From Fusobacterium varium (GTDB lineage: Bacteria > Fusobacteriota > Fusobacteriia > Fusobacteriales > Fusobacteriaceae), in assembly GCA_900637705.1 (NCBI GenBank), contig LR134390.1, positions 1,550,001 through 1,614,000 on the forward strand: a DNA stretch of 64,000 bases, in the 5' to 3' direction. Position numbers and translations under genes: made by a program. The notes under the pieces are model-generated. The model saw only the letters and a program-made list of their open reading frames with translations. It ran no database searches and was not told the origin of the DNA. The stretch's first letter is position 1, and the number at the start of each line of letters is the position of its first letter. Of the stretch, positions 1 to 64,000 are shown piece by piece.

Positions 1-3000
1 TACAAAGATATTTTTATTTTCATTTGTACTTGTAAGAGTCTGGTTATCTTTAAAGTTTACAGATGAATTTTCAGCGAAAACTCCTACACTGGATTTTCCA
101 TCAAACACTATTTTATTTCCAGTATTAAGTTCAGTTACAGCACCTGCTTTAACATATATTCCTGTAGTTCCATCTACCTTAAGGTTGATTGTACCTTGAT
201 TTATTGCTTTAACCCCTGATCCTTCTGCATACATTCCTATTTGTGAAGCATCATTTACATTGATTATTCCTGTTGTAGTATCATTAAGGATATTAGCTGT
301 TTTAGTATACATTCCAACAGCTCCTGTCTTCCCTGTTCCTAAAGTTATAGTTCCTGTATTAGTTCCTGTATTAGTACTACTTCCTTTAATATATATTCCT
401 ACTCCAGAAGTTCCTATACTTAATGCTCCTGATGATGAAACACTCATATCTTCTGCATATATAGCAGTTCCTTTATCTAAAGCTAAAGCATTTACAGCTA
501 CACCAATATTTTTAGTTTCTCCACCAGTTCCTTTATAGTAGATAGCAGTTTTTCCAAGTGTTCCAGTATTATTTGAAGTTACTGTTACAGTAGTTGCACT
601 AAGGTCTGATGTTCCATCAAGCATTACTCCAACTCCATCTGCACCAAGATCAAGAATACCAAGACTTGCAACTTTAGTTTTATTTTTAGCATATATTGCT
701 ACTCCACCATCTCCTACTGATACTTTTCCCTGATTAGAAATAGTCGCTTTATCTCCATAAATACCTATTGCCGCATTTGAAGCATCTGAGCTTCCAACTT
801 TTATTTCTCCAGTTGCTGTATTTGTTACAGTAACATCTGCTTCTGTTCCTAAAGTATTGTTGTTATATGCATAAATACCAATACTTCCTTTTCCATCAAG
901 AGTTATTTTACTGCTGTTAGTAATATCAGCTTTTCCTTGAGCAGTAAAAATACCTCCAGTTCCAAATTCATTAACTAGTGGTGTTCCTATAGGTTGTTCT
1001 CTATATGCCATTCCTAGAATACCTATAGATTGATCTCCTCCTACTTCAATACTTCCATTGTTTAATACTGTACTTCCATTTACGGCATAAACTCCTACTG
1101 CTTTATTACTTCCACCATATATCTTTCCTACTTCTACTTTAGCTCCACCAGCTATATCTACTTTACCAAAGTTCATGTAAAGTCCAATAGCTCCATTTCC
1201 AGCATCTACTCTATCTACTGATACTTCAGAGTTAGCCAGCAGATTAATTTGTGCATCTGTTGCACTTGTTGCTGCCTTACTTGAACTCATTTCTAGTCCA
1301 ACTATCTGATTATTAAAATATGCTGTAGCATAAGTAGTATCTGTTAAACTTAATACTTTAACTCCCATATCCACTGTCAACTTAAGTCTTTGTCCCAAAA
1401 ATCTTCTAGAATAGAAATATCCAGTAGTAGTTTCATTTTGATTATATTTAGACATATCATCATCAATAGTTAAATCTCCACCATCAACAGTAGCTATCTT
1501 ATATTTGTCAAATGTATTTATTCCATCAAATCCATTTGCTATTGATACTCCTGATCCTAAATTTGTTTCCACTGTGCTTTTTAAATTACTAGTAAGAAGA
1601 CCAGTAGCATTTTTTAAATTTGCTACTGTAGCATCATTTGACATCATTGTGATTGTTGTATTATTCATTGTTACTTTTGGAGATAACAGGTCAAGTTCTA
1701 CTCCTGTTGCTTTTCCTGAAAGTTCTAAATTGGCATTAGTCAAATTGATTGTTCCATTTCCATCTGAATATGCAGCATATCCTTCTCCAGAATATTTCAA
1801 TTCTGCCCCTGTAAGATTAATACTAGTCCCAGCTCCAAAGGCTGCTACTCCTGCTGCTCCATTTTTTACATCTATCTTGGCAGCTCCTAAATTTACTGCT
1901 GCTCCACCTTCTGCATATACAGCTAATCCTCTTGTTGCTGGATTTGATGTATCATCAACTGAAATAGTCAAAGCATTTCCAGAAGTTGATGTAATTGTTC
2001 CTCCATTACTATATATTGCTGTTGCTCCTTTTTTTACATCTATTCCTACTGTTCCAGAAATACTTACTGTATTTGCTCCCACTACTGGTTTCAAATTATA
2101 TATCCCTGATGATGTAGTTCCTTCTATATTTATTTTACTGCCATTTGTCAGGTTAAAAATTCCTCTATTGTAGATACCACTTCCACCAGTTCCAGTAAAA
2201 TTAATAGTTCCACTATTATTTCCAGTATTTCCAGTTGCTATCGCCATTCCTATACTATTATTTCCTGTAAGTGTAATTGTTCCTGTATTACTTGCAGTTG
2301 CTCCTGTTGAACTATTAAAATCTCCTGCTGTCAATCCATAAAATGTAGGAAGAGAACTTGTAACAACAGCTTGATTTGTAACTTTTCCTACTCCACCAGC
2401 TTGCATTATACTATTTCCTGCACTTCCTGCTGTAAGAGTAAGATTTTTAGTAAGAATTATTTCATCAAGATCACTTCTAAAAAGTGTACTATTTGTCGCT
2501 CCAGCTGCAAATTTAAAATCATGAATTCTTGTAGAATTCATAATCATAGCATTATGATTTGTTCCACTATAATTAGGGTTTCTATAGAATCCTACATTTT
2601 CAGTTCCTCCAACAACTACACTAAGATTTGACAAATTTTGAATTGGATCTCCAGTTGAATGTCCTTGAGCAACTGAAATACCTATATTCTTATTTCCTCC
2701 TAAAGTAATTGTCCCATAATTTCCAGCAGTTCCTCTTTCACCTGTTACTTGTATCTTGTCATAATAGATTGTTGTACTTACTCCAGTTGAAGGATTTGGA
2801 ACTCCATAATAGTCTTTCATTCTAAATCCATAGTTATTTGTTCCATTTACTTCAATATTTCCAAGCCATGTTTTATTATTTGGACCTGATACAGATGCAT
2901 TTTGAAAATAATAAAGTCCAAAGTCTATCCCTATACTTTGAGAAGCTCCTGAACTTATTTTTATCAACCCTGCATTTATTGTTTGAGGTTGTTTTAGAAA

Positions 3001-4452
3001 CTCAGGACTAGCATTATCATATTCAGTATCAATTTGAATTCCAATCATATTTTTTCCACTATTTAATTCTATTGTTCCACTATTTTTCATTATAGATGTT
3101 CCTGTTGAAGTTCCACCTTGCACATATGTCAAAATTTGATGTTCCATTCCAACTAAAGCTTCTGATGTTCCAGGTCCATTTCCGTGCATAACTAGTGTTC
3201 CTTGAAAATCAAAAGTCTTGTCAGTTCCTTGTACATAATATGGATTTAAACTTATAAATAGTTTACTATTATTTCCTCCAGTTGTTCCTGTGAAATCATA
3301 ATTACCTGTTACTTCTGCATTCAAGTTATCAACATGACTTATAAAAGCATTTAAAATACTTCCAGTACTTCCTGTAGTAAGATTACTACTACCTCCACTT
3401 TCTGTTGTAATATTTCCTGTCCATGAAGTTCCTGTACTTCCTGTAGTGATTGTAATTCCACTACTTATAAATTTTTCATAATTTTGCATTATTATATTAC
3501 TTTTTGGTGTTGATTTTCCAGATGGTTGACCAAATCCAGTTCCATTAAACACAATATCATAAGGTGTAAATAATAGAATAGTTGGTGTTGGTGGTGCTAT
3601 AGGCTTTCCAGGAACTGGAATTACTGAAGGTGTATATCCATCTGGAGCAATTGGTGCTAAAACTGTTATCGTTTTATCACTTGGTGCTGTAGGTGTTGTT
3701 ATTGTTGGTGCTGTTACTGATATTGCTGCTACTGCACTTGGTGTTGATACTGATACTGATACTCCTGATGGAGCTGATGGAGCACTTATACTTGGTGCTG
3801 ATATTGTTGGTACTCCAACTATTGTTGGACTTACTGTTCCTGGCAATGCCCCTAAGTTTACAGTTGGTGCTGATACATTCACTGATACACTTGGATTTAC
3901 TAATGGTAAACTAGGATGTATTGGTTTTATATTTGCCCCAACTTCAATTGTTTCTCTGAATACTTCAGTGTCAACAGCTACTCCGTTTCCAGCCATTATT
4001 TTATCTTTTCCAATATTTCCTGTAGCTCTAAGCAGACTTCTTCCACTCTTTGTACCATAGTGCTTATTTATTGCATCTATTGTTTCAGAAAATTCTTTAT
4101 CAGTTCTATCTTTCATTTTTCCATTATCTAAATATTGATAACTTAAAAATACCTGTGTACTGTTGAATAAAGGTTTAGAATAAAAATCTCCCTTTCTTAC
4201 AAGTTCCACAAAATCTGAATTATATTCTTTTATCATTCTTTCATTTTCTGCTATTTTTCTTTTTATTTCTTCACGTTCTGCCTGTATCTTAGTTAAAAGA
4301 TCGCCTTTAGTTTCCTGTATCTCCTCTGCTGTTATTCCTGCACCTAAAGATATCCCTCCTGTTATCATGAAGGCTATCAAAAGCGAAAGAGAATAACTGA
4401 CTTTTCTTTTCAAAAATCTCTTTAGAGATTTTTCAATGTCACCTTTTCTCAT
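1..4452 (-). CDS. Giant autotransporter with Fusobacterium-type N-terminal domain (3' end outside window)
   Basis: One open frame runs from an ATG at 4452, behind a GGGGGA ribosome site, to the window edge: at least 1,480 residues, C-terminal beta-barrel not seen. The N-terminus (MRKGDIEKSLKRFLKRK) begins a long signal segment with hydrophobic core near residues 24-40. A charged coiled-coil-like stretch follows (about 45-75), then a conserved block containing YGTKSGRSLLRATGN. This matches the autotransporter-associated N-terminal domain of large Fusobacterium type Va adhesins. Residues about 185-310 are rich in Pro, Ser, Thr and Val, a likely stalk. The rest is repetitive Gly/Asn/Thr/Ser beta-helix with repeats such as GTITLTGNNSIG. 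It starts 17 bp after the FadA-like gene, so the two are probably one operon. Role: surface adhesin or passenger secretion; the ligand is unknown. Confidence 0.88.
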   Translation of the reverse strand, partial: MRKGDIEKSLKRFLKRKVSYSLSLLIAFMITGGISLGAGITAEEIQETKGDLLTKIQAEREEIKRKIAENERMIKEYNSDFVELVRKGDFYSKPLFNSTQVFLSYQYLDNGKMKDRTDKEFSETIDAINKHYGTKSGRSLLRATGNIGKDKIMAGNGVAVDTEVFRETIEVGANIKPIHPSLPLVNPSVSVNVSAPTVNLGALPGTVSPTIVGVPTISAPSISAPSAPSGVSVSVSTPSAVAAISVTAPTITTPTAPSDKTITVLAPIAPDGYTPSVIPVPGKPIAPPTPTILLFTPYDIVFNGTGFGQPSGKSTPKSNIIMQNYEKFISSGITITTGSTGTSWTGNITTESGGSSNLTTGSTGSILNAFISHVDNLNAEVTGNYDFTGTTGGNNSKLFISLNPYYVQGTDKTFDFQGTLVMHGNGPGTSEALVGMEHQILTYVQGGTSTGTSIMKNSGTIELNSGKNMIGIQIDTEYDNASPEFLKQPQTINAGLIKISSGASQSIGIDFGLYYFQNASVSGPNNKTWLGNIEVNGTNNYGFRMKDYYGVPNPSTGVSTTIYYDKIQVTGERGTAGNYGTITLGGNKNIGISVAQGHSTGDPIQNLSNLSVVVGGTENVGFYRNPNYSGTNHNAMIMNSTRIHDFKFAAGATNSTLFRSDLDEIILTKNLTLTAGSAGNSIMQAGGVGKVTNQAVVTSSLPTFYGLTAGDFNSSTGATASNTGTITLTGNNSIGMAIATGNTGNNSGTINFTGTGGSGIYNRGIFNLTNGSKINIEGTTSSGIYNLKPVVGANTVSISGTVGIDVKKGATAIYSNGGTITSTSGNALTISVDDTSNPATRGLAVYAEGGAAVNLGAAKIDVKNGAAGVAAFGAGTSINLTGAELKYSGEGYAAYSDGNGTINLTNANLELSGKATGVELDLLSPKVTMNNTTITMMSNDATVANLKNATGLLTSNLKSTVETNLGSGVSIANGFDGINTFDKYKIATVDGGDLTIDDDMSKYNQNETTTGYFYSRRFLGQRLKLTVDMGVKVLSLTDTTYATAYFNNQIVGLEMSSSKAATSATDAQINLLANSEVSVDRVDAGNGAIGLYMNFGKVDIAGGAKVEVGKIYGGSNKAVGVYAVNGSTVLNNGSIEVGGDQSIGILGMAYREQPIGTPLVNEFGTGGIFTAQGKADITNSSKITLDGKGSIGIYAYNNNTLGTEADVTVTNTATGEIKVGSSDASNAAIGIYGDKATISNQGKVSVGDGGVAIYAKNKTKVASLGILDLGADGVGVMLDGTSDLSATTVTVTSNNTGTLGKTAIYYKGTGGETKNIGVAVNALALDKGTAIYAEDMSVSSSGALSIGTSGVGIYIKGSSTNTGTNTGTITLGTGKTGAVGMYTKTANILNDTTTGIINVNDASQIGMYAEGSGVKAINQGTINLKVDGTTGIYVKAGAVTELNTGNKIVFDGKSSVGVFAENSSVNFKDNQTLTSTNENKNIFV

Positions 4453-4469
4453 AAATCTTTCCCCCTTAT

Positions 4470-5030
4470 TTAATTTCCAGCTCTAACTTTTTGTTCCATC
4501 TTATCTAATCTACTCAAGTATTCATTAAGTTTCTCATTTTCTAATAAAAGTAATTCAATCTCATTATTATTAGATTTGAATTCATCATATACTTCATCAT
4601 ATTTTTGACTTAGAAATACTCTCTTTTCATCAGGTTCCATTCCTAAAACTTCTTCAAGTTTCATGATTTCTTCCTCTTCCATTTTCAGAAAAACCATTCT
4701 TTCCTTACCTATTTCAAAAGCTGCTCCTGCTGCTGCAATTCTAGCTTCTGGAGTATTTTCGCTTCTGAACACCTTTTCCTCAAGAGATTCATTCATATCT
4801 CTTCTAATCTCTTCAATTATTTTTTTTCCTTTTTTTTCTTCAGCTTTTTGAGCTGCAATTCTAGCTTTCTCTTCATCTTCAATGGCTTTTTGCTTTGCTT
4901 TTTCTTCAGCCTGTATCTCTTTTCTTATCTGTTCAAGAACTTTTTTCCCCTCTTTTTCACTTATTTCCTGTGAATAAAGCGCTGTTGTCAAACAAGATAG
5001 AAAAAGAAATATCCCCAAAACTTTTTTCAT
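4470..5030 (-). CDS. FadA-like small coiled-coil adhesin/chaperone-type protein
   Basis: 186 residues from the ATG at 5030, chosen because AAGGAGGAAAG lies directly upstream; an in-frame ATG ten codons earlier lacks this. A signal peptide (MKKVLGIFLFLSCLTTALYS) is followed by an almost wholly helical Glu/Lys/Ala-rich chain. It contains two repeats of a segment like GKKVLEQIRKEIQAEE / GKKIIEEIRRDMNES, and the protein ends in KVRAGN. Mature FadA of F. nucleatum also ends in RAGN, and the length and coiled-coil nature fit the adhesion protein FadA family, although this protein is longer than FadA (about 130 residues). The gene sits just upstream of a giant autotransporter, a familiar arrangement in Fusobacterium. 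Family assignment is likely; binding function is inferred. Confidence 0.75.
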   Translation of the reverse strand: MKKVLGIFLFLSCLTTALYSQEISEKEGKKVLEQIRKEIQAEEKAKQKAIEDEEKARIAAQKAEEKKGKKIIEEIRRDMNESLEEKVFRSENTPEARIAAAGAAFEIGKERMVFLKMEEEEIMKLEEVLGMEPDEKRVFLSQKYDEVYDEFKSNNNEIELLLLENEKLNEYLSRLDKMEQKVRAGN

Positions 5031-5211
5031 ATTTCTTTCCTCCTTAAGAATGAACTTCATTTTTCAAAACACTGCAATTTTCTAACAATTAATAATAAAA
5101 TCCCCTCCTTTTTATAAAATAGCAAACAAATATTTTAAATTTTTGAATTATACATCTTAATAAAACTTTTTTATAAAATTTATATGTTTTATTTTATATT
5201 TTTATAACAAA

Positions 5212-5240
5212 ATTATATCACAATTGTTTTTTACATACAA
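5212..5240 (-). promoter_or_regulatory. Candidate sigma-70 promoter for the FadA-like/autotransporter operon
   Basis: On the minus strand TTGTAT (5240-5235), a 17-bp spacer and TATAAT (5217-5212) lie about 180 bp before the FadA-like start. The rest of the 500-bp intergenic stretch 5061-5567 is AT-rich with no open frame of note. Confidence 0.5.
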
Positions 5241-5567
5241 TTAAAAAATAGATATATAACTATTAAAATTGACATACAAATCAAAATATAGTAAATATCT
5301 AAATTGATTATAAATTTAACTATTTTTTATAATTAGAGGCATTTAATATTTTTTTGTTTTAAATAAAAAAAATTTGTATTATATTTAAAAAAATCTAAAA
5401 TAATTTTTTATATAGCTTTAAAAATTTATACTTGAAAATAATCAAATAAAAATAAATAATCTCTATATTTATTTCTAACTTACATGGATTAAAAGACTTT
5501 TTAAGCTTATTAAATTAATTTTTTAATTGAGGATTAATTATAGCTAACTTTTATTTTTTCACATAAA

Positions 5568-5604
5568 AAAAAGACCAAAGGAAATTTAATTCTTTTGGTC
5601 TTTT
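5568..5604 (-). terminator. Rho-independent terminator of autotransporter 1-HU operon
   Basis: AAAAGACCAAA pairs with TTTGGTCTTTT around a short AT loop, with T-runs on both strands, just after the last HU-like gene. A near-identical copy lies at 10097-10132 after the second cassette. Confidence 0.85.
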
Positions 5605-5623
5605 CATTATTTTTTATTCAGTT

Positions 5624-5893
5624 TTATTTTATTATACTTTTTGATGCTCTAAATCTTACTACCTTTCTAGGATAAATTTTCATCAATTCTCTAGTTGATG
5701 GATTTGATACTATTCTTGGTTCTTTTTTTAGTACCTCAAAAGTTCCTTTTTTTATAAATTTTACCTTTCCACTTATCACCAAAGCTTCCTGCATAGTTTC
5801 TAGAAATATATCTATTTCTTCTAGTGCTGCTTTTTGCGATATCTTCCCCTGACTTATTGCGCTGTATAGCTTTGCTAGTTCTTTCTTATTCAT
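5624..5893 (-). CDS. HU/IHF-like DNA-binding protein, second of pair (cassette 1)
   Basis: 89 residues from MNKKELAKLYSA at 5893; this start overlaps the end of the preceding HU-like gene by 8 bp, typical of translational coupling. The C-terminal half carries the HU arm pattern: KKGTFEVLKKEPRIVSNPSTRELMKI aligns with the family pattern GxFxxxxRxxRxGRNPxTGExI, and RFRASKSIIK aligns with the terminal F-x-PGKxLK segment. The usual RNP-TG arm tip reads SNPSTRE, so it is a divergent member. HU proteins bind and bend DNA without strong sequence preference. Why a divergent HU pair is carried behind an autotransporter gene is unknown. Confidence 0.8.
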   Translation of the reverse strand: MNKKELAKLYSAISQGKISQKAALEEIDIFLETMQEALVISGKVKFIKKGTFEVLKKEPRIVSNPSTRELMKIYPRKVVRFRASKSIIK

Positions 5894-6179
5894 CAGCATC
5901 AAACCCATTGACTGCATCTTGCAAACCTGTTCCTGTTCTGAATCGTATCTTTTTCTTTGCTTCAGTTATTACTGCTTCATTCATTTTAGGTATCACTATT
6001 TTTCTTGCTTTTACTTCTTTTTTCTCAAATCTTCCCCAATTCTTTAATACTACTTTTCCATCTTCTTCTAAAGCCTTTAATATTGCATTCCAGAACAGGT
6101 CTATTTTCTCTTTTGCCTCTTTGTGATTCCTTGAAAAATTTCTTCTCTTATAGAACTTTATAAATTCTTTTTCTGTCAT
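5886..6179 (-). CDS. HU/IHF-like DNA-binding protein, first of pair (cassette 1)
   Basis: 97 residues from MTEKEFIKFYKRR. The N-terminal helices (about 1-45) include a KEKIDLFWNAILKALEEDGKV segment like the HU dimerisation helices. LKNWGRFEKKEVKARKI matches the GxFxxxxRxxR beta-strand region, and KKIRFRTGTGL matches the end of the HU fold. The arm is divergent and lacks NPxTG. It starts 15 bp after the autotransporter stop and overlaps the next HU-like gene, so all three should be one transcript. It may form a heterodimer with its partner, as IHF-alpha/beta do; that is inference from the pairing alone. Confidence 0.75.
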   Translation of the reverse strand: MTEKEFIKFYKRRNFSRNHKEAKEKIDLFWNAILKALEEDGKVVLKNWGRFEKKEVKARKIVIPKMNEAVITEAKKKIRFRTGTGLQDAVNGFDADE

Positions 6180-6194
6180 AACATTCTCCTATTA

Positions 6195-9100
6195 TTAGAA
6201 TTTGTACCCGATTCCTGCTCCTACTATCCATTCACCTTTTGTTCTATTTTTTCTATTTCCATTATGTGAATCTCTTTCTACTGAATAACTTCCTTTTACA
6301 TCAAAAAGAATTCCATTTTCTAATTCCAGAGCATACTTAGCATTTACTCCTATGCTTTGTTCATTCTTATGAGCTACTAAAATATCAAAGTCGCTTCCAC
6401 CTTTAAATCTTCCTGTGATATTTTCTTTATCTGCCCCAGTAAGAAGTCTTATATAGCTTACCCCTGCTGACAGTGTGCTTTTTCCTTTTTCATGTGGGAT
6501 TACTTTCTTAATGTCTACTCCCACTTTAGCTGCTGTATAGTCAAATGATTTTGAATCTGTTTCTATTGCAAGAACCTTACTTCCTTCATCTGTGCTATCT
6601 TGCTTGATATATGTATATGACAATGTTCCATATGGTTCTAAGAATAGATTTTCTCCTATATTGTGAGAATATCTTCCATTTAGATAAATATCATATGTCA
6701 TATCATTATAGTTATCTGAATAACTTCTTGTTTCTGTTATTCCTCTTCCTGCTGCAATTCTGTCTGCATCATAATCTCCATACTGTAGACCTAATCCTCC
6801 TGTTACTTTTAGATTTCCAATATACTTCTTAGCATATGCTCCCATATACAGCGCATCTCCATCTACTTTTGAACCATTAGACAAATCAGATTTAAGTTTG
6901 TTTCCTCCAATTACTACTCCATAAGTCAATGTGTCTGATACTCCATATTCTCCAAGCATATATGCTCCTGTTATTTTAGTATCTACGTCCATATCTGAAC
7001 TTCCTATGTCATATGTGTAATATCCCTTTCCATAGTATGTATCTTTTGTTCCACCATCTACATGAGTCAGTCCACCCATTATCAACCATTTATTCAGTTC
7101 TGGTTTAAATTGGCTTTCCACTGCTATATCTCTAAACATTCCCACTGATTTTCTTGAAAGTTCACCTGAATATGAATATGGATTTCCTGCATAGATATCA
7201 TTTAAATATCCTGAGAATGCTGAAAGTTTCTCATCACTATCTACATTAAATTCCTTCACTCCATCTACAACTCTCATACTCTGATATATTTTATTTAATT
7301 TTTCATAATTTATATCTTCAGGAGCAGCTGATGATAATGGTAATGTAGATTTACTTGTAACCGTTACTTTTGTGCTATCTGACCCATTCTTACTAACTGA
7401 ATGCAAAAGAGAAGTTGTTTCTAAAGTAAATAAATCTCTGTATTCAATATCTGTATTTTCTACACCATACAATCCATCTCCAAGCTTCATTCCGATATTT
7501 ATTTCACTTCCATCTGATACTCCATTTAGAGCTAAAAGAAGTTTTCCCCCATTTGATTCTATTGTTCCTCCTATATTACTTGATAGAGCATGTGAATTGT
7601 TATTTGTTCCATCTATTCGCAATGTAAGAGCTCCATTTTCCTCTATTGTTATCTTTTCTGTTCCTGTTACTGTTAATTCTCCCCCTTTACCACTAGTATT
7701 AACAGTTCTCTCAAATAGAGTAACATTTGTATTGATATTTATGTCCTTAAAATTAGATATGTTGTGCATAATATTTATTCCTTGACTGTCTGCTGAATTT
7801 GACTTAGTAACTGAACTGATTCCCAAATTAAGAGTATTATCTCCAGCTCCTCCATCAAGAGTTCCATTAATTATTGTTCCATCTCCTATTATAAGAATAT
7901 CATCTCCCCCTCCCATATCTATACTTCCATTAACTATAGTATTTTGAGTTACAGATTTTTCAACTTCATTATCTATATATTTAATTTTTTCTGACTGTAA
8001 TATTAAAGTATCTCCTTCATTGCTTCCTAATATTGTTACACTATTATCTAGTCCTCCATTTACTATTGTTCCTGACAAAGTTAATTGTTTATTTGCTTCT
8101 TCAAATACAACTGCTGTTCCATAGGCATTTATTATTGAACCTGTTATTTCATTATTTGAGCCAGTAACTTTATATGTATTTTTAAAAGCATTTAATATAT
8201 GGTTTTCTTTATTTCCACTAAATGAATTATCTTTATTTTCATTTTTTCCTGTTACATTTTCTATTGTTACATTTCTTTTTCCTATAATATTTTTCTCTGT
8301 ATCATAAAACAATATATCATGATTTCCTCCAGCTCCTGCTGTTATATCGGCTTCATTTATCCCTTTATTTTTTATTATAAGTCCATAGTTTACTATTTTA
8401 TTTGTATCTGTAGTAGATGAATCAACAATGTCTAATCCATCAACTACCTCATTATTAGAACTATTTGCAAGTATTCCATAATTATTTGCTGTAGCTATAG
8501 TTCCTATCTTCCCATTTTTATCTTTATAATTTTTTATAGCATTTACTGAGCCATTAATAATTCCTGTATTTGTTATAGCCTTAATCAAATTTCCTTCAAG
8601 AGAATTATTATATATTCCATAACGACCAAAATTACGACTATCATGATAATTATTAGAACCATTTATTATTCCTGTATTTGTTATCCTTCCCATTGTGTTA
8701 TTCGAATTATCTATTCCACCACCATAATTAGAACCATTTATTATTCCTGTATTTGTTATATCTCCTATTGTACCTATATTATATATTCCACGACCATAAT
8801 GCCTCCCAGAACCATTTATTATCCCCATATTTATTATATTTTCCATTTTACCAGTATTAGCTATTCCCCAACCAGAAGCATGCCCAGCAACAGATGTGTC
8901 CTTTGTATAAACACTTATTATTCCTATATTTGTTATATTTCCCATTATACTTTCCTGTCCTGCATCTTCTCTTTGATTATATATTCCATAACTATTTGAC
9001 TCAGAAGCACCAACCTCATTTATTATTCCTGTGTTTGTTATATCTCTTGATGTCCCTGCATATTGATATATCCCATGACTATGACTACCACTAAAACTAC

Positions 9101-9626
9101 TTACTATTATTACTCCTGTATTTGTTATATCTCCTATTGTATTTTTATAATTCTTTATTCCATTAATACTTTCAGAACCTGGAGCAGAATTTGAAGAAAC
9201 CCTTATTATTCCTGTATTTATTATATCTCCTATTGTGCCTCTATTATCTATTCCATTATTACCCTTATCTTCTATTACTACTATTATTGAACCATTATTT
9301 ATAAACTTAAAATTAGGTGAGTTTAATTCTAATTTCACTCCATAAGCATTAACACCTGTTCCATTGACTGATAATATTGTATTATTTATATAAGTATTTT
9401 GATTCCAAGTATTTCCAACATCTTCATATGGATTTGTATTACCCCATGCATTTCCATCAGTACTAAATTTTATTCCACTATCATCTTTTATAAACAAATA
9501 ATTACCATCTACTGCTCCCATCACTACTGTACATGACAATAGAAACCCAATTACTGTTCCTATTGTTATATTTCTTCCTCTTCTCTTGTTGCTGCTTTTT
9601 ACTACCTTCATAATTTTTTCAATCAT
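6195..9626 (-). CDS. Autotransporter adhesin 1 (type Va)
   Basis: 1,143 residues from MIEKIMKVVKSSNKRRGRN at 9626, preceded by GGAGGAAATTT. The ORF extends upstream to 9665 but that start has no ribosome site. An extended signal peptide ends near VVMG-AVDGN. The passenger is a beta-helix with imperfect repeats of the type GIYNxxGTIGDITNTGIINGSG (about residues 110-420), then an Asn/Thr-rich region to about 780. The last 270 or so residues form the autotransporter beta-barrel, starting around SYSGELSRKSVGMFRDI and ending in GAGIGYKF with the C-terminal Phe expected for BAM recognition. It is closely related to the two genes upstream, and is followed by the HU pair. Confidence 0.92.
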   Translation of the reverse strand: MIEKIMKVVKSSNKRRGRNITIGTVIGFLLSCTVVMGAVDGNYLFIKDDSGIKFSTDGNAWGNTNPYEDVGNTWNQNTYINNTILSVNGTGVNAYGVKLELNSPNFKFINNGSIIVVIEDKGNNGIDNRGTIGDIINTGIIRVSSNSAPGSESINGIKNYKNTIGDITNTGVIIVSSFSGSHSHGIYQYAGTSRDITNTGIINEVGASESNSYGIYNQREDAGQESIMGNITNIGIISVYTKDTSVAGHASGWGIANTGKMENIINMGIINGSGRHYGRGIYNIGTIGDITNTGIINGSNYGGGIDNSNNTMGRITNTGIINGSNNYHDSRNFGRYGIYNNSLEGNLIKAITNTGIINGSVNAIKNYKDKNGKIGTIATANNYGILANSSNNEVVDGLDIVDSSTTDTNKIVNYGLIIKNKGINEADITAGAGGNHDILFYDTEKNIIGKRNVTIENVTGKNENKDNSFSGNKENHILNAFKNTYKVTGSNNEITGSIINAYGTAVVFEEANKQLTLSGTIVNGGLDNSVTILGSNEGDTLILQSEKIKYIDNEVEKSVTQNTIVNGSIDMGGGDDILIIGDGTIINGTLDGGAGDNTLNLGISSVTKSNSADSQGINIMHNISNFKDININTNVTLFERTVNTSGKGGELTVTGTEKITIEENGALTLRIDGTNNNSHALSSNIGGTIESNGGKLLLALNGVSDGSEINIGMKLGDGLYGVENTDIEYRDLFTLETTSLLHSVSKNGSDSTKVTVTSKSTLPLSSAAPEDINYEKLNKIYQSMRVVDGVKEFNVDSDEKLSAFSGYLNDIYAGNPYSYSGELSRKSVGMFRDIAVESQFKPELNKWLIMGGLTHVDGGTKDTYYGKGYYTYDIGSSDMDVDTKITGAYMLGEYGVSDTLTYGVVIGGNKLKSDLSNGSKVDGDALYMGAYAKKYIGNLKVTGGLGLQYGDYDADRIAAGRGITETRSYSDNYNDMTYDIYLNGRYSHNIGENLFLEPYGTLSYTYIKQDSTDEGSKVLAIETDSKSFDYTAAKVGVDIKKVIPHEKGKSTLSAGVSYIRLLTGADKENITGRFKGGSDFDILVAHKNEQSIGVNAKYALELENGILFDVKGSYSVERDSHNGNRKNRTKGEWIVGAGIGYKF

Positions 9627-9746
9627 AAATTTCCTCCACAGTGATATTTTAATATTTTTGTGCAATTTTCTCCTTTAATCTCCTACTCTAAAATCTAAAT
9701 TCAAATTTGATTTTTTAGGTATAAATTAAGGGCATAAGTGAGTTCT

Positions 9747-9923
9747 GTTCTCTTTTATCTATAAAAGCGAACTTTTAGACGCTCTAACCTCCCAATTTTT
9801 AATACCCCATTTTTTGGACCCTGTATTCCTCCATATTTTTCTATGTTGACTTTTTTAAATTTAAAGAGTATAATAATAGAGTCAATTTCAAAAAAGTGTT
9901 CGCCTTTATAGATAAAAGAGAAC
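9747..9923. repeat. 177-bp inverted-repeat element, copy 1
   Basis: A 26-bp end at 9747-9772 (starting GTTCTCTTTTAT, ending AAAAGCGAAC) is repeated inverted at 9898-9923 with one mismatch, and each end is itself a near-palindrome. Copies 2 and 3 are exactly the same length. Internal conserved blocks include TTAGACGCTCTAACCTCCC and a plus-strand promoter. On the minus strand a frame open across nearly the whole element encodes the conserved peptide end LKIGRLERLKVRFY. It lies about 120 bp upstream of autotransporter 1. Confidence 0.8.
9846..9874 (+). promoter_or_regulatory. Plus-strand sigma-70 promoter inside 177-bp element (copy 1)
   Basis: TTGACT, 17 bp, TATAAT, pointing away from autotransporter 1. 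Some 40-50 bp downstream is the right-hand palindrome of the element followed by TTTTT (9898-9928), which would act as a terminator. The predicted product is therefore a very short RNA. The same arrangement occurs in copies 2 and 3. Confidence 0.55.
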
Positions 9924-10096
9924 TTTTTGCATTCCTTTAGATTCAAAGCTTATTTTCCTCTCTTAAAGCTCCATTAGGAATTCTTCTAACCTTGTAATTC
10001 TTTTTTCAATTCTATTTATTTTTCTACTCTTTTTTATTTTTTGTTCACCTCTAAAAAAGTAAGATATCCAAAAAATTTATTATTTTTTTACATAAA

Positions 10097-10132
10097 AAAA
10101 GACCAAAGGAAATTTAATTCTTTTGGTCTTTT
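10097..10132 (-). terminator. Rho-independent terminator of autotransporter 2-HU operon
   Basis: AAAGACCAAAGGAA pairs with the matching TTCTTTTGGTCTTT arm. This is essentially the hairpin at 5568-5604, so terminator and HU pair were duplicated together. The stretch 9927-10096 to its left shows no gene. Confidence 0.85.
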
Positions 10133-10155
10133 CATTATTTTTATTCAATTTTATT

Positions 10156-10425
10156 TCATTTCATTATATTTTTTGATGCTCTAAATCTTACTACCTTCTT
10201 TGGATATATTTTCATCAATTCTCTAGTTGATGGATTACTAACTAATCTCGGCTTTCTTTCCAGTACCTCAAGTATACCTCTGTTGACAAATGTTACTGAA
10301 TCATATTTCATCAAGGCTTCCTGTAAGGTTTGGGTAAATATATTTATTTCTTCTAGTGCTGCCTTTTGTGATATCTTTCCCTGAGTTATTGTGCTGTATA
10401 TCTTTGCCAGCTCTCTCTTATTCAT
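10156..10425 (-). CDS. HU/IHF-like DNA-binding protein, second of pair (cassette 2)
   Basis: 89 residues from MNKRELAKIYSTITQGK at 10425. Paralogue of the protein at 5624-5893, with the same SNPSTRELMKIYPKKVVRFRASK end and differences concentrated in the middle (ILEVLERKPRL). Its start overlaps the first HU gene's stop by 8 bp, as in cassette 1. Function by family: DNA bending; target unknown. Confidence 0.8.
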   Translation of the reverse strand: MNKRELAKIYSTITQGKISQKAALEEINIFTQTLQEALMKYDSVTFVNRGILEVLERKPRLVSNPSTRELMKIYPKKVVRFRASKNIMK

Positions 10426-10711
10426 CAGTATCATCTCTATTAACAAGAGTTTTTAAGCCTGTTCCTGTTCGGAAACTTATCTTTTCCCCTGCTTTTGTCA
10501 CTCTTTCTTTTTCCATTCGTGGCGTCATTATTTTCCTTGGAGCTACCTCTTTTTTCTCAAATACTCCCCAATCTTTTAATGATACTTTTCCATCTTCATC
10601 TAAAGCTTTTAGTATTGTATCCCAGAAAAGGTCTATTTTCTCTTTTACCTCTTTATAGCTTCTTGAAAGATTTCTCTTTTTATAGAACTTTATAAATTCT
10701 TTTTCTGTCAT
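10418..10711 (-). CDS. HU/IHF-like DNA-binding protein, first of pair (cassette 2)
   Basis: 97 residues (MTEKEFIKFYKKRNLSR). Paralogue of the protein at 5886-6179 with the same domain order: helical dimerisation part, GVFEKKEVAPRKI strand segment, KISFRTGTGLK end. It begins 20 bp after the autotransporter 2 stop. The N- and C-terminal parts are better conserved between the two cassettes than the arm, where different DNA preference could arise. Confidence 0.75.
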   Translation of the reverse strand: MTEKEFIKFYKKRNLSRSYKEVKEKIDLFWDTILKALDEDGKVSLKDWGVFEKKEVAPRKIMTPRMEKERVTKAGEKISFRTGTGLKTLVNRDDTDE

Positions 10712-10731
10712 AACTTCCCCCGTTTTTATTA

Positions 10732-13700
10732 TTAGAACTTATACCCTAATCCTGCGCCAACTATCCATTCACCTTTGTTTCTGTTTTTTCCATTTCCATT
10801 ATGTGAATCTCTTTCAAATGAATAGCTTCCCTTTACATCAAATAGTATTCCACTTTCAAGTTCAAGTGTATACTTAGCATTTAGTTCTATGCTGTGTTCA
10901 TTTTTATGGGCTACTAGGATATCAAAATTAGTTGCATCTTTTCCTTTAAATCTTCCTGTGATATTCTCTTCATCTGCCCCAGTAAGAAGTCTTGTATAGC
11001 TTACCCCTGCTGATAATGTACTCTTTCCTTTTTCATGTGGTATTACTTTTTTAAGGTCTACTCCCATTTTTGCTGCTGTATAATCAAATGATTTTGAATC
11101 TGTTTCTATTGCTAATACTTTGCTTCCTTCATTTGCTCCCTCCTGGTCTACATATGTATATGACAATGTTCCGTATGGCTCTAAGAATAAATTTTCTCCT
11201 ATGTTATGAGAATATCTTCCATTCAGGTAAATATCATATGCCATGTCTGAATATTTATCGCTGTAGCTGTGTCCTCCTAATGTTGCTCTATTAGCATCAT
11301 ATTCTGAATATTGAATTCCTGCTCCAGCTTTCAATGTAAGGTTTCCTCTGTAGTTTTCTGCAAAAGCTCCTACATATCCACTGTTTCCTTTTACCTTTGA
11401 CATTGGAAGTTTAGCTTCGCTTTTGTTTCCTCCTGTTGTTACTCCCAATGATACATTTTCTGAATATCCATATTTACCAAGCGCGTAAGCTCCAGTAAGT
11501 TTCATATCCACATCTACATCTGCTGTACCTGTATCAAAACCATGATAATTCTGTCCATAGTAGCTGTCTTTAGTTCCACCATCAGTATGAGTCAATCCAC
11601 CCATTATCAACCATTGATTTAAATTTGGTTTGAACTGGTTCTCTGTCACTATATCTCTAAACATTTCCATTGATTTTCTTGAAAGCTCACTTGAATATGA
11701 ATATGGAGTTTCTGTGTAGATACTTCCTAAATAGCTCATTAGATTTTTAAGTTGTTCTTCATCACTTGTACTTTCATCATAATTATTTTTTGAAGAATCA
11801 AAAGAAATTAATACTCTCAAAGCATTTAAGTTATCCTCTTTACTACTGTATATCCCTTTGTAGATATTGTTTAATGATTCATATCTATTTGAATTTTGAC
11901 TACCTTTTCTTGTATTTTCTGGTTTGTATATTTTATCTAAATTTTCATATGCTCCTAATATAACACTTACTTTATCATTAACTTTATATCCATCTATTAT
12001 AGAACTAGTTTTAAAATATAGATTTCTTAATTCAATATTTTTCATATCAACATAGATTTTTTCCCAATTCCATTTGTTATGAATCTCAAAGTTCCTGCTA
12101 TATCTACTCCATTTCCTTCTCCCTGTATAATCATTCCAGTACTGCCTGAAAAAGCATGAGTAGCTTTTGGTATAAGTTCTTCACCTACAGTTTCTTCACT
12201 TCCTGTGTTCTTAAGTCTAAGGTTTAAAGTTCCTGTTTCAGCTATTGTTACTTTTTCTGTTTCTGTTACTTTTACATCTTCAAAGAATGTCACATTGTTA
12301 TATATATTCATATTTGTAAATCCTGTTATATTATGAAGTATATTCATGCTTGCAGCTTCAGATATGTTATTTGATTTATTCAAATTGCTGTTAACTTTTC
12401 CATATAGATTGAGAGTATTGTTCTCTCCTGTTGCTTTCATCTCTCCATTAACTTTTGCATTTCCTTCTAAAACAAGAACATTATTTTCTCCTTCAACTGT
12501 TATGGCTACATTATCTTTTCCCCCTGTATTTACTATTGATTCTCCCTTTAGAGTGAGAGTATTATTTTCTCCTTTAATCTCTATTGTTGCTACCTCTCCA
12601 TCTTCTGCTGCTCCTCCATTTGCTATTGTGTTGTTGAGAATAAGGGCTGAATCTTTACTATCCATAACTACTGCTGTTTCATAGGCATTGATTATTGAAT
12701 CATTAAGTTCATGATTTCCCTCTGAAACCTTTAAAGTTTCATCTTTTCCATTTAATATTGAATTATCATATTCTCCTGATTCTCCTTCAAGTACAAAACT
12801 TACTGTTGAAGTTGCACTTCCTGAATCTCCATTTAATGTAGCATTTTTTATTGTCATATCTTTAACTATTTCTTTTCCATCTTCAGTGTATCCTACTACT
12901 ACTTCTATAGACTCATCACTTGATTTAGTGTCATCTACAGTTATTTGTCCATTTTCTCCAATATACATTCCATAGTTATTTTTAGTACCTGTACTACCAT
13001 CAATTATTGAGCTTCCTTGTGTTGCAAGTATTCCATAGTTGTCTACTGTACCTATAGTTCCACTATTATTCTTTATAGCATTAGTTTTTCCATAAATAAC
13101 TCCTGTATTTGTTATACCTCCAATTGTATCTGATGAGTTATTATTTATTCCATAACCCTCACAATAAGCACCAGAAGTAGTAGAACCACTTATTACTCCT
13201 GTATTTTCTATATTTCCCATTGTAGCTGAATTATCTATTCCATAACCATAACCTTTACCATATTTATCACCATTAATACCATAACCACTTATTACTCCTA
13301 TATTTGTTATAGCTCCCATTTTACCTGAGTTATTATTTATTCCATAACCAGAACCACCAGAATTATCACCATAACCACTTATTATTCCTATGTTTGTTAT
13401 AGCTCCCATTGTACCTGAGTTATTATTTATTCCATAACCCTCACCAGAAGTACTAAGACTAGTACCATAACCACTTATTACTCCTGTATTTGTTATATCT
13501 TGTATTTCGGCACTTGAATCGTTATATATTCCATAACCTTTACCAAAATCATATGTATTATCAATACCAGTACCACTTATTATTCCTTTATTTTCTATAT
13601 TGCCCATTTCAGCTGAATTATATATTCCATAACCATAAACAACACGAGTACCAGTACCATAACCACTTATCAGTCCTGTATTTGTTATGTCTTGTATTTT

Positions 13701-14339
13701 TGCACCTGAATCGTTATATATTCCATAACCATAACCCTGACTGCTACTAGTATTATCACCAATACCACTTATTGTTCCAGTATTTGTTATGTCTTTTATT
13801 TCAGCACTTGAATTGTTATATATTCCATAACCATAACAATTAGTAGAACCATTATAAATACCTGAGCCACTTATTACTCCTGTATTTTCTATATTTCCCA
13901 TTTTAGCTGAATTATATATTCCATAACCCTTACTAGAACCAGAAGTATCCCTCATTATTCCTATTATTGAACCATTATTTACAAAATTCACATCAGTCAA
14001 TTCACCACTTAATCTAAGTCCATAACTTAAATTCGTACCATAGTTCCCATCTGTCTTATTAGACGACAATATCATATTGTTTGTATAAGTTTTAGGTTCG
14101 GTATCCTTATTCCAATTATTATCGCTATATGGATTTGTTGTCTTCCAACCTCCATCAGCTCCTGTAGTACTATCAGTACTAAATTTAATTTCTCCACCAT
14201 CTTCTTTTATCCAAAGATAATTATCCTCTCCCATCACAACTGTACATGACAACAAAAATCCAATCACTGCCCCTATTGTTATATTTCTACTTCTCTTTTT
14301 GTTGCTGCTTTTTACTGCCTTCATAATCTTTTCAATCAT
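10732..14339 (-). CDS. Autotransporter adhesin 2, interrupted by a frameshift at 12057-12062
   Basis: The first open part runs 14339-12042: start MIEKIMKAVKSS behind GGAGGAAAAAT, signal peptide, repeats like GYGIYNNSSAEIQDITNTGVISGYG. It stops after TNGIGKKSMLI. The second part, 12045-10732, begins MKNIELRNLYF and contains the whole beta-barrel ending GAGLGYKF. On the minus strand the junction reads GGG followed by six A. One more A, or a -1 slip on the tandem AAA codons, gives GKKIYVDMKNIELRNLYF and a continuous protein of about 1,200 residues that aligns with autotransporters 1 and 3 (the YENLDKIY region matches YEKLNKIY). The HU pair follows. The interruption may be phase variation, programmed slippage or a sequencing error. 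Confidence 0.88.
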
Positions 14340-14340
14340 A

Positions 14341-14640
14341 TTTTTCCTCCCCAAGTTTGTTTTTATATATTTTTTATTTAAATTTTTCTTAAAATTTTTT
14401 CAATTTTTTCCTCCAAAATCCTAATTAAAATTGAAAATTTAAATGTAGAAATTAAGCTAATAACTGAGAAAAGTTCCTTTTTATACATAAAAGCGAACTT
14501 TTAGACGCTCTAACCTCCCAATTTTTAATACCTCATTTTTTGGACCTTGTCTTCCTCCCAATTTTTCCATATTGACTTTTACAAATTTAAAGAGTACAAT
14601 GGTAGAGGAAATATCAGAAAAGTGTTCGCCTTTATAGATA
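14341..14640. repeat. Upstream region of autotransporter 2, duplicated at 18942-19240
   Basis: About 300 bp upstream of the autotransporter 2 start is nearly identical to the region upstream of autotransporter 3. The match includes a second Shine-Dalgarno-like GGAGGAAAAAATTG and the 177-bp element. This indicates a recent duplication of promoter, leader and signal-peptide region. Confidence 0.85.
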
Positions 14641-14649
14641 AAAGGGAAC
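14473..14649. repeat. 177-bp inverted-repeat element, copy 2
   Basis: Ends at 14473-14498 and 14624-14649. The plus-strand promoter is TTGACT (14572-14577), 17 bp, TACAAT (14595-14600). The right-hand palindrome has perfect AAAAGTGTTC/GAACACTTTT outer pairing and T-runs, and lies 100 bp after the autotransporter 3 stop, so it may also end that transcript. The minus-strand frame reads FIYKGEHFSDISS and ends in LKIGRLERLKVRFYV. Confidence 0.8.
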
Positions 14650-14753
14650 ACTTTTTTGTTTATTCAGGTTTAATCAATGTTTTCTCTACTCAAGCTCTCC
14701 TTAAAAAAATTATTTAGAGTACCCTGTGTATTTTGATTAAAGTATTATTTATT

Positions 14754-17700
14754 CTAGAACTTGTATCCTATTCCTGCTCCTACTATCCATTCACCTTTTG
14801 CTCTGTTTTTACCTGTTCCATTGTGTGAATCTCTTTCTACATTGTAGCTTCCCTTTACATCAAACAGGATTCCACTTTCAAGTTCAAGTGTGTACTTAGC
14901 ATTTAGTCCTATGCTTTGTTCATTTTTGTGAGCAACTAGGATATCAAAGTCAGTTGCATTTTCTCCTTTAAATCTTCCTGTGATATTTTCTTCATCTGCA
15001 CCAGTAAGAAATCTTGTATAGCTTACCCCTGCAGACAGTGTACTTTTCCCTTTTTCATGAGGAATTACTTTTTTAAGGTCTACTCCCACTTTTGCTACTG
15101 TATAATCAAATGATTTTGAGTCTGTTTCTATTGCTAATACTTTGTTTCCTTCATCTGCACCCTCTTGGTCTACATATGTATATGACAGTGTTCCGTATGG
15201 TTCTAAGAATAAATTATTTCCAATATTATGAGAATATCTTCCATTTAGGTAAATATCATATGTCATATCATTATAGTTATCACAGTATTTCATTACTGGT
15301 TCTGCCAGACTAGAAGCCACCTTATTTACTGCAATTCTATCTGCATCATAATCTCCATACTGCAGTCCTAATCCTCCTGTTACTTTTAGATTTCCTACAT
15401 ACTTCTTAGCATATGCTCCCATATACAGCGCATCTCCATCTACTTTTGAGCCATTAGACAACTCAGATTTAAGCTTATTTCCTCCAATTACTACTCCATA
15501 AGCTAATGTATCTGATACTCCATACTCTCCAAGCATATATGCTCCAGTTATTTTAGTATCTGCGTCCATATCTGAACTTCCTATATCATATGTATAGTAT
15601 CCTTTTCCATAGTATGTATCTTTAGTTCCTCCATCTACATGAGTCAGTCCACCCATTATCAACCATTTATTCAGTTCTGGTTTGAATTGATTTTCTGTTG
15701 CTATATCTCTAAACATTCCCACTGATTTTCTTGAAAGTTCACTTGAATATGAGTATGGATTTCCTGCATAGATGTCATTTAAGTATCCTAAGAATATTGA
15801 TAAACTTTCATCATCTACATTAAAATTAGCTATTAAATCTTCTACTGATAAAATTCCATGATATATCTTATTTAATTTTTCATACTCAGGAATTTCAAAG
15901 AAGCCTGGAATATTTTGTCTAACTATAACTTTTACATCTTTATTATTTATTATTTCCAGAGTATGAAGTGCTGAAGTAGTATCAAGAGTTCCTTTTTCTG
16001 GTACTAACCCATCTCCTAAAGTAGTACTTCCAAAAGATATTATATTTTCATTTCCTGCCCCATTGAGAGCAAGCAGAAGTTTTCCTCCATCAGTTGAAGA
16101 TATCACTCCTGTATTCCCATAAAGTGCATGACCTGTAATTTTATCATCTCCCCCTTCATTTACCGTTTTACTGCTATTTATTCTCAATGTAAGAGTTCCA
16201 TTTTTCCCTATTTTTATCTCGTCTGCACCTGTTACTTTTAAATCTGTTTCTTTTCCATATGTTTCAAGAGTTTTTTCAAATAGAGTAACATTGGTATTTA
16301 TATTCATCTTTTGAAAATTAGATATATTGTGTATAATATTTACTCCTTGACTTTTGGCTGGAATTGACTTAGCCCCTGAACTTATTCCAAAATTAAGAGT
16401 GTCAGTTCCAACTCCACCATCAAGAGTTCCATTAATTATTGTGCCATCTCCTATTGTAAGAGTATCATCTCCAGCTCCCATATCTATATTTCCATTGACT
16501 ATAGTATTTTGAGTTGCAGATTTTTCCACTTTATTATCTGTATATTCAATTTTTCCTGACTGAAGTATTAGAGTATCTCCATTACCACTTCCTGATATAG
16601 CTGCCACTTTAACAGTAGGATCAGGATTAGAATCATCCTCATCTATCCCTCCATTTACTATTGTTCCTGATAAAGTCAGTTGGTTATTATCTCCTGTATC
16701 TCCAAATACAACTGCTGTTCCATAAGCATTGATTATTGAACCTGTGACATTGTTATTTTCTCCAGTTACTTTATATGTATTTGTTAGAGCATTTAATATA
16801 TGGTTTTCTTTGTTTCCACTAAATGAATTACTTTTATCATCATTTTTTCCTGCTACATTTCCTATTGTTACCTTTCTTTCTCCCATGATATTTCCTTCAG
16901 CATCATAGAATGGTATTGGTATATCTTGAGTTCCTGCAGTTCCTACAGTTATATTATCACCTTCATTTTTTATTATAAGTCCATAGTTGGTATCACTTAT
17001 CCCAGCATTTACATCTTTATTTTCTTCATTTACAAGTATTCCATAGTTATTTACAGTTATATTACCATTAGTATTATTTATAGCATTATCTTTTCCATAA
17101 ATAACTCCTGTATTTGTTATAGCTCCCATTGTACCTGAACTACCATTATATATTCCAGAACCAGAACCACCAGTACCAGTCCCACTTATTATTCCTGTAT
17201 TTATTATAGCTCCCATTGTAGTTGTATTTCCCGGTGTAGTTATATTAGATATTCCATAACCATAACCTGTATCATGACCAGAACCATAACCACTTATTAC
17301 TCCTGTATTTGTTGTATCTCCAATTGTACCTGATTCATTATTTATTCCATAACCAGTACCAGTACTAGAACTTTCACCAGCACCATAACCATTTATTATT
17401 CCTATGTTTGTTATCTTTCCCATTTCTTTACTATCACTCTTATTATGTATTCCAGACCCAGTATCAGAAGTACCAGTACTAGTATTATTATAACCAGTAC
17501 CACTTATCAGTCCTGTATTTTCTATATCTCCCATTGTAGCTCCATTATATATTCCATAACCCTCACCATTACCACCAGTACTAGTCCCAGAGCCACTTAT
17601 TACTCCTTCATTTGTTATATTTCCTATTTCTTTACCATAAGTCTTATCATTATGTATTCCATATCCAGTACTAGCACCACTAGTTTTACCAGAACCATTT

Positions 17701-18941
17701 ATTGCCCCTGTATTTTTTATATCTCCAATTTTACCTGAACTATTATTTATTCCATAACCAGTACTAGCATGACTAGTACTATTACCAGAGCCACTTATTA
17801 TCCCTGTATTTATTATTTTTCCCATTTCTTTACTAATACCACTCGCATTATGTATTCCAGTACCATTAGTACTAGTACCACTTATTACTCCTTCATTTGT
17901 TATAGCTCCAATTGCACCTGAGTCATTATATATTCCATAACCCTTACTATCACTACTAGAATCAGCACCAGTACCACTTATTCTTCCTGTATTTTTTATA
18001 TTTTTCATTTCAGCTGAATTATATATTCCAGAACCCTCACTCTTACCACTAGTACTCTTACCACTACCACTTATTTCTCCTGTATTTGTTATATCTCCAA
18101 TTTTACCTGAACTAGAATTATTTATTCCATAACCAGTACCAGCACCAGTACCATCACCTTTACCAGTCCCACTTATTTCTCCTGTATTTGTTATAGCTCC
18201 CATTGTAGATGAACTATTATATATCCCATAACCCTCACCTTCACCATCGCTACTACTAAAACCAGAACCAGTACCACTTATTCTTCCTGTATTTTCTATA
18301 TCTACAATTGTGCCTTGATAATTATATATTCCATAACCAGCACCACCATAAGTACCACCATCAAGACCTTTAGCAGTACCACTTATTTCTCCTGTATTTG
18401 TTATATTTTTCATTTCAACTGAATTAGAATTATATATCCCATAGCCACTAGCAGTACCAGTACCACTTATTTCTCCTGTATTTTCTATATTTCCCATTTT
18501 AGTTGATTCATTGTATATTCCATAACCAGGACCATAATCACTACCACTGCTATCACTTATTTCTCCTGTTATTGAATCATTATTTATAAAATTCATGTTA
18601 GCCAATTCACCACTTAATCTAAGTCCATAACTTATCTTCTTATCACTCCCATCTTTTCCATTAGCTCCATTTGATGACAACTTCATATTGTTTGTATAAG
18701 TTTTTTTAACTGTATCCCAATTATTATCGCTATATGGATTTCCTTCATTCCAACTTCCACCACCATCAGCAGTTTCAGCTTTATTAAATTTAATTCCATT
18801 TTCTCCTTTTATCCAAAGATGGCTATCTGCTCCCATTACTGCTGTACATGACAATAGAAATCCTACTACTGCCCCTATTGTTATATTTCTACTTCTCTTT
18901 TTGTTGCTGCTTTTTACTGCCTTCATAATCTTTTCAATCAT
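14754..18941 (-). CDS. Autotransporter adhesin 3 (type Va)
   Basis: 1,395 residues, the longest complete paralogue. Start MIEKIMKAVKSSNKKRSRN after GGAGGAAAAAT. Signal peptide to about residue 38. The passenger has roughly 18 beta-helix repeats of variable length (18-30 residues) built on the pattern GYGIYN-S-MGxITNTGxISGxG, so length variation by recombination is likely. A linker then resembles autotransporter 1 (NAYGTAVVF, SGTIVNGG, DTLTIGDGTIINGTLDGG). The barrel of about 270 residues ends GAGIGYKF. Barrel segments such as GSKVDGDALYMGAYAKKY are shared with autotransporter 1 but not 2. No HU pair follows this copy. Confidence 0.92.
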   Translation of the reverse strand: MIEKIMKAVKSSNKKRSRNITIGAVVGFLLSCTAVMGADSHLWIKGENGIKFNKAETADGGGSWNEGNPYSDNNWDTVKKTYTNNMKLSSNGANGKDGSDKKISYGLRLSGELANMNFINNDSITGEISDSSGSDYGPGYGIYNESTKMGNIENTGEISGTGTASGYGIYNSNSVEMKNITNTGEISGTAKGLDGGTYGGAGYGIYNYQGTIVDIENTGRISGTGSGFSSSDGEGEGYGIYNSSSTMGAITNTGEISGTGKGDGTGAGTGYGINNSSSGKIGDITNTGEISGSGKSTSGKSEGSGIYNSAEMKNIKNTGRISGTGADSSSDSKGYGIYNDSGAIGAITNEGVISGTSTNGTGIHNASGISKEMGKIINTGIISGSGNSTSHASTGYGINNSSGKIGDIKNTGAINGSGKTSGASTGYGIHNDKTYGKEIGNITNEGVISGSGTSTGGNGEGYGIYNGATMGDIENTGLISGTGYNNTSTGTSDTGSGIHNKSDSKEMGKITNIGIINGYGAGESSSTGTGYGINNESGTIGDTTNTGVISGYGSGHDTGYGYGISNITTPGNTTTMGAIINTGIISGTGTGGSGSGIYNGSSGTMGAITNTGVIYGKDNAINNTNGNITVNNYGILVNEENKDVNAGISDTNYGLIIKNEGDNITVGTAGTQDIPIPFYDAEGNIMGERKVTIGNVAGKNDDKSNSFSGNKENHILNALTNTYKVTGENNNVTGSIINAYGTAVVFGDTGDNNQLTLSGTIVNGGIDEDDSNPDPTVKVAAISGSGNGDTLILQSGKIEYTDNKVEKSATQNTIVNGNIDMGAGDDTLTIGDGTIINGTLDGGVGTDTLNFGISSGAKSIPAKSQGVNIIHNISNFQKMNINTNVTLFEKTLETYGKETDLKVTGADEIKIGKNGTLTLRINSSKTVNEGGDDKITGHALYGNTGVISSTDGGKLLLALNGAGNENIISFGSTTLGDGLVPEKGTLDTTSALHTLEIINNKDVKVIVRQNIPGFFEIPEYEKLNKIYHGILSVEDLIANFNVDDESLSIFLGYLNDIYAGNPYSYSSELSRKSVGMFRDIATENQFKPELNKWLIMGGLTHVDGGTKDTYYGKGYYTYDIGSSDMDADTKITGAYMLGEYGVSDTLAYGVVIGGNKLKSELSNGSKVDGDALYMGAYAKKYVGNLKVTGGLGLQYGDYDADRIAVNKVASSLAEPVMKYCDNYNDMTYDIYLNGRYSHNIGNNLFLEPYGTLSYTYVDQEGADEGNKVLAIETDSKSFDYTVAKVGVDLKKVIPHEKGKSTLSAGVSYTRFLTGADEENITGRFKGENATDFDILVAHKNEQSIGLNAKYTLELESGILFDVKGSYNVERDSHNGTGKNRAKGEWIVGAGIGYKF

Positions 18942-19075
18942 ATTTTTCCTCCCCCAAGTTTGTTTTTATATATTTTTTATTTAAATTTTTCTTAAAATTT
19001 TTTCAATTTTTTCCTCCAAAATTCTAATTAAAATTGAAAATTTAAATGTAGAAATTAAGCTAATAACTGAGAAAA

Positions 19076-19252
19076 GTTCCTTTTTATACATAAAAGCGAA
19101 CTTTTAGACGCTCTAACCTCCCAATTTTTAATACCTCATTTTTTGGACCCCGTTCACCTCCCAAAACTTTTATATTGACTTTTACAAATTTAAAGAGTAC
19201 AATGATAGGGAAAATATAGGGAATGTGTTCGCCTTTATGTATAAACAAGAAC
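19076..19252. repeat. 177-bp inverted-repeat element, copy 3
   Basis: Ends at 19076-19101 and 19227-19252. Promoter TTGACT (19175-19180), 17 bp, TACAAT (19198-19203). The right end has drifted more (ATAAACAAGAAC). The minus-strand frame still ends LKIGRLERLKVRFYV. It is upstream of autotransporter 3 and marks the border between the adhesin region and the phage-like genes. Confidence 0.78.
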
Positions 19253-19306
19253 TTTTTAGCAAAAAGCTCGCTTTTTCCACTTTTTAGTATTCTATTTTTC
19301 TCCCTC

Positions 19307-19543
19307 TTAATGCTTCATCAGATACTCCTCTATCCTTGTCATTCTTTCTTCAATCCTGCTTATTCCCTCAGTCAGTGTTTTTATATTTTCTATTCTGAAT
19401 TTTTCTGCAAAGATTCTTTCTTTTTCGCACTCCCCTTTATCTATTTTTTTCTCAAACAATGATAATGTGTACCTGTGGTATGCCAGAAAAAAAGTTCCTG
19501 TTGTAGTTATTATTTTAAAAAACAGTTCTGCATTATTTATCAT
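19307..19543 (-). CDS. Small phage-like membrane protein (holin-like?)
   Basis: 78 residues from MINNAELFFKIITTTGTFF, chosen because GGAGGAGAAA precedes it; longer upstream reading lacks a ribosome site. An N-terminal hydrophobic segment (about 6-22) is followed by a charged coiled-coil tail (IENIKTLTEGISRIEERMTRIEEYL). A short protein with one membrane segment and a helical tail, next to other small phage-type genes, could be a holin or haemolysin XhlA-like protein. No family is firmly recognised. It overlaps the preceding gene by 11 bp. Confidence 0.55.
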   Translation of the reverse strand: MINNAELFFKIITTTGTFFLAYHRYTLSLFEKKIDKGECEKERIFAEKFRIENIKTLTEGISRIEERMTRIEEYLMKH

Positions 19544-19715
19544 TTTTCTCCTCCTCCAGTTTTCCAAATACTGCCTCATATATCTTGTCATCTATTTTGC
19601 TTTCTGTTCTCTTTACCAATTCTCCCAAAGCTGTTATCACTACTTTTTCCATTGCCTTTGTTCCAAACCATCTGCTGATAAAATATTTTAAAAATTTTAT
19701 TATTATTGTTTTCAT
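19533..19715 (-). CDS. Small hypothetical protein, phage-associated
   Basis: 60 residues (MKTIIIKFLKYFISRWFGTKAMEKVV) after GGAGGAAAAATT. Amphipathic basic N-terminus, then an acidic/basic helix (ESKIDDKIYEAVFGKLEEEK). Not recognised; the overlap with the next gene suggests translational coupling. Confidence 0.5.
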   Translation of the reverse strand: MKTIIIKFLKYFISRWFGTKAMEKVVITALGELVKRTESKIDDKIYEAVFGKLEEEKNDK

Positions 19716-19783
19716 AATTTTTCCTCCATTTTTTTATTTTTGGGTAAAAAAAAGACTGCAGCTTCTGCCACAGCCTCTTTTCT

Positions 19784-20098
19784 TTAAGCTTCTGGTGTAT
19801 TATTTTTTACATAAAACTGGTATGCTGCCAGTAGACTTCTGTACTTGTCTATTGTTTCCAAAGAAGTTGTATAAGATTTAATTTCCTTCTCTGCGCTTTC
19901 CTGCCAGTCTTTGTATGACTCATATGCTGAGTTTTCTGGGAACTCCTTTCCTGATTCTACCAACTCTGCTATATGCTCAAGAGTTGCTGTTATATCGTCT
20001 ATATTTTTTAATATAGCCTTTTCCCTCTTGATTGCATTTTCCACCTTCTCCATTTCTTTTTGAACCACTGCTAATATTACTTGATTTTCTCCTGCCAT
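19784..20098 (-). CDS. Hypothetical helical protein, phage-associated
   Basis: 104 residues from MAGENQVILAVVQKEMEKVE, behind CAGGAGGCAGTAAA. The protein is almost entirely helical and charged, with heptad-like spacing; no signal peptide or membrane segment. It lies between the phage replication-type genes and two very small membrane-type genes. No family recognised. Confidence 0.5.
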   Translation of the reverse strand: MAGENQVILAVVQKEMEKVENAIKREKAILKNIDDITATLEHIAELVESGKEFPENSAYESYKDWQESAEKEIKSYTTSLETIDKYRSLLAAYQFYVKNNTPEA

Positions 20099-20178
20099 TT
20101 TACTGCCTCCTGTTTTTTTGTTTTTGTTATACATATATGATACTACTTCTAAGCAGGATTAAACAGTGACTCAATGTT

Positions 20179-20198
20179 ACGATTTGTGACGAATTGTG
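20179..20198. promoter_or_regulatory. Tandem 10-bp direct repeats, candidate operator
   Basis: ACGATTTGTG is followed immediately by ACGAATTGTG, in the gap just downstream of a small HTH gene. Two adjacent near-identical decamers one helical turn apart suit a dimeric DNA-binding protein such as that HTH protein. Confidence 0.4.
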
Positions 20199-20209
20199 AA
20201 AGTCAAAAA

Positions 20210-20449
20210 TTATTCCAGTAAAAAAATTATACTTCTGGTGTAGATTAAAATGCTTGGTCCTATTCTTCTGTAAAGAAGATCTCCCCCATCTACCTTGTCA
20301 TAAATTGTATTTTTGTGCTTTTTCAAATATTTTGCTACCTCCTCAATTGTTGCCCACTCTCCAAGATACTTCACCATCTCCTTGGAAAGAGCTTTATCCA
20401 AAGGTGAAAGGCTCTCAAGTTTCATATAAATATATTCCTCTCTATTCAT
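20210..20449 (-). CDS. Excisionase-like helix-turn-helix protein
   Basis: 79 residues from the ATG at 20449 (GGGAG 8 bp upstream); a GTG two codons earlier is possible. KYLGEWATIEEVAKYLKKHKNTIYDKVDGGDLLYRRIGPSILIYTRSI is the winged-helix MerR/excisionase (HTH_17-like) fold: helix, turn, recognition helix with NTIYDKVDGG, then a wing. Such proteins direct phage excision or act as small regulators. No integrase is seen in the window. Confidence 0.65.
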   Translation of the reverse strand: MNREEYIYMKLESLSPLDKALSKEMVKYLGEWATIEEVAKYLKKHKNTIYDKVDGGDLLYRRIGPSILIYTRSIIFLLE

Positions 20450-20559
20450 CTGCACATCTCCCTACCCGTATTTTTTCTATTCTCAAAATAATTATTTTTA
20501 TCTCTAGTATATGTTCTAAAGCTTTCTTCCCCTTCTTCCTCCCATATTGGTTATTACTT

Positions 20560-21366
20560 TTATCCCATAAATTCTAAAAATTTCTCTCTAGTTATCCCCC
20601 TCCTGCTTTTTCCTGTTACTCTTACAGGAAAACACATATCAATTATTCTATCTCTGATTCTATTTTTGCCCTGTATCGAAAATTTCTCTGTCAATTCACA
20701 TTTACTCTCATCACTGTTAAAATTCAAATTCGTTGTTATAATCAAAGGTTTATTGCTTCTATATCGCGCATCAATAAGATTATATATCTTCTCAGCCCTC
20801 CAGCCAGATTGATTTTCATTCAAACTTTTTTCAGTTCCAAAATCGTCTATAATCATCAAATCACACTTTTCTGTCTGTTCAAGAATAGTTTTTTCCTTTT
20901 CTCCCCATTCTATACTCAGCCTGTTCAAATAGAGAGCTAAATTGATTACTATAACAGTCTTTCCATATTCCATGAGATAGTTTGCTATACAGGCACTTGC
21001 AAAAGTCTTTCCTGTTCCTACATCTCCATACAGCAATATTCCTGTTTTTTTCTCTTTGACAAGAAAATTATCTGCATATTTCTTGACTAAAATCATATAT
21101 TTTTCACTCATATCAGCATTTCCAAATCTGCTTTCCAGAAATTTATTATCTATAACAGAAATATCCTTATATTTTTTTATTTTATTTTTCATACCTTCGT
21201 AAACCCTTTTTTTCTCCAATTCCTCCATTTCTTTTTTTGATATTTCTTCCAAACAATTGCAGTCTGGGATATACTTTATTTTTTCTTTTATAAATTCAGG
21301 AAGTTTTTCTATGTGGCTCATGGGATTTTCTCTGTACTCTTTTCCACAATATTTACATTTTTCCAT
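20560..21366 (-). CDS. DnaC/IstB-like ATPase, phage helicase loader
   Basis: 268 residues. Cysteines CKYCGKEY and CNC near the N-terminus suggest a zinc-binding head. Walker A is GDVGTGKTF (about residue 114) and Walker B is LMIIDDFG; RAEKIYNLIDARYRSNKPLIITTNL carries the sensor-1 and Arg-finger region typical of DnaC-family AAA+ loaders. This family loads replicative helicase at an origin. It follows the HTH initiator gene and a small gene, with short overlaps: a standard phage replication module. The start overlaps the preceding gene by 14 bp. Confidence 0.85.
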   Translation of the reverse strand: MEKCKYCGKEYRENPMSHIEKLPEFIKEKIKYIPDCNCLEEISKKEMEELEKKRVYEGMKNKIKKYKDISVIDNKFLESRFGNADMSEKYMILVKKYADNFLVKEKKTGILLYGDVGTGKTFASACIANYLMEYGKTVIVINLALYLNRLSIEWGEKEKTILEQTEKCDLMIIDDFGTEKSLNENQSGWRAEKIYNLIDARYRSNKPLIITTNLNFNSDESKCELTEKFSIQGKNRIRDRIIDMCFPVRVTGKSRRGITREKFLEFMG

Positions 21367-21544
21367 CTTCTATATCTCCTATCTTTTCTGATAGTATTTC
21401 ATCTATAAGCTCCCCTGTAAAGTCCTCATATACTGGTTTCTTAAATTCTGTTTTAGTGCCTTTTTTATTATTCACTTTATTTTTAAAATTTCCATTAAGG
21501 GCTTTTTTTAGGTTTTCAATTTTAAATATTGCATTTATACTCAT
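21353..21544 (-). CDS. Small hypothetical protein of the replication module
   Basis: 63 residues (MSINAIFKIENLKKALNG), lysine- and asparagine-rich at the start and acidic at the end. It overlaps its neighbours on both sides (4 and 14 bp), which supports its being translated. No family recognised. Confidence 0.5.
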   Translation of the reverse strand: MSINAIFKIENLKKALNGNFKNKVNNKKGTKTEFKKPVYEDFTGELIDEILSEKIGDIEDGKM

Positions 21545-22245
21545 ATTATTTTTACAAATTCAGATTGTGACATCAATGTCAATGCCTCAAATAGTTTTAC
21601 GGCTCCCAATTCTCCATATGCCCTCAGCAAAATATAGTTCTCTGGTCTGTAGTCAAAATCTGGCAGTTCCAATTCTTTGTATTTTTTTAATATCTGTTGT
21701 ATTTCTACAGGTGCATTTTCTAGTTTTTCTTTTTTATCCTCTGTTGTTTTCTCAATATTTTTTTTACTTTTCCCCTTAGTGAGTGTATTATTATTTACAC
21801 TGTTATTATTTGTCTTTATGTTATTATTTATATTGTTATTATTAGTGTCTATTTGACCGTACTCGGTAGTTTCCGTATCGGTTTTCACCGTACACGGTGA
21901 AACCATATTCAGTTCAATATTTATAGTGTAAAGATTTTTAGAAAATTTCCCTTTTTCTTTGTGTCCTTTCACTGTTATATAGCCACTGTCTTTCAACTCT
22001 TGAGTATATTTTGCCAATGTCCCTATATTTATCCCCAAATCATTTGATATTAATTTTTGTGATGGAAAAGCGTCTTTCCCTTTCCCAGCATAGCTGCAAA
22101 TATATGCATAAATAGCTTTTGATATAATATTCAGATTTTTATCTTTCATTACCTTTTTGGCTATAGTTCCATATCCTTTCTTGTATATGCCTTTTGCCTC
22201 ATTTGCCCCTGTTGTTTTTTCTTTTTTTTCTGCTGATGAATTCAT
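21541..22245 (-). CDS. Phage replication initiator, helix-turn-helix (HTH_36) protein
   Basis: 234 residues. Residues about 20-105 (YGTIAKKVMKDKNLNIISKAIYAYICSYAGKGKDAFPSQ and following) match the HTH_36 replication/plasmid initiator fold that reads phage origins; LGINIGTLAKYTQEL is the recognition region. A low-complexity Asn-rich linker (about 134-160) follows. The C-terminal stretch (VEIQQILKKYKELELPDFDYRPENYILLRAYGELGAVKLFEALTLMSQS) resembles a DnaD-like or helicase-loader interaction domain. First gene of the module; the DnaC-like loader lies downstream. A candidate origin lies in the linker-coding DNA. Confidence 0.75.
   Translation of the reverse strand: MNSSAEKKEKTTGANEAKGIYKKGYGTIAKKVMKDKNLNIISKAIYAYICSYAGKGKDAFPSQKLISNDLGINIGTLAKYTQELKDSGYITVKGHKEKGKFSKNLYTINIELNMVSPCTVKTDTETTEYGQIDTNNNNINNNIKTNNNSVNNNTLTKGKSKKNIEKTTEDKKEKLENAPVEIQQILKKYKELELPDFDYRPENYILLRAYGELGAVKLFEALTLMSQSEFVKII
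21780..21902. other. Candidate phage replication origin within the initiator gene
   Basis: Three related motifs lie side by side: ACCGTACTCGGT (21856-21867), CCGTATCGGTTT (21873-21884) and the perfect inverted repeat TTTCACCGTACACGGTGAAA (21883-21902). Next to them, 21780-21850 is an almost pure AT tract coding the Asn linker, a possible unwinding element. Iterons plus an AT-rich region inside the initiator gene is the lambda-O type of arrangement. Confidence 0.5.
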
Positions 22246-22565
22246 TTCTCACTCCTATTGATTTTTTTGTATTAATATAATATTTAAACTAAATATATTC
22301 TTTATAGACTATTTTTAAATATTATTATTTTATTTTTTAATATACAGATATATATAATAGCACATTATCCTATAATTATACATAGTTAAATTAAAAAAAT
22401 AAATTTTTGAAGAAAATCAATTTTCATCTAAATAAATTTTTTAACATCAGATAAAATGCTATGCTTTTAAATATACTTTTTATTTTTTTCAATATTAAGA
22501 AATTTCACAACAAAAATATATGACATAATATTCCCTTAAAAATATATAAGATTCAAAAAATAAAA
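22246..22565. other. Intergenic AT-rich region upstream of the phage replication module
   Basis: Extremely AT-rich with no open frame, RNA gene or clear repeat visible. It must contain the promoter of the minus-strand replication module. Confidence 0.5.
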
Positions 22566-22590
22566 AAGCACCAGAATTTCTTCTGATGTT
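22566..22590 (-). terminator. Rho-independent terminator
   Basis: On the minus strand CATCAGAA pairs with TTCTGGTG and is followed by CTTTTTTATTTT, three bases after the stop of the gene at 22593-22955. Confidence 0.75.
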
Positions 22591-22592
22591 TT

Positions 22593-22955
22593 CTACAAAT
22601 CCTCTACTTCATTTTCATTGTGCTTGTTGATTATTTCTTCCAGTATCTTCATTTCTTTTTTCAATTCTTCAAATGTTATTGCTCTTTCTGATCTCTTTTT
22701 CAATAGTTTTTTTACTATTTCCACTCCGTTCAGCCAATCTATTTCATAGTATCTGCTGTTGTCACTGAATATTTCTTCCATACATTTTTCTAGATTTTTT
22801 TCATCTCTCAAATCTACCTTGATTAAATGCTTTCTGTTGTTTGGAAATTTGCAGGTTATATTCCAGTTGTATTTCTCTCCCTCTTCAAATTTTATAAAGT
22901 ATTCCCAATGGTCAGTTGTATAATCTATAAATTCCAAAATTATGTAATCCTCCAT
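22593..22955 (-). CDS. Hypothetical cytosolic protein
   Basis: 120 residues (MEDYIILEFIDYTTDHWEYF), acidic, no signal peptide or membrane segment. A beta-rich first half (about 1-50) is followed by a helical second half (RAITFEELKKEMKILEEIINKHNENE). It has its own terminator and stands alone between the phage module and the catabolic operon. No family recognised. From 22956 to 23155 I see only AT-rich DNA. Confidence 0.6.
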   Translation of the reverse strand: MEDYIILEFIDYTTDHWEYFIKFEEGEKYNWNITCKFPNNRKHLIKVDLRDEKNLEKCMEEIFSDNSRYYEIDWLNGVEIVKKLLKKRSERAITFEELKKEMKILEEIINKHNENEVEDL

Positions 22956-23155
22956 TCTAAAATACCTCCTATCCTCTTAATAATTATATACTTCACAAAA
23001 TTATTTTTGTCAATATATGCTGTTAATATTTTATTTTATTCAAAATTTTTCGGTATTTACCTTTTTTATATTTTTTTTATAAAAAAAGAGCTGTCTAAAT
23101 TAATAATTAAAAATTATCAATCTACAACAACCCCTTTAAAATTCATACAAAAAAA

Positions 23156-23929
23156 TTATTCTTCTATTATTGCTATTGCTCTTACCCAACCAGCACTGGC
23201 AGCTTTTATTTTAATTGGAAAACAATAAAATTTAAATCCAGTTGCTGGCAGTTTATCCAGATTAGTTAATTTTTCAAGATGACAATATGCTTTTTCTATT
23301 CCAGCTCTATGTCCTTCCCAGATAATATCTTTATTTCCTGTTTCATTAAATTCTTTTGCTATGAGAGGAAGTGGTCTATCCCAGCTCCAACCATCAGTTC
23401 CAACTACCTGTACTCCTTTTTCAATGAGCCATAGTGTAGCTTCTCTGCTCATACCACAGCCAGCAGTAAGATATTCTTTTGTTCCCCACCTGTCAGCAGC
23501 TCCACTTCTTACAAGGACAATATCACCAGCTTTTAATTTATAATTTATTTTTTTAAAATATTCCTCCATATCAGAAGCAGTCACCTTATACCCATCACCC
23601 TTGGTACTAAAATCCACTACTACACCATCACCAATAAACCAGTCAAGAGGCACTTCATCTATAGTCCATGCCTTTTCTCCATTGTTCATAGTAGGATAAT
23701 AGTGATATGGTGCATCTATATGAGTACCACTGTGAGTAGATATATTTATAAATTCAATAGCCCAGCCATTTCCCTCTGGCAGGTCGTCAACTGTGGCATT
23801 TCCAAAGAATCCTGCCATTTCAGCAGCAGTATCTTTATGATTACAGTATTTTATATGTGGTATTTGATTTGGTGGATCACATGGAAGTCCTGATTCTACT
23901 GCCACACTTAAATCTATTATTTTTCTCAT
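23156..23929 (-). CDS. Cyclase-family metal-dependent hydrolase (kynurenine formamidase-like)
   Basis: 257 residues. The metal-binding signature STHSGTHIDAPYHYYP (about residues 62-77) matches the HxGTHxDxPxH motif of the cyclase family, which includes kynurenine formamidase, isatin hydrolase and other cyclic-amide or ester hydrolases. GIEKAYCHLEKL near the C-terminus fits the conserved late part of the fold. Length is normal. Last gene of the operon, 14 bp after the sigma-54 regulator. With a BKACE enzyme and a symporter it probably acts on the same imported compound; the substrate cannot be read from sequence. Confidence 0.82.
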   Translation of the reverse strand: MRKIIDLSVAVESGLPCDPPNQIPHIKYCNHKDTAAEMAGFFGNATVDDLPEGNGWAIEFINISTHSGTHIDAPYHYYPTMNNGEKAWTIDEVPLDWFIGDGVVVDFSTKGDGYKVTASDMEEYFKKINYKLKAGDIVLVRSGAADRWGTKEYLTAGCGMSREATLWLIEKGVQVVGTDGWSWDRPLPLIAKEFNETGNKDIIWEGHRAGIEKAYCHLEKLTNLDKLPATGFKFYCFPIKIKAASAGWVRAIAIIEE

Positions 23930-23943
23930 TTTCTCCTCCTGTA

Positions 23944-25311
23944 TCAGAGGTCATACTCCTTGAGTTTTTTATAGAGCATAGTCCGTGAAACTCCAAGTAG
24001 TTCTGCTGCCTTGGTCCTATTATTTTCAGTTTTTTCCAACGCTTCTGCAATGACCTCTTTTTCAAAATCTTTTTTTATAGTTTTTATGTCATAATTATCT
24101 GAACACTTGGTTCTCTTTAATTTTTTTAAATGTTTACTGTCAAAATATTCTTGAAAATCCTTCCATTGAAGTATCATAGAATCTGACATATTCATTGCTC
24201 TTTCCACTACATTTTGCAGTTCTCTAATATTTCCAGGCCAGTCATATTCCATAAGTTTTTCATTTACCTCGTCAGTAACTCTGGCAATATGCATTCCCAG
24301 CTGAAAATTTAATCTGTTGATGATATCTTTCACTATGAGTGGAATATCTTCTTTTCTCTCTCTCAATGGTGGTATTTTTATTTTTATAACATTGAGCCTG
24401 TAAAAAAGGTCACTCCTAAATTTTCCTTCTTTAATCATTTTTTCCAAAGAAGTATTTGTAGCAGCAATTATTCTCACATCTATTGAAATGCTCTTTTCAC
24501 TTCCCACTCTTTCTATTTCTCTTTCCTGTAATACTCTTAATATTTTTGGCTGAAGTACACTGGAAAGCTGATTTATTTCATCAAGAAAAATACTCCCCTT
24601 GTCTGCCATCTGAAATTTACCTGTTTTCCCACCTTTTTTAGCTCCTGTAAAGGCACCATATTCATATCCAAAAAGCTCTGATTCTATAAGCTCTTCCGGA
24701 ATAGCAGCACAATTTATCTTGATAAAAGGATTTGAAGTACGCTTGCTTAAATCATGTATAGAATGAGCTACCAGTTCTTTCCCACATCCTGTTTCTCCTT
24801 CTATAAGCACAGATGAATTTGAACCTGCTGTCTTTATTATTTTAGCTTTCATTTTCTTAACAGCTTCACTTTCTCCCACAATATTATCTATTGAATATTT
24901 AGCTCCTCTTATCTCTCTAAGTTCCTGTTTATAGTATTCAATATTGGAAATCATATCATTCAAAGTATCTGTAAAATTTATAGCCTGTTCCATCTGGTTA
25001 AATAATACATGAACCAGTACTCCTATTATTTTATTATTTTCAAAAAGAGGAATATAAGTACAAAATCCCTGTTTAATTATGCTGTTTTCAAATATAAAGG
25101 GCTGACCTACTAAAGTTTTTCCTATCTTTAATACCTCATCTACCAGAGTTGTAGGAAAAATATCTCTTACATACATTCCCTTTATCTGCTCAAGTTCATA
25201 ACCCATATATGCAGACCAGCTCTTATTTACATATACATATCTTCCTTTTTCATCAGTAATAGCTACCCCGTTCAACTGATCAATGGCAGTTTTAAATATA
25301 TTTTTTTCCAT
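23944..25311 (-). CDS. Sigma-54-dependent transcriptional activator with PAS domain
   Basis: 455 residues. A PAS domain (about 8-110, AITDEKGRYVYVNKSWSAYMGY) is followed by the AAA+ sigma-54 interaction domain: Walker A GETGCGKE, the GAFTGA loop, Walker B GSIFLDEI, and R-finger region SDLFYRLNVI. A Fis-type HTH ends the protein (NRTKAAELLGVSRTMLYKKLKEYDL region). All parts needed for activation are present. The PAS domain presumably senses the pathway substrate. It lies inside the operon it most likely controls, whose promoter at 28245-28259 is of sigma-54 type. Confidence 0.93.
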   Translation of the reverse strand: MEKNIFKTAIDQLNGVAITDEKGRYVYVNKSWSAYMGYELEQIKGMYVRDIFPTTLVDEVLKIGKTLVGQPFIFENSIIKQGFCTYIPLFENNKIIGVLVHVLFNQMEQAINFTDTLNDMISNIEYYKQELREIRGAKYSIDNIVGESEAVKKMKAKIIKTAGSNSSVLIEGETGCGKELVAHSIHDLSKRTSNPFIKINCAAIPEELIESELFGYEYGAFTGAKKGGKTGKFQMADKGSIFLDEINQLSSVLQPKILRVLQEREIERVGSEKSISIDVRIIAATNTSLEKMIKEGKFRSDLFYRLNVIKIKIPPLRERKEDIPLIVKDIINRLNFQLGMHIARVTDEVNEKLMEYDWPGNIRELQNVVERAMNMSDSMILQWKDFQEYFDSKHLKKLKRTKCSDNYDIKTIKKDFEKEVIAEALEKTENNRTKAAELLGVSRTMLYKKLKEYDL

Positions 25312-25387
25312 AGCCCCTCCAGATATTTTATACTTTTTTTAAGTATAACTTATATTGGTGGTAAATTCATACATTTTTTATGAGGTA

Positions 25388-27361
25388 TTATAAATATTTC
25401 TGAATTATTTCTTTTCCTGCTTCTGTTATAACAAGCTGTCTTTTATATAAGCCTTTTTCTGCAAGATATCCTCTTCTTACAAGATGAGATACAATGCTTG
25501 ATACCTGCAGTGAAACATATTTTTCTTCTTTAATTATATCCATCACTGCTTTTGGAGAATCTAACACAGCTTTTAGAAAGTTAAGATATCTTCCATTTAA
25601 ATAATCCTTTTCCATTTCTTTTTCTTCAGGACTTAATTTCGGCAGAACAGTATATGCTTTATCTGCCAGTTCAAAAGTATAAAATCTGCTTCCAGTTTTT
25701 CCTGCTCTTTTGATATATCCCCCTCTGTCTAATTTCTCTATAGATTCTGTAGATACTTTTGAATCTACTTTCAATCCATCTGTAATATCTGACATATACT
25801 GATGTCCAAATCTTATCAATGAAAGTACCTGCATATCAAAATCATTAAGTTCTACTTTTTCTCTATTGGTATCATTAGGTTCAAGCTCCCAGTCAACTCT
25901 GCCATAATATTTAGATGATGACGGGAAAAGAAGAGTAAAAATAACTCCAGCTACAGCTGTCACTACAAATCCCAATATAGCCAGATATATAAATCTACCT
26001 ACTACAAATATCTTAGTTAATTCCAATATTGTGAAAATAACCATTGTAAGCATACCACAGATAACTCCCCAAAATGCTCCTGTAGAATTAAATTTTGGCC
26101 AAAGAAAACCTAAACACAGCAATATAGCCGGAGGCACCAGCCAGCAGTTGGAGAAAGCAAACAGATATGCAGGTCCTCCCGGAAAATAGCACAATACCCA
26201 TGTAAATATCAGCACAAGAAACATAATTATTTTACTTGCCTTCAATGATTTTGCTGCATCAGCTTTTGGATTTATTGTTCTCAAATAAATATCTCTGGTA
26301 GCAGTAGAAGTTGCTCCCATTGCTGAAGTAGAAGATGTGGAAATTGAAGCAGCCACACACCCTATTACAATAAAAGCTGATACAAGAGGAAGAAACATTT
26401 TAGCTGCCACTCCATAAGCAGCTGTAGGCATAATACTTCCTCCAGCTAAAGTAAATACTTCAGGTACAGCAGCACCTGTATAAGCACCTATCATTACCAG
26501 TGGTATCATAAATATAAACATCAATATTAATCCTGCACATACAAAAGAATTTTTAGCAATCTTCTCATTTCTTGAAGCAGCAAGTTTTCCCCAGTAATAA
26601 TTATTTCCCCATACAAGAGCCGAACTGAAGCAGAGAACAAAATTTAAAACACTTGGATACTTCAATGACATTCCCGGAAGACTTCCTCCTGCTATTCCAT
26701 TGTCCATAAAATTTCCTGTCAGCCAGTTAGAGGCTATAAAATCTATTCCCCCATATTTCTTTATCAGCAATATGAGAAGCAGAGGAATAGCAATAGTTCC
26801 AATTGTCACTTGAATAAAATCTGTAATAGTTGAAGCCCATAGTCCACTTAATGTTGCAAATATTATTACTATGAGGAAAGCTCCCCCCATTACAAAATAA
26901 GTAGGCCAGCCTACATACCCTGAAACTATAGCAGAAAGTGAAACTATATTATTTGCAAGAATCCCACACATTCCAATTATAGTTCCATAGGCAACTACAT
27001 TTCTGACTCTGCTGTTATATCTCATTTCAAAATATTCAGGAAGTGTCTGAGCTCCACATCTTCTTACAAAATTGGCAAAAAGCAGTCCATACAATACCAA
27101 TCCAAATATAGAATATATAACTCCCCAGGCCAAAGCTCCCTTCACTCCATAAAGGATAGCAAAACCACATTCGAGAGATACAGTAGTCCCAGCAAAACCA
27201 ATAGCTGCCACCCCCATAGTATTAATTGGAAAACTGAGTTCTCGTCCTGCCAGTATAAAGTCAGAAGCATCTGATACCCATTTTTTACTATATACCCCTG
27301 CTCCTATCATAAGAAAAGCAAAAATTATACAGTAAACCCCAAAAACTAATTGCACACTCAT
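25388..27361 (-). CDS. Sodium:solute symporter (SSS) with C-terminal winged-helix domain
   Basis: 657 residues. About 13 membrane helices between residues 5 and 480 with the SSS family pattern (YSKKWVSDASDFILAGREL, MGVAAIGFAGTT, WGNNYYWGKLAASRNEKIAKN). The remaining 160 or so residues are cytosolic and unusual: a segment QYMSDITDGLKVDSKVSTESIEKLDRGGYIKR and a second, VSLQVSSIVSHLVRRGYLAEKGLYKRQLVITEAGKEII, both look like MarR-type winged helices. Fifteen bp after the BKACE gene in one operon. Transport of an organic acid or amino-acid-like substrate is likely; the tail may sense or regulate. Confidence 0.88.
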   Translation of the reverse strand: MSVQLVFGVYCIIFAFLMIGAGVYSKKWVSDASDFILAGRELSFPINTMGVAAIGFAGTTVSLECGFAILYGVKGALAWGVIYSIFGLVLYGLLFANFVRRCGAQTLPEYFEMRYNSRVRNVVAYGTIIGMCGILANNIVSLSAIVSGYVGWPTYFVMGGAFLIVIIFATLSGLWASTITDFIQVTIGTIAIPLLLILLIKKYGGIDFIASNWLTGNFMDNGIAGGSLPGMSLKYPSVLNFVLCFSSALVWGNNYYWGKLAASRNEKIAKNSFVCAGLILMFIFMIPLVMIGAYTGAAVPEVFTLAGGSIMPTAAYGVAAKMFLPLVSAFIVIGCVAASISTSSTSAMGATSTATRDIYLRTINPKADAAKSLKASKIIMFLVLIFTWVLCYFPGGPAYLFAFSNCWLVPPAILLCLGFLWPKFNSTGAFWGVICGMLTMVIFTILELTKIFVVGRFIYLAILGFVVTAVAGVIFTLLFPSSSKYYGRVDWELEPNDTNREKVELNDFDMQVLSLIRFGHQYMSDITDGLKVDSKVSTESIEKLDRGGYIKRAGKTGSRFYTFELADKAYTVLPKLSPEEKEMEKDYLNGRYLNFLKAVLDSPKAVMDIIKEEKYVSLQVSSIVSHLVRRGYLAEKGLYKRQLVITEAGKEIIQKYL

Positions 27362-27376
27362 AAAACAACTCCTTTT

Positions 27377-28204
27377 TTATTTTTTATTCACTCCAAGTAT
27401 AATTCTTGCCTCCTCTGGTGTCGCCACCTCATAAGAAGCCTCCCTAATAATATTGGCAGCTCTTTGCACCAACTGAGCATTGGATTCTGCCAGTTCCCCT
27501 GCCTTATAATATACATTATCCTCCATTCCCACTCTTACATGTCCTCCCATAGCTATAGCAGCCAGCATAATAGGAATATGTCCCTTTCCTATTCCAAGAG
27601 CCGACCAAGTAGAGCCTTCCGGAATCAATCCTTTGAGATAAACAAGATTTTCCACTGTTGCAGCAGTTCCTCCAGCTGCTCCCAAAACAAACTGATAATG
27701 AAGTGGAGCATTAAGCACACCTTTTTTTAAATAATAAAGGGAATTATATACCATTCCAGCATCAAATATTTCTATTTCCGGCTTTACTCCATATTCCTGC
27801 ATAAAATTTCCCAATTTTTCCAAAAATTGAGGGTGATTAATAAAGAGGCTTCTATGCATCCAGTTCATAGAGCCACAATCATATGAGGCTAATTCAGGTC
27901 TAATAACTTTTAAATGTGCCATTCTTGTTTCATCAGTGGCATTCAAATCCCCAGATGTAGTACAATTGATTACAATATCACATTTTTCCTTGATGAGTTT
28001 TACAGTTTCCACAAATTTTTCTGTATTCATGGTACCATTTCCTTCTTCATCTCTGACATGAATATGACATACTGCTGCTCCTGCTTTCCAGCATTCATAC
28101 ACATCAGCAGCTATTTCAGCTGGTGTAATGGGAATATTAGGATTATCTTTTTTAGTAGTCCATGCCCCTGTAGTAGCTACAGTAATTATCCTTTTATTTT
28201 TCAT
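27377..28204 (-). CDS. 3-keto-5-aminohexanoate cleavage-type enzyme (BKACE family)
   Basis: 275 residues, full length. ITVATTGAWTTKKDNPNIPITPAEIA and AAVCHIHVRDEEG (zinc-binding HxH) are signatures of the BKACE/DUF849 family, which condenses a beta-keto acid with acetyl-CoA to give acetoacetate and a new CoA ester. Kce of lysine fermentation is the best-known member. VRVGMEDNVYY carries the conserved glutamate metal ligand. The other lysine-fermentation genes (aminomutases, kdd, kal) are not nearby, so the substrate may be a different beta-keto acid. First gene after the sigma-54 promoter. Confidence 0.87.
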   Translation of the reverse strand: MKNKRIITVATTGAWTTKKDNPNIPITPAEIAADVYECWKAGAAVCHIHVRDEEGNGTMNTEKFVETVKLIKEKCDIVINCTTSGDLNATDETRMAHLKVIRPELASYDCGSMNWMHRSLFINHPQFLEKLGNFMQEYGVKPEIEIFDAGMVYNSLYYLKKGVLNAPLHYQFVLGAAGGTAATVENLVYLKGLIPEGSTWSALGIGKGHIPIMLAAIAMGGHVRVGMEDNVYYKAGELAESNAQLVQRAANIIREASYEVATPEEARIILGVNKK

Positions 28205-28244
28205 ACAATTCCTCCTAAAGTTAAAGTATATGCTTTAACTATAA

Positions 28245-28259
28245 GCAAATAATATGCCA
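28245..28259 (-). promoter_or_regulatory. Sigma-54 promoter of the BKACE-symporter operon
   Basis: Minus-strand TGGCATATTATTTGC has the invariant GG and GC elements at -24/-12 with correct spacing (consensus TGGCAC-N5-TTGC). It is 41 bp upstream of the BKACE start. The operon itself encodes a sigma-54 activator. Confidence 0.8.
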
Positions 28260-28338
28260 TTTGTGAGAAATATGTATTTAAAGAGAATTTATGAAAAATA
28301 TAATAAATACTGCCATTGGAAAAATATGTTAACTAAAA

Positions 28339-28408
28339 TTTACACTTTTGTAAAAAAGGTTATATATAAAGTTTTTTGAGAGAAGTGTTAATAAAAGTTT
28401 ACGTAAAC
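28339..28408. promoter_or_regulatory. Candidate enhancer sites for the sigma-54 activator
   Basis: TTTACA-CTTT-TGTAAA (28339-28354) and the perfect palindrome GTTTACGTAAAC (28397-28408), followed by another AATTTACAC, lie about 80-165 bp upstream of the -24 element. This is the usual range for activator-binding sites. Confidence 0.5.
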
Positions 28409-28450
28409 AAAAATTTACACTGGCTTAATTTTTATTTAAAATATAAAAAA

Positions 28451-28472
28451 AGAAGTCTAAAATCAGACTTCT
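28451..28472 (-). terminator. Rho-independent terminator
   Basis: AGAAGTCT/AGACTTCT stem flanked by A- and T-runs. It serves the minus-strand nucleosidase gene ending at 28499. Confidence 0.85.
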
Positions 28473-28498
28473 TTTTTTCTATATCCTTAATTCTATAA

Positions 28499-29362
28499 TT
28501 ATTTTTCAAGCATTTTTATATATTCTTTAACTACTTTTTCAACATAGTCCTGACAATCTTTTGCTGTACTAGGATCATATTTTCCACCATTTGTTTTATT
28601 ATTTGATAGAACTCTGATTGTAAGAAATGGCACTTTATATGCTTCACAAATTAAAGCAGCACTGGCAGCTTCCATTTCCTCCACACTTGAACCAAATTCT
28701 TCATGCAGCCAGTTTATTCTGTCAATTTCATTATTCCAGAAATTAGCCGATGCTACAGTTCCCTCTACTACTTTTCCTCTTTTATATTGATTTTTTACAG
28801 CATTGGCAGCTTTTAAAAGCATAGGGTTTCCTTCATAGTAACGAACTTTTTCTGCATCTGTATTTTCTCCTGCACTTCCTTCAGAAGCCATTACGTCCAT
28901 AGGAAGCCATTCAAAAGGATTACTTCCCTCTTTTTCATTTTTAGTCAAAGTCTTAAAGTTTCCAGCATTAAATGTTCTTTTTCCTAAAACAATATCTCCA
29001 ACATTCAGAGATTTGTCATGTCCCCCTGAAGTTCCCTGATTTATTACAGCAGCTGGTTTGAATCTCTCTATTGCTATAGCTGTTGCAGCAGCAGTATTTT
29101 CCATTCCCTTGCTTGTCTTAGCAACAATTACAGGGTAATCATTTAATGTTCCTATATAGAAAATATAGTTTCCTGTTCTTTCCTCTCTTACATTTTCAAG
29201 TCTTGCAGCCAGATTTTGTGCTTCAATAGGCATAGGTCCTTGAATAATTATAGGTTGTTTCGGCACTGAATGAGATGGGACAGTCACACTTTTAACCTGT
29301 GCATAAACTGCTGTAGCCGAAATCATCATTAACAGTAAAATTTTTTTGAATAAACTTTTCAT
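28499..29362 (-). CDS. Secreted nucleoside phosphorylase/MTA-SAH nucleosidase family protein
   Basis: 287 residues from MKSLFKKILLLMM (AAGGAGGAAATG upstream). The signal peptide ends at AVYA-QVK, so the protein is exported, unusual for this enzyme superfamily. The PNP/UDP fold is clear: PIIIQGPMPIEAQNLAARL, AAVINQGTSGG and the nucleoside-binding VEEMEAASAALIC. Where cytosolic MTA/SAH nucleosidases have a catalytic Asp in R-x-x-SD, this protein reads RVLSNNKT, an Asn. It could be an exported nucleosidase with altered chemistry or a nucleoside-binding protein. It is transcribed alone, with its own promoter and terminator. Confidence 0.78.
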   Translation of the reverse strand: MKSLFKKILLLMMISATAVYAQVKSVTVPSHSVPKQPIIIQGPMPIEAQNLAARLENVREERTGNYIFYIGTLNDYPVIVAKTSKGMENTAAATAIAIERFKPAAVINQGTSGGHDKSLNVGDIVLGKRTFNAGNFKTLTKNEKEGSNPFEWLPMDVMASEGSAGENTDAEKVRYYEGNPMLLKAANAVKNQYKRGKVVEGTVASANFWNNEIDRINWLHEEFGSSVEEMEAASAALICEAYKVPFLTIRVLSNNKTNGGKYDPSTAKDCQDYVEKVVKEYIKMLEK

Positions 29363-29401
29363 CATTTCCTCCTTAAACATTTTAATATACTCGATTCTAG
29401 T

Positions 29402-29430
29402 ATAATATAATATTAATTGACCTTTGGCAA
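29402..29430 (-). promoter_or_regulatory. Candidate promoter of the exported nucleosidase-family gene
   Basis: Minus-strand TTGCCA (29430-29425), 17 bp, TATTAT (29407-29402), 40 bp before the start codon. Confidence 0.55.
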
Positions 29431-29448
29431 GATATTTTCATATATATT

Positions 29449-29477
29449 TTGTAATATTTTCAGATTAAGGGTATAAT
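29449..29477 (+). promoter_or_regulatory. Candidate pyk promoter
   Basis: TTGTAA, 17 bp, TATAAT, ending 70 bp before the GTG start. Confidence 0.55.
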
Positions 29478-29547
29478 ATAAAGTAGTATTTAAAATCATC
29501 ATAAAAATAACTTTTTAGAAGAAAAGATATATTCAGGAGGTATCATT

Positions 29548-30957
29548 GTGAAAAAAACTAAAATAATATGTACCATTGGACCAAGTTCTGAAACAAAAGA
29601 AACTCTAAAAGAACTCCTTAAATCAGGAATGAATATGATGAGGTTGAACTTCTCCCATGGAAATTATGAAGAACATAAAGAAAAAATTGATAATTTCAGG
29701 GCAGCTCAGGCAGAAACTGGTATTAGAGCAGCTCTTATGCTTGATATCAAAGGACCTAAAATAAGAACTACTAAACTTAAAGATGGAAAAAATGTAAATA
29801 TAGTATCAGGTCAGGAATTCATAATCACTACTGATAAATCTGTAATTGGCGATGAAAAAATGGTCGCTGTCACTTATGAAGATATTATACAGGACGTTAA
29901 AGTAGGTGAAAAACTTCTTATAGATGATGGACTTTTACAGTTCAGCATAAAAGAAATCACAGGAAATAAAATAATCTGTATAGCTCTAAATAATGGTGAA
30001 CTTGGAGAAAATAAAGGTGTCAATCTTCCAAAAGCTAAAGTCAGCCTTCCTGCTATATCTGAAAAAGATAAAAACGACCTTATTTTCGGCTGCCAGCAGG
30101 GTGTTGACTATGTAGCTGCTTCATTTATCAGAAAAGCTGATGATGTAAAAGATGTAAGAAAAGTATTAGATGAAAATGGTGGAAAAAATATTCTTATAAT
30201 ATCTAAGATAGAAACTCAAGAAGGAATAGATAACTTTGATGAAATATTAAAAGTTTCTGATGGTATCATGGTTGCAAGAGGAGATCTTGGAGTGGAAATC
30301 CCTATTGAAGATGTACCTATTGCACAAAAAATGATGATAGAAAAATGTAATGCTGCTGGTAAAGTGGTTATCACTGCTACTCAAATGCTCGATTCTATGA
30401 TTAAAAATCCAAGACCTACAAGAGCAGAAGTAAACGATGTAGCTAATGCAATTCTTGATGGAACAGACTGTATCATGCTTTCTGGAGAGTCTGCCAATGG
30501 TAAATATCCAGTAGAAGCTGTAAGAGTTATGACTAGAATATCTGAAAAAATCGACCCTCTTGTTTCTAAGAAAAACTATTTTACAGAGGATATGACAATT
30601 ACTACTGCTGTTACTAAGGGTACTGCTGAGATAAGTGAATCTCTTAATACAAAAGTTATAGTTGTTGCAACTCAATCTGGTAGAGCTGCAAGAGATATGA
30701 GAAGATATTTTCCTAAAGCTGAAATTCTAGCAATTACTAATAATGAAAAAACTGCCAATCAACTTCTTATTGTGAGAGGAATCACTCCTTTCATTGATGG
30801 ACAGCCTGAAAATCTTGATTCATTCTTCCAACTGGCAGAAAAAGTTTCAGTGGATTTGAAGCTGGCTAAAAAAGATGATGTTATAATTGCAAACTGTGGA
30901 GAATCTATATTTAAAGTTGGAACTACCAACTCTATCAAATTAATAAAAATAAGCTGA
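29548..30957 (+). CDS. pyk: Pyruvate kinase
   Basis: 469 residues, full length without the extra C-terminal domain found in Bacillus. Starts with GTG behind CAGGAGG. Converts phosphoenolpyruvate and ADP to pyruvate and ATP. TKIICTIGPSS, MMRLNFSHG, MLDIKGPKIRT, the catalytic-lysine region IISKIETQEG, VARGDLGVEI, and ITATQMLDSMIKNPRPTRAEVNDVANA are all intact. The C-terminal allosteric domain includes VVATQSGRAARDMRRYFPKA. Monocistronic, followed by a hairpin shared with the convergent porin gene. Confidence 0.97.
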   Translation: MKKTKIICTIGPSSETKETLKELLKSGMNMMRLNFSHGNYEEHKEKIDNFRAAQAETGIRAALMLDIKGPKIRTTKLKDGKNVNIVSGQEFIITTDKSVIGDEKMVAVTYEDIIQDVKVGEKLLIDDGLLQFSIKEITGNKIICIALNNGELGENKGVNLPKAKVSLPAISEKDKNDLIFGCQQGVDYVAASFIRKADDVKDVRKVLDENGGKNILIISKIETQEGIDNFDEILKVSDGIMVARGDLGVEIPIEDVPIAQKMMIEKCNAAGKVVITATQMLDSMIKNPRPTRAEVNDVANAILDGTDCIMLSGESANGKYPVEAVRVMTRISEKIDPLVSKKNYFTEDMTITTAVTKGTAEISESLNTKVIVVATQSGRAARDMRRYFPKAEILAITNNEKTANQLLIVRGITPFIDGQPENLDSFFQLAEKVSVDLKLAKKDDVIIANCGESIFKVGTTNSIKLIKIS

Positions 30958-30974
30958 GAAATTTAAAGATATAG

Positions 30975-31036
30975 AAAAAATGAGAATGTTCAAAAGCGAT
31001 TATTATATTTCTGCCTATGAATCATTCTCATTTTAT
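30975..31036. terminator. Bidirectional terminator between pyk and the MipA-like gene
   Basis: AAAATGAGAATG pairs with CATTCTCATTTT around a long AT-rich loop; T-rich on both strands. Confidence 0.7.
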
Positions 31037-31043
31037 TTTAATT

Positions 31044-31789
31044 TTAGAAGAAGTATTTTATTCCTCCACCTATCATATACATCCAATCTCTTTCTACTAT
31101 TGGTGAATCAGATATATCTGATGAAAATTTCTCTATCCCGAAAAATGAATCAACAGATATATTTTCAGTAAGTTTATAGTCCAGTGTAAGTACAGCTCCA
31201 TATGAATAAGCTGTTCCACCTTTATATTCATTTTTTAAATTATCTCTGCTGCTTCTCTCAGCCTCTTTTGATGTTACTCCAAAATAATAATCTGTATAGT
31301 GTTTTGAAAATCCTCTGAAATGTATTCCTGGTATTATAGTTAGCTTATTATTTGCAAAATACATTTTATATAAGCTTGCCCTTCCTTCAGCACCATGTTC
31401 TCCAAATTGAGCATTCAAACCAGTTCTTATTCCATAGATACCAGTTTCTGCATCTAATCTGATTCCTCCCATTACTTGAAAATCACGATCATCTATATTT
31501 TTATATCCATTTTTCATATCCTTTCCTTTTATAGGAAATCCTGCTAATGGATCAATATAAATTGATGTACTGAATTTATCATTTTTATAAAAACGATATC
31601 CCAATGTTGCAGCTTTCAAATAAAAATTTCCATAATCTACATCTAGCAAAGGAATTGGATATGCCAGTGTCTTATCTCCTTTATAAAGATTGTTTGAAAC
31701 TCCAGCTCCAATCCCTATACCGTATCTATTTTCTGCAAATACAGTAGTTGATGCTAAAATAGCTGCTAACCCGATTAAAATTTTTTCAT
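31044..31789 (-). CDS. MipA/OmpV-like outer-membrane protein, frameshifted at codon 3
   Basis: The open frame covers 31649-31044, but it is continuous upstream with a signal-peptide frame (ILIGLAAILASTTVFA, then ENRYGIGIGAGVSNNLYKGD) up to a ribosome site and ATG at 31789. There the minus strand reads ATG, six A, TTTTAA, which stops at codon 5. One more A gives MKKILIGLAAILASTTVFA and an intact protein of about 248 residues. The mature part is beta-rich and ends KYFF with terminal Phe. YKGDKTLAYPIPLLDVDYGNFYL resembles the MipA/OmpV family of porin-like barrels. Intact in other strains, phase-variable or a base-calling error are all possible. Confidence 0.72.
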
Positions 31790-31802
31790 TTGTTCTCTCC
31801 TT

Positions 31803-34800
31803 TTATTTTTTTATAACTACTTCTAGTTTTTTCTCATCATACACATAATCTTTAAAGTCCACTTTGAAAAACAGTGCATATATCACAGGAATTATTCCCA
31901 AAGCCAGCACTGTATCAGTTGCAAGTCCAAAAATAAGAACAACTGCTAATGGCTGGAATAAAGGTCCTCCAAAGAAATATAGTGGCATAAGCCCCATAAG
32001 TGTAGTGGCAACTGTTAAAAATATCGGTCTTAATCTTGACTGACATCCAAATACTATTGCGTCCTGATCATTTCTCCCCATATCATCTTTTTCAATAGTC
32101 ATTTTATCTACAAGAATGATAGCATGATTCAGAACTACCCCTGCCAGTGAAATTATTCCTATAATAGCCATAAATCCAAGCTGAGTATTTGTACACAGCA
32201 GCCCTATTGCTATTCCCGGTATAGACAGAGGAATTACCAGCATTATTGACAATCCTTTCTTTATAGAATTAAACTGCCCTATTACCAGCAAAAACATTAT
32301 TAACAATGCTATTGGAACAGCCTGAAATAATGCTCCCTCATTTTCTGAAGAAGTTTTCATTATACCTGCTGGATAATATTTTATTTCCGGTCCCCATTCT
32401 TTTAACTTTTCAGTCAGCCATGGCATTATTTCATTATTTACCTCTGGTGGTGTATATCCATCTTGTATTCCAGCATCTACCTCTATTCCATATGACATAT
32501 CCCTTGTATAGACAAAATCAGGAATATATTCCACTTTTATATCTGCTATCTGATTTAAAGGAACTGACACTCCTGATGGAGTCATAAACTGTATAGTTTC
32601 TATATTAGTGATGTCATCTTTATATGATCTGCTTCCTTTCAGCATTACAGGAATAATAGTACTTTTGGGAGGAGCTTCAAAATTTCTATACACAGTGGCA
32701 TTTGTTCCCTGCAATATAAATTGAAGGGTTTTTCCCACAACACTATTTGATAACCCTGCTTTCTTAGCTTTTTCCTGATTTATATTTATCGTTATTCTAG
32801 GGACTTCATTTCCCCAGTTGTTGCTTACAGCTCTTATACCTTTTACTGTTTTTATTTTTTCCTCAAATTCTTTTGATACTTTTTTCAAAAGTTCTATATT
32901 ATCTGAAACAAATACATATCCCAAATCTTTCTCTAAAGATACTCCACTTCCCATACCTTTGGTAGTTATATCTATTCCCGGATATTTACTCTGCATATAC
33001 AGATTTATCTCAGAGCTTAATTTCTTTATTATTCTATAATCTGTGACATTATACATTACATAGGCATATTCTGGAAGCCTTGTTTCAGGCTGATAACTTG
33101 TAGAATATTTAGGTGCTCCTCCTCCAATAAATATTCCCCAGCTCAATACTCCCTGTTTTTTATACTTCTTGTCTGTTCCTCCAGTAGTTATATAGTTCCA
33201 CAATGAAGGTGAAAGAGGTTCCTGTTCTCCAGTACTGTAATTTTTCTTTATAAATTCATTCAAATCATTTACAACTTCTGCTGTACGATTGATATCTGTT
33301 CCTTTCGGCATTCTTATATATGTAGACATTACAGGGTCTGTAGAATCTGGCATAAAGTTTTTAGGTACTACTCCTAAAAGTACAAGTCCAAGACAGAAAG
33401 CTCCTATTGTAACACTTATAGATAATTTTTTCTTCTTTAAAAGCGTAACAAGGATTTTTCTGTAAATGAGATAAGGTTTTGAATCCATATTCTGCCTGCT
33501 TCCAGACTTCACTTTCAGAAAATCCAAGCACAACAGAGGAATAAGCGTCTGATTAATAAGCCATGAACCCAGCAGTGCAAGAAGTACTACTATTGTAAGA
33601 GGTCCTACATATTCCCCCATATTTTCTTTATTCAGTATAATAGGAGAAAAGGCCACTATTGTAGTAAGTGAACTTACAAGGAGTGGAACAGCCAGAGTTT
33701 TGCCTGATTCCAGACAGGCTTCCATTCTGCTTCTTCCCTCCTGCATTAATACCATTATATTTTCAGACATTACCACTGCATTATCTACCAGCATTCCCAG
33801 AGCTATTATCAAACCTGCCAGAGTTATCTGATTTATTCCATAACCAAGATAATAAAGTCCTATTATTGTGAATGCTATAGATGTTGGTGTCAAAGCTGCT
33901 ACTATTAATCCAGAACGAAGTCCCAGACACAGGAGCATTACAATTACTATTGTCACTATTGCCTGTACCAGATTGGCTATAAAAGATGTCACTTTATCCT
34001 GTACCAGATCAGGCTGATAGTAAATCTGTCCAACTTCTATTCCTATGGGAAGCTTGCTCTTAAATTCCTTCAGAACCTTTTTTATTCCCTTGCTCATTAC
34101 CAGAACATCTTCCTTATCTCCAAGGGACACTCCCAGTGTGATAGCTTTATCCCCATTATATGAAATCATATAGTCTGAAGGGTCTTTATATGTTTTTTCC
34201 ACAGTTGCTATCTCTTTTAAATATATAGCATTTTTTCCATTTGAATCTGTTATTATAGTATTCTCTATATCTTTTATATTTTTAAAATTTCCTGTTGGAG
34301 ATATTTTTATTCTGTAGTCATCAGATACTACATCTCCTCCGTTTTCTATTACATTGACATTTTGAAGAGTATCTATTATATTACTCATTGATATTTTAGA
34401 TTGTGAAAGTCTTTCATTATCCACTTTTACATAGATAACTTCACTCTGCACACCACTTATATCTATTCTTCCTATCTGTGGCACTGAAAATAATAATTTT
34501 GCCTTTAAATTTTCAGCAGTCTTATACAATTCTTCATATGAATAGCTGTCACCACTTATTGTCAGCAGAGTACCATATATATCACCAAAATATGTATTTA
34601 TTATTGGCGTCTGTACTCCCTCTGGAAGTGCAGGAACAACAAATGTATTTATTCTGTTCCTTAGCTCCTGCCATATTGGAACTAAATCTCTGTTACCACT
34701 TTTTATATTCACATAAACATTAGACTGTCCCGGTATGTTTTTTGAGTCCACATAATCTAAAGTTTCTATATTCTGTATCTGATCTGCTATCTTTTTGCTT

Positions 34801-34988
34801 ACCAAATCAGCCATCTGCTTGGAAGTTGCCCCTGGCCAGTTGGTTGTTATGAGAGCCACCTTCACAGTAAATCCCGGATCTTCTGATTTTTCTGATTTAA
34901 CATAGGACATATATCCCACAAATAGAAGGGTTATAAATATCAGATAAGTTGTTACTTTGTTTTTTAAAGCGACATCTGTAAGTTTCAT
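31803..34988 (-). CDS. RND efflux transporter permease (AcrB-type)
   Basis: 1,061 residues, normal for the family. Inner-membrane proton-driven pump with twelve membrane helices and two large periplasmic loops. The N-terminal LKNKVTTYLIFITLLFVGYMSY helix, ALGMLVDNAVVMSENI in TM4 (Asp-Asn where AcrB has Asp-Asp), LVSSLTTIVAFSPI and the late GLMPLYFFGGPLFQPLAVVLIFGL are all recognisable. Its start abuts the adaptor gene's stop, so TolC, adaptor and pump are one operon. Substrates cannot be deduced; the single-Asp TM4 is seen in many RND pumps. Confidence 0.93.
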   Translation of the reverse strand: MKLTDVALKNKVTTYLIFITLLFVGYMSYVKSEKSEDPGFTVKVALITTNWPGATSKQMADLVSKKIADQIQNIETLDYVDSKNIPGQSNVYVNIKSGNRDLVPIWQELRNRINTFVVPALPEGVQTPIINTYFGDIYGTLLTISGDSYSYEELYKTAENLKAKLLFSVPQIGRIDISGVQSEVIYVKVDNERLSQSKISMSNIIDTLQNVNVIENGGDVVSDDYRIKISPTGNFKNIKDIENTIITDSNGKNAIYLKEIATVEKTYKDPSDYMISYNGDKAITLGVSLGDKEDVLVMSKGIKKVLKEFKSKLPIGIEVGQIYYQPDLVQDKVTSFIANLVQAIVTIVIVMLLCLGLRSGLIVAALTPTSIAFTIIGLYYLGYGINQITLAGLIIALGMLVDNAVVMSENIMVLMQEGRSRMEACLESGKTLAVPLLVSSLTTIVAFSPIILNKENMGEYVGPLTIVVLLALLGSWLINQTLIPLLCLDFLKVKSGSRQNMDSKPYLIYRKILVTLLKKKKLSISVTIGAFCLGLVLLGVVPKNFMPDSTDPVMSTYIRMPKGTDINRTAEVVNDLNEFIKKNYSTGEQEPLSPSLWNYITTGGTDKKYKKQGVLSWGIFIGGGAPKYSTSYQPETRLPEYAYVMYNVTDYRIIKKLSSEINLYMQSKYPGIDITTKGMGSGVSLEKDLGYVFVSDNIELLKKVSKEFEEKIKTVKGIRAVSNNWGNEVPRITININQEKAKKAGLSNSVVGKTLQFILQGTNATVYRNFEAPPKSTIIPVMLKGSRSYKDDITNIETIQFMTPSGVSVPLNQIADIKVEYIPDFVYTRDMSYGIEVDAGIQDGYTPPEVNNEIMPWLTEKLKEWGPEIKYYPAGIMKTSSENEGALFQAVPIALLIMFLLVIGQFNSIKKGLSIMLVIPLSIPGIAIGLLCTNTQLGFMAIIGIISLAGVVLNHAIILVDKMTIEKDDMGRNDQDAIVFGCQSRLRPIFLTVATTLMGLMPLYFFGGPLFQPLAVVLIFGLATDTVLALGIIPVIYALFFKVDFKDYVYDEKKLEVVIKK

Positions 34989-36083
34989 CTAATTTTTCAC
35001 TCCTTCCAACAGAGAAACTTCCTGACCGTTCTGAATTTGCGAAACCCCTTTTATAATAATATATTCTCCAGACTGTATTCCATCAAGTATCTCTATTCCA
35101 TTTTGATTTATCTCCCCGGTTTTTACCAGCCTTTTGACAGCATGTCCTATTTCACCGTCAATATCAGTTATAATGTAGACATATGGTCTGTTCTCTGAAT
35201 CTTTCAATATTGATTCAAATGGAATTGTTATATTTTTATTTTCCTTTGATTCTAAAAGCACATTAGCAGTCATTCCCACCCTTATATTCTCAGGAGCATC
35301 TTCCAGTTTTGCTTTTACAGGATAAGTGTTTCCAAATTCATTTGATACAGTTCCTATATTAGTTATTTTTCCATTAATGAGAGCCTCAGGAATAAAATCT
35401 ACAGTTACAAGGACCTTTTCTCCTTCTTTCAGGGTAGGAATTGCCGATTCAGAAACATTGAACTCCACTGTTTTATCTCCAGAGGTATTCAATATAAATA
35501 CTGGTGTCTGAGGGTTTACAGATTGATTGACTTCACTTTTCACCTCTCCGATAGTTCCTTCTGCTGGTGCTTTGAGTTCTGTATATCCAAGTTGAATTTT
35601 TGCCAAATCAACACTGTTTTTCAGAGCATTCATCGTTGCTGCTGCTGATCTGTATGAGGCTATTGCATTATCATAACTGGCTTTTGATATACTGTTTTCA
35701 AGATACAGAGCCTGTGCCCTTTCATAATTTGATTTTGCTTCTGTATATCCTGCCTTTCCTTTTTCCAGTTCTGCAAGAGCTTTTTGATAATTTACCTTAT
35801 ATTCTGTTGGATCAAGTACTGCCAGTACTTCTCCTTTTTTTACATGATCTCCAAGCTGCGCCATTCTTTTTTCAATAGTTCCAGATACTCTGAAACTAAG
35901 GCTGGACAATGCTTGAGATTTGATTACTCCAACATAATTTTTAGAAATATTTTCATCTGTTTTTTTAGCAATTTTATATACAACAGGTCTTACAGCCATG
36001 TCATATTTATATTCCTGTTCTTTTTTTCCACAGGCACTTATTATTGCTGCTAAAATTAATATCATTAATATTTGTTTTTTCAT
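34989..36083 (-). CDS. RND periplasmic adaptor lipoprotein (membrane fusion protein)
   Basis: 364 residues. Lipobox LAAIISAC-GKK gives a lipid-anchored N-terminus. SLSFRVSGTIEKRMAQLGDHVKKGEVLAVLDPTEY is the first half-lipoyl domain, followed by a helical hairpin (about 90-155), then LKAPAEGTIGEV and the beta-barrel (TVEFNVSESAIPTLKEGEKV). It links the RND pump to TolC. The start overlaps the TolC stop by 1 bp (TAATG). Confidence 0.93.
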   Translation of the reverse strand: MKKQILMILILAAIISACGKKEQEYKYDMAVRPVVYKIAKKTDENISKNYVGVIKSQALSSLSFRVSGTIEKRMAQLGDHVKKGEVLAVLDPTEYKVNYQKALAELEKGKAGYTEAKSNYERAQALYLENSISKASYDNAIASYRSAAATMNALKNSVDLAKIQLGYTELKAPAEGTIGEVKSEVNQSVNPQTPVFILNTSGDKTVEFNVSESAIPTLKEGEKVLVTVDFIPEALINGKITNIGTVSNEFGNTYPVKAKLEDAPENIRVGMTANVLLESKENKNITIPFESILKDSENRPYVYIITDIDGEIGHAVKRLVKTGEINQNGIEILDGIQSGEYIIIKGVSQIQNGQEVSLLEGVKN

Positions 36084-38284
36084 TATTTATACTCCTTTAA
36101 AATACCTGACAGCTGATTTCTCAACTGCTCTTTTTCTTCCTTACTCATTGTTAAAGATGATTTTCCATATAAATTCTCTAATTTCAATATGGAATTTAAA
36201 AGACTGTAATTTTTTATTGTATTTTCCAGACTTTGAGATAATGCATTATTTTGAGCATCTAAAAAGTCTGTAATATTTATGCTTCCATTTGAATAAAGAT
36301 TTTTTACTATCTTCATATTTTTAGCTGCTGCTTCTGCTGCCTGTTTAGAAGCATATGTCTGTATGTAGTTAGTCAAAAACTCATTAAAGGCTTGTGATAC
36401 AGCCTGTGATAGTTGTGATTCTGTTATTTTTTTACTATAATTTAATGAATCTATTTCACTTTGAAGAGATTTTCTCTTATAATGTATCTCCCCTCCTGAT
36501 ATAAGAGGAAGTGTTATTTTTACTCCAGCCTGCCAGTATTCATCTTCTCCATTTGGCGGATAATTTCTATTTTTCCCCCATGGTTCTATCATATTATCTT
36601 TGTTGTATTGAGCAAAGGCTTCTATTGTAGGAATTATTCTTTCTCTTCCTGCTGCTGAATATTCTCTCTTTTTACCTTTTATCTCATTTTCTATAATATT
36701 CAGATTATTTGAATTTTCCAATGCTCCTTTAAGCAGAAATTCTTCAATAGCAGAATTTTTTTCACTGTTTACAAAAAAGCTGCTGAAGTTTCTGTTGAAT
36801 ACAAAGTATCTTGATATGTTTTCTAATTCTTCATAGCTGTACTGCTGGTTTTTCGGCAGATCAAGATATGTATTTAATTGTATAGTTGATTGTTTTATCT
36901 GATTTTTTACAGAAACTATATTTGAATATGCTTCTGAAAGACTTGATTCCAGTCTGTATATATCCTGTACTCCCCCTGATCCCACTTTATAATTTATATT
37001 TGCTATTTTCAAACTCTCTTTGAGTACATCATAATTGCTTTCCTGTATCTTCAATTGTGCATTTAACTGAAGAATATTCAGATATGTTGAGGATATATAA
37101 TAAATAATATCAAGCTTCTGCTGCTCCAAATCAGATCTTTTACTTTCCATAGCCAATTTTGAAAGATATACATTGGTATTCAGCTGCTCGCTATAAATCA
37201 CTTGAGATAGCTGCAAATATGATTTTGCCGAGTTTTGTTGAGCTTTATTAAATACAACATCATTACTCTTTTTATCCAGAAATGTTCCATCTATATTTGC
37301 TGATAACTGAGGTAATCTATATGAATTACTTACATTTACGTCATATTTGCTTGTAATCAAATCCTGATTTTTTTTCAGAATTTCAAGGTTATTTTTTAAT
37401 CCTATTTCTATAGCAGTTTTTAAATCTAATTTTTTTAATTCCACCTTTTTCTTATTTATAACAGAAACTTCCTGTAATACACTCAAAGGAAGATTATAGC
37501 CGATTTGAATTCCAATTTCCTCATTGTAAAATAATTCTCCCTCTGGAGAAGTTATTTCTTCTATCTTATTTATTCCCTGTCCTGTTTTAAAATAAATATA
37601 GTTAAGTACAGAAGCTTTGATTCTTTTTCCAAGTTCCTGATCCATGTTGTATCCCATAAAGGCGTATTTATCTAAAGATTTTTCATAGTCAACAAGCAGT
37701 GTAGGTATATTTTCCCTTTCAGATTCCTCTAAAAATTCTCTAGTTGCTTTTTGAATATTTATTTTAACAGAATTATTTTGATATTTTTCTTCAAGCTTTT
37801 TTATATCACTGTCAGATAAATTAGATATAGCTATATTTATCTGTGAAACTCTTGGTATCTGCTTCATTATTTCTATTCCCTTTTGCAAATCCAGTTCTCC
37901 ATAAATATAGCTCACATTTCTAGGTACAGCTTTTTGACTTTTTTCAAAATTCAAAGGAAAAAAATACAGCTTGTTTCTGCTTAACTCTTTATAATTTTCA
38001 GGCTTAGAACTGCTGAATACAAAAATGGAATCTAATTCTTTGCCTTTGCCCATCTCTTTCAGCAGCTGCTCTAAATTATTTTCATTAAGATAACCTATTC
38101 TTGTTATTTTAGGAACATATCCTGTCTTTGAGAAATTATTGTCCAGCTCTTTTTGCAACACTACTTTTGTATTTTTAGAAAAATTTGAATTATTATCAAA
38201 TATAATACCTATATTCAAATCTTTTGAAAAAACACAAATACTCCATAATATGAGTCCAGACAAAATTAAAATCTTTCGTTTCAT
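36083..38284 (-). CDS. TolC-family outer-membrane channel fused to an N-terminal periplasmic-binding-like domain
   Basis: 733 residues, about 280 longer than a usual TolC. Signal peptide MKRKILILSGLILWSICVFS. Residues about 20-260 (NIGIIFDNNSNFSKNTKVVLQKEL, DSIFVFSSSKP, SYIYGELDLQKGIEIMKQI, FMGYNMDQELGKRIKA) look like the ABC-type substrate-binding (ABC_sub_bind, type 1 periplasmic-binding) fold. From about 285 on it is a standard TolC/OEP: LDLKTAIEIGLKNNLEILKK, two coiled-coil repeats, PLISGGEIHYKRKSLQSEID. First gene of the efflux operon. The extra domain could sense substrate or dock to the adaptor. Confidence 0.85.
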   Translation of the reverse strand: MKRKILILSGLILWSICVFSKDLNIGIIFDNNSNFSKNTKVVLQKELDNNFSKTGYVPKITRIGYLNENNLEQLLKEMGKGKELDSIFVFSSSKPENYKELSRNKLYFFPLNFEKSQKAVPRNVSYIYGELDLQKGIEIMKQIPRVSQINIAISNLSDSDIKKLEEKYQNNSVKINIQKATREFLEESERENIPTLLVDYEKSLDKYAFMGYNMDQELGKRIKASVLNYIYFKTGQGINKIEEITSPEGELFYNEEIGIQIGYNLPLSVLQEVSVINKKKVELKKLDLKTAIEIGLKNNLEILKKNQDLITSKYDVNVSNSYRLPQLSANIDGTFLDKKSNDVVFNKAQQNSAKSYLQLSQVIYSEQLNTNVYLSKLAMESKRSDLEQQKLDIIYYISSTYLNILQLNAQLKIQESNYDVLKESLKIANINYKVGSGGVQDIYRLESSLSEAYSNIVSVKNQIKQSTIQLNTYLDLPKNQQYSYEELENISRYFVFNRNFSSFFVNSEKNSAIEEFLLKGALENSNNLNIIENEIKGKKREYSAAGRERIIPTIEAFAQYNKDNMIEPWGKNRNYPPNGEDEYWQAGVKITLPLISGGEIHYKRKSLQSEIDSLNYSKKITESQLSQAVSQAFNEFLTNYIQTYASKQAAEAAAKNMKIVKNLYSNGSINITDFLDAQNNALSQSLENTIKNYSLLNSILKLENLYGKSSLTMSKEEKEQLRNQLSGILKEYK

Positions 38285-38637
38285 AAAAAATTTTTACCTC
38301 CATTATTTAAATTTTATTTTTTAACCTCAAATATAGCTATCAATTCCCTGTTTTTCCTTTCATTTTTATTGTGAACAAACAGAGATTTACATTTAGGTCA
38401 TTAGAAATAAAAAATACTTTCCTTTTTTATTTTTCAAGATTTTTTATTTTTATAATCTTCATTTATTTTATTCGCTATGTATTTTATCATTAATCCCACA
38501 CTTTTTAAACACATTTTTTTAACTCAGACTAGATTATCTTTGTAGATTTTAAAATATAAATCATCATATATTCAAATTAATCTAACTATTCTAAATATTT
38601 ATTTTTTATTCTTATATAATTATAAATTTTTATTATA
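38285..38637. other. Intergenic region upstream of the efflux operon
   Basis: About 350 bp of AT-rich DNA that must contain the efflux promoter on the minus strand. No open frame, RNA or regulator site could be supported. Confidence 0.4.
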
Positions 38638-38869
38638 TTTTTGCTTTTACATATAATTTAATTATAAAACTATATATAATTCTATTTAATTTTTCCTTCC
38701 TTTGCTATCTTTTCCTACTGATGAGAAACTTGCTTTAATAGTTACATTTAATGTTTTTGCTTTTACATATAATTTAATTATAAAACTACATCTGATTCTA
38801 TTTAATTCTTCCTTCCATTACTATCTTTTCTTACTGACGAGAAACTTGCTTTAATAGTTACATTTAATG
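38638..38869. repeat. Tandem 116-bp direct repeat (two copies)
   Basis: Copies 38638-38753 and 38754-38869 begin with TTTTTGCTTTTACATATAAT and end with GCTTTAATAGTTACATTTAATG; they differ at scattered bases. The next 116-bp phase point (38870) is exactly where the first structured-RNA unit begins with the same TTTTTG. Each copy has a weak TTGCTT-N16-TATAAA promoter-like motif. They may be decayed relatives or regulatory repeats of the RNA units. Confidence 0.8.
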
Positions 38870-38872
38870 TTT

Positions 38873-38900
38873 TTGACTTTTTACCGATTTATGCTATAAT
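38873..38900 (+). promoter_or_regulatory. Promoter of RNA/peptide unit 1
   Basis: TTGACT, 16 bp, TATAAT with extended -10 (TGC before it). Predicted transcript start at 38907. Confidence 0.75.
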
Positions 38901-39043
38901 TAGGTTAGAAGTCCCTTAAGGGCACTTTAGATAGTTAATAAACGTGATGAGTTTGGCTCTCTCTTTGAGGGAGCCTTTCTCATACTTATAAGTTAGTCAC
39001 GTTTCTTATAAGTAGTAGATTAACTATCTAAAGGAGGTTCACT

Positions 39044-39154
39044 ATGATTAAATTTGAATTTAATTTTAGCAACAATTTGATTGAGGGTGGTACCTTAGTT
39101 GCAATTCTCTTGATTGTAATTGTTGCTTTAATTATAATCATTTTAGTCCTCTAG
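39044..39154 (+). CDS. 36-residue hydrophobic single-span peptide, putative type I toxin 1
   Basis: ATG at 39044 behind GGAGG (6 bp spacing). A polar N-terminus (MIKFEFNFSNNLIEGGT) is followed by about 19 consecutive hydrophobic residues (LVAILLIVIVALIIIILVL) to the stop: one membrane span with no loop. Size, composition and the sequestering leader match bacterial type I toxins of the hok, fst and aapA kind in architecture; no sequence family is recognised. It is almost identical to the second copy (one residue, L12 to Q), while the leaders differ strongly. Alternatively it could be a small membrane regulator. Confidence 0.65.
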   Translation: MIKFEFNFSNNLIEGGTLVAILLIVIVALIIIILVL

Positions 39155-39162
39155 TCTACCTC

Positions 39163-39186
39163 AGCCCTTTGGGGCTTCTTTTATTT
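39163..39186 (+). terminator. Terminator of unit 1
   Basis: AGCCC-TTTG-GGGCT stem followed by TCTTTTATTTT. The GGGGCTTCT arm is also complementary to the 5' end of the transcript. Unit 2 has the same stem with a TTCG loop (39525-39548). Confidence 0.7.
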
Positions 39187-39210
39187 TGAGAAGAAAAGGT
39201 ATAAAAAAAA

Positions 39211-39229
39211 CCTCAGAGCTAGTCTGAGG
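39211..39229 (-). terminator. Minus-strand terminator between units 1 and 2
   Basis: CCTCAGA/TCTGAGG hairpin; on the minus strand it is followed by eight T. It lies directly behind the unit 2 promoter, so an antisense RNA started within unit 2 would end here. Confidence 0.7.
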
Positions 39230-39236
39230 AATGTTT

Positions 39237-39264
39237 TTGACTTTTTGCCGATTTATGCTATAAT
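39237..39264 (+). promoter_or_regulatory. Promoter of RNA/peptide unit 2
   Basis: TTGACT, 16 bp, TATAAT with the same extended -10 as unit 1. Predicted start at 39271. Confidence 0.75.
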
Positions 39265-39270
39265 TAGGTT

Positions 39271-39548
39271 AGAAGTCCCTTAGGGGCACTTGTGGTATGT
39301 AGAAAAAGCGATGAAATAAGCTCTCAGTAATGGGAGCTTATTTCATACTCAGGAGTTAGTCGCTTTTCTCATGAGTAGAAGATTACATACCACAAGGAGG
39401 TTTACTATGATTAAATTTGAATTTAATTTTAGCAACAATCAGATTGAGGGTGGTACCTTAGTTGCAATTCTCTTGATTGTAATTGTTGCTTTAATTATAA
39501 TCATTTTAGTCCTCTAGTCCACCTCAGCCCTTCGGGGCTTCTTTTATT
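39271..39548 (+). ncRNA. Structured leader and mRNA of putative type I toxin, unit 2
   Basis: Same fold as unit 1 with different bases. Stem A pairs CTTGTGGTATGTA (39289-39301) with TACATACCACAAG (39384-39396), ending in the Shine-Dalgarno. Stem B pairs AAAAGCGA (39304-39311) with TCGCTTTT (39360-39367). Hairpin C pairs ATGAAATAAGCTC with GAGCTTATTTCAT (39311-39346). Stem D pairs ACTCAGGAG (39347-39355) with CTCATGAGT (39368-39376), 8 of 9. The 5' AGAAGTCCC (39271-39279) and 3' GGGGCTTCT (39534-39542) are conserved unchanged. Confidence 0.65.
39407..39517 (+). CDS. 36-residue hydrophobic single-span peptide, putative type I toxin 2
   Basis: Identical to the first peptide except N-N-Q at positions 10-12. 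The DNA of the peptide and terminator is almost unchanged between copies whereas the leader stems have diverged, so both are probably under selection. It has its own promoter, ribosome site (AAGGAGG) and terminator. Confidence 0.65.
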   Translation: MIKFEFNFSNNQIEGGTLVAILLIVIVALIIIILVL

Positions 39549-39572
39549 TTGAGAAGAAAAGATATTAAAAAA

Positions 39573-39591
39573 CCTCAGAGCTAGTCTGAGG
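39573..39591 (-). terminator. Minus-strand terminator after unit 2
   Basis: Second copy of the CCTCAGA/TCTGAGG hairpin, followed on the minus strand by TTTTTT. It would shield the units from minus-strand transcription from hicAB. Confidence 0.65.
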
Positions 39592-39618
39592 CTTGAGATT
39601 TTATTCTTCTAAAAAATT

Positions 39619-39774
39619 TTATTTTATTTTTATATACATTGAGTTTAGCCTATTTAAAAAATCCGTTTGTTTTTCTTCCTCAAAACTTAGTACTGTCAAA
39701 TCTATTGTCTGTCCACTAAGCATTTTTAAAGTACTGCATATCTCATCTATTTTCTTAATTAATTCTAAAAGGCA
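39619..39774 (-). pseudogene. Possible gene remnant, about 50 residues
   Basis: A minus-strand frame without a proper start encodes KIDEICSTLKMLSGQTIDLT and continues to NRLNSMYIKIK before its stop at 39619. The codon composition looks protein-like but there is no ribosome site or full ORF. Not recognised. Confidence 0.25.
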
Positions 39775-39805
39775 TATTCATGTTTTAAGAAATTTAGAAA
39801 TAAAA

Positions 39806-39828
39806 ATCCTCAACATTATATTGAGGAT
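39806..39828 (-). terminator. Terminator of hicAB
   Basis: ATCCTCAA/TTGAGGAT stem with flanking A- and T-rich DNA, 15 bp after the hicB stop. Confidence 0.75.
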
Positions 39829-39842
39829 TAATTTTTAATAGC

Positions 39843-40232
39843 CTAAATGTTTTTTAAAGCTGCTACTAGTAAAGAAGAACAATTTATATTTTTTTCTTTT
39901 GCTAATCTATTAAGCCATCTTGGTATTGTTACATTTCTTCTTTCTACCTTATTTTCATATTCATCTCTATAAGGAGGCATATACACTTCTATTAATTGAA
40001 CAAAATCTCCTTTTTCTATTTGGCCTTGATAAGGTATATTAGCTTCTGGGATTTTTTTATCTTCTTCTTCTAAAATGCTCATATATCCTGCTAAACAATC
40101 TTTAGCCATATATAGACATTCTTCTAAAGTTTCCCCTTGAGTATTAGCACCTTGTAAATCAGGGAATTCTATCCAATATCCTCCTTCTTCTGCTCTATGA
40201 AATATTGCTGGATAAATATATGTGTCTTTCAT
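39843..40232 (-). CDS. hicB: HicB-family antitoxin
   Basis: 129 residues. N-terminal HicB fold: YPAIFHRAEEGGYWIEFPDL, then GETLEECLYMAKDCLAGYM. The C-terminal RRNVTIPRWLNRLAKEKNINCSSLLVAAL is a ribbon-helix-helix DNA-binding part, so it should repress its own promoter as well as neutralise HicA. It lies 37 bp downstream of the HicA gene, the common hicA-hicB order. Confidence 0.92.
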   Translation of the reverse strand: MKDTYIYPAIFHRAEEGGYWIEFPDLQGANTQGETLEECLYMAKDCLAGYMSILEEEDKKIPEANIPYQGQIEKGDFVQLIEVYMPPYRDEYENKVERRNVTIPRWLNRLAKEKNINCSSLLVAALKNI

Positions 40233-40269
40233 GGTTCCCTCCTTTTCTATTTTTCAAGGGAAACTGGAG

Positions 40270-40452
40270 CTATTTCACTCCAGCATCCTTTAAGATTTTA
40301 TGATATAACCCAATCTTTATATCTTTGTTATGTCTTGGAACTGGTATTGCTCTTCCATCTTTAACATAAATATAATGACTTCCACGAGTTCTATCATATT
40401 TCCACCCGTTTTTCTCTAACAAGCGAATGAGGTCTTTAAAGTTTGTTCCCAT
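40270..40452 (-). CDS. hicA: HicA mRNA interferase toxin
   Basis: 60 residues, normal for HicA. GWKYDRTRGSHYIYVKDGRAIPVPRHNKDIKIGLYHKILKDAG has the double-stranded RNA-binding-like fold with the catalytic His in GSHYIY. HicA cleaves mRNA when not bound by HicB. Start chosen at GAGGTGAAACC-ATG, 18 bp after the -10 of a consensus promoter. Confidence 0.92.
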   Translation of the reverse strand: MGTNFKDLIRLLEKNGWKYDRTRGSHYIYVKDGRAIPVPRHNKDIKIGLYHKILKDAGVK

Positions 40453-40469
40453 GGTTTCACCTCAACTAT

Positions 40470-40498
40470 ATTATACACATTATAAGTGTGTATGTCAA
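40470..40498 (-). promoter_or_regulatory. Consensus sigma-70 promoter and operator of hicAB
   Basis: Minus-strand TTGACA (40498-40493), 17 bp, TATAAT (40475-40470): a perfect consensus. The spacer holds the inverted repeat TACAC-N9-GTGTA, a plausible HicB operator that would block the strong promoter. Confidence 0.8.
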
Positions 40499-40702
40499 TA
40501 TATTTATCCAACTCTTTACATTTTTTCATTCTATTTATTACAATCTAAAACATAGAAAAAAATATGATTTATACTATTTTCATTACAAAATATTAATACT
40601 TTAAGAATTTAAAATTTTTATCATAGAAAGTTATGATTTACAGAAACTGTTTCACACTCTCTGTGATTTTATAAACAATAAAAATTTCTTTTTGCCTATT
40701 GT

Positions 40703-40756
40703 CTATTTGTCTTGGTGATACGAACAACGTCCGTCAACTTGTGCAAGTGGTTTTTT
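40703..40756 (-). pseudogene. Remnant of an SDR C-terminus
   Basis: The minus strand reads KKPLAQVDGRCSYHQDK-stop, matching the end of the SDR gene at 41753 (MFQADGRCSYKKDK-stop), with synonymous changes. No upstream part remains. It looks like the tail of a deleted SDR paralogue. Confidence 0.5.
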
Positions 40757-40763
40757 TATACAA

Positions 40764-40790
40764 AAAGAGCTGGATCGTGACTCCAGCCCC
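40764..40790 (-). terminator. Probable minus-strand terminator
   Basis: GCTGGA/TCCAGC stem (40769-40774 and 40782-40787) followed on the minus strand by CTCTTTTTG and more T. No intact gene ends right at it; it may have belonged to a lost gene. Confidence 0.5.
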
Positions 40791-40860
40791 TGTATGACAG
40801 CTTAGTTTTGTTTTTTAATTACTAAAATAAAAGTTTATATAGTAAAAAAAACAAAATTAT

Positions 40861-41033
40861 GGTGATAATTTTTTTCAAAGAACTCACCCCCTTTCATAAG
40901 GGATAGATTTTGAAAGCTGTCACATTCGATTAGTATAACAGATTTTAAGGAAAATATCAAAAAATAAAAAAAGGATACTCTGTCACGAAGAATATCCCTT
41001 CTCTGATGAATTCTTTGAAAATTCATTATCACC
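40861..41033. repeat. 173-bp fold-back element (MITE-like)
   Basis: Imperfect inverted repeats of about 55-65 bp: the left arm starts GGTGATAATTTTTTTCAAAG, and the right arm read inversely starts GGTGATAATGAATTTTCAAA. Inner blocks AAGGGATA and TGTCAC are also mirrored. An ORF of 65 codons here (40835-41032, minus) is probably an accident of the repeat. Confidence 0.6.
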
Positions 41034-41174
41034 TAATTAATTATATCATTTAATCTTAATTTTTACAAGTTATCTGCACAATATTCTTAAAAAAGAGTGT
41101 TCTATGAACGAAATTAAAAATGCATTCTCAAATTTGCAACAATCCCTTTTCATTTAAATTTTATGATATTTTTG

Positions 41175-41695
41175 TTAAATTCTTAACTCATAATTAACTG
41201 CTACAATAACATTAAAGAGAAGTTCACTTATCAACTTTGTATCTATAATAGGTCCACAATAATTATGTTCATTATAAAATGCTATTCTAAAAGTAGTATA
41301 ATGATTTATGACATTTTGACTACAAATAGCTCTCATAAAATTATAAGTGCTGTCATTTATCAAGTTTTCTATTTTATTATTATATGTTTTCCAATATTCC
41401 ATATATTTTTCATGCCTTTTTATCAAATATTCCAGCCATTCTTCATTATCTTTTTCATATCCATATTCAATTCTTTTTTTAATATTCCTATCCTATTTTC
41501 AGCTGGAGTCATTCCTCCTAATCCATATTCTGTTGTTAAATAATCTGCTTGTGTTATAATACAATCTAAACTTGGAAGTGAAGATAACAACTCTTTATAA
41601 AAATCCATTATCAATACCTTATCTTTTAATTTTATTTCTTTTCTATTATAAAATATATCAGTTATTACATTTAAAACATCAATTATAAATCCCAC
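41175..41695 (-). CDS. Hypothetical protein, frameshifted at 41474-41480
   Basis: Two abutting frames (41695-41423 and 41426-41175) join if the seven-A run on the minus strand has eight: GILKKRIEYGYEKDNEEW leads on into LEYLIKRHEKYMEYWKTYN. The joined protein has about 173 residues. It begins with a hydrophobic stretch (GFIIDVLNVITDIF) and continues mostly helical and charged. GTG start at 41695 after GGGGG. Not recognised; stands alone. Confidence 0.5.
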
Positions 41696-41752
41696 TATAG
41701 TAAGCCCCCAAATGAATTTAATGTAATAAAAATTATATTTTTACAATAATAT

Positions 41753-42540
41753 TTACTTATCTTTTTTGTAAGAACAACGTCCGTCAGCTTGAAACATAGG
41801 TGTCATAATAATTTCAGGGATCTGTACATTATCAGGCAAATTACAAATATACATAACTGTATCTGCTATATCATCAGGAGTAAGAGCTTCTATTCCTTTA
41901 TATACTTTATCAGCCTTATCCTTATCTCCTTTGAACCTTATCACACTAAAATTAGTTTCAACTAATCCAGGTTTTATATTAGTTACTTTTACTTTTGTAT
42001 CTACTAAATCTATTCTAAGTCCATCAGAAAGAGTTTTTACTGCTGCTTTAGAAGCACAATATACTGCTCCACCTGCATATGCAGCATCTCCTGCTACTGA
42101 TCCAATATTTACTACAAGAGCTGGTTTATCTCTTTCTACCATTCCAGGTACTACTTCTCTTATCATGTAAAGCATACCTTTTACATTTGTATCTATAACA
42201 GCATCTATATCTTCAGCTGAATTAGAATATACTTTTCCATTCCTAAAGCAAGTCCTGCATTATTAATAAGTATATCTATATTTTTCCATTCTCCTTCAAG
42301 AGCAGTTATTTTTTCTGCAACTTCTTTGTAGTTTCTCGCATCAAGCTGCATAGTTAGTACTTTTACTCCATATTTTTTTTCTATTTCAGCTTTCACTTCA
42401 TTTAGTATTTCAGTTCTTCTTCCAGTAAGAATAAGATTAACTCCCATTCCAGCAAGTTTTTCAGCACAAGATTTCCCTATTCCACTTGTAGCACCAGTAA
42501 TTAAAGCAAGTTTCCCTTTTAAACGATTTTCGTTGCACAT
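41753..42540 (-). CDS. Short-chain dehydrogenase (YdfG-like 3-hydroxy acid dehydrogenase), frameshifted at 42233-42236
   Basis: 42540-42205 encodes the NAD(P)-binding half (KLALITGATSGIG, DILINNAGLALGMEK) and stops early; 42175-41753 continues with VNIGSVAGDAAYAGGAVYCASKAA, the Ser-Tyr-Lys catalytic set, and NIKPGLVETNFS. If the four-A run (minus strand GGAAAAG) had five A, the frames join as GMEKVYSNSAEDIDAVIDTNVKGMLYM, a 262-residue normal SDR. The family oxidises 3-hydroxy acids such as serine with NADP. Four A is too short for classical phase variation, so a base-calling error is the simpler view. Confidence 0.82.
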
Positions 42541-42558
42541 AAAAAATCCCTCCTTATT

Positions 42559-43077
42559 TTAACTGTTATAAATATAAGCTTCTTTTATTTTTTCAGCAGT
42601 ATCATACATATTACTTTCTATATCTATTTTCACACTAAAATCTGCCGATATTCTATACAATATCTCTCTTTTAGAATGGAGTTCTTTTATCTTCTCAAAC
42701 ATATCATCTACATTAAGAAGAGGCCTTCCTTTACTATGTTTTACTCTTTCATATATACATTCAATAGTACAATCTAAATACACGATAAACGAAGTTTCTC
42801 TTAGAGTTTTTATATTTTCATTGTCTATAATGACTCCTCCACCTGTAGCAATAACTATATTATTATCTAAAGATTCCTCATAAACAATCTCTCTCTCTAA
42901 TTTTCTGAAATAAGCTTCTCCCTTTTCTTCAAATATTTCAGGAATAGTTTTTTTCTCTCGTGCAGAGATCATTTTATCTATATCAATGAATTTCATATCT
43001 AAGTATTTGGCTAGAACTCTGCCTATAGTGCTTTTTCCACTTCCCATAAAACCAATTAGAGCTATATTATCCTTCAT
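42559..43077 (-). CDS. aroK: Shikimate kinase
   Basis: 172 residues. Phosphorylates shikimate at position 3 with ATP (chorismate pathway). Walker A is GFMGSGKST, followed by FIDIDKMI (shikimate-binding Asp), FRKLERE, ATGGGVI (shikimate-binding Gly-Gly) and KGRPLL (lid Arg). The next gene downstream is the SDR, 18 bp after its stop. No other aro genes are nearby. Confidence 0.93.
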
Positions 43078-43160
43078 TTGTTCCTCCTTTGGTAATTATA
43101 CCATTTCTCCAGTATAATTTAAAGTTTAAATCTGGAAATATTTTTGAAACTATTTGTCTA

Positions 43161-43189
43161 TTGTTTTTTTTCTGATTTATAAGTATAAT
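43161..43189 (+). promoter_or_regulatory. Candidate promoter of the asparaginase gene
   Basis: TTGTTT, 17 bp, TATAAT, ending 31 bp before the ATG at 43221. Confidence 0.5.
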
Positions 43190-43220
43190 TTAGAAAATAA
43201 TATCAATTTTGGAGGAAAAA

Positions 43221-44228
43221 ATGTTAGATAAAGTTTTAATTATCAATACAGGTGGAACAATAGGTATGGTAAATAGTGAAAAAGGTGATCCTAATAGTCC
43301 ATTAAGACCAGCTAATGACTGGAATGAGATTGCAAAAGAACACCCTATTCTTGAAAAATTTTCAACAGATTATTATCAATTCTCCCCATTGATTGACTCA
43401 TCTGATATGTCACCAGAAGTATGGATCAGTATAGCTGAAATAATTGAAAAAAATTATGAAAATTATAGAGGATTTGTTGTACTTCATGGAACTGATACTA
43501 TGGCCTTTACAGCTTCTGCCCTTTCATTTATGCTCAAAAATCTTGATAAACCAGTAGTTTTAACAGGTTCACAAGTACCACTGCAATTTCCAAGAAGCGA
43601 CGCTCTTCAAAATCTTATCACATCTATACAAATAGCAGGTAATGATTTATATGGTGTAAAACTTGTTCCTGAAGTCTGTATTTTCTTTAGAGATACTCTA
43701 ATGAGAGGAAATAGGTCGAGAAAAATAGATGCTACTAATTATTTTGGTTTCTCTTCCCCTAATTATCCAGCTATTGGGGAAATAGGAGGAGATATTAGAA
43801 TTATAAAAGATAGAATTCTTGATAGACCTTTAAATAAAAATTTTTATATTGATGGAAATATGAATAACAATGTCATTATTCTTGAACTATTTCCTGGATT
43901 AAATCCTCAATATTTGAAAAGTATATTTGAAAGTACTAATGAAATAAAAGGTGTTATCTTAAAAACTTTTGGAAATGGAAATGCTCCTACTAATGAAGAA
44001 TTTCTAAATGTACTTAAATATATTTCTTCTAAGGGTATTGTGATAGTAGATATTACTCAATGTACAAAAGGGTTTGTTAAGATGGGATTATATGAATCGA
44101 GTGCAAAACTTACAGATGCAGGTGTCATAAGTGGTGTTGATTTAACTCCAGAAGCTGCTGTTACAAAATTAATGTATCTTATAGGAAAAGGATATGATGT
44201 AGAAGAAATAAAAAACTTATGCAGATAG
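43221..44228 (+). CDS. ansA: L-asparaginase (type I)
   Basis: 335 residues from the ATG at 43221, behind GGAGGAAAAA; a TTG four codons earlier overlaps that ribosome site. Hydrolyses asparagine to aspartate and ammonia in the cytosol (no signal peptide). IINTGGTIGMV carries the first catalytic Thr and VVLHGTDTMAFTASALSFML the second (Thr-Asp); VVLTGSQVPLQFPRSDA follows. The aspartase gene lies 630 bp downstream on the same strand, so the pair converts asparagine to fumarate. Confidence 0.92.
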   Translation: MLDKVLIINTGGTIGMVNSEKGDPNSPLRPANDWNEIAKEHPILEKFSTDYYQFSPLIDSSDMSPEVWISIAEIIEKNYENYRGFVVLHGTDTMAFTASALSFMLKNLDKPVVLTGSQVPLQFPRSDALQNLITSIQIAGNDLYGVKLVPEVCIFFRDTLMRGNRSRKIDATNYFGFSSPNYPAIGEIGGDIRIIKDRILDRPLNKNFYIDGNMNNNVIILELFPGLNPQYLKSIFESTNEIKGVILKTFGNGNAPTNEEFLNVLKYISSKGIVIVDITQCTKGFVKMGLYESSAKLTDAGVISGVDLTPEAAVTKLMYLIGKGYDVEEIKNLCR

Positions 44229-44646
44229 ATATTTGTGGGGAACAGACTATAAGTCAGTATAATTTTGTTTTTGAAAATAATTCCTCTGCATCTTCAGATA
44301 ATTTTGAACTTGAAGTGGCTATTCCAAGTACATTGAGAGAAGAAGATTTATTTGAAGCAGTGGTAAGAATAAAAGAAATAACAGATAGAGAATTCCCTGA
44401 TAGAGAACTAAATATAGCTGTCACTATTGAAGGAAAAAATCATCATGAAGATGAAAAAATGCTAAAAATCAATAATAAGATTAATAAAATTATAGCTGCT
44501 GATAAAAAAATCTTCATACTATTTTCAATCATTCTATAAAAAGTATTATTGATGAAAATGAAGTATTAAAAATAAAAATAAACAGCAACATGAAAATAAG
44601 TTGGAAAAAAATTAATTTTTCTGTTTACTCTGAATGCTTAAAATGA
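44219..44646 (+). CDS. Hypothetical protein after asparaginase, frameshifted at 44504-44510
   Basis: The ATG overlaps the asparaginase stop. The frame (MQIDICGEQTISQYNFVFEN) runs to 44539 and ends oddly (KIFILFSIIL). If the seven-A run had eight, it continues as ADKKNLHTIFNHSIKSIIDE and on to NFSVYSECLK, stopping at 44646: about 142 residues without the hydrophobic tail. Not recognised. The overlap suggests coupling to asparaginase. Confidence 0.5.
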
Positions 44647-44854
44647 TATAATAATTTTGTGATAAGATATTTTCATAACATTAAAAAAAATATATTTATT
44701 TTCATTTTCATTAAATAAATATATAATTATTTAATTGGTATATTTTAACTGCGAACTTCATATATTTTTTGAAGCTTTTTTTGGTACTTTCTATCTTGAA
44801 AAATATCTATTTACCCTGTATCATTATTATGAGGATAAAATTAGGAGGGTAAGA

Positions 44855-46276
44855 ATGATAAAATACAGATTAGAAAGTGATTCAATAGGAACTTTAGAAG
44901 TACCTGCAGATGCATATTATGGAGTACAATCTCTTAGGGGGCAAAATAATTTCCACATTACTGGTTATAAAGTAAGTGATACATTTATAAAAGCACTAGC
45001 ATATGTAAAAAAAGCAACATCAAAAGCAAATTTTGAAGCTGGAGTTATTACTCAAGAAGTAGAAGCTGCTATGGTTCAAGCTGCTGATGAAATTATAAAT
45101 GGAGGATTCAGAGATCAATTCATCACTGATGTTATCCAAGGTGGAGCAGGAACTTCTATGAATATGAATATGAATGAAGTTATTGCCAACAGAGCTAATG
45201 AAATATTAGGTGGAGAACTTGGAAAATATGACAAATGTCACCCTAATGACCATGTAAACTATGGACAATCAACTAATGATGTTGTTCCAACTGCTGGAAA
45301 ATTAACAGTTCAATTTATGATAAAAGACTTATTAGTTTCTTTACAAGAACTTTTTGATACATTACAAGCTAAAGGTGAAGAATTCGATCATGTAATCAAA
45401 ATGGGAAGAACTCATCTTCAAGATGCTGTACCTATTAGATTAGGACAAGAGTTCAGAGCATTTTCTGGACCAGTGGCAAGAGATATCAAAAGAATCAAAG
45501 AAGCAGTAGAGGAGCTTACTTATGTAAATATGGGAGCAACTGCTGTTGGAACTGGTATAAATGCTGATATTAATTATGTAAAAAATGTTGTAAGAATTCT
45601 TTCTGAAGTTTCTGGATTTGATTTCAAACAATCTCCAGACTTAGTAGATGGAACTAGAAATCTTGACAGTTTTGTATGGTTATCTTCTGCACTAAAAACT
45701 TGTGCTGTAAATCTTTCAAAAACTGCTAATGATTTAAGACTTATGGCTTCTGGACCAAAAGCTGGACTAGCAGAAATTTCTTTACCACAGCAACAACCTG
45801 GTTCTTCAATTATGCCTGGTAAAGTAAATCCAGTTATTCCTGAAGTATTAAACCAAGTATGTTTCCAAATCTTTGGAAATGATATCACTATAGTTAAAGC
45901 TGCTGAAGCAGGACAATTGGAATTAAATGTATTTGAACCTGTTTTATTCTTTAACTTATTCCAATCAATAGAAATATTAAAAAATGGAATTAAAACTTTC
46001 ATAGACAATTGCTTGAAAGGAATTACAGCTCAAGAAGAGAATTGTAAAGCATGGGTAGATAGAAGTGTTGGTATTATTACAGCTCTTAACCCACATATTG
46101 GATATAAAAATGCAGCTGAAATAGCTAAATTATCTATAAAAACTGGAACTCCAGTTGCACAAATAGTTCTTGAAAGAGGGCTATTAAGTAAAGAAGATTT
46201 AGATATAATTCTAAATCCATTTGAAATGACTAAACCAGGAATACCTGGAAAAGAACTTTTAAATAAAAGTAAATAA
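44855..46276 (+). CDS. aspA: Aspartate ammonia-lyase
   Basis: 473 residues from MIKYRLESDSIGTLEVPADAY, behind TTAGGAGGGTAAGA; an upstream extension of the frame to 44735 is not protein-like. Converts aspartate to fumarate and ammonia. Signature PGSSIMPGKVNPVIPE with the catalytic Ser loop, plus GRTHLQDAVPIRLGQEF, HPNDHVNYGQSTNDV and TAVGTGIN. Fumarase class II is the closest alternative, but the N-terminus and the asparaginase neighbour favour aspartase. Strong terminator follows. Confidence 0.9.
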   Translation: MIKYRLESDSIGTLEVPADAYYGVQSLRGQNNFHITGYKVSDTFIKALAYVKKATSKANFEAGVITQEVEAAMVQAADEIINGGFRDQFITDVIQGGAGTSMNMNMNEVIANRANEILGGELGKYDKCHPNDHVNYGQSTNDVVPTAGKLTVQFMIKDLLVSLQELFDTLQAKGEEFDHVIKMGRTHLQDAVPIRLGQEFRAFSGPVARDIKRIKEAVEELTYVNMGATAVGTGINADINYVKNVVRILSEVSGFDFKQSPDLVDGTRNLDSFVWLSSALKTCAVNLSKTANDLRLMASGPKAGLAEISLPQQQPGSSIMPGKVNPVIPEVLNQVCFQIFGNDITIVKAAEAGQLELNVFEPVLFFNLFQSIEILKNGIKTFIDNCLKGITAQEENCKAWVDRSVGIITALNPHIGYKNAAEIAKLSIKTGTPVAQIVLERGLLSKEDLDIILNPFEMTKPGIPGKELLNKSK

Positions 46277-46310
46277 CAGCTCACAAACCGTCAATCATTC
46301 ATAAAAAAAA

Positions 46311-46332
46311 ACTCCCTGTCCATGCAGGGAGT
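46311..46332 (+). terminator. Terminator of aspA
   Basis: ACTCCCTG/CAGGGAGT stem with six-base loop, preceded by nine A and followed by a long T-run. Confidence 0.92.
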
Positions 46333-46451
46333 TTTTTTTATTACTCTTTTATTCCCATAATATATTTCGTATTTAAAATCAAATATATATTTTATTAAGT
46401 GCTTAATATCAGTACAAATAATATAATTATAAAATAATTTTACATTATTTA

Positions 46452-46480
46452 TTGACATATCAAAAGAATTATTATATTAT
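46452..46480 (+). promoter_or_regulatory. Promoter of sulfatase-symporter operon
   Basis: TTGACA, 17 bp, TATTAT, 51 bp before the sulfatase start. Confidence 0.65.
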
Positions 46481-46531
46481 AATCTTATAATTAATTCGTT
46501 ATATAAATCAATTATTTTAAGGAGATATTTT

Positions 46532-48106
46532 ATGAAAAAAAGACCTAATATTTTGTTGATAACTAGTGATCAACAACATTTTAATACTATAGGTGCTTTT
46601 AACAAGGAAATCTTTACTCCTAATCTTGATAGATTAGTTAAAGAAGGAACTACTTTTGACAGAGCATACTGTCCAAATCCTACATGCACTCCTACTAGAG
46701 CATCTATTATTACAGGAAAATATCCAAGTCAACATGGAGCATGGACTTTAGGTACTAAGTTATCTGAAACTGAAAATACAATAGGAAATGTATTGAGAGA
46801 AAATGGTTACAAAAGTGCATTGATAGGAAAAGCACATTTTCAACCACTAGCATCTACTGAAGAATTTCCATCTTTAGAGGCTTACCCTTATTTACAGGAC
46901 CTTGAATTCTGGAAGAATTATAAAGAAAAATTTTATGGATTCGACCATGTTGAACTTGCAAGAAATCATACTAATGAATCTCATGTAGGGCAACATTATG
47001 CTATATGGTTGGAAGAAAAAGGCTGTAAAAATTGGAGAGATTATTATCTGAGCCCTACTGGAAATATGAGCGAAGAAGAATATCCAAGATTAGAAATTTT
47101 AGTAGAAAAAGAAGGAAATATTCTCAATAGCAGGAGAAATTGGGGAAAATGGGAAATTCCTGAAGAATATCACTATAATTCATGGATAGCTGAAAGATGT
47201 AATAGTATGCTTGAAGAATACAAAGATAATAATGAAAATTTCTTTCTTTGGGCAAGTTTCTTTGATCCTCACCCTGAGTATTTTGTTCCTGAACCTTGGG
47301 CATCTATGTATGATCCAGAAACCCTTACTATAGATGAAGATACTCTAAATGATGATCATAAGTACAATCCTCCTCATTTTAAAAAGACGCAGGAAAAAAA
47401 TCCTGATTTCAGTGAATATAAAGAAACTGGATTTGGTATCCATGGTATGCATTCTCATCTTCAAAAGAAAGAAGATATTAAAAAAGACCTTGCTTTATAC
47501 TATGGAATGGTTTCAATGATGGATAAATATATAGGTAAAATTCTAGATAAATTAGAAGAATTAGGTCTTGCTGAAGATACTATTATAGTTTTTACAACAG
47601 ATCATGGACATTTTGTAGGACAACATGGACTTATTAGAAAAGGTCCTTTTCATTATGAAGATCTTATCAAAATACCTTTTATTGTAAAATATCCTGGTTT
47701 TGTTCCTGAAAATAAAGTATCTCATTCCCTTCAATCATTAGTAGATCTTGCTCCTACTTTTTTAAGTATATGTGGAATAAAAATACCATATGATATGACT
47801 GGAATAGATCAAACTAAAGCTTGGTATGATGAAAACAAAAAACTTAGGGACCATATTATTTGTGAAAATCATCATGAACCTACTACAATACATTTAAAAA
47901 CTTATGTTGATGAGAGATATAAGTTAACTGTATATTATAATCAGACATATGGAGAACTCTTTGACTTGAAAGAAGATCCTAAAGAATTAAATAATTTATG
48001 GGATAATAAAGAATATAAAGAACTGAAAAGTGAGCTACTTTTAAAATATATTTGGGCAGAACTTGGAAAAGAACCAATGTGGATGCCAAGAATAAAACAG
48101 GCTTAA
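46532..48106 (+). CDS. Sulfatase-family hydrolase (YidJ-like)
   Basis: 524 residues, cytosolic (no signal peptide). RPNILLITSDQQHFNTIG provides the metal Asp. CPNPTCTPTRASIITGKYP contains the C-T-P-T-R core in which the Cys becomes formylglycine; as a Cys-type enzyme in an anaerobe it would need a radical-SAM maturase, not seen here. VFTTDHGHFVGQHGL holds further metal ligands. It releases sulfate (or phosphate) from an organic ester. Symporter and ROK regulator genes follow, as expected for uptake and use of a sulfated sugar or amine. Confidence 0.9.
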   Translation: MKKRPNILLITSDQQHFNTIGAFNKEIFTPNLDRLVKEGTTFDRAYCPNPTCTPTRASIITGKYPSQHGAWTLGTKLSETENTIGNVLRENGYKSALIGKAHFQPLASTEEFPSLEAYPYLQDLEFWKNYKEKFYGFDHVELARNHTNESHVGQHYAIWLEEKGCKNWRDYYLSPTGNMSEEEYPRLEILVEKEGNILNSRRNWGKWEIPEEYHYNSWIAERCNSMLEEYKDNNENFFLWASFFDPHPEYFVPEPWASMYDPETLTIDEDTLNDDHKYNPPHFKKTQEKNPDFSEYKETGFGIHGMHSHLQKKEDIKKDLALYYGMVSMMDKYIGKILDKLEELGLAEDTIIVFTTDHGHFVGQHGLIRKGPFHYEDLIKIPFIVKYPGFVPENKVSHSLQSLVDLAPTFLSICGIKIPYDMTGIDQTKAWYDENKKLRDHIICENHHEPTTIHLKTYVDERYKLTVYYNQTYGELFDLKEDPKELNNLWDNKEYKELKSELLLKYIWAELGKEPMWMPRIKQA

Positions 48107-48145
48107 GAATATATCTTAATAATACATATTTAAAAGGGGTGAAAT

Positions 48146-49867
48146 ATGAATCTATTGGCAGTGGTTACATTTATTTTCTTTACTGCACTGGTTGCAGTAA
48201 TATCTTGGTATCTTACAAAAAATGAAAATCTTGATTCTAACAGTGGGTATTTTTTAGGTGGTAGAAGTTTAAGTGGTGTGGTTATAGCTGGTTCATTATT
48301 GCTTACTAACCTTTCAACAGAACAGTTGGTAGGAATGAATGGAAATGCATTTATGGGAGGGCTATCTGTAATTGGATATGAGGTAACTTCTGGTATTACT
48401 TTGATATTTATGGGATTATATTTTCTTCCAAGATATCTTACAAGTGGATTTACAACTGTTCCTCAATTTCTTGAAGAAAGATATGATAAGGGAACAAGAA
48501 ATATAGTAGCAATTCTATTTTTAATAAGTCTTGGAATTATCTTTCTGCCAGTAGTATTATATTCTGGTGGAGTTGCTTTAAACTCTCTATTTAATGTATC
48601 AGCTATGTTTGGAATATCAGAACAGGCTGCTCTTGTCCTTACTATATGGGGAATAGGTATCATTGGAGGAATATATGCTATATTTGGTGGCTTAAAAGCA
48701 GTTGCTGTTTCTGATACTATCAATGGTATTGGACTTATAGCTGGAGGAATACTTATTCCTGTTTTAGGATTAAAAGCTTTAGGAGATGGAAATTTTACAC
48801 AGGGAATAGAAAAATTAATAATCAATCACCCAGAAAAATTAAATGCTATAGGTGATGCCACTGCACCAGTTCCATTTTCTACACTTTTTACAGGAATTAT
48901 ATTAATCAATACTTTTTACTGGTGTACAAATCAAGCAATAGTACAGAGAGCCTTTGGAGCTAAAAGCTTAGCTGAAGGACAAAAAGGTGTTATATATGCT
49001 GGATTTTTGAAAATATTTGCACCTATAATACTAGCTATTCCTGGTATAATTGCTTTTCATCTATACGGAAATGAAATTACTAAAGGTGACTTCGCTTACC
49101 CTATACTTGTAAATAAGGTTCTTCCTACTCCTTTAGTAGGATTCTTTGGAGCAGTACTTTTTGGAGCTATTTTAAGTTCTTTTAACTCTGCTTTAAACTC
49201 TGCTTCAACATTATTCTGTTTGGACTTGTACAAACCTATGGTCAATCCAAATATAGAAGATAAAAAACTTGTAACAGTTGGAAAGATATTTGGAACTGTT
49301 CTTGGAATTCTTGCTATTTTAGTTGCTCCTTATATAGTAAACGCACCAAATGGACTATTTGAATTTATGAAAAAATTCATGGGATTTTTCAATGTTCCAA
49401 CTCTTGTAATAGTATTTGTAGGTTTTTTCTCAAGAAAAATTCCTGCTATTGCAGCTAAAGTCGCTATCTTTGTATTCATGTTTCTATATGGTATGATGCA
49501 GTTTGTATATAAAGTAAATATAAGTTTCCTTCATGTATTAGGTATGCTGTTTGTTCTTTGTGTTATAATTATGGTTATTATTGGATACATAGCTCCTATG
49601 AAAACTCCATATGTACAAAGTATAAAAAATGAAATTTCTCTGACACATTGGAGATATGCAAAACCTATGAGTGCTCTTATAGTAACAACAACTATATATG
49701 TCTATACACTTCTTTCTCACAGTGGTTTAGTTGGATTTACAGAAAATATTGGAAATAGATTTATGATAATAACAGCTGTCTATATTGTTTTATCTGCTGT
49801 ACTATTTGTTCTAGTAGATAAAATGGGAATGGCTAAAACAAAAGAAACAGTAAAACAAACTATATAA
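48146..49867 (+). CDS. Sodium:solute symporter (YidK-like)
   Basis: 573 residues, about 14 membrane helices. SSS motifs: SGYFLGGRSLSGVVIAGSLLLTNLSTEQLVGMNG, FTTVPQFLEERY, FYWCTNQAIVQRAFGAKS, and GAVLFGAILSSFNSALNSAS, which lines the sodium site. In E. coli yidJ (sulfatase) and yidK (SSS transporter) are also adjacent, supporting import of the sulfatase substrate. It starts 39 bp after the sulfatase stop with AAGGGGTG as ribosome site. Unlike the symporter at 25388 it has no winged-helix tail. Confidence 0.9.
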   Translation: MNLLAVVTFIFFTALVAVISWYLTKNENLDSNSGYFLGGRSLSGVVIAGSLLLTNLSTEQLVGMNGNAFMGGLSVIGYEVTSGITLIFMGLYFLPRYLTSGFTTVPQFLEERYDKGTRNIVAILFLISLGIIFLPVVLYSGGVALNSLFNVSAMFGISEQAALVLTIWGIGIIGGIYAIFGGLKAVAVSDTINGIGLIAGGILIPVLGLKALGDGNFTQGIEKLIINHPEKLNAIGDATAPVPFSTLFTGIILINTFYWCTNQAIVQRAFGAKSLAEGQKGVIYAGFLKIFAPIILAIPGIIAFHLYGNEITKGDFAYPILVNKVLPTPLVGFFGAVLFGAILSSFNSALNSASTLFCLDLYKPMVNPNIEDKKLVTVGKIFGTVLGILAILVAPYIVNAPNGLFEFMKKFMGFFNVPTLVIVFVGFFSRKIPAIAAKVAIFVFMFLYGMMQFVYKVNISFLHVLGMLFVLCVIIMVIIGYIAPMKTPYVQSIKNEISLTHWRYAKPMSALIVTTTIYVYTLLSHSGLVGFTENIGNRFMIITAVYIVLSAVLFVLVDKMGMAKTKETVKQTI

Positions 49868-49881
49868 TAAAAATAACCAAA

Positions 49882-50272
49882 TTAGAAAAATACAAATATA
49901 AAATCTAAAAATTAAAAAAGCAATATAACTTTAAAATAGTTTCATTCTATAAAATACTGAAGTGAAGATTTGATTCTTTTATTTCAGTATTTTTTATTTA
50001 ACAGAGAAAAATAAATTAGAAAAATACAAAATATAAAATCTAAAAATCAAAAAAGCAATATAACTTTAAAATAGTTTCATTCTATAAAATACTGAAGTGA
50101 AGATTTGATTCTTTTATTTCAGTATTTTTTATTTAACAGAGAAAAATAAATTAGAAAAATATAAAATCAAAAAACTAAAAATTAAAAAAGTAATATAACT
50201 TTAAAATAGTTTCATCACATAAAATACTGAAGTGAAGATTTGATTCTTTTATTTCAGTATTTTTTTATAAAA
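49882..50272. repeat. Three tandem 134-bp repeats, each with a terminator hairpin
   Basis: Copies begin at 49882, 50016 and 50151 with TTAGAAAAATA. Each ends with AAAATACTGAA...TTTCAGTATTTTT, a hairpin with T-run. Copies 1 and 2 are nearly identical; copy 3 has drifted. They separate the convergent symporter and ROK genes and form a triple terminator. Confidence 0.9.
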
Positions 50273-50334
50273 ACAAATAATAAAAAAGACTGTAAAAATC
50301 AGCAAAAATTACTAATCTCTAGCAGTCTATATCT

Positions 50335-51515
50335 TTATAGCATGTAAAATCTCTCTTTTAGCACCGAAAATATTGGTGCACATCTTTCCTCTTTCTCAGA
50401 AATAGTACTCACAGATATTATCTTTTTAAAATCAAATATCTGTTTATTATGAATATATCCAAAAAGATAATTAATAAATACATCATTTTTAAAAATATTT
50501 CCACATAAAACTATTTTTTTAGGATAAAATAAAGTGAACATATTTAATATGAGCACTGCTAAATAATCTGCTGCCTCCTGAAGTATTTTTAATACTATTA
50601 TCTCACCTGACTCAGCAGCTTTAAGTACAGTGTCAAAAGAAAGGTTAGATTTATTTCCAAATGTCATTGAATATATAATTGGAGTGCTCTCTTTAGAGTA
50701 TCTTCTTTCAATTTTCTCTAAAATAGCTCTTTCTGAATAATTATTTTCAAAACAGCCTTTTCTTTTACACACAGGACATATATTTTCATCATTATTGATT
50801 ATTGAATGCCCTATTTCTCCACTTAATGAAGATTCTTTTTTAAAAAGCTCACTTTGAATAACCAGACTTCCTCCTACTCCTGTTCCATATTTTAGAAAAA
50901 AGAAATCAGAAAATTCATCATCTAAAAACATTTGATAAATAGCCAAATTTTTTACATTATTATTTACATAAATTGGAATTTCTAACTTATCTTCCATTAT
51001 TTTTTTAAAGGTACAGACTCATTCCAGAATCCAATGAAATTCATAGTAGACCCAGTATTAAAATCAATAGCTCCCACTATACTTATTCCTATACCCAGAA
51101 GTTCTTTTTTATTCAGATTATTTTCAGTTATAAAATTTTTTATTTCATCTATAAGTTCATTTATAAAAATATATGCCTCTGAAGTATCCCTATTAAAATA
51201 TTTTTGTGCTTCCACATCTCCTTTCAAGTTAGTGAGAGTAAGGGAGAAAAAATTATTTTTTATATCTACTCCTATTATTTTTTTGTAATCATAATTTATA
51301 GATAAAAGTACTTTTTTCCTTCCTGGTTTATCACTGTTAACCTCTCCAAGTTCTTTTATTATTCCTTGCTCCAACAAATCAGAACAAATTTCTGTAAGTG
51401 TACTTGGGGAAAGGTTTATAATTTCTGAAAGATCTTTTTTAGATGTATTATTGTTTTTTCTCAGTGCATTTAATATCTTAGAAATATTTCTTTTTTTTAT
51501 ATCCTTTATTTTCAT
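50335..51515 (-). CDS. ROK-family transcriptional regulator, frameshifted at 51000-51006
   Basis: Two frames: 51515-50997 holds the winged-helix DNA-binding part (KDLSEIINLSPSTLTEICSDLLEQGIIKE) and the first ROK half (IIGVDIKNNFFSLTLTNLKG); 50997-50335 holds the second half (YGTGVGGSLVIQSELF, the SGEIGHSIIN segment, and Cys-rich CPVCKRKGCFEN). The minus strand has seven A at the junction; eight would give VPLKKIMEDKLEIPIYVNNN and an intact protein of about 393 residues. ROK repressors respond to sugars; location opposite the sulfatase-symporter pair suggests it controls them. Start at 51515 after AAGGGTGG. Confidence 0.85.
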
Positions 51516-51533
51516 TGAAACCACCCTTTTATA

Positions 51534-51553
51534 ATGCTAATATATTATAGCAT
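51534..51553. promoter_or_regulatory. Palindrome over the ROK promoter, candidate operator
   Basis: ATGCTA-N8-TAGCAT overlaps a TATAAT on the minus strand just upstream of the ROK start. It may be autoregulatory; I found no copy upstream of the sulfatase. Confidence 0.45.
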
Positions 51554-51718
51554 AGAGAAAGGAAATATTGTAAAATAAAAATTAAGTTCAATTTAAAAAA
51601 GTTTCAACAATTTTGTATTTTTTTCGTCTAATATATTGTTGTAAAAATTATTGTAAAAAAGGAATAGCTTTATAACTTATTAATATAAATAATAGCAACA
51701 CTCAACAAGGAGGCATCA

Positions 51719-52681
51719 ATGGAAAATCTAAAAGAACAAATTGAAATTGAAAAAGAGAATATTCTTTCTCTGAAAAAAGAAATTGAGAAAAAAATAATTG
51801 GTCAAGAGGACATGGTAAGAAAAATTCTTATTGGTATTCTTACTGGTAATCATATCCTTTTGGAAGGACTTCCAGGATTGGCAAAATCTTTAACTGTAAA
51901 TACTTTAGCACAGACATTAGGATTAAAGTTTGCCAGAATACAATTTACACCTGATCTTCTTCCCAGCGACATCATAGGTACTGAAATATATAATGAAAAA
52001 ACTGGTGAATTTTATACTAAAAAGGGACCTATCTTTGCCAACATAATACTTGCAGATGAAATCAACAGAGCTCCTGCTAAGGTGCAATCAGCACTGCTTG
52101 AAGCTATGCAGGAAAAACAGATTACAATAGCCAACGAAACTTTTAAACTGGACAGACCATTTATTGTACTTGCTACACAAAACCCTATTGAACAAGATGG
52201 TACTTATCCTTTGCCAGAAGCACAACAGGACAGATTCTTAATGAAAGTAAAAATTGAATATCCTACAAAATCAGAGGAAAAAGATATGCTTAAACTTCTT
52301 ACTTCTGTATCTGATTTTGATTCTATTCAAATAAATGAAATATTAAATAAAGACAGAATAGAAAAAATCAAACAAATTATAAGAGAAATTCATATAGATG
52401 AAAAACTTATGGATTATATTCTTGATATTGTATTTAAAACAAGAGAAACTAATAATTATATCGCCTGTGGAGCATCACCAAGAGCTTCAATAGCACTTGT
52501 TGTATCTGCTAAGGCAAATGCTTTCCTAGAAGGAAGAGATCATGTTATTCCTCAGGATATAAAAAGAGTTATCTTTGATGTACTTCGTCATAGAATGATT
52601 CTTACATATGAGGCAGAAGCTGAAGGGAAAAAAGTAGAAGATATCATTACTGATATACTTGAAATAGTTGAACTGCCATAG
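51719..52681 (+). CDS. MoxR-family AAA+ ATPase (Bat operon)
   Basis: 320 residues. Walker A GLPGLAKS, Walker B ILADEINRAP, sensor ATQNPIEQDGTYPLPEAQQDRF, and a C-terminal lid (YIACGASPRASIALVVSAKANAFLEGRDHVIPQDIKRV) typical of the MRP/MoxR subgroup. MoxR ATPases act as chaperones with DUF58 and VWA partners, all encoded next. Ribosome site AAGGAGG. First gene of an eight-gene operon with overlapping or closely spaced frames. Confidence 0.93.
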   Translation: MENLKEQIEIEKENILSLKKEIEKKIIGQEDMVRKILIGILTGNHILLEGLPGLAKSLTVNTLAQTLGLKFARIQFTPDLLPSDIIGTEIYNEKTGEFYTKKGPIFANIILADEINRAPAKVQSALLEAMQEKQITIANETFKLDRPFIVLATQNPIEQDGTYPLPEAQQDRFLMKVKIEYPTKSEEKDMLKLLTSVSDFDSIQINEILNKDRIEKIKQIIREIHIDEKLMDYILDIVFKTRETNNYIACGASPRASIALVVSAKANAFLEGRDHVIPQDIKRVIFDVLRHRMILTYEAEAEGKKVEDIITDILEIVELP

Positions 52682-52698
52682 TCTGAATAGGAGGAGTT

Positions 52699-53511
52699 AT
52701 GAACAGAGCAGAAATTCTAAAAAAAATAAAAAAAATAGAAATAGCTTCTTCCATACTTGCTGATGAATTGTTTGCAGGAAAATATCGTTCATATTTTAAG
52801 GGAAATGGAATGGAATTCTCTGATATACGAAGATATGCTCCTGGAGATGATGTTAAGAAAATAGACTGGAAAGTCAGTGCAAGACAGAGAAAAACTTATG
52901 TAAAAGAATTTACTGAGGAAAGAGAGCTTGCCATATTTCTTCTTATTGACATATCTAAATCAAATAGCTTTTATGCTAAAAAAGATTTATTATGCCAATT
53001 GGTAGGAAGTCTTGCATTCAGTGCCAATAAAAACAGTGATAAAGTAGGAGCTATTTTATTTACAGATAAAATAGAAAAGTTCATTCCATTGAAAAAAGGA
53101 AGAAATCATTCCCTCGTTATACTGGATAATTTATTAAGCTTTGAACCTCAAGGTAAAAAAACTGATATATCTAAAGCACTTGATTTTCTAAACAAAATAG
53201 CAAAAAGAAGAGCTATTGTATTTTTAATATCTGATTTTATAGACAAAGGTTATGAAAAATCTATGGCTGTCACAGCACAAAAACATGATCTTATTCCTAT
53301 AAGAATAGCAGATAGAAAATATGAAACACTTCCTAAAGGGGCTATATTCAACATGATAGATTCTGAAACAGGAGAAGAGATAGTAATAGAAAATTTTGAC
53401 AAAGATATTACACTTAATGAAGATATCCCTAAAAATATACTTAATCTTTATACTGATGAGGATTATATTGTTACTCTTTCTAATTTTTTCAAGAGAAGGA
53501 GGGCATTATGA
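52699..53511 (+). CDS. DUF58 domain protein (Bat operon)
   Basis: 270 residues. FSDIRRYAPGDDVKKIDWKVSARQRKTYVKEFTEERE is the DUF58 signature, followed by a VWA-like segment (IFLLIDISKSNSF with D-x-S-x-S, and IVFLISDFID). Normally encoded directly after MoxR and thought to be its partner. Its end overlaps the next start by 4 bp. Confidence 0.9.
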   Translation: MNRAEILKKIKKIEIASSILADELFAGKYRSYFKGNGMEFSDIRRYAPGDDVKKIDWKVSARQRKTYVKEFTEERELAIFLLIDISKSNSFYAKKDLLCQLVGSLAFSANKNSDKVGAILFTDKIEKFIPLKKGRNHSLVILDNLLSFEPQGKKTDISKALDFLNKIAKRRAIVFLISDFIDKGYEKSMAVTAQKHDLIPIRIADRKYETLPKGAIFNMIDSETGEEIVIENFDKDITLNEDIPKNILNLYTDEDYIVTLSNFFKRRRAL

Positions 53512-54224
53512 AAAAAATACTGATTGTAATTTTTATGACATTATCCCTTATTCTTTCAGCAAAGGATATTAATATTGGGGATACTGTTACTTTACAAATA
53601 ACAGGAGTATCTAAAGATAAAATAGTAAATTCTTTTAAAGATACAGAATTTTCCATTGAGAATATAAAAGATGGAAAAGATGGTGCAGTTATCCTTTCTG
53701 TAAAAGGGTTTAAAACTGGTAAAAATACAATAAATATAGGTAATAAAGAGATAAACATAGATATAAAATCATTACTGAGCCCTGAAGATAAAGAAATATT
53801 TATAAATCTCTCTGATGAGAGCAATAAAAATTTATTTCTTCATCAATTTCCATATGTGACTCTCATAAGTGTAATAACAGGAATTGGAGCTCTTGTGTTT
53901 ATTCTTTTGGGATTGAAAATAAAAAAAGATAAAACTGTCCTTCTTAATCCAGAAGAAAAATTTGAAAATGAAATGAATTCATTGTCAGATGACAAATGGT
54001 TCTATGAAATGAGTTATGCACTTAGAGAATATATAGATAGGAAATGTGGTTCTCACTTTATTAATGGTATTTATTCTCCAATAAAAAATCTTGACGATGA
54101 GGATATTCAATTCATTGAATGGCTTGATAATTACAAATTTTCTAAAAATAGAGATGGCTACTTCCAGCAGAGTAAAGATAAAGCTTTTGAAATATATAGA
54201 AAAATAAAGGAGGTAAAAGAATAA
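53508..54224 (+). CDS. Membrane-anchored protein of the Bat operon (DUF4381-like position)
   Basis: 238 residues. Signal peptide (MKKILIVIFMTLSLILSAK), a periplasmic beta domain (about 20-115), a membrane helix near 120-142 (VTLISVITGIGALVFILLGLKI), and a cytosolic helical tail (DDKWFYEMSYALREYIDRKCGSHFINGIYSP). This topology and position match the short BatD-like or DUF4381 proteins found between DUF58 and VWA genes. Function unknown. Confidence 0.6.
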   Translation: MKKILIVIFMTLSLILSAKDINIGDTVTLQITGVSKDKIVNSFKDTEFSIENIKDGKDGAVILSVKGFKTGKNTINIGNKEINIDIKSLLSPEDKEIFINLSDESNKNLFLHQFPYVTLISVITGIGALVFILLGLKIKKDKTVLLNPEEKFENEMNSLSDDKWFYEMSYALREYIDRKCGSHFINGIYSPIKNLDDEDIQFIEWLDNYKFSKNRDGYFQQSKDKAFEIYRKIKEVKE

Positions 54225-55183
54225 TGTTTAAATTTGCATCTCCATACTTCCTTATTCTAATACCTGTTGTCCTTTTTCTTTTTCTGAAAAAAAGAAAAAA
54301 TCAGGGTATTGAAGTTCCTGGAATAGAACCTATTAAAAATTTTAAATTAAAAACAAAAAAATATCTTATTGGAAAGTATCTAATACTTTTATCATTAATA
54401 TTAATGATAATCGCTTTAGCCAGACCTCAACTGCTGTCAGAAAATAGAATTGTAAAAAAAGATGGTATTGATATTGCTATCTCTTTGGACCTTTCTCAAT
54501 CTATGCTTCAAGAGGATTTCACACCAAATCGTCTGGAAAAAGCTAAAGAAGTTCTTGATGAATTTATAGATAAAAGAGGAAATGACAGATTATCTCTTAT
54601 TGTATTTGGTGGAGATGCCTATACAAAAGTTCCTCTCACATTTGACCATAATGTAATAAAAGAAATGACAAGAAAACTTACTGTTGATGATATAACAAGC
54701 AACACAAGAACAGCCATTGGTATGGGTATTGGAGTTGCTTTGAACAGATTAAAAGATTCTGAAGCTAAATCTAAAGTTATAATACTTTTAACTGATGGAG
54801 AAAATAACTCAGGAGAAATGAGTCCATCTGCTGCTGCTGATATTGCTAAGGAACTTGGTATAAAAATATATACTATTGGTATTGGAGCAAAAGAAATAAA
54901 AGTTCCTTCATTTTTTGGATATAAAACAGTTAAAAATACAGAACTTGATGAAAACATGCTGAAAAGTATAGCTGAAACTACTGGTGGAGAATATTTTAGA
55001 GCCAGTGACAGCAAAGAGTTTAAAGAAATTTTTAATAAAATAGATGCCTTGGAAAAAACAAAAATAGATGGAAGGACATTCTATGACAAACATGAGCTTT
55101 TTGAAAACTTATTAAAACTTTCTTTGATACTTTTAGTTTTAGGAATATTTTTTGAATATGTTTTCTATATCAGAATACCATAA
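54224..55183 (+). CDS. batA: VWA-domain membrane protein BatA
   Basis: 319 residues. Two N-terminal membrane helices (about 5-20 and 45-62), a VWA domain with the MIDAS motif SLDLSQSMLQEDF (D-x-S-x-S) and LLTDGENNSGEMS, and a C-terminal membrane helix (SLILLVLGIFFEYVFYI). Forms part of the Bacteroides-aerotolerance type complex with BatB. Start overlaps the previous stop by 1 bp. Confidence 0.88.
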   Translation: MFKFASPYFLILIPVVLFLFLKKRKNQGIEVPGIEPIKNFKLKTKKYLIGKYLILLSLILMIIALARPQLLSENRIVKKDGIDIAISLDLSQSMLQEDFTPNRLEKAKEVLDEFIDKRGNDRLSLIVFGGDAYTKVPLTFDHNVIKEMTRKLTVDDITSNTRTAIGMGIGVALNRLKDSEAKSKVIILLTDGENNSGEMSPSAAADIAKELGIKIYTIGIGAKEIKVPSFFGYKTVKNTELDENMLKSIAETTGGEYFRASDSKEFKEIFNKIDALEKTKIDGRTFYDKHELFENLLKLSLILLVLGIFFEYVFYIRIP

Positions 55184-55198
55184 TAAGAGGTGAATAAC

Positions 55199-56167
55199 TT
55201 GGAATTTGGAAATATAAATTATACTGTATATATAATAGTTCCTGCACTCATTCTCTTCTTTATGATAATTGGTATGAGTAAAAGAAACAGGATACTTGAT
55301 ATACTTAAATTAAAAAAATACAATTCTGTACAAATAATTAAAACTATACTTTTAACTTTAGGTGCAATTATGGTTGTCATAGCTTTGCTATCTCCTCAAA
55401 AACTTTTAGATGAAGATACTGTTGAAGTCAAGGGATTAAATATATATGCCCTTATTGATACATCAAGATCAATGATGGCTGAAGATGTCTATCCTAATAG
55501 ACTGGAAGCAGCAAAAAGAACTTTGGAAAATCTTCTTCAGGGTTTAAAAGGGGATAGAATAGGATTTATTCCTTTCTCTGACAGTGCTTATATACAAATG
55601 CCCCTTACTGATGATTATTCTATTGGTAAAAATTATATTAATGCTTTAGATACTAATTTAATTTCTGGTGGTGGAACAGAGCTTTATCAAGCTTTAGAAC
55701 TTGCTGAGAAATCTTTTAAAGAGATTAACAGTGACAATAAAACTATAATTATTCTTTCAGATGGTGGAGATTTTGATGAAAAATCTTTAAAATTTGTAAA
55801 AGATAATAAGATGAATGTTTTTTCAATAGGTATAGGTACTGAAGAAGGAACTATAATTCCTGAATATGTCAATGGTAAAAAGGTTGGCTTCATAAAAGAT
55901 CAAAATGGTTCAGCTGTTATAAGCAAGCTTAATTCTGATTTTTTAAAGAAACTTTCTTCAGAAAGTGATGGAAAATACTATGAAGTAAATAATCTTAAAG
56001 ATGATTCTTCTAATTTCTTTAAGGATACTATTAATTTAGAAAGAAAAAATCAAAGAAATGAAAGTATGAAAATATATAAAAGATATTTTCAAATACCTTT
56101 GAGTATTGGAATACTTTTTATCCTTCTTGGCTATTTCATAAGGGGAGGGGCAAAAGATGAAAAATAA
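55199..56167 (+). CDS. batB: VWA-domain membrane protein BatB
   Basis: 322 residues starting at TTG (55199), chosen because AGAGGTG lies 6 bp before it; an in-frame GTG at 55190 has no ribosome site. N-terminal membrane helices, MIDAS ALIDTSRSMMAEDVYPNR, ILSDGGDFDE, and a C-terminal helix (IPLSIGILFILLGYFI). Paralogue of BatA with the same topology. Confidence 0.87.
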   Translation: MEFGNINYTVYIIVPALILFFMIIGMSKRNRILDILKLKKYNSVQIIKTILLTLGAIMVVIALLSPQKLLDEDTVEVKGLNIYALIDTSRSMMAEDVYPNRLEAAKRTLENLLQGLKGDRIGFIPFSDSAYIQMPLTDDYSIGKNYINALDTNLISGGGTELYQALELAEKSFKEINSDNKTIIILSDGGDFDEKSLKFVKDNKMNVFSIGIGTEEGTIIPEYVNGKKVGFIKDQNGSAVISKLNSDFLKKLSSESDGKYYEVNNLKDDSSNFFKDTINLERKNQRNESMKIYKRYFQIPLSIGILFILLGYFIRGGAKDEK

Positions 56168-57137
56168 AATAATATGTCTTAGTATTCTTATACTTTCACT
56201 TATAGCTTTTGCTACTTCTTTTAACAAAACTCAAGCTTACTACTATAACAGCAAGGGAAACTCTTTCTTCAAAGAAATGAAATTTCAGGAAGCTCGAGAT
56301 GAATACAATAAGTCTTTAAAAATAAAAGAAAATAATGAAGTTAGGAATAATATTATAAAATCTCTCTATGAAGAAAAAAAATATAAAGAAATAACTGAAA
56401 CTCCTAGTACAGAATATTTTATCAGAGGAAATTCATATGCTTTTCTTGGAGATGAAGCTGTACAGCAGAATCCTGAAGAAGCAATAAAAAATTATAAAGC
56501 TGCTCTTGAAGAATATAAGCTTGCCATGAAAAGTTCTGATGATTTGAATATTAAAAAGAATTATGAAATAGTTCTGAAAAAAATTGAAAATTTAAATAAT
56601 AAACAAAATCAACAGAACCAGCAAAATCAAAATAATGAAAATAATAAACAAGACCAGAACAACGAACAGGATAAACAAAATCAACAGAATCAGCAAAATC
56701 AAAATAATGAAAATAATAAACAAGACCAGAACAACGAACAGGATAAACAAAATCAACAGAACCAGCAAAATCAAAATAGTGAAAATAATAAGCAAGACCA
56801 AAACAACGAACAGGATAAACAAAATCAACAGAACCAGCAAAATCAAAATAATGAAAATAATAAACAAGACCAAAACAACGAACAGGATAAACAAAATCAA
56901 CAGAACCAGCAAAATCAAAATAATGAAAATAATAAGCAAGACCAGAACAATGAACAAGATGGTAAACAAAATAATATTCCACAAGGTGGAGTACAGCCTA
57001 TAGACTCTAAAGATGATGGAAGAGAAGGAGAAGTCAGAGCCATTCTAAAAAGACTGGAAGGTAATGAAAAACAATCCTTTAAAAACAATGAAAGAGTCAT
57101 AAATATAGATACTGGAAATTCTAATAATAGATGGTAG
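56157..57137 (+). CDS. batC: TPR protein BatC with Gln/Asn-rich repeat region
   Basis: 326 residues. Signal or anchor segment (MKNKIICLSILILSLIAFATS), two to three TPR-like helices (YYYNSKGNSFFKEMKFQEARDEYNKSLKIKENNEVRNNI; AIKNYKAALEEYKLAM), then five 24-residue repeats rich in Gln, Asn, Asp, Glu and Lys (about residues 149-268), and a conserved end (REGEVRAILKRLEGNEKQSFKNN) also seen in other BatC proteins. Overlaps BatB by 11 bp. The repeat probably varies in number between strains. Confidence 0.85.
   Translation: MKNKIICLSILILSLIAFATSFNKTQAYYYNSKGNSFFKEMKFQEARDEYNKSLKIKENNEVRNNIIKSLYEEKKYKEITETPSTEYFIRGNSYAFLGDEAVQQNPEEAIKNYKAALEEYKLAMKSSDDLNIKKNYEIVLKKIENLNNKQNQQNQQNQNNENNKQDQNNEQDKQNQQNQQNQNNENNKQDQNNEQDKQNQQNQQNQNSENNKQDQNNEQDKQNQQNQQNQNNENNKQDQNNEQDKQNQQNQQNQNNENNKQDQNNEQDGKQNNIPQGGVQPIDSKDDGREGEVRAILKRLEGNEKQSFKNNERVINIDTGNSNNRW
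56601..56960. repeat. Five in-frame tandem repeats of 72 bp in batC
   Basis: Each unit starts AAACAAAATCAACAGAA and ends GAACAGGAT or GAACAAGAT, coding KQNQQNQQNQNNENNKQDQN and NEQD. Copies differ by only a few bases, so the repeats are recent or homogenised; length is a multiple of three, keeping the frame. Confidence 0.95.
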
Positions 57138-57146
57138 AGGTGAAAA

Positions 57147-58775
57147 ATGAAAAAACTTTTTAATCTACTGCTGTTTTTATTTATCAGCAGTTTTGCATTT
57201 TCTCAAATAATCTTAGATGTCAGCAACAGCAATCCATCTATAAATGAACCTATATCTCTACAGGTAAAATTTTTAGACAGTGACAAAAAAGATTATACAA
57301 TAGATGGAATAGAAAATTTCAAAATAGCTTCCAAGGGAAGTCAATCAAATTATTCCATAGTAAACGGTAAATCTACAAGTTCAAAATCAGATATATACAC
57401 TATAATTCCTCTCAAAGAAGGAAATTTTACTTTAAAAGTAAATGGAAAAAATGAAATATCAAATTCTATAAATATAGATGTTTCAAAAGAAGCAAAAATC
57501 AATGTTGAAGGTAAAATAACTCTTCAAGATAACTTAAAAGAAAAAAATACTTTTTATTTTGGACAGAAAATACCATTTGAAGAAAAGTTATTAACCACTG
57601 TTGCATTGAGAAATCTACAATATATAGATAGACCAAATTTTGGTGATCTTTCTGTAAAAGATATAACCCCTGTAAATAATAGAGGAGGTTATACTGAAAA
57701 ATATTTTACTGATGAAAATGGAAAAAGAGGACTTGAGATAATTCTTTATCAAGCTCTGCTACAAGCTAATTCTTCTGGAGAAAAATCAATAAAAGGAGGA
57801 TATGTTGCTGTAACTGAAAGTGGTCCTAATGACAGCTTTGTGTTTGGAAGTACTTCTGCTCCTGTATACTTAGGTGCCAAGGAAATGAATATAAATATTC
57901 TGCCTCTTCCTGCTGGAAAACCTGCTGGTTTTCAAGAAGTTGTCGGAGAATTAAAGGGAGATTATTCTTGGAATAATGATAAAATAAAATTTGGTGAATC
58001 TGTAGTTCTTACTTTAAAGCTCTATGGTGATGTCAATTTAGATATGCTTGAAAAAGTAGTGTCTAATAACATTCCTGACTTTAATATCTTTGAAAGCTCT
58101 AAAGAGAGTGGAGAAAAAATTGTAAATGGAAAATATTATGCTGAAAAAAACTTTGAAATAGCTTTTATTCCCAAAGCAACTGGTAAAATAAATATTCCAG
58201 CCATTAAAATTCCATATTTTGATACAACAGATAAAAAATACAAAGAATTTGAAGTCCCTGCAAAAATGATAGAAGTAACAGGTTCTTCTAATGGAACAGT
58301 CATTCCATCAATATCTAATGTTCCACCTGTAAATAATACTCCTGCTGTTGTGCCAGCTTCATCAGCACCAGCAGAAAAAATAGATATATCTTCTATCCCA
58401 GATTCACAGATAGAAAAAATTAATAGTGCAGATAACAAGCTTATGATAGGAGTCATAATTCTCTCAATACTGGAGGCAGCTATTATTATTTTTCTTATAC
58501 TAGATAGAAAAATATTAAAAAATTCCTCTATTCCAAAACTAAAACAAATGAAAAAAGCAAAAGATGATAAAGAGTTTTATAATCTTTATTGTGACCTTAT
58601 GAAAGAAAAATTTGATTTCAGTCCAAAAGCTCATTTGGAAGATAAGTTAGTAAAAAATGGAGCCAGCGAAAAAATAATTGAGCTGAATAGAGATATTGAA
58701 AAGAAAATCTATGCTCTTGAACCATTAGATAGAAATGAAATACTGAGAACACTGAAAAAGGAGTTAAAAGAATGA
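57147..58775 (+). CDS. batD: BatD-family protein
   Basis: 542 residues. Signal peptide (MKKLFNLLLFLFISSFAFS), several beta-sandwich domains (INEPISLQVKF, FGQKIPFEEKLLTTVALRN, ITPVNNRGGYTEKYFTDENG, KFGESVVLTLKLYGDVNLDML), a membrane helix near 433-452 (LMIGVIILSILEAAIIIFLIL) and a cytosolic tail. This is the BatD (oxygen tolerance) architecture. Starts 9 bp after batC. Confidence 0.87.
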   Translation: MKKLFNLLLFLFISSFAFSQIILDVSNSNPSINEPISLQVKFLDSDKKDYTIDGIENFKIASKGSQSNYSIVNGKSTSSKSDIYTIIPLKEGNFTLKVNGKNEISNSINIDVSKEAKINVEGKITLQDNLKEKNTFYFGQKIPFEEKLLTTVALRNLQYIDRPNFGDLSVKDITPVNNRGGYTEKYFTDENGKRGLEIILYQALLQANSSGEKSIKGGYVAVTESGPNDSFVFGSTSAPVYLGAKEMNINILPLPAGKPAGFQEVVGELKGDYSWNNDKIKFGESVVLTLKLYGDVNLDMLEKVVSNNIPDFNIFESSKESGEKIVNGKYYAEKNFEIAFIPKATGKINIPAIKIPYFDTTDKKYKEFEVPAKMIEVTGSSNGTVIPSISNVPPVNNTPAVVPASSAPAEKIDISSIPDSQIEKINSADNKLMIGVIILSILEAAIIIFLILDRKILKNSSIPKLKQMKKAKDDKEFYNLYCDLMKEKFDFSPKAHLEDKLVKNGASEKIIELNRDIEKKIYALEPLDRNEILRTLKKELKE

Positions 58776-58963
58776 AATATAATTATCTGACAATGGATAT
58801 AAATATTGCTTACAGCATGTTAAATATGAAATTAAGAGATTTTTATTCATCTATTGAAGAGCTATGTGAAGATGAAGGTGTAGATAAAGAAGCTATCATC
58901 TCACGTTTTAAAGATAATGGATTTATTTACAATACTTCTACTAATCAATTTACAAATATGTAA
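58772..58963 (+). CDS. DUF4250-type small protein
   Basis: 63 residues (MDINIAYSMLNMKLRDFYSS followed by IEELCEDEG). The N-K-LRD-Y-S-ELC pattern and the ending NTSTNQF match the small DUF4250 family of anaerobic bacteria; role unknown. Overlaps batD by 4 bp, so it belongs to the operon. Confidence 0.7.
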   Translation: MKYNYLTMDINIAYSMLNMKLRDFYSSIEELCEDEGVDKEAIISRFKDNGFIYNTSTNQFTNM

Positions 58964-59028
58964 AATGAAATTTAAGCATCTTTAATATATTTATCTTCTT
59001 AGATGCTATATTTTAATAATCAACTAAT

Positions 59029-59066
59029 AAGGATTGATTCCTGTAATATACAGGAATTGATCCTTT
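59029..59066 (+). terminator. Terminator of the Bat operon
   Basis: AAGGATTGATTCCTGTA pairs with the matching CAGGAATTGATCCTT arm, then TTTAATTTT. A weaker hairpin (AGCATCT/AGATGCT) lies just before it. Confidence 0.88.
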
Positions 59067-59265
59067 TAATTTTATCTTAATTCCTCCATTAAAATAATTT
59101 ATCTTTTTTTTATTTATGGCATTTTTTAATAATATTTACAGTATTCTGTTTAAAACTTTTTATTATTTTTTAATACTTATTATTTTATCGAAAATAAAAT
59201 ATTGAATTAATTAAAAAATCTAATATCATTTTAAAATTAATATTCTCTAAATATATAATATGTAA

Positions 59266-59294
59266 TTGAATTTTTTATATTTTTCTGATATAAT
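59266..59294 (+). promoter_or_regulatory. Candidate codBA promoter
   Basis: TTGAAT, 17 bp, TATAAT, with a 100-base untranslated leader. The rest of 59067-59404 is AT-rich; I saw no purine-riboswitch or other leader motif. Confidence 0.6.
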
Positions 59295-59404
59295 CCTACA
59301 TTGAAATAAAGTTTAGTATTTATATATATTTTCTTTTCTTATCTCTTTTGATATACCAAATTTTATTATGTTTTTAACAAAATAATATATATGAGGAGCT
59401 GAAA

Positions 59405-60658
59405 ATGAGTAACTTAAACAATCAAACGAACATTGAAAAGGATTCTGAATATTCTCTTTCTGCTGTTCCATCTTCAAAAAAAGCACAGGGATTATGGGCA
59501 GCAATGGTAGTATTGGTAGGATTTACATTCTTTACTCCCAGTATGACTGCTGGAGGAAATCTTGGTATTGGTATGAATATGACCAATTTCTTTTCTGCTA
59601 TGATTATTGGAAATGCATTTCTTGGGGTATACTGTGGAACTTTAGGGTATATTGGACAAAAAACTGGACTTACTCTTGATCTTCTTGGACATCATTCTTT
59701 TGGTACAACTGGTTCTTTCCTGCCTTCTGCACTTATAAGCTTTACACAAATAGGTTGGTTTGGAGTAGGAGTTGCAATGTTTGCTATTCCTGTATCTGGT
59801 CTTACTGGAATTCCTGTTTGGATTCTTATTGTTATCACTGGTATTATAATGACACTTACTGCATATTATGGGATAAAAGCCTTGGCTGTCTTAGGTTCTA
59901 TTGCTGTTCCTTTGATTGCTGTACTGGGAATTTTCTCATTAAACTGGGGAATAACAAAAGTTGGTGGATTTATGAATATCTTTCCAGAAAAACCTGAAGT
60001 ACCTCTAAGCCTTGCCACTGGTATAGCTATTGTTGTTGGTTCTTTTATTTCAGGTGGAACTGCAACACCTAATTTCACTCGTTTTTCTAAAACTGCAAAA
60101 ATAGCTGTTATAGCCACTGTAGTTGCTTTCTTTGTTGGAAACTCAATTATGATGATATTTGGTGCTGTAGGAGGAGCTGTTACTGGAGTTGCTGATATCT
60201 TTGATATACTTATTCTTCAAGGACTTGCAATTCCTGCTGTCATAACTTTGGGACTTAACATCTGGACTACTAATAATAATGCTCTGTATACTGCTGGACT
60301 TGGAGTTTCAAATATTACTAAAATACCTATGAAGCCAATGGTGCTTTTAGGTGGAGTAGTAGGAACTGTCACTGCTGTATGGTTATACTATAACTTCGTT
60401 GGATTTCTTAATTTATTAAGTGGTATGATTCCTCCAGTAGGTGCTGTTATTATTCTCCATTATTTTACTCACAAATCTGAATATGGAAATAAAAATTATA
60501 AATATAAAGATTTTAACTTTGCTGGTATTTTTGCTGTTATTGTTGGAGCTCTAATCGGTATATTTATTCCATGGGGAATAAAACCTTTAAATTCTCTTGT
60601 CAGTGCTGGTATAGTATTTATAATTCTTGACAATATGCTTAATAAAAAAAATAGCTAG
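59405..60658 (+). CDS. codB: Cytosine permease
   Basis: 417 residues, about 12 membrane helices. Belongs to the NCS1 nucleobase:cation symporters: YSLSAVPSSKKAQGLWAAMVVLVGFTFFTPSM, GGNLGIGMNMTNFF, TQIGWFGVGVAMFA, NIWTTNNNALYTAGLGVSNI. It imports cytosine. Ribosome site GAGGAG. The next gene is cytosine deaminase, 10 bp later, which fixes the substrate. Confidence 0.93.
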   Translation: MSNLNNQTNIEKDSEYSLSAVPSSKKAQGLWAAMVVLVGFTFFTPSMTAGGNLGIGMNMTNFFSAMIIGNAFLGVYCGTLGYIGQKTGLTLDLLGHHSFGTTGSFLPSALISFTQIGWFGVGVAMFAIPVSGLTGIPVWILIVITGIIMTLTAYYGIKALAVLGSIAVPLIAVLGIFSLNWGITKVGGFMNIFPEKPEVPLSLATGIAIVVGSFISGGTATPNFTRFSKTAKIAVIATVVAFFVGNSIMMIFGAVGGAVTGVADIFDILILQGLAIPAVITLGLNIWTTNNNALYTAGLGVSNITKIPMKPMVLLGGVVGTVTAVWLYYNFVGFLNLLSGMIPPVGAVIILHYFTHKSEYGNKNYKYKDFNFAGIFAVIVGALIGIFIPWGIKPLNSLVSAGIVFIILDNMLNKKNS

Positions 60659-60668
60659 GAGGTAATCA

Positions 60669-61904
60669 ATGCTTATTAAAAATATATTTATTGAAAATAG
60701 TAAAACTGCTTCTGATATTCGTATAGAAGATGGTATATTTAAAACTATCTCTTCATCTCTTGAAGCTCTACCAGGAGAAGAGGTCATAGACTGCACTGGC
60801 AAGTCTGCTTTTCCCCCATTCATAGAAAGCCATGTACATCTCGATACATGTCTTACTGCTGGAGATCCTGTATGGAATATGTCTGGAACTCTTTTTGAAG
60901 GAATTGAATGCTGGTCTAAAAGAAAAGAAAAATTAAGTAAAGAAGATGTTAAAGATCGTGCTCGCCGTGCTATAAAGATGCAGGCTTCTAATGGTATACA
61001 GCATGTACGTACTCATGTAGATGTTACTGATCCTACACTTATTGCCATGGAAGGAATGCTGGAACTTAAAGATGAACTAAAAGATTTTGTAAATATACAA
61101 ATAGTTGCATTTCCTCAAGAGGGTATATTAAGTTATCCCAATGGAAAGCAGCTTTTAGAAAATGCTGTAAAAATGGGAGCTGACTGTGTAGGTGCTATTC
61201 CTCACTTTGAATTTACTCGTGAATATGCAGTGGAAAGTGTTAATTTCTGTATGGAGCTTGCTGAAAAGTATGGACGTTTGGTAGATGTCCACTGTGATGA
61301 GATAGATGATGAACAGTCAAAAGGACTGGAAGTATTAGCCTGTCGTGCTCTTGAAAGTGGTATGAAAGATATGGTGACTGCCAGCCATACTACTGCTATG
61401 CATAGTTACAATAATGCTTATTGCAGTAAATTATTTCGTCTTTTAGGAATGAGTGATATCAATTTTGTATGTAATCCTCTTGTTAATACACACCTGCAAG
61501 GAAGATTTGATACTTACCCTAAACGTCGTGGAGTTACACGTGTGAAAGAACTTCTTGCCAATGGAAATAATGTTTCTATGGGACATGATGATATATTTGA
61601 TCCTTGGTATCCTCTTGGAGATGGAAATATGATGACTGTAGTACATATGGGACTTCATGTATGTCAAATGATGGGATATGAAGAAATTCTTAACAGTTAC
61701 AAACTTATTACTCATAATGCAGCACGTACTCTTCATCTTGGAAACTCTTATGGTATCAAGGAAGGAAATCCTGCCAGCTTTATAGTATTAAATAATGATA
61801 ATTTCTATAATGCATTAAATAAACAAAGTGAAGTATTATACAGCTTCAACCGTGGAAGACTTATAGCTTCTGCTGTTCCAGCAGTTAAAAAAATATTATT
61901 CTAA
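60669..61904 (+). CDS. codA: Cytosine deaminase
   Basis: 411 residues. Amidohydrolase fold converting cytosine to uracil and ammonia. Metal ligands: HVHLD (first two His), [22 protein letters not shown], and [14 protein letters not shown] with the last metal-binding Asp. Near the length of E. coli CodA (427). Second gene of codBA; ribosome site AGGAGG. Salvages pyrimidine and nitrogen. Confidence 0.95.
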
Positions 61905-61907
61905 AAT

Positions 61908-62191
61908 AAAATGAGGGTAATTTCTTATTAGAAATATAGTTTTAGAATTTTTAATTGGATGACTTAGAAATAGACATATGATTTTAAAATTTTCCAGTAG
62001 AAATATTTGTTATTAATTTTGTTCCTAAAACTAAAAACAGTAAACTCACGTTGTTCAAACATACTGTTTTTTACGTTTTATTCACTTCATTAATTACACA
62101 AATATTTCTAATTTCCAAATTCTTAAAATCTAATCTAGCTTTTTAGTCATCCTTTATCTAAAATTTAATCTAATTGTAGTTCCCTCATTTT
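61908..62191. repeat. 284-bp long fold-back element between codA and GNAT gene
   Basis: An imperfect palindrome: the outer ends AAAATGAGGG (61908-61917) and CCCTCATTTT (62182-62191) are perfect; inner blocks such as GGATGACT, AGAAATATTTGT and the central ACAGTA...TACTGT (62037-62067) are mirrored in order. It fills the whole space between the two convergent genes. It could be a MITE or a very long terminator. Confidence 0.65.
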
Positions 62192-62641
62192 TTATTTTAC
62201 AATATATATAAATTCCTGACATGGATAATCAAATACAGTTATGAGCCTTCCTTCTGAAAAACCAGCTTTTTTATATAATTTTCTGGCATTTTCTCCTTTT
62301 TCATCTCCAGCTCTATAAGTAATCACAGTCACTTTGGTTCCTAGTGGAAATAATGAAATAACTTTTTTCACAAGTTTTAATCCTATCCCTTTACTTCTAT
62401 GCTCTGGATTTACTGCTAAAAAACTAATTTCTTTTTCTTCATATGAGAAAGCCAAAGCTCCTACTACTTTTTCTCCATCTTTTATTACCAAAGTTTCTTT
62501 CTTCTCTATTTTCTCAATTAATATATTTTTATAACATTTTAAATCCAATCCTGGAAAATTTCCACTTACAATTTTTACAAGCTCTATCCAGCTTTTAAAA
62601 TCATTCTTTTCTCCAAATACAGCTTCCATAATTTTCTCCAT
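62192..62641 (-). CDS. GNAT-family N-acetyltransferase
   Basis: 149 residues. ISFLAVNPEHRSKGIGLKLVKKVI is the acetyl-CoA-binding motif A (R/Q-x-x-G-x-G/A); ARKLYKKAGFSEG is motif B. The substrate cannot be told; the short protein with a Glu-rich start fits small-molecule or peptide acetylation. It is 10 bp downstream of the aminopeptidase gene on the same strand, so probably co-transcribed. Confidence 0.85.
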   Translation of the reverse strand: MEKIMEAVFGEKNDFKSWIELVKIVSGNFPGLDLKCYKNILIEKIEKKETLVIKDGEKVVGALAFSYEEKEISFLAVNPEHRSKGIGLKLVKKVISLFPLGTKVTVITYRAGDEKGENARKLYKKAGFSEGRLITVFDYPCQEFIYIVK

Positions 62642-62651
62642 TTACTTTAGC

Positions 62652-64000
62652 TTATTTTTTCATAATTTCTTCTACTTCATAATAGTACTTAGGCATCTTA
62701 TCTCCCAATCTTCTTGCACCATCAGCAGTAATTACAAAATCTCCTTCATACCTCATTCCACCAAATCCAAAATATTCCTCTATTTTATCGTAGTTCAAAT
62801 ATTCCATAAATTTCCCTGCTGCTTTCCATCTTTTTACAAGTTCTGGAATGAAATATATTCCTGGTTCTATAGTAAATACATATCCTTCTTTTAATACTCT
62901 TGCAAGTCTTAAAGATTTTAATCCAAACTGCATATCCCTTGGAAAACTTTCATATCCTACAAGATCTTCTCCCAGATTTTCCATATCATGTACATCTAAT
63001 CCCAGCATATGTCCCAACCCATGTGGGAAAAATACAGCATGAGCTCCAGCTTTTACAGCTTCATCTGCATTACCTTTCATCAATCCTCTTTTTATCATTC
63101 CTTCAGTCAATACTTTTGAAACAGCTAAATGTACATCTTTGTAATTTATTCCTGGTCTTACCATTTCCTCTGCTTTTTCAAACATTTCTATCAATAGAGA
63201 ATACATATCTTTCTGCTTATCACTATATTTTCCATTTACAGGAAAAGCAGTTGTCATATCTCCACAATAACCTTCTTTGCTCTTTGCTCCACAATCAAGA
63301 ACAATCATATCTCCATCTTCTATTGTATTATCATATCCATGATTATGCAGAATATGTCCATTTTTAGTAAATATAGTAAAAAATGAAGTTTCTCCATAAT
63401 ATTTTTTTGTTACAGCTTCTATAGCTGCTACCACTTCATATTCTTTCATTCCAGCTTTTACAGTTTTCATAGCAGTAATATGCATTTCTTTTGTTATATT
63501 AACAGCTTTTTCTATTTCATCAATTTCTATTTGTGATTTTACATTTCTTTGCTCTATTATAGCTTTTATCAAATCTAAAGATGTGTATTCATCATACTTA
63601 AATGGATCCAACTCTAAAGCCTTGCTTAGCTTCATTATATTATCTGCTCTATATTGAGGAATTAAAAGAATTTCTCTTTTATCTTTTTTTAATTGAGCTG
63701 TAAATTTTTCAAACTCTGACATTTCAATAAAATTTTCTATTCCTACTTCTTCTGCATAAGTCTTAAGAAGTTTTTGTTCTCCCATCCACACTATATCATC
63801 TAATGTAAAATCAGTTCCAAATATATATTCCTTGTTATTGTCTATATCTATTACCCCTATCAAACTTGGAATATCCATTCCAAAATAATAAAGAAATGTT
63901 GAATCCTGATTAAAAGAATAACAGTTATCTTTATAATTTCTAGGTGACTCATTATTTCCTGGAAGAATCACTACCCCTTTTCCCAGATTTTTTTAAGTAC
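62652..64000 (-). CDS. pepP: Xaa-Pro aminopeptidase (aminopeptidase P), 5' end outside window
   Basis: At least 440 residues. Part of the N-terminal creatinase-like domain (VILPGNNESPRNYKDNCYSFNQDSTFLYYFG), then the M24 pita-bread catalytic domain with ligands in VVLDCGAKSKEGYCGDMTTAFP (two Asp), FFPHGLGHMLGLDVHD (His), FTIEPGIYF (Glu) and RYEGDFVIT (Glu). Removes an N-terminal residue before proline. At 63988-63994 the minus strand has seven A followed by TCTGGG, giving an in-frame stop; eight A would extend it upstream as LKKNLGKGVVILPG, as the family expects. Apparent internal start GTG at 63971 is therefore doubtful. Confidence 0.88.

What the first reader, a model, noticed from the sequence alone, without database searches (positions are those of the whole stretch)
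38873..39592. Tandem structured-RNA units encoding a 36-residue membrane peptide: candidate undescribed type I toxin-antitoxin system
Two adjacent units share promoter, peptide (one residue different), terminator and 5'-3' complementarity (AGAAGTCCC at the predicted first base with GGGGCTTCT in the terminator). Their leader stems differ in sequence but keep pairing. Stem A: TTTAGATAGTTAAT/ATTAACTATCTAAA versus TTGTGGTATGTA/TACATACCACAA, both ending at the Shine-Dalgarno. Stem B: AAACGTGA/TCACGTTT versus AAAAGCGA/TCGCTTTT. Hairpin C and stem D likewise. Such compensatory change shows that the RNA fold is selected. Long-distance 5'-3' pairing, a metastable 5' hairpin, hidden ribosome site and a single-span peptide are the architecture of hok and aapA type I toxins. 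I know of no family with this peptide. A hicAB pair lies next door.
Basis: partly seen in the sequence, partly recalled or inferred. Interest (0 to 1): 0.9.

Follow-up and report, generated by a model that had tools for sequence, protein, structure and literature searches.

The report
Self-locking mRNAs for toxin-like membrane peptides
Fusobacteriaceae carry a large, undescribed family of small genes whose messenger RNA folds its own tail back to hide the start of a tiny membrane peptide, the locking trick of known self-killing peptide genes, but with no antisense 'antidote' RNA that can be found.

Summary
The two window units are members of a multi-copy family: own genome 6 complete units, about 80 in more than 20 of 61 Fusobacteriaceae genomes, none in 37 other Fusobacteriota, no match in Rfam (sampled loci). 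Every unit has a near-consensus promoter, a leader (stem A closing a domain with hairpin C and a true pseudoknot B/D), a strong ribosome site, a 22-38 residue single-span peptide, and a terminator. The pseudoknot covaries on an alignment not fitted to it. Both pairings are specific to each unit in permutation tests, repeated on a second leader class. Full-length RNAs are predicted to fold into a closed three-way junction with the Shine-Dalgarno paired; it partly opens when the 3' end is removed. This is the hok/aapA logic, with a leader pseudoknot like those of tisB and timP. Leaders and peptides shuffle, and several units carry an Ldr/Fst-like peptide. No antisense antitoxin was found across 80 units. 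Verdict: a type I-toxin-like mRNA family; membership in type I TA is unproven.

The parts
38873..38900 (+). unit 1 promoter, TTGACT - 16 nt - TATAAT, predicted start 38907
   Evidence: across 80 units the plus-strand promoter beats shuffles (mean p 0.008)
38907..38924 (+). unit 1 5' segment; pairs with the terminator (39164-39179)
38925..38939 (+). unit 1 stem A 5' arm
   Evidence: stem A permutation z -22.8
38940..38947 (+). unit 1 helix B 5' arm (pseudoknot)
38948..38982 (+). unit 1 hairpin C
38983..38992 (+). unit 1 helix D 5' arm
38997..39004 (+). unit 1 helix B 3' arm, inside the loop of D
   Evidence: 92.5% of cells paired, covariation 0.717 vs 0.200 shuffled
39005..39014 (+). unit 1 helix D 3' arm
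39019..39033 (+). unit 1 stem A 3' arm, reaching into the Shine-Dalgarno
39031..39046 (+). unit 1 ribosome site AAGGAGG and ATG; pairs with 39152-39162
39044..39154 (+). unit 1 peptide MIKFEFNFSNNLIEGGTLVAILLIVIVALIIIILVL
   Evidence: pN/pS 0.21-0.52 across related ORFs
39152..39162 (+). unit 1 stop codon and anti-Shine-Dalgarno tail TAGTCTACCTC
39163..39182 (+). unit 1 terminator hairpin, 3' partner of the 5' segment
39211..39229 (+). second inverted repeat CCTCAGAGCTAGTCTGAGG after unit 1
39237..39264 (+). unit 2 promoter, predicted start 39271
39271..39288 (+). unit 2 5' segment; pairs with its terminator
39289..39301 (+). unit 2 stem A 5' arm
39304..39311 (+). unit 2 helix B 5' arm
39312..39345 (+). 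unit 2 hairpin C
39346..39355 (+). unit 2 helix D 5' arm
39360..39367 (+). unit 2 helix B 3' arm
39368..39377 (+). unit 2 helix D 3' arm
39384..39396 (+). unit 2 stem A 3' arm
39394..39409 (+). unit 2 ribosome site and ATG
39407..39517 (+). unit 2 peptide MIKFEFNFSNNQIEGGTLVAILLIVIVALIIIILVL (the longer 48-aa frame starts upstream of the Shine-Dalgarno and is not the likely product)
39515..39525 (+). unit 2 stop codon and anti-Shine-Dalgarno tail
39526..39545 (+). unit 2 terminator hairpin
39573..39591 (+). second inverted repeat after unit 2

Best explanation
Each unit is a self-locking mRNA for a toxin-like single-span membrane peptide. The leader folds first: stem A closes a domain made of hairpin C and the B/D pseudoknot. 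When transcription ends, the 3' end folds back: the tail after the stop codon pairs with the Shine-Dalgarno and start codon, and the terminator pairs with the 5' end. The three helices meet in a tight three-way junction and the peptide is not made. Removal of the 3' tail, most likely by exonuclease trimming, would free the ribosome site. The leader pseudoknot probably then helps load the 30S subunit, as in tisB and timP. The peptide would insert in the membrane and slow or stop growth. Shown by sequence statistics: the helices, the pseudoknot, the two end-to-end pairings, selection on the peptide, module shuffling. Inferred: transcription start, inertness, trimming, the pseudoknot's role, toxicity.
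For: Pseudoknot B on 42 loci aligned with a model lacking B: 92.5% paired, 95 double-change cells, covariation 0.717 against 0.200 (shuffled) and at most 0.147 (slid); C and D likewise. Own-versus-swapped duplex energies, non-redundant sets: stem A z -22.8, ribosome site-tail z -8.1, 5' end-terminator z -6.3, each p at or below 2e-5 (the floor of 50,000 permutations); control pairings not significant. Repeated on 42 units of a second leader class: z -25.7, -8.0, -4.8. Predicted Shine-Dalgarno unpaired probability 0.018 full length versus 0.40 with the 3' end cut, mean of 37 units. pN/pS 0.21-0.52. Ldr_toxin (PF13940) matches three peptides carried by the same leader, E 7e-5 to 1e-3, below Pfam's cut-off of 27 bits. 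Units on two MOBQ plasmids, in predicted proviruses, in tandem arrays, and decayed copies.
Against: No transcript, structure-probing or toxicity data. No antitoxin found. In the predicted nascent RNA the Shine-Dalgarno is only partly paired (median about 0.4 unpaired), so how translation during transcription is avoided is open. In three IEGGT units, both window units among them, the cut RNA keeps the Shine-Dalgarno paired because the ORF end has a second CCTC, so trimming would have to go further there. Swapping tests keep some relatedness between units.
Confidence: 0.72

Rival explanations
1. Complete type I toxin-antitoxin systems: an antisense or trans sRNA antitoxin exists but was missed because its promoter is weak, of another class, or encoded far away.
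For: Same mRNA logic as hok and aapA, and Ldr/Fst-like peptides. Window units have a TATAAT on the minus strand inside the ORF (scores 8.9 and 9.8). Stems differ between paralogues while pairing is kept, as expected if cross-talk by antisense RNAs is avoided.
Against: Over 80 units minus-strand promoter scores are at chance in leader, ORF, downstream and divergent regions (mean p 0.52-0.59), while plus-strand promoters are found in 94%. No flanking complementarity beyond chance.
Confidence: 0.45
2. A cis-regulatory RNA (ligand- or protein-sensing leader) that controls ordinary small membrane proteins, not toxins.
For: Conserved pseudoknot domain with invariant positions; peptides under purifying selection.
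Against: Does not explain the end-to-end lock, Ldr/Fst-like peptides in the same leader, tandem arrays, plasmid carriage or decayed copies. No Rfam match.
Confidence: 0.15
3. The RNA is the functional product (structured sRNA) and the peptide is incidental.
For: Strong promoter, strong structure; a few truncated leaders without ORF (L016, L094).
Against: 79 units keep a strong ribosome site and an ORF, with pN/pS 0.21-0.52. Truncated copies are few and look like deletions.
Confidence: 0.05

Closest known systems
hok/Sok family (plasmid R1 and relatives)
   Same: Full-length mRNA locked by 5'-3' pairing and a downstream anti-Shine-Dalgarno, with coupled covariation; activation by 3' trimming (as described in PMC6733600 and PMC4147584)
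   Different: No sequence or peptide similarity seen; no mok-like overlapping frame looked for; closing stem plus pseudoknot leader; no Sok-like antisense RNA found
aapA/IsoA family of Epsilonproteobacteria (PMC6733600)
   Same: Long-distance 5'-3' pairing, anti-Shine-Dalgarno far downstream, short single-span peptide, several chromosomal copies
   Different: No IsoA-like antisense promoter; no conserved metastable Shine-Dalgarno hairpin; leader pseudoknot present; unrelated peptide
tisB/IstR-1 (PMC7708055) and timP/TimR (PMC11228461)
   Same: A leader pseudoknot far upstream of a sequestered ribosome site in a small membrane toxin mRNA
   Different: There the ribosome site is hidden by a local structure, not by the 3' end; sRNA antitoxins known; enterobacteria
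Ldr/Fst toxin superfamily (PF13940; PMC7472228)
   Same: Several units of the family encode peptides matching Ldr_toxin
   Different: The window peptide belongs to a second, unrelated peptide class (N-terminal segment - xGG - membrane span); leader not matched by any Rfam family

Membership tests
Type I toxin-antitoxin systems | small hydrophobic peptide toxin with one membrane span | tested here: inconclusive
   Peptides 22-38 aa with one hydrophobic span under purifying selection; toxicity not testable here
Type I toxin-antitoxin systems | RNA antitoxin antisense to the toxin mRNA | tested here: inconclusive
   No promoter enrichment on the opposite strand or divergently, no flanking complementarity; prediction only, so absence is not proven
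Type I toxin-antitoxin systems | toxin mRNA translationally inert until processed (common, not universal) | tested here: inconclusive
   Predicted lock with covariation supports it; inertness itself was not measured
hok/Sok | 5'-3' pairing with anti-Shine-Dalgarno downstream of the ORF | tested here: met
hok/Sok | Hok-like peptide | tested here: not met
   No Pfam or NCBIfam match for the window peptide
hok/Sok | Sok antisense RNA | tested here: inconclusive
aapA/IsoA | metastable hairpins hiding the Shine-Dalgarno in the nascent RNA | tested here: not met
   Nascent-length folds leave the Shine-Dalgarno about 40% unpaired with no common partner except the base of stem A
Ldr/Fst superfamily | match to the Ldr_toxin profile | tested here: not met
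   Window peptide: none. Other units: E 7e-5 to 1e-3, under the curated cut-off
tisB/timP-type pseudoknot leader | leader pseudoknot needed for translation | tested here: inconclusive
   Pseudoknot supported by covariation; its need for translation not testable here
Known Rfam RNA families | match above gathering score | tested here: not met

The most novel reading that the evidence does not exclude
A widespread class of toxin genes without any antisense antitoxin: silencing is built wholly into the mRNA (a covarying end-to-end lock), and release of the lock or recognition of the leader pseudoknot is itself the sensor, while leader and peptide modules shuffle freely.
Probability: 0.3. Interest if true: 0.85.

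Novelty: new variant of a known kind. Interest (0 to 1): 0.7.

Why it matters
I found no type I toxin mRNA described in Fusobacteriota in the papers searched, and an F. nucleatum transcriptome study does not mention one (PMC11005410). This family supplies about 80 natural variants of an end-to-end locked toxin-like mRNA with covariation in every helix. It combines the hok/aapA lock with a tisB/timP-like pseudoknot, so two questions can be tested directly: how such mRNAs stay silent during transcription, and whether an antisense antidote is needed. It also supplies missing gene calls: the plasmid units in F. varium are unannotated.

Tried and rejected
DNA search of phage records: no match; tblastn of two peptides in plasmids and phages: no match, uninformative for so short a query. 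Antisense promoter: tested twice, chance level. Flanking sRNA with complementarity: chance level. Hairpin C as an intrinsic terminator: considered because a U-rich stretch follows, rejected because those U's pair with the 5' side of C in most units. Upstream short RNA (CAGGCAYTNRCTCTCG...) as the antitoxin: found upstream of only three units in 61 genomes, with no clear complementarity to the leader, so not general. Type III-like action (pseudoknot RNA binding the toxin): considered unlikely, since there are no tandem RNA repeats and the RNA is the toxin's own leader. Pattern hits outside Fusobacteriota scored 20-35 bits, against 54-99 for complete units; the best one (Ruminococcus, L084) shows no peptide unit: chance.

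Full report
WHAT IS THERE. The window lies at 1,550,001-1,614,000 of a 3.3 Mb Fusobacteriaceae chromosome. Two tandem units stand at 38866-39229 and 39230-39591. Each has a TTGACT/TATAAT promoter, a leader of about 125 nt, AAGGAGG, a 36-aa single-span ORF, a short tail and a terminator. The peptides differ at one residue. No Rfam family matches the region or other sampled members.

FAMILY. DNA search found five copies in the own genome and related stretches in nine genomes. A covariance model built only from helices C and D found 51 matches in 16 of 98 Fusobacteriota genomes, all in the window's family f1. The own genome has eight matches: six complete units and two remnants. A second leader class with a shorter D helix was found next to these units. 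Its model R2 matched 18 genomes, again all in f1, four of them only weakly. After parsing, 38 class 1 units (37 used in the tests; one, L055, is frameshifted) and 42 class 2 units with ribosome site, ORF and terminator remain. Named hosts include Fusobacterium varium, Cetobacterium, Propionigenium maris and an unnamed Fusobacteriales. F. varium Fv113-g1 carries units on two MOBQ plasmids, where none is annotated.

LEADER. On 42 class 1 leaders aligned with a model that does not know B, helix B pairs in 92.5% of cells with 95 double changes; the covariation score is 0.717 against 0.200 in shuffles and at most 0.147 in slid controls. The 3' arm of B lies within the loop of D, so B and D form a pseudoknot. 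Helices C and D are equally supported. Class 2 leaders show the same topology with B as GTTC/GAAC or GCTT/AAGC. Stem A varies in sequence but pairs within each unit: own mean -19.6 against -6.7 kcal/mol for swapped arms, z -22.8, 31 non-redundant units.

THE END-TO-END LOCK. In nearly every unit the sequence after the stop codon contains a complement of the ribosome site. Where the ribosome site departs from GGAGGT, the tail follows: GAGGCT/AGCCTC (L032), GAGGGA/TCCCTC (L063), GGGGGTAC/GTACCCC (L060), GGAGGAATGCT/AGCATTACCTCC (G018:C5). Own pairs beat swapped pairs with z -8.1 (20 non-redundant class 1 units) and -8.0 (20 class 2). Outside the GGAGG core the signal remains, z -4.9. The 5' segment pairs with the unit's own terminator hairpin, z -6.3 and -4.8. 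Mismatched controls (5' end with tail, ribosome site with terminator) are not significant. In the predicted minimum-energy fold of window unit 1 the three helices meet with 0-1 unpaired bases between them: 5' end/terminator, stem A, and ribosome site/tail. Mean unpaired probability of the Shine-Dalgarno is 0.018 in full-length RNAs and 0.40 when the RNA is cut at the stop codon. These are predictions supported by covariation, not measurements.

PEPTIDES. Most peptides share an N-terminal segment, an [N/D/E]GG-like motif and one membrane span. A second, unrelated class under the same leaders resembles Ldr/Fst toxins: Pfam Ldr_toxin at E 7e-5, 7e-4 and 1e-3, below the curated cut-off. ORFs are under purifying selection, pN/pS 0.21-0.52. 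Several copies are frameshifted, truncated or deleted.

SHUFFLING. Window unit 2 has a leader 93% identical to that of the unit at 1,734,062 and an ORF 98% identical to window unit 1; the other two comparisons are 72% (leaders of units 1 and 2) and 81% (ORFs of unit 2 and the third unit). Leader and ORF therefore have separate histories. Arrays of three to five units in a few kilobases occur in relatives.

ANTITOXIN. A type I system needs an antisense RNA. With a sigma-70 model that finds the sense promoter in 94% of 80 units, the antisense strand over leader, ORF and tail, downstream flank and upstream divergent flank scores at shuffle level, mean p 0.52-0.59. Flanks hold no complementary stretch beyond chance, apart from neighbouring copies. 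The two window units and the unit at 1,734,062 do have an antisense TATAAT or TACAAT in the ORF, so a subfamily-specific antisense RNA cannot be excluded.

MECHANISM AND COMPARISON. The lock is the logic of hok and aapA, where an anti-Shine-Dalgarno far downstream and a 5'-3' interaction keep the full-length mRNA inert until 3' truncation (PMC6733600). The leader pseudoknot recalls tisB, where a pseudoknot is needed for 30S and S1 binding, and timP (PMC7708055, PMC11228461). Most likely these are type I-toxin-like mRNAs activated by 3' trimming and loaded through the pseudoknot. They differ from all four in sequence, peptide, host phylum and in the lack of a detectable antitoxin. I therefore say the family works like a hok/aapA mRNA and do not file it as a proven type I TA system.

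LIMITS. Transcription starts are predicted. Duplex tests use thermodynamic energies. Relatedness was reduced by clustering, not removed. No expression, probing or toxicity data exist here. Literature searches covered open-licence papers only.

Noticed in passing
L016 (about 1494-1610), L094 (about 6330-6480): Non-coding short versions: promoter, 5' hairpin, B and C arms, then a terminator directly after the 3' arm of B. Deletion remnants or decoy RNAs.
   Followed up: partly
L102, L103, L104 (upstream of the units at G000:C1:1734062, G027:C1:1497439, G027:C1:2288696): A short co-directional RNA-like element (CAGGCAYTNRCTCTCGNAAGAGAG plus T-run) found three times in 61 genomes, each time just upstream of a unit.
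   Followed up: partly
window 38702-38880: A roughly 116-bp imperfect tandem repeat directly upstream of unit 1, sharing AATGTTTTTG with the start of each unit.
   Followed up: no
window 39843-40452, minus strand: hicB/hicA pair (HicB_lk_antitox and HicA_toxin) next to the units; an ordinary type II TA.
   Followed up: yes
G000:C1:1511678-1511754 (minus), 38 kb before the window: A complete unit of the same leader family in the own genome with an Ldr-like peptide MSFLKELALQVVADVLASIICKWLDRK.
   Followed up: partly
L055, L058, L039, L056, L062: Decayed units (frameshift, premature stop, lost ribosome site or deleted ORF) with still recognisable leaders.
   Followed up: partly
L087, L065, L047: Tandem arrays of three to five or more units, mostly of the second leader class, in 1-2 kb.
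   Followed up: partly
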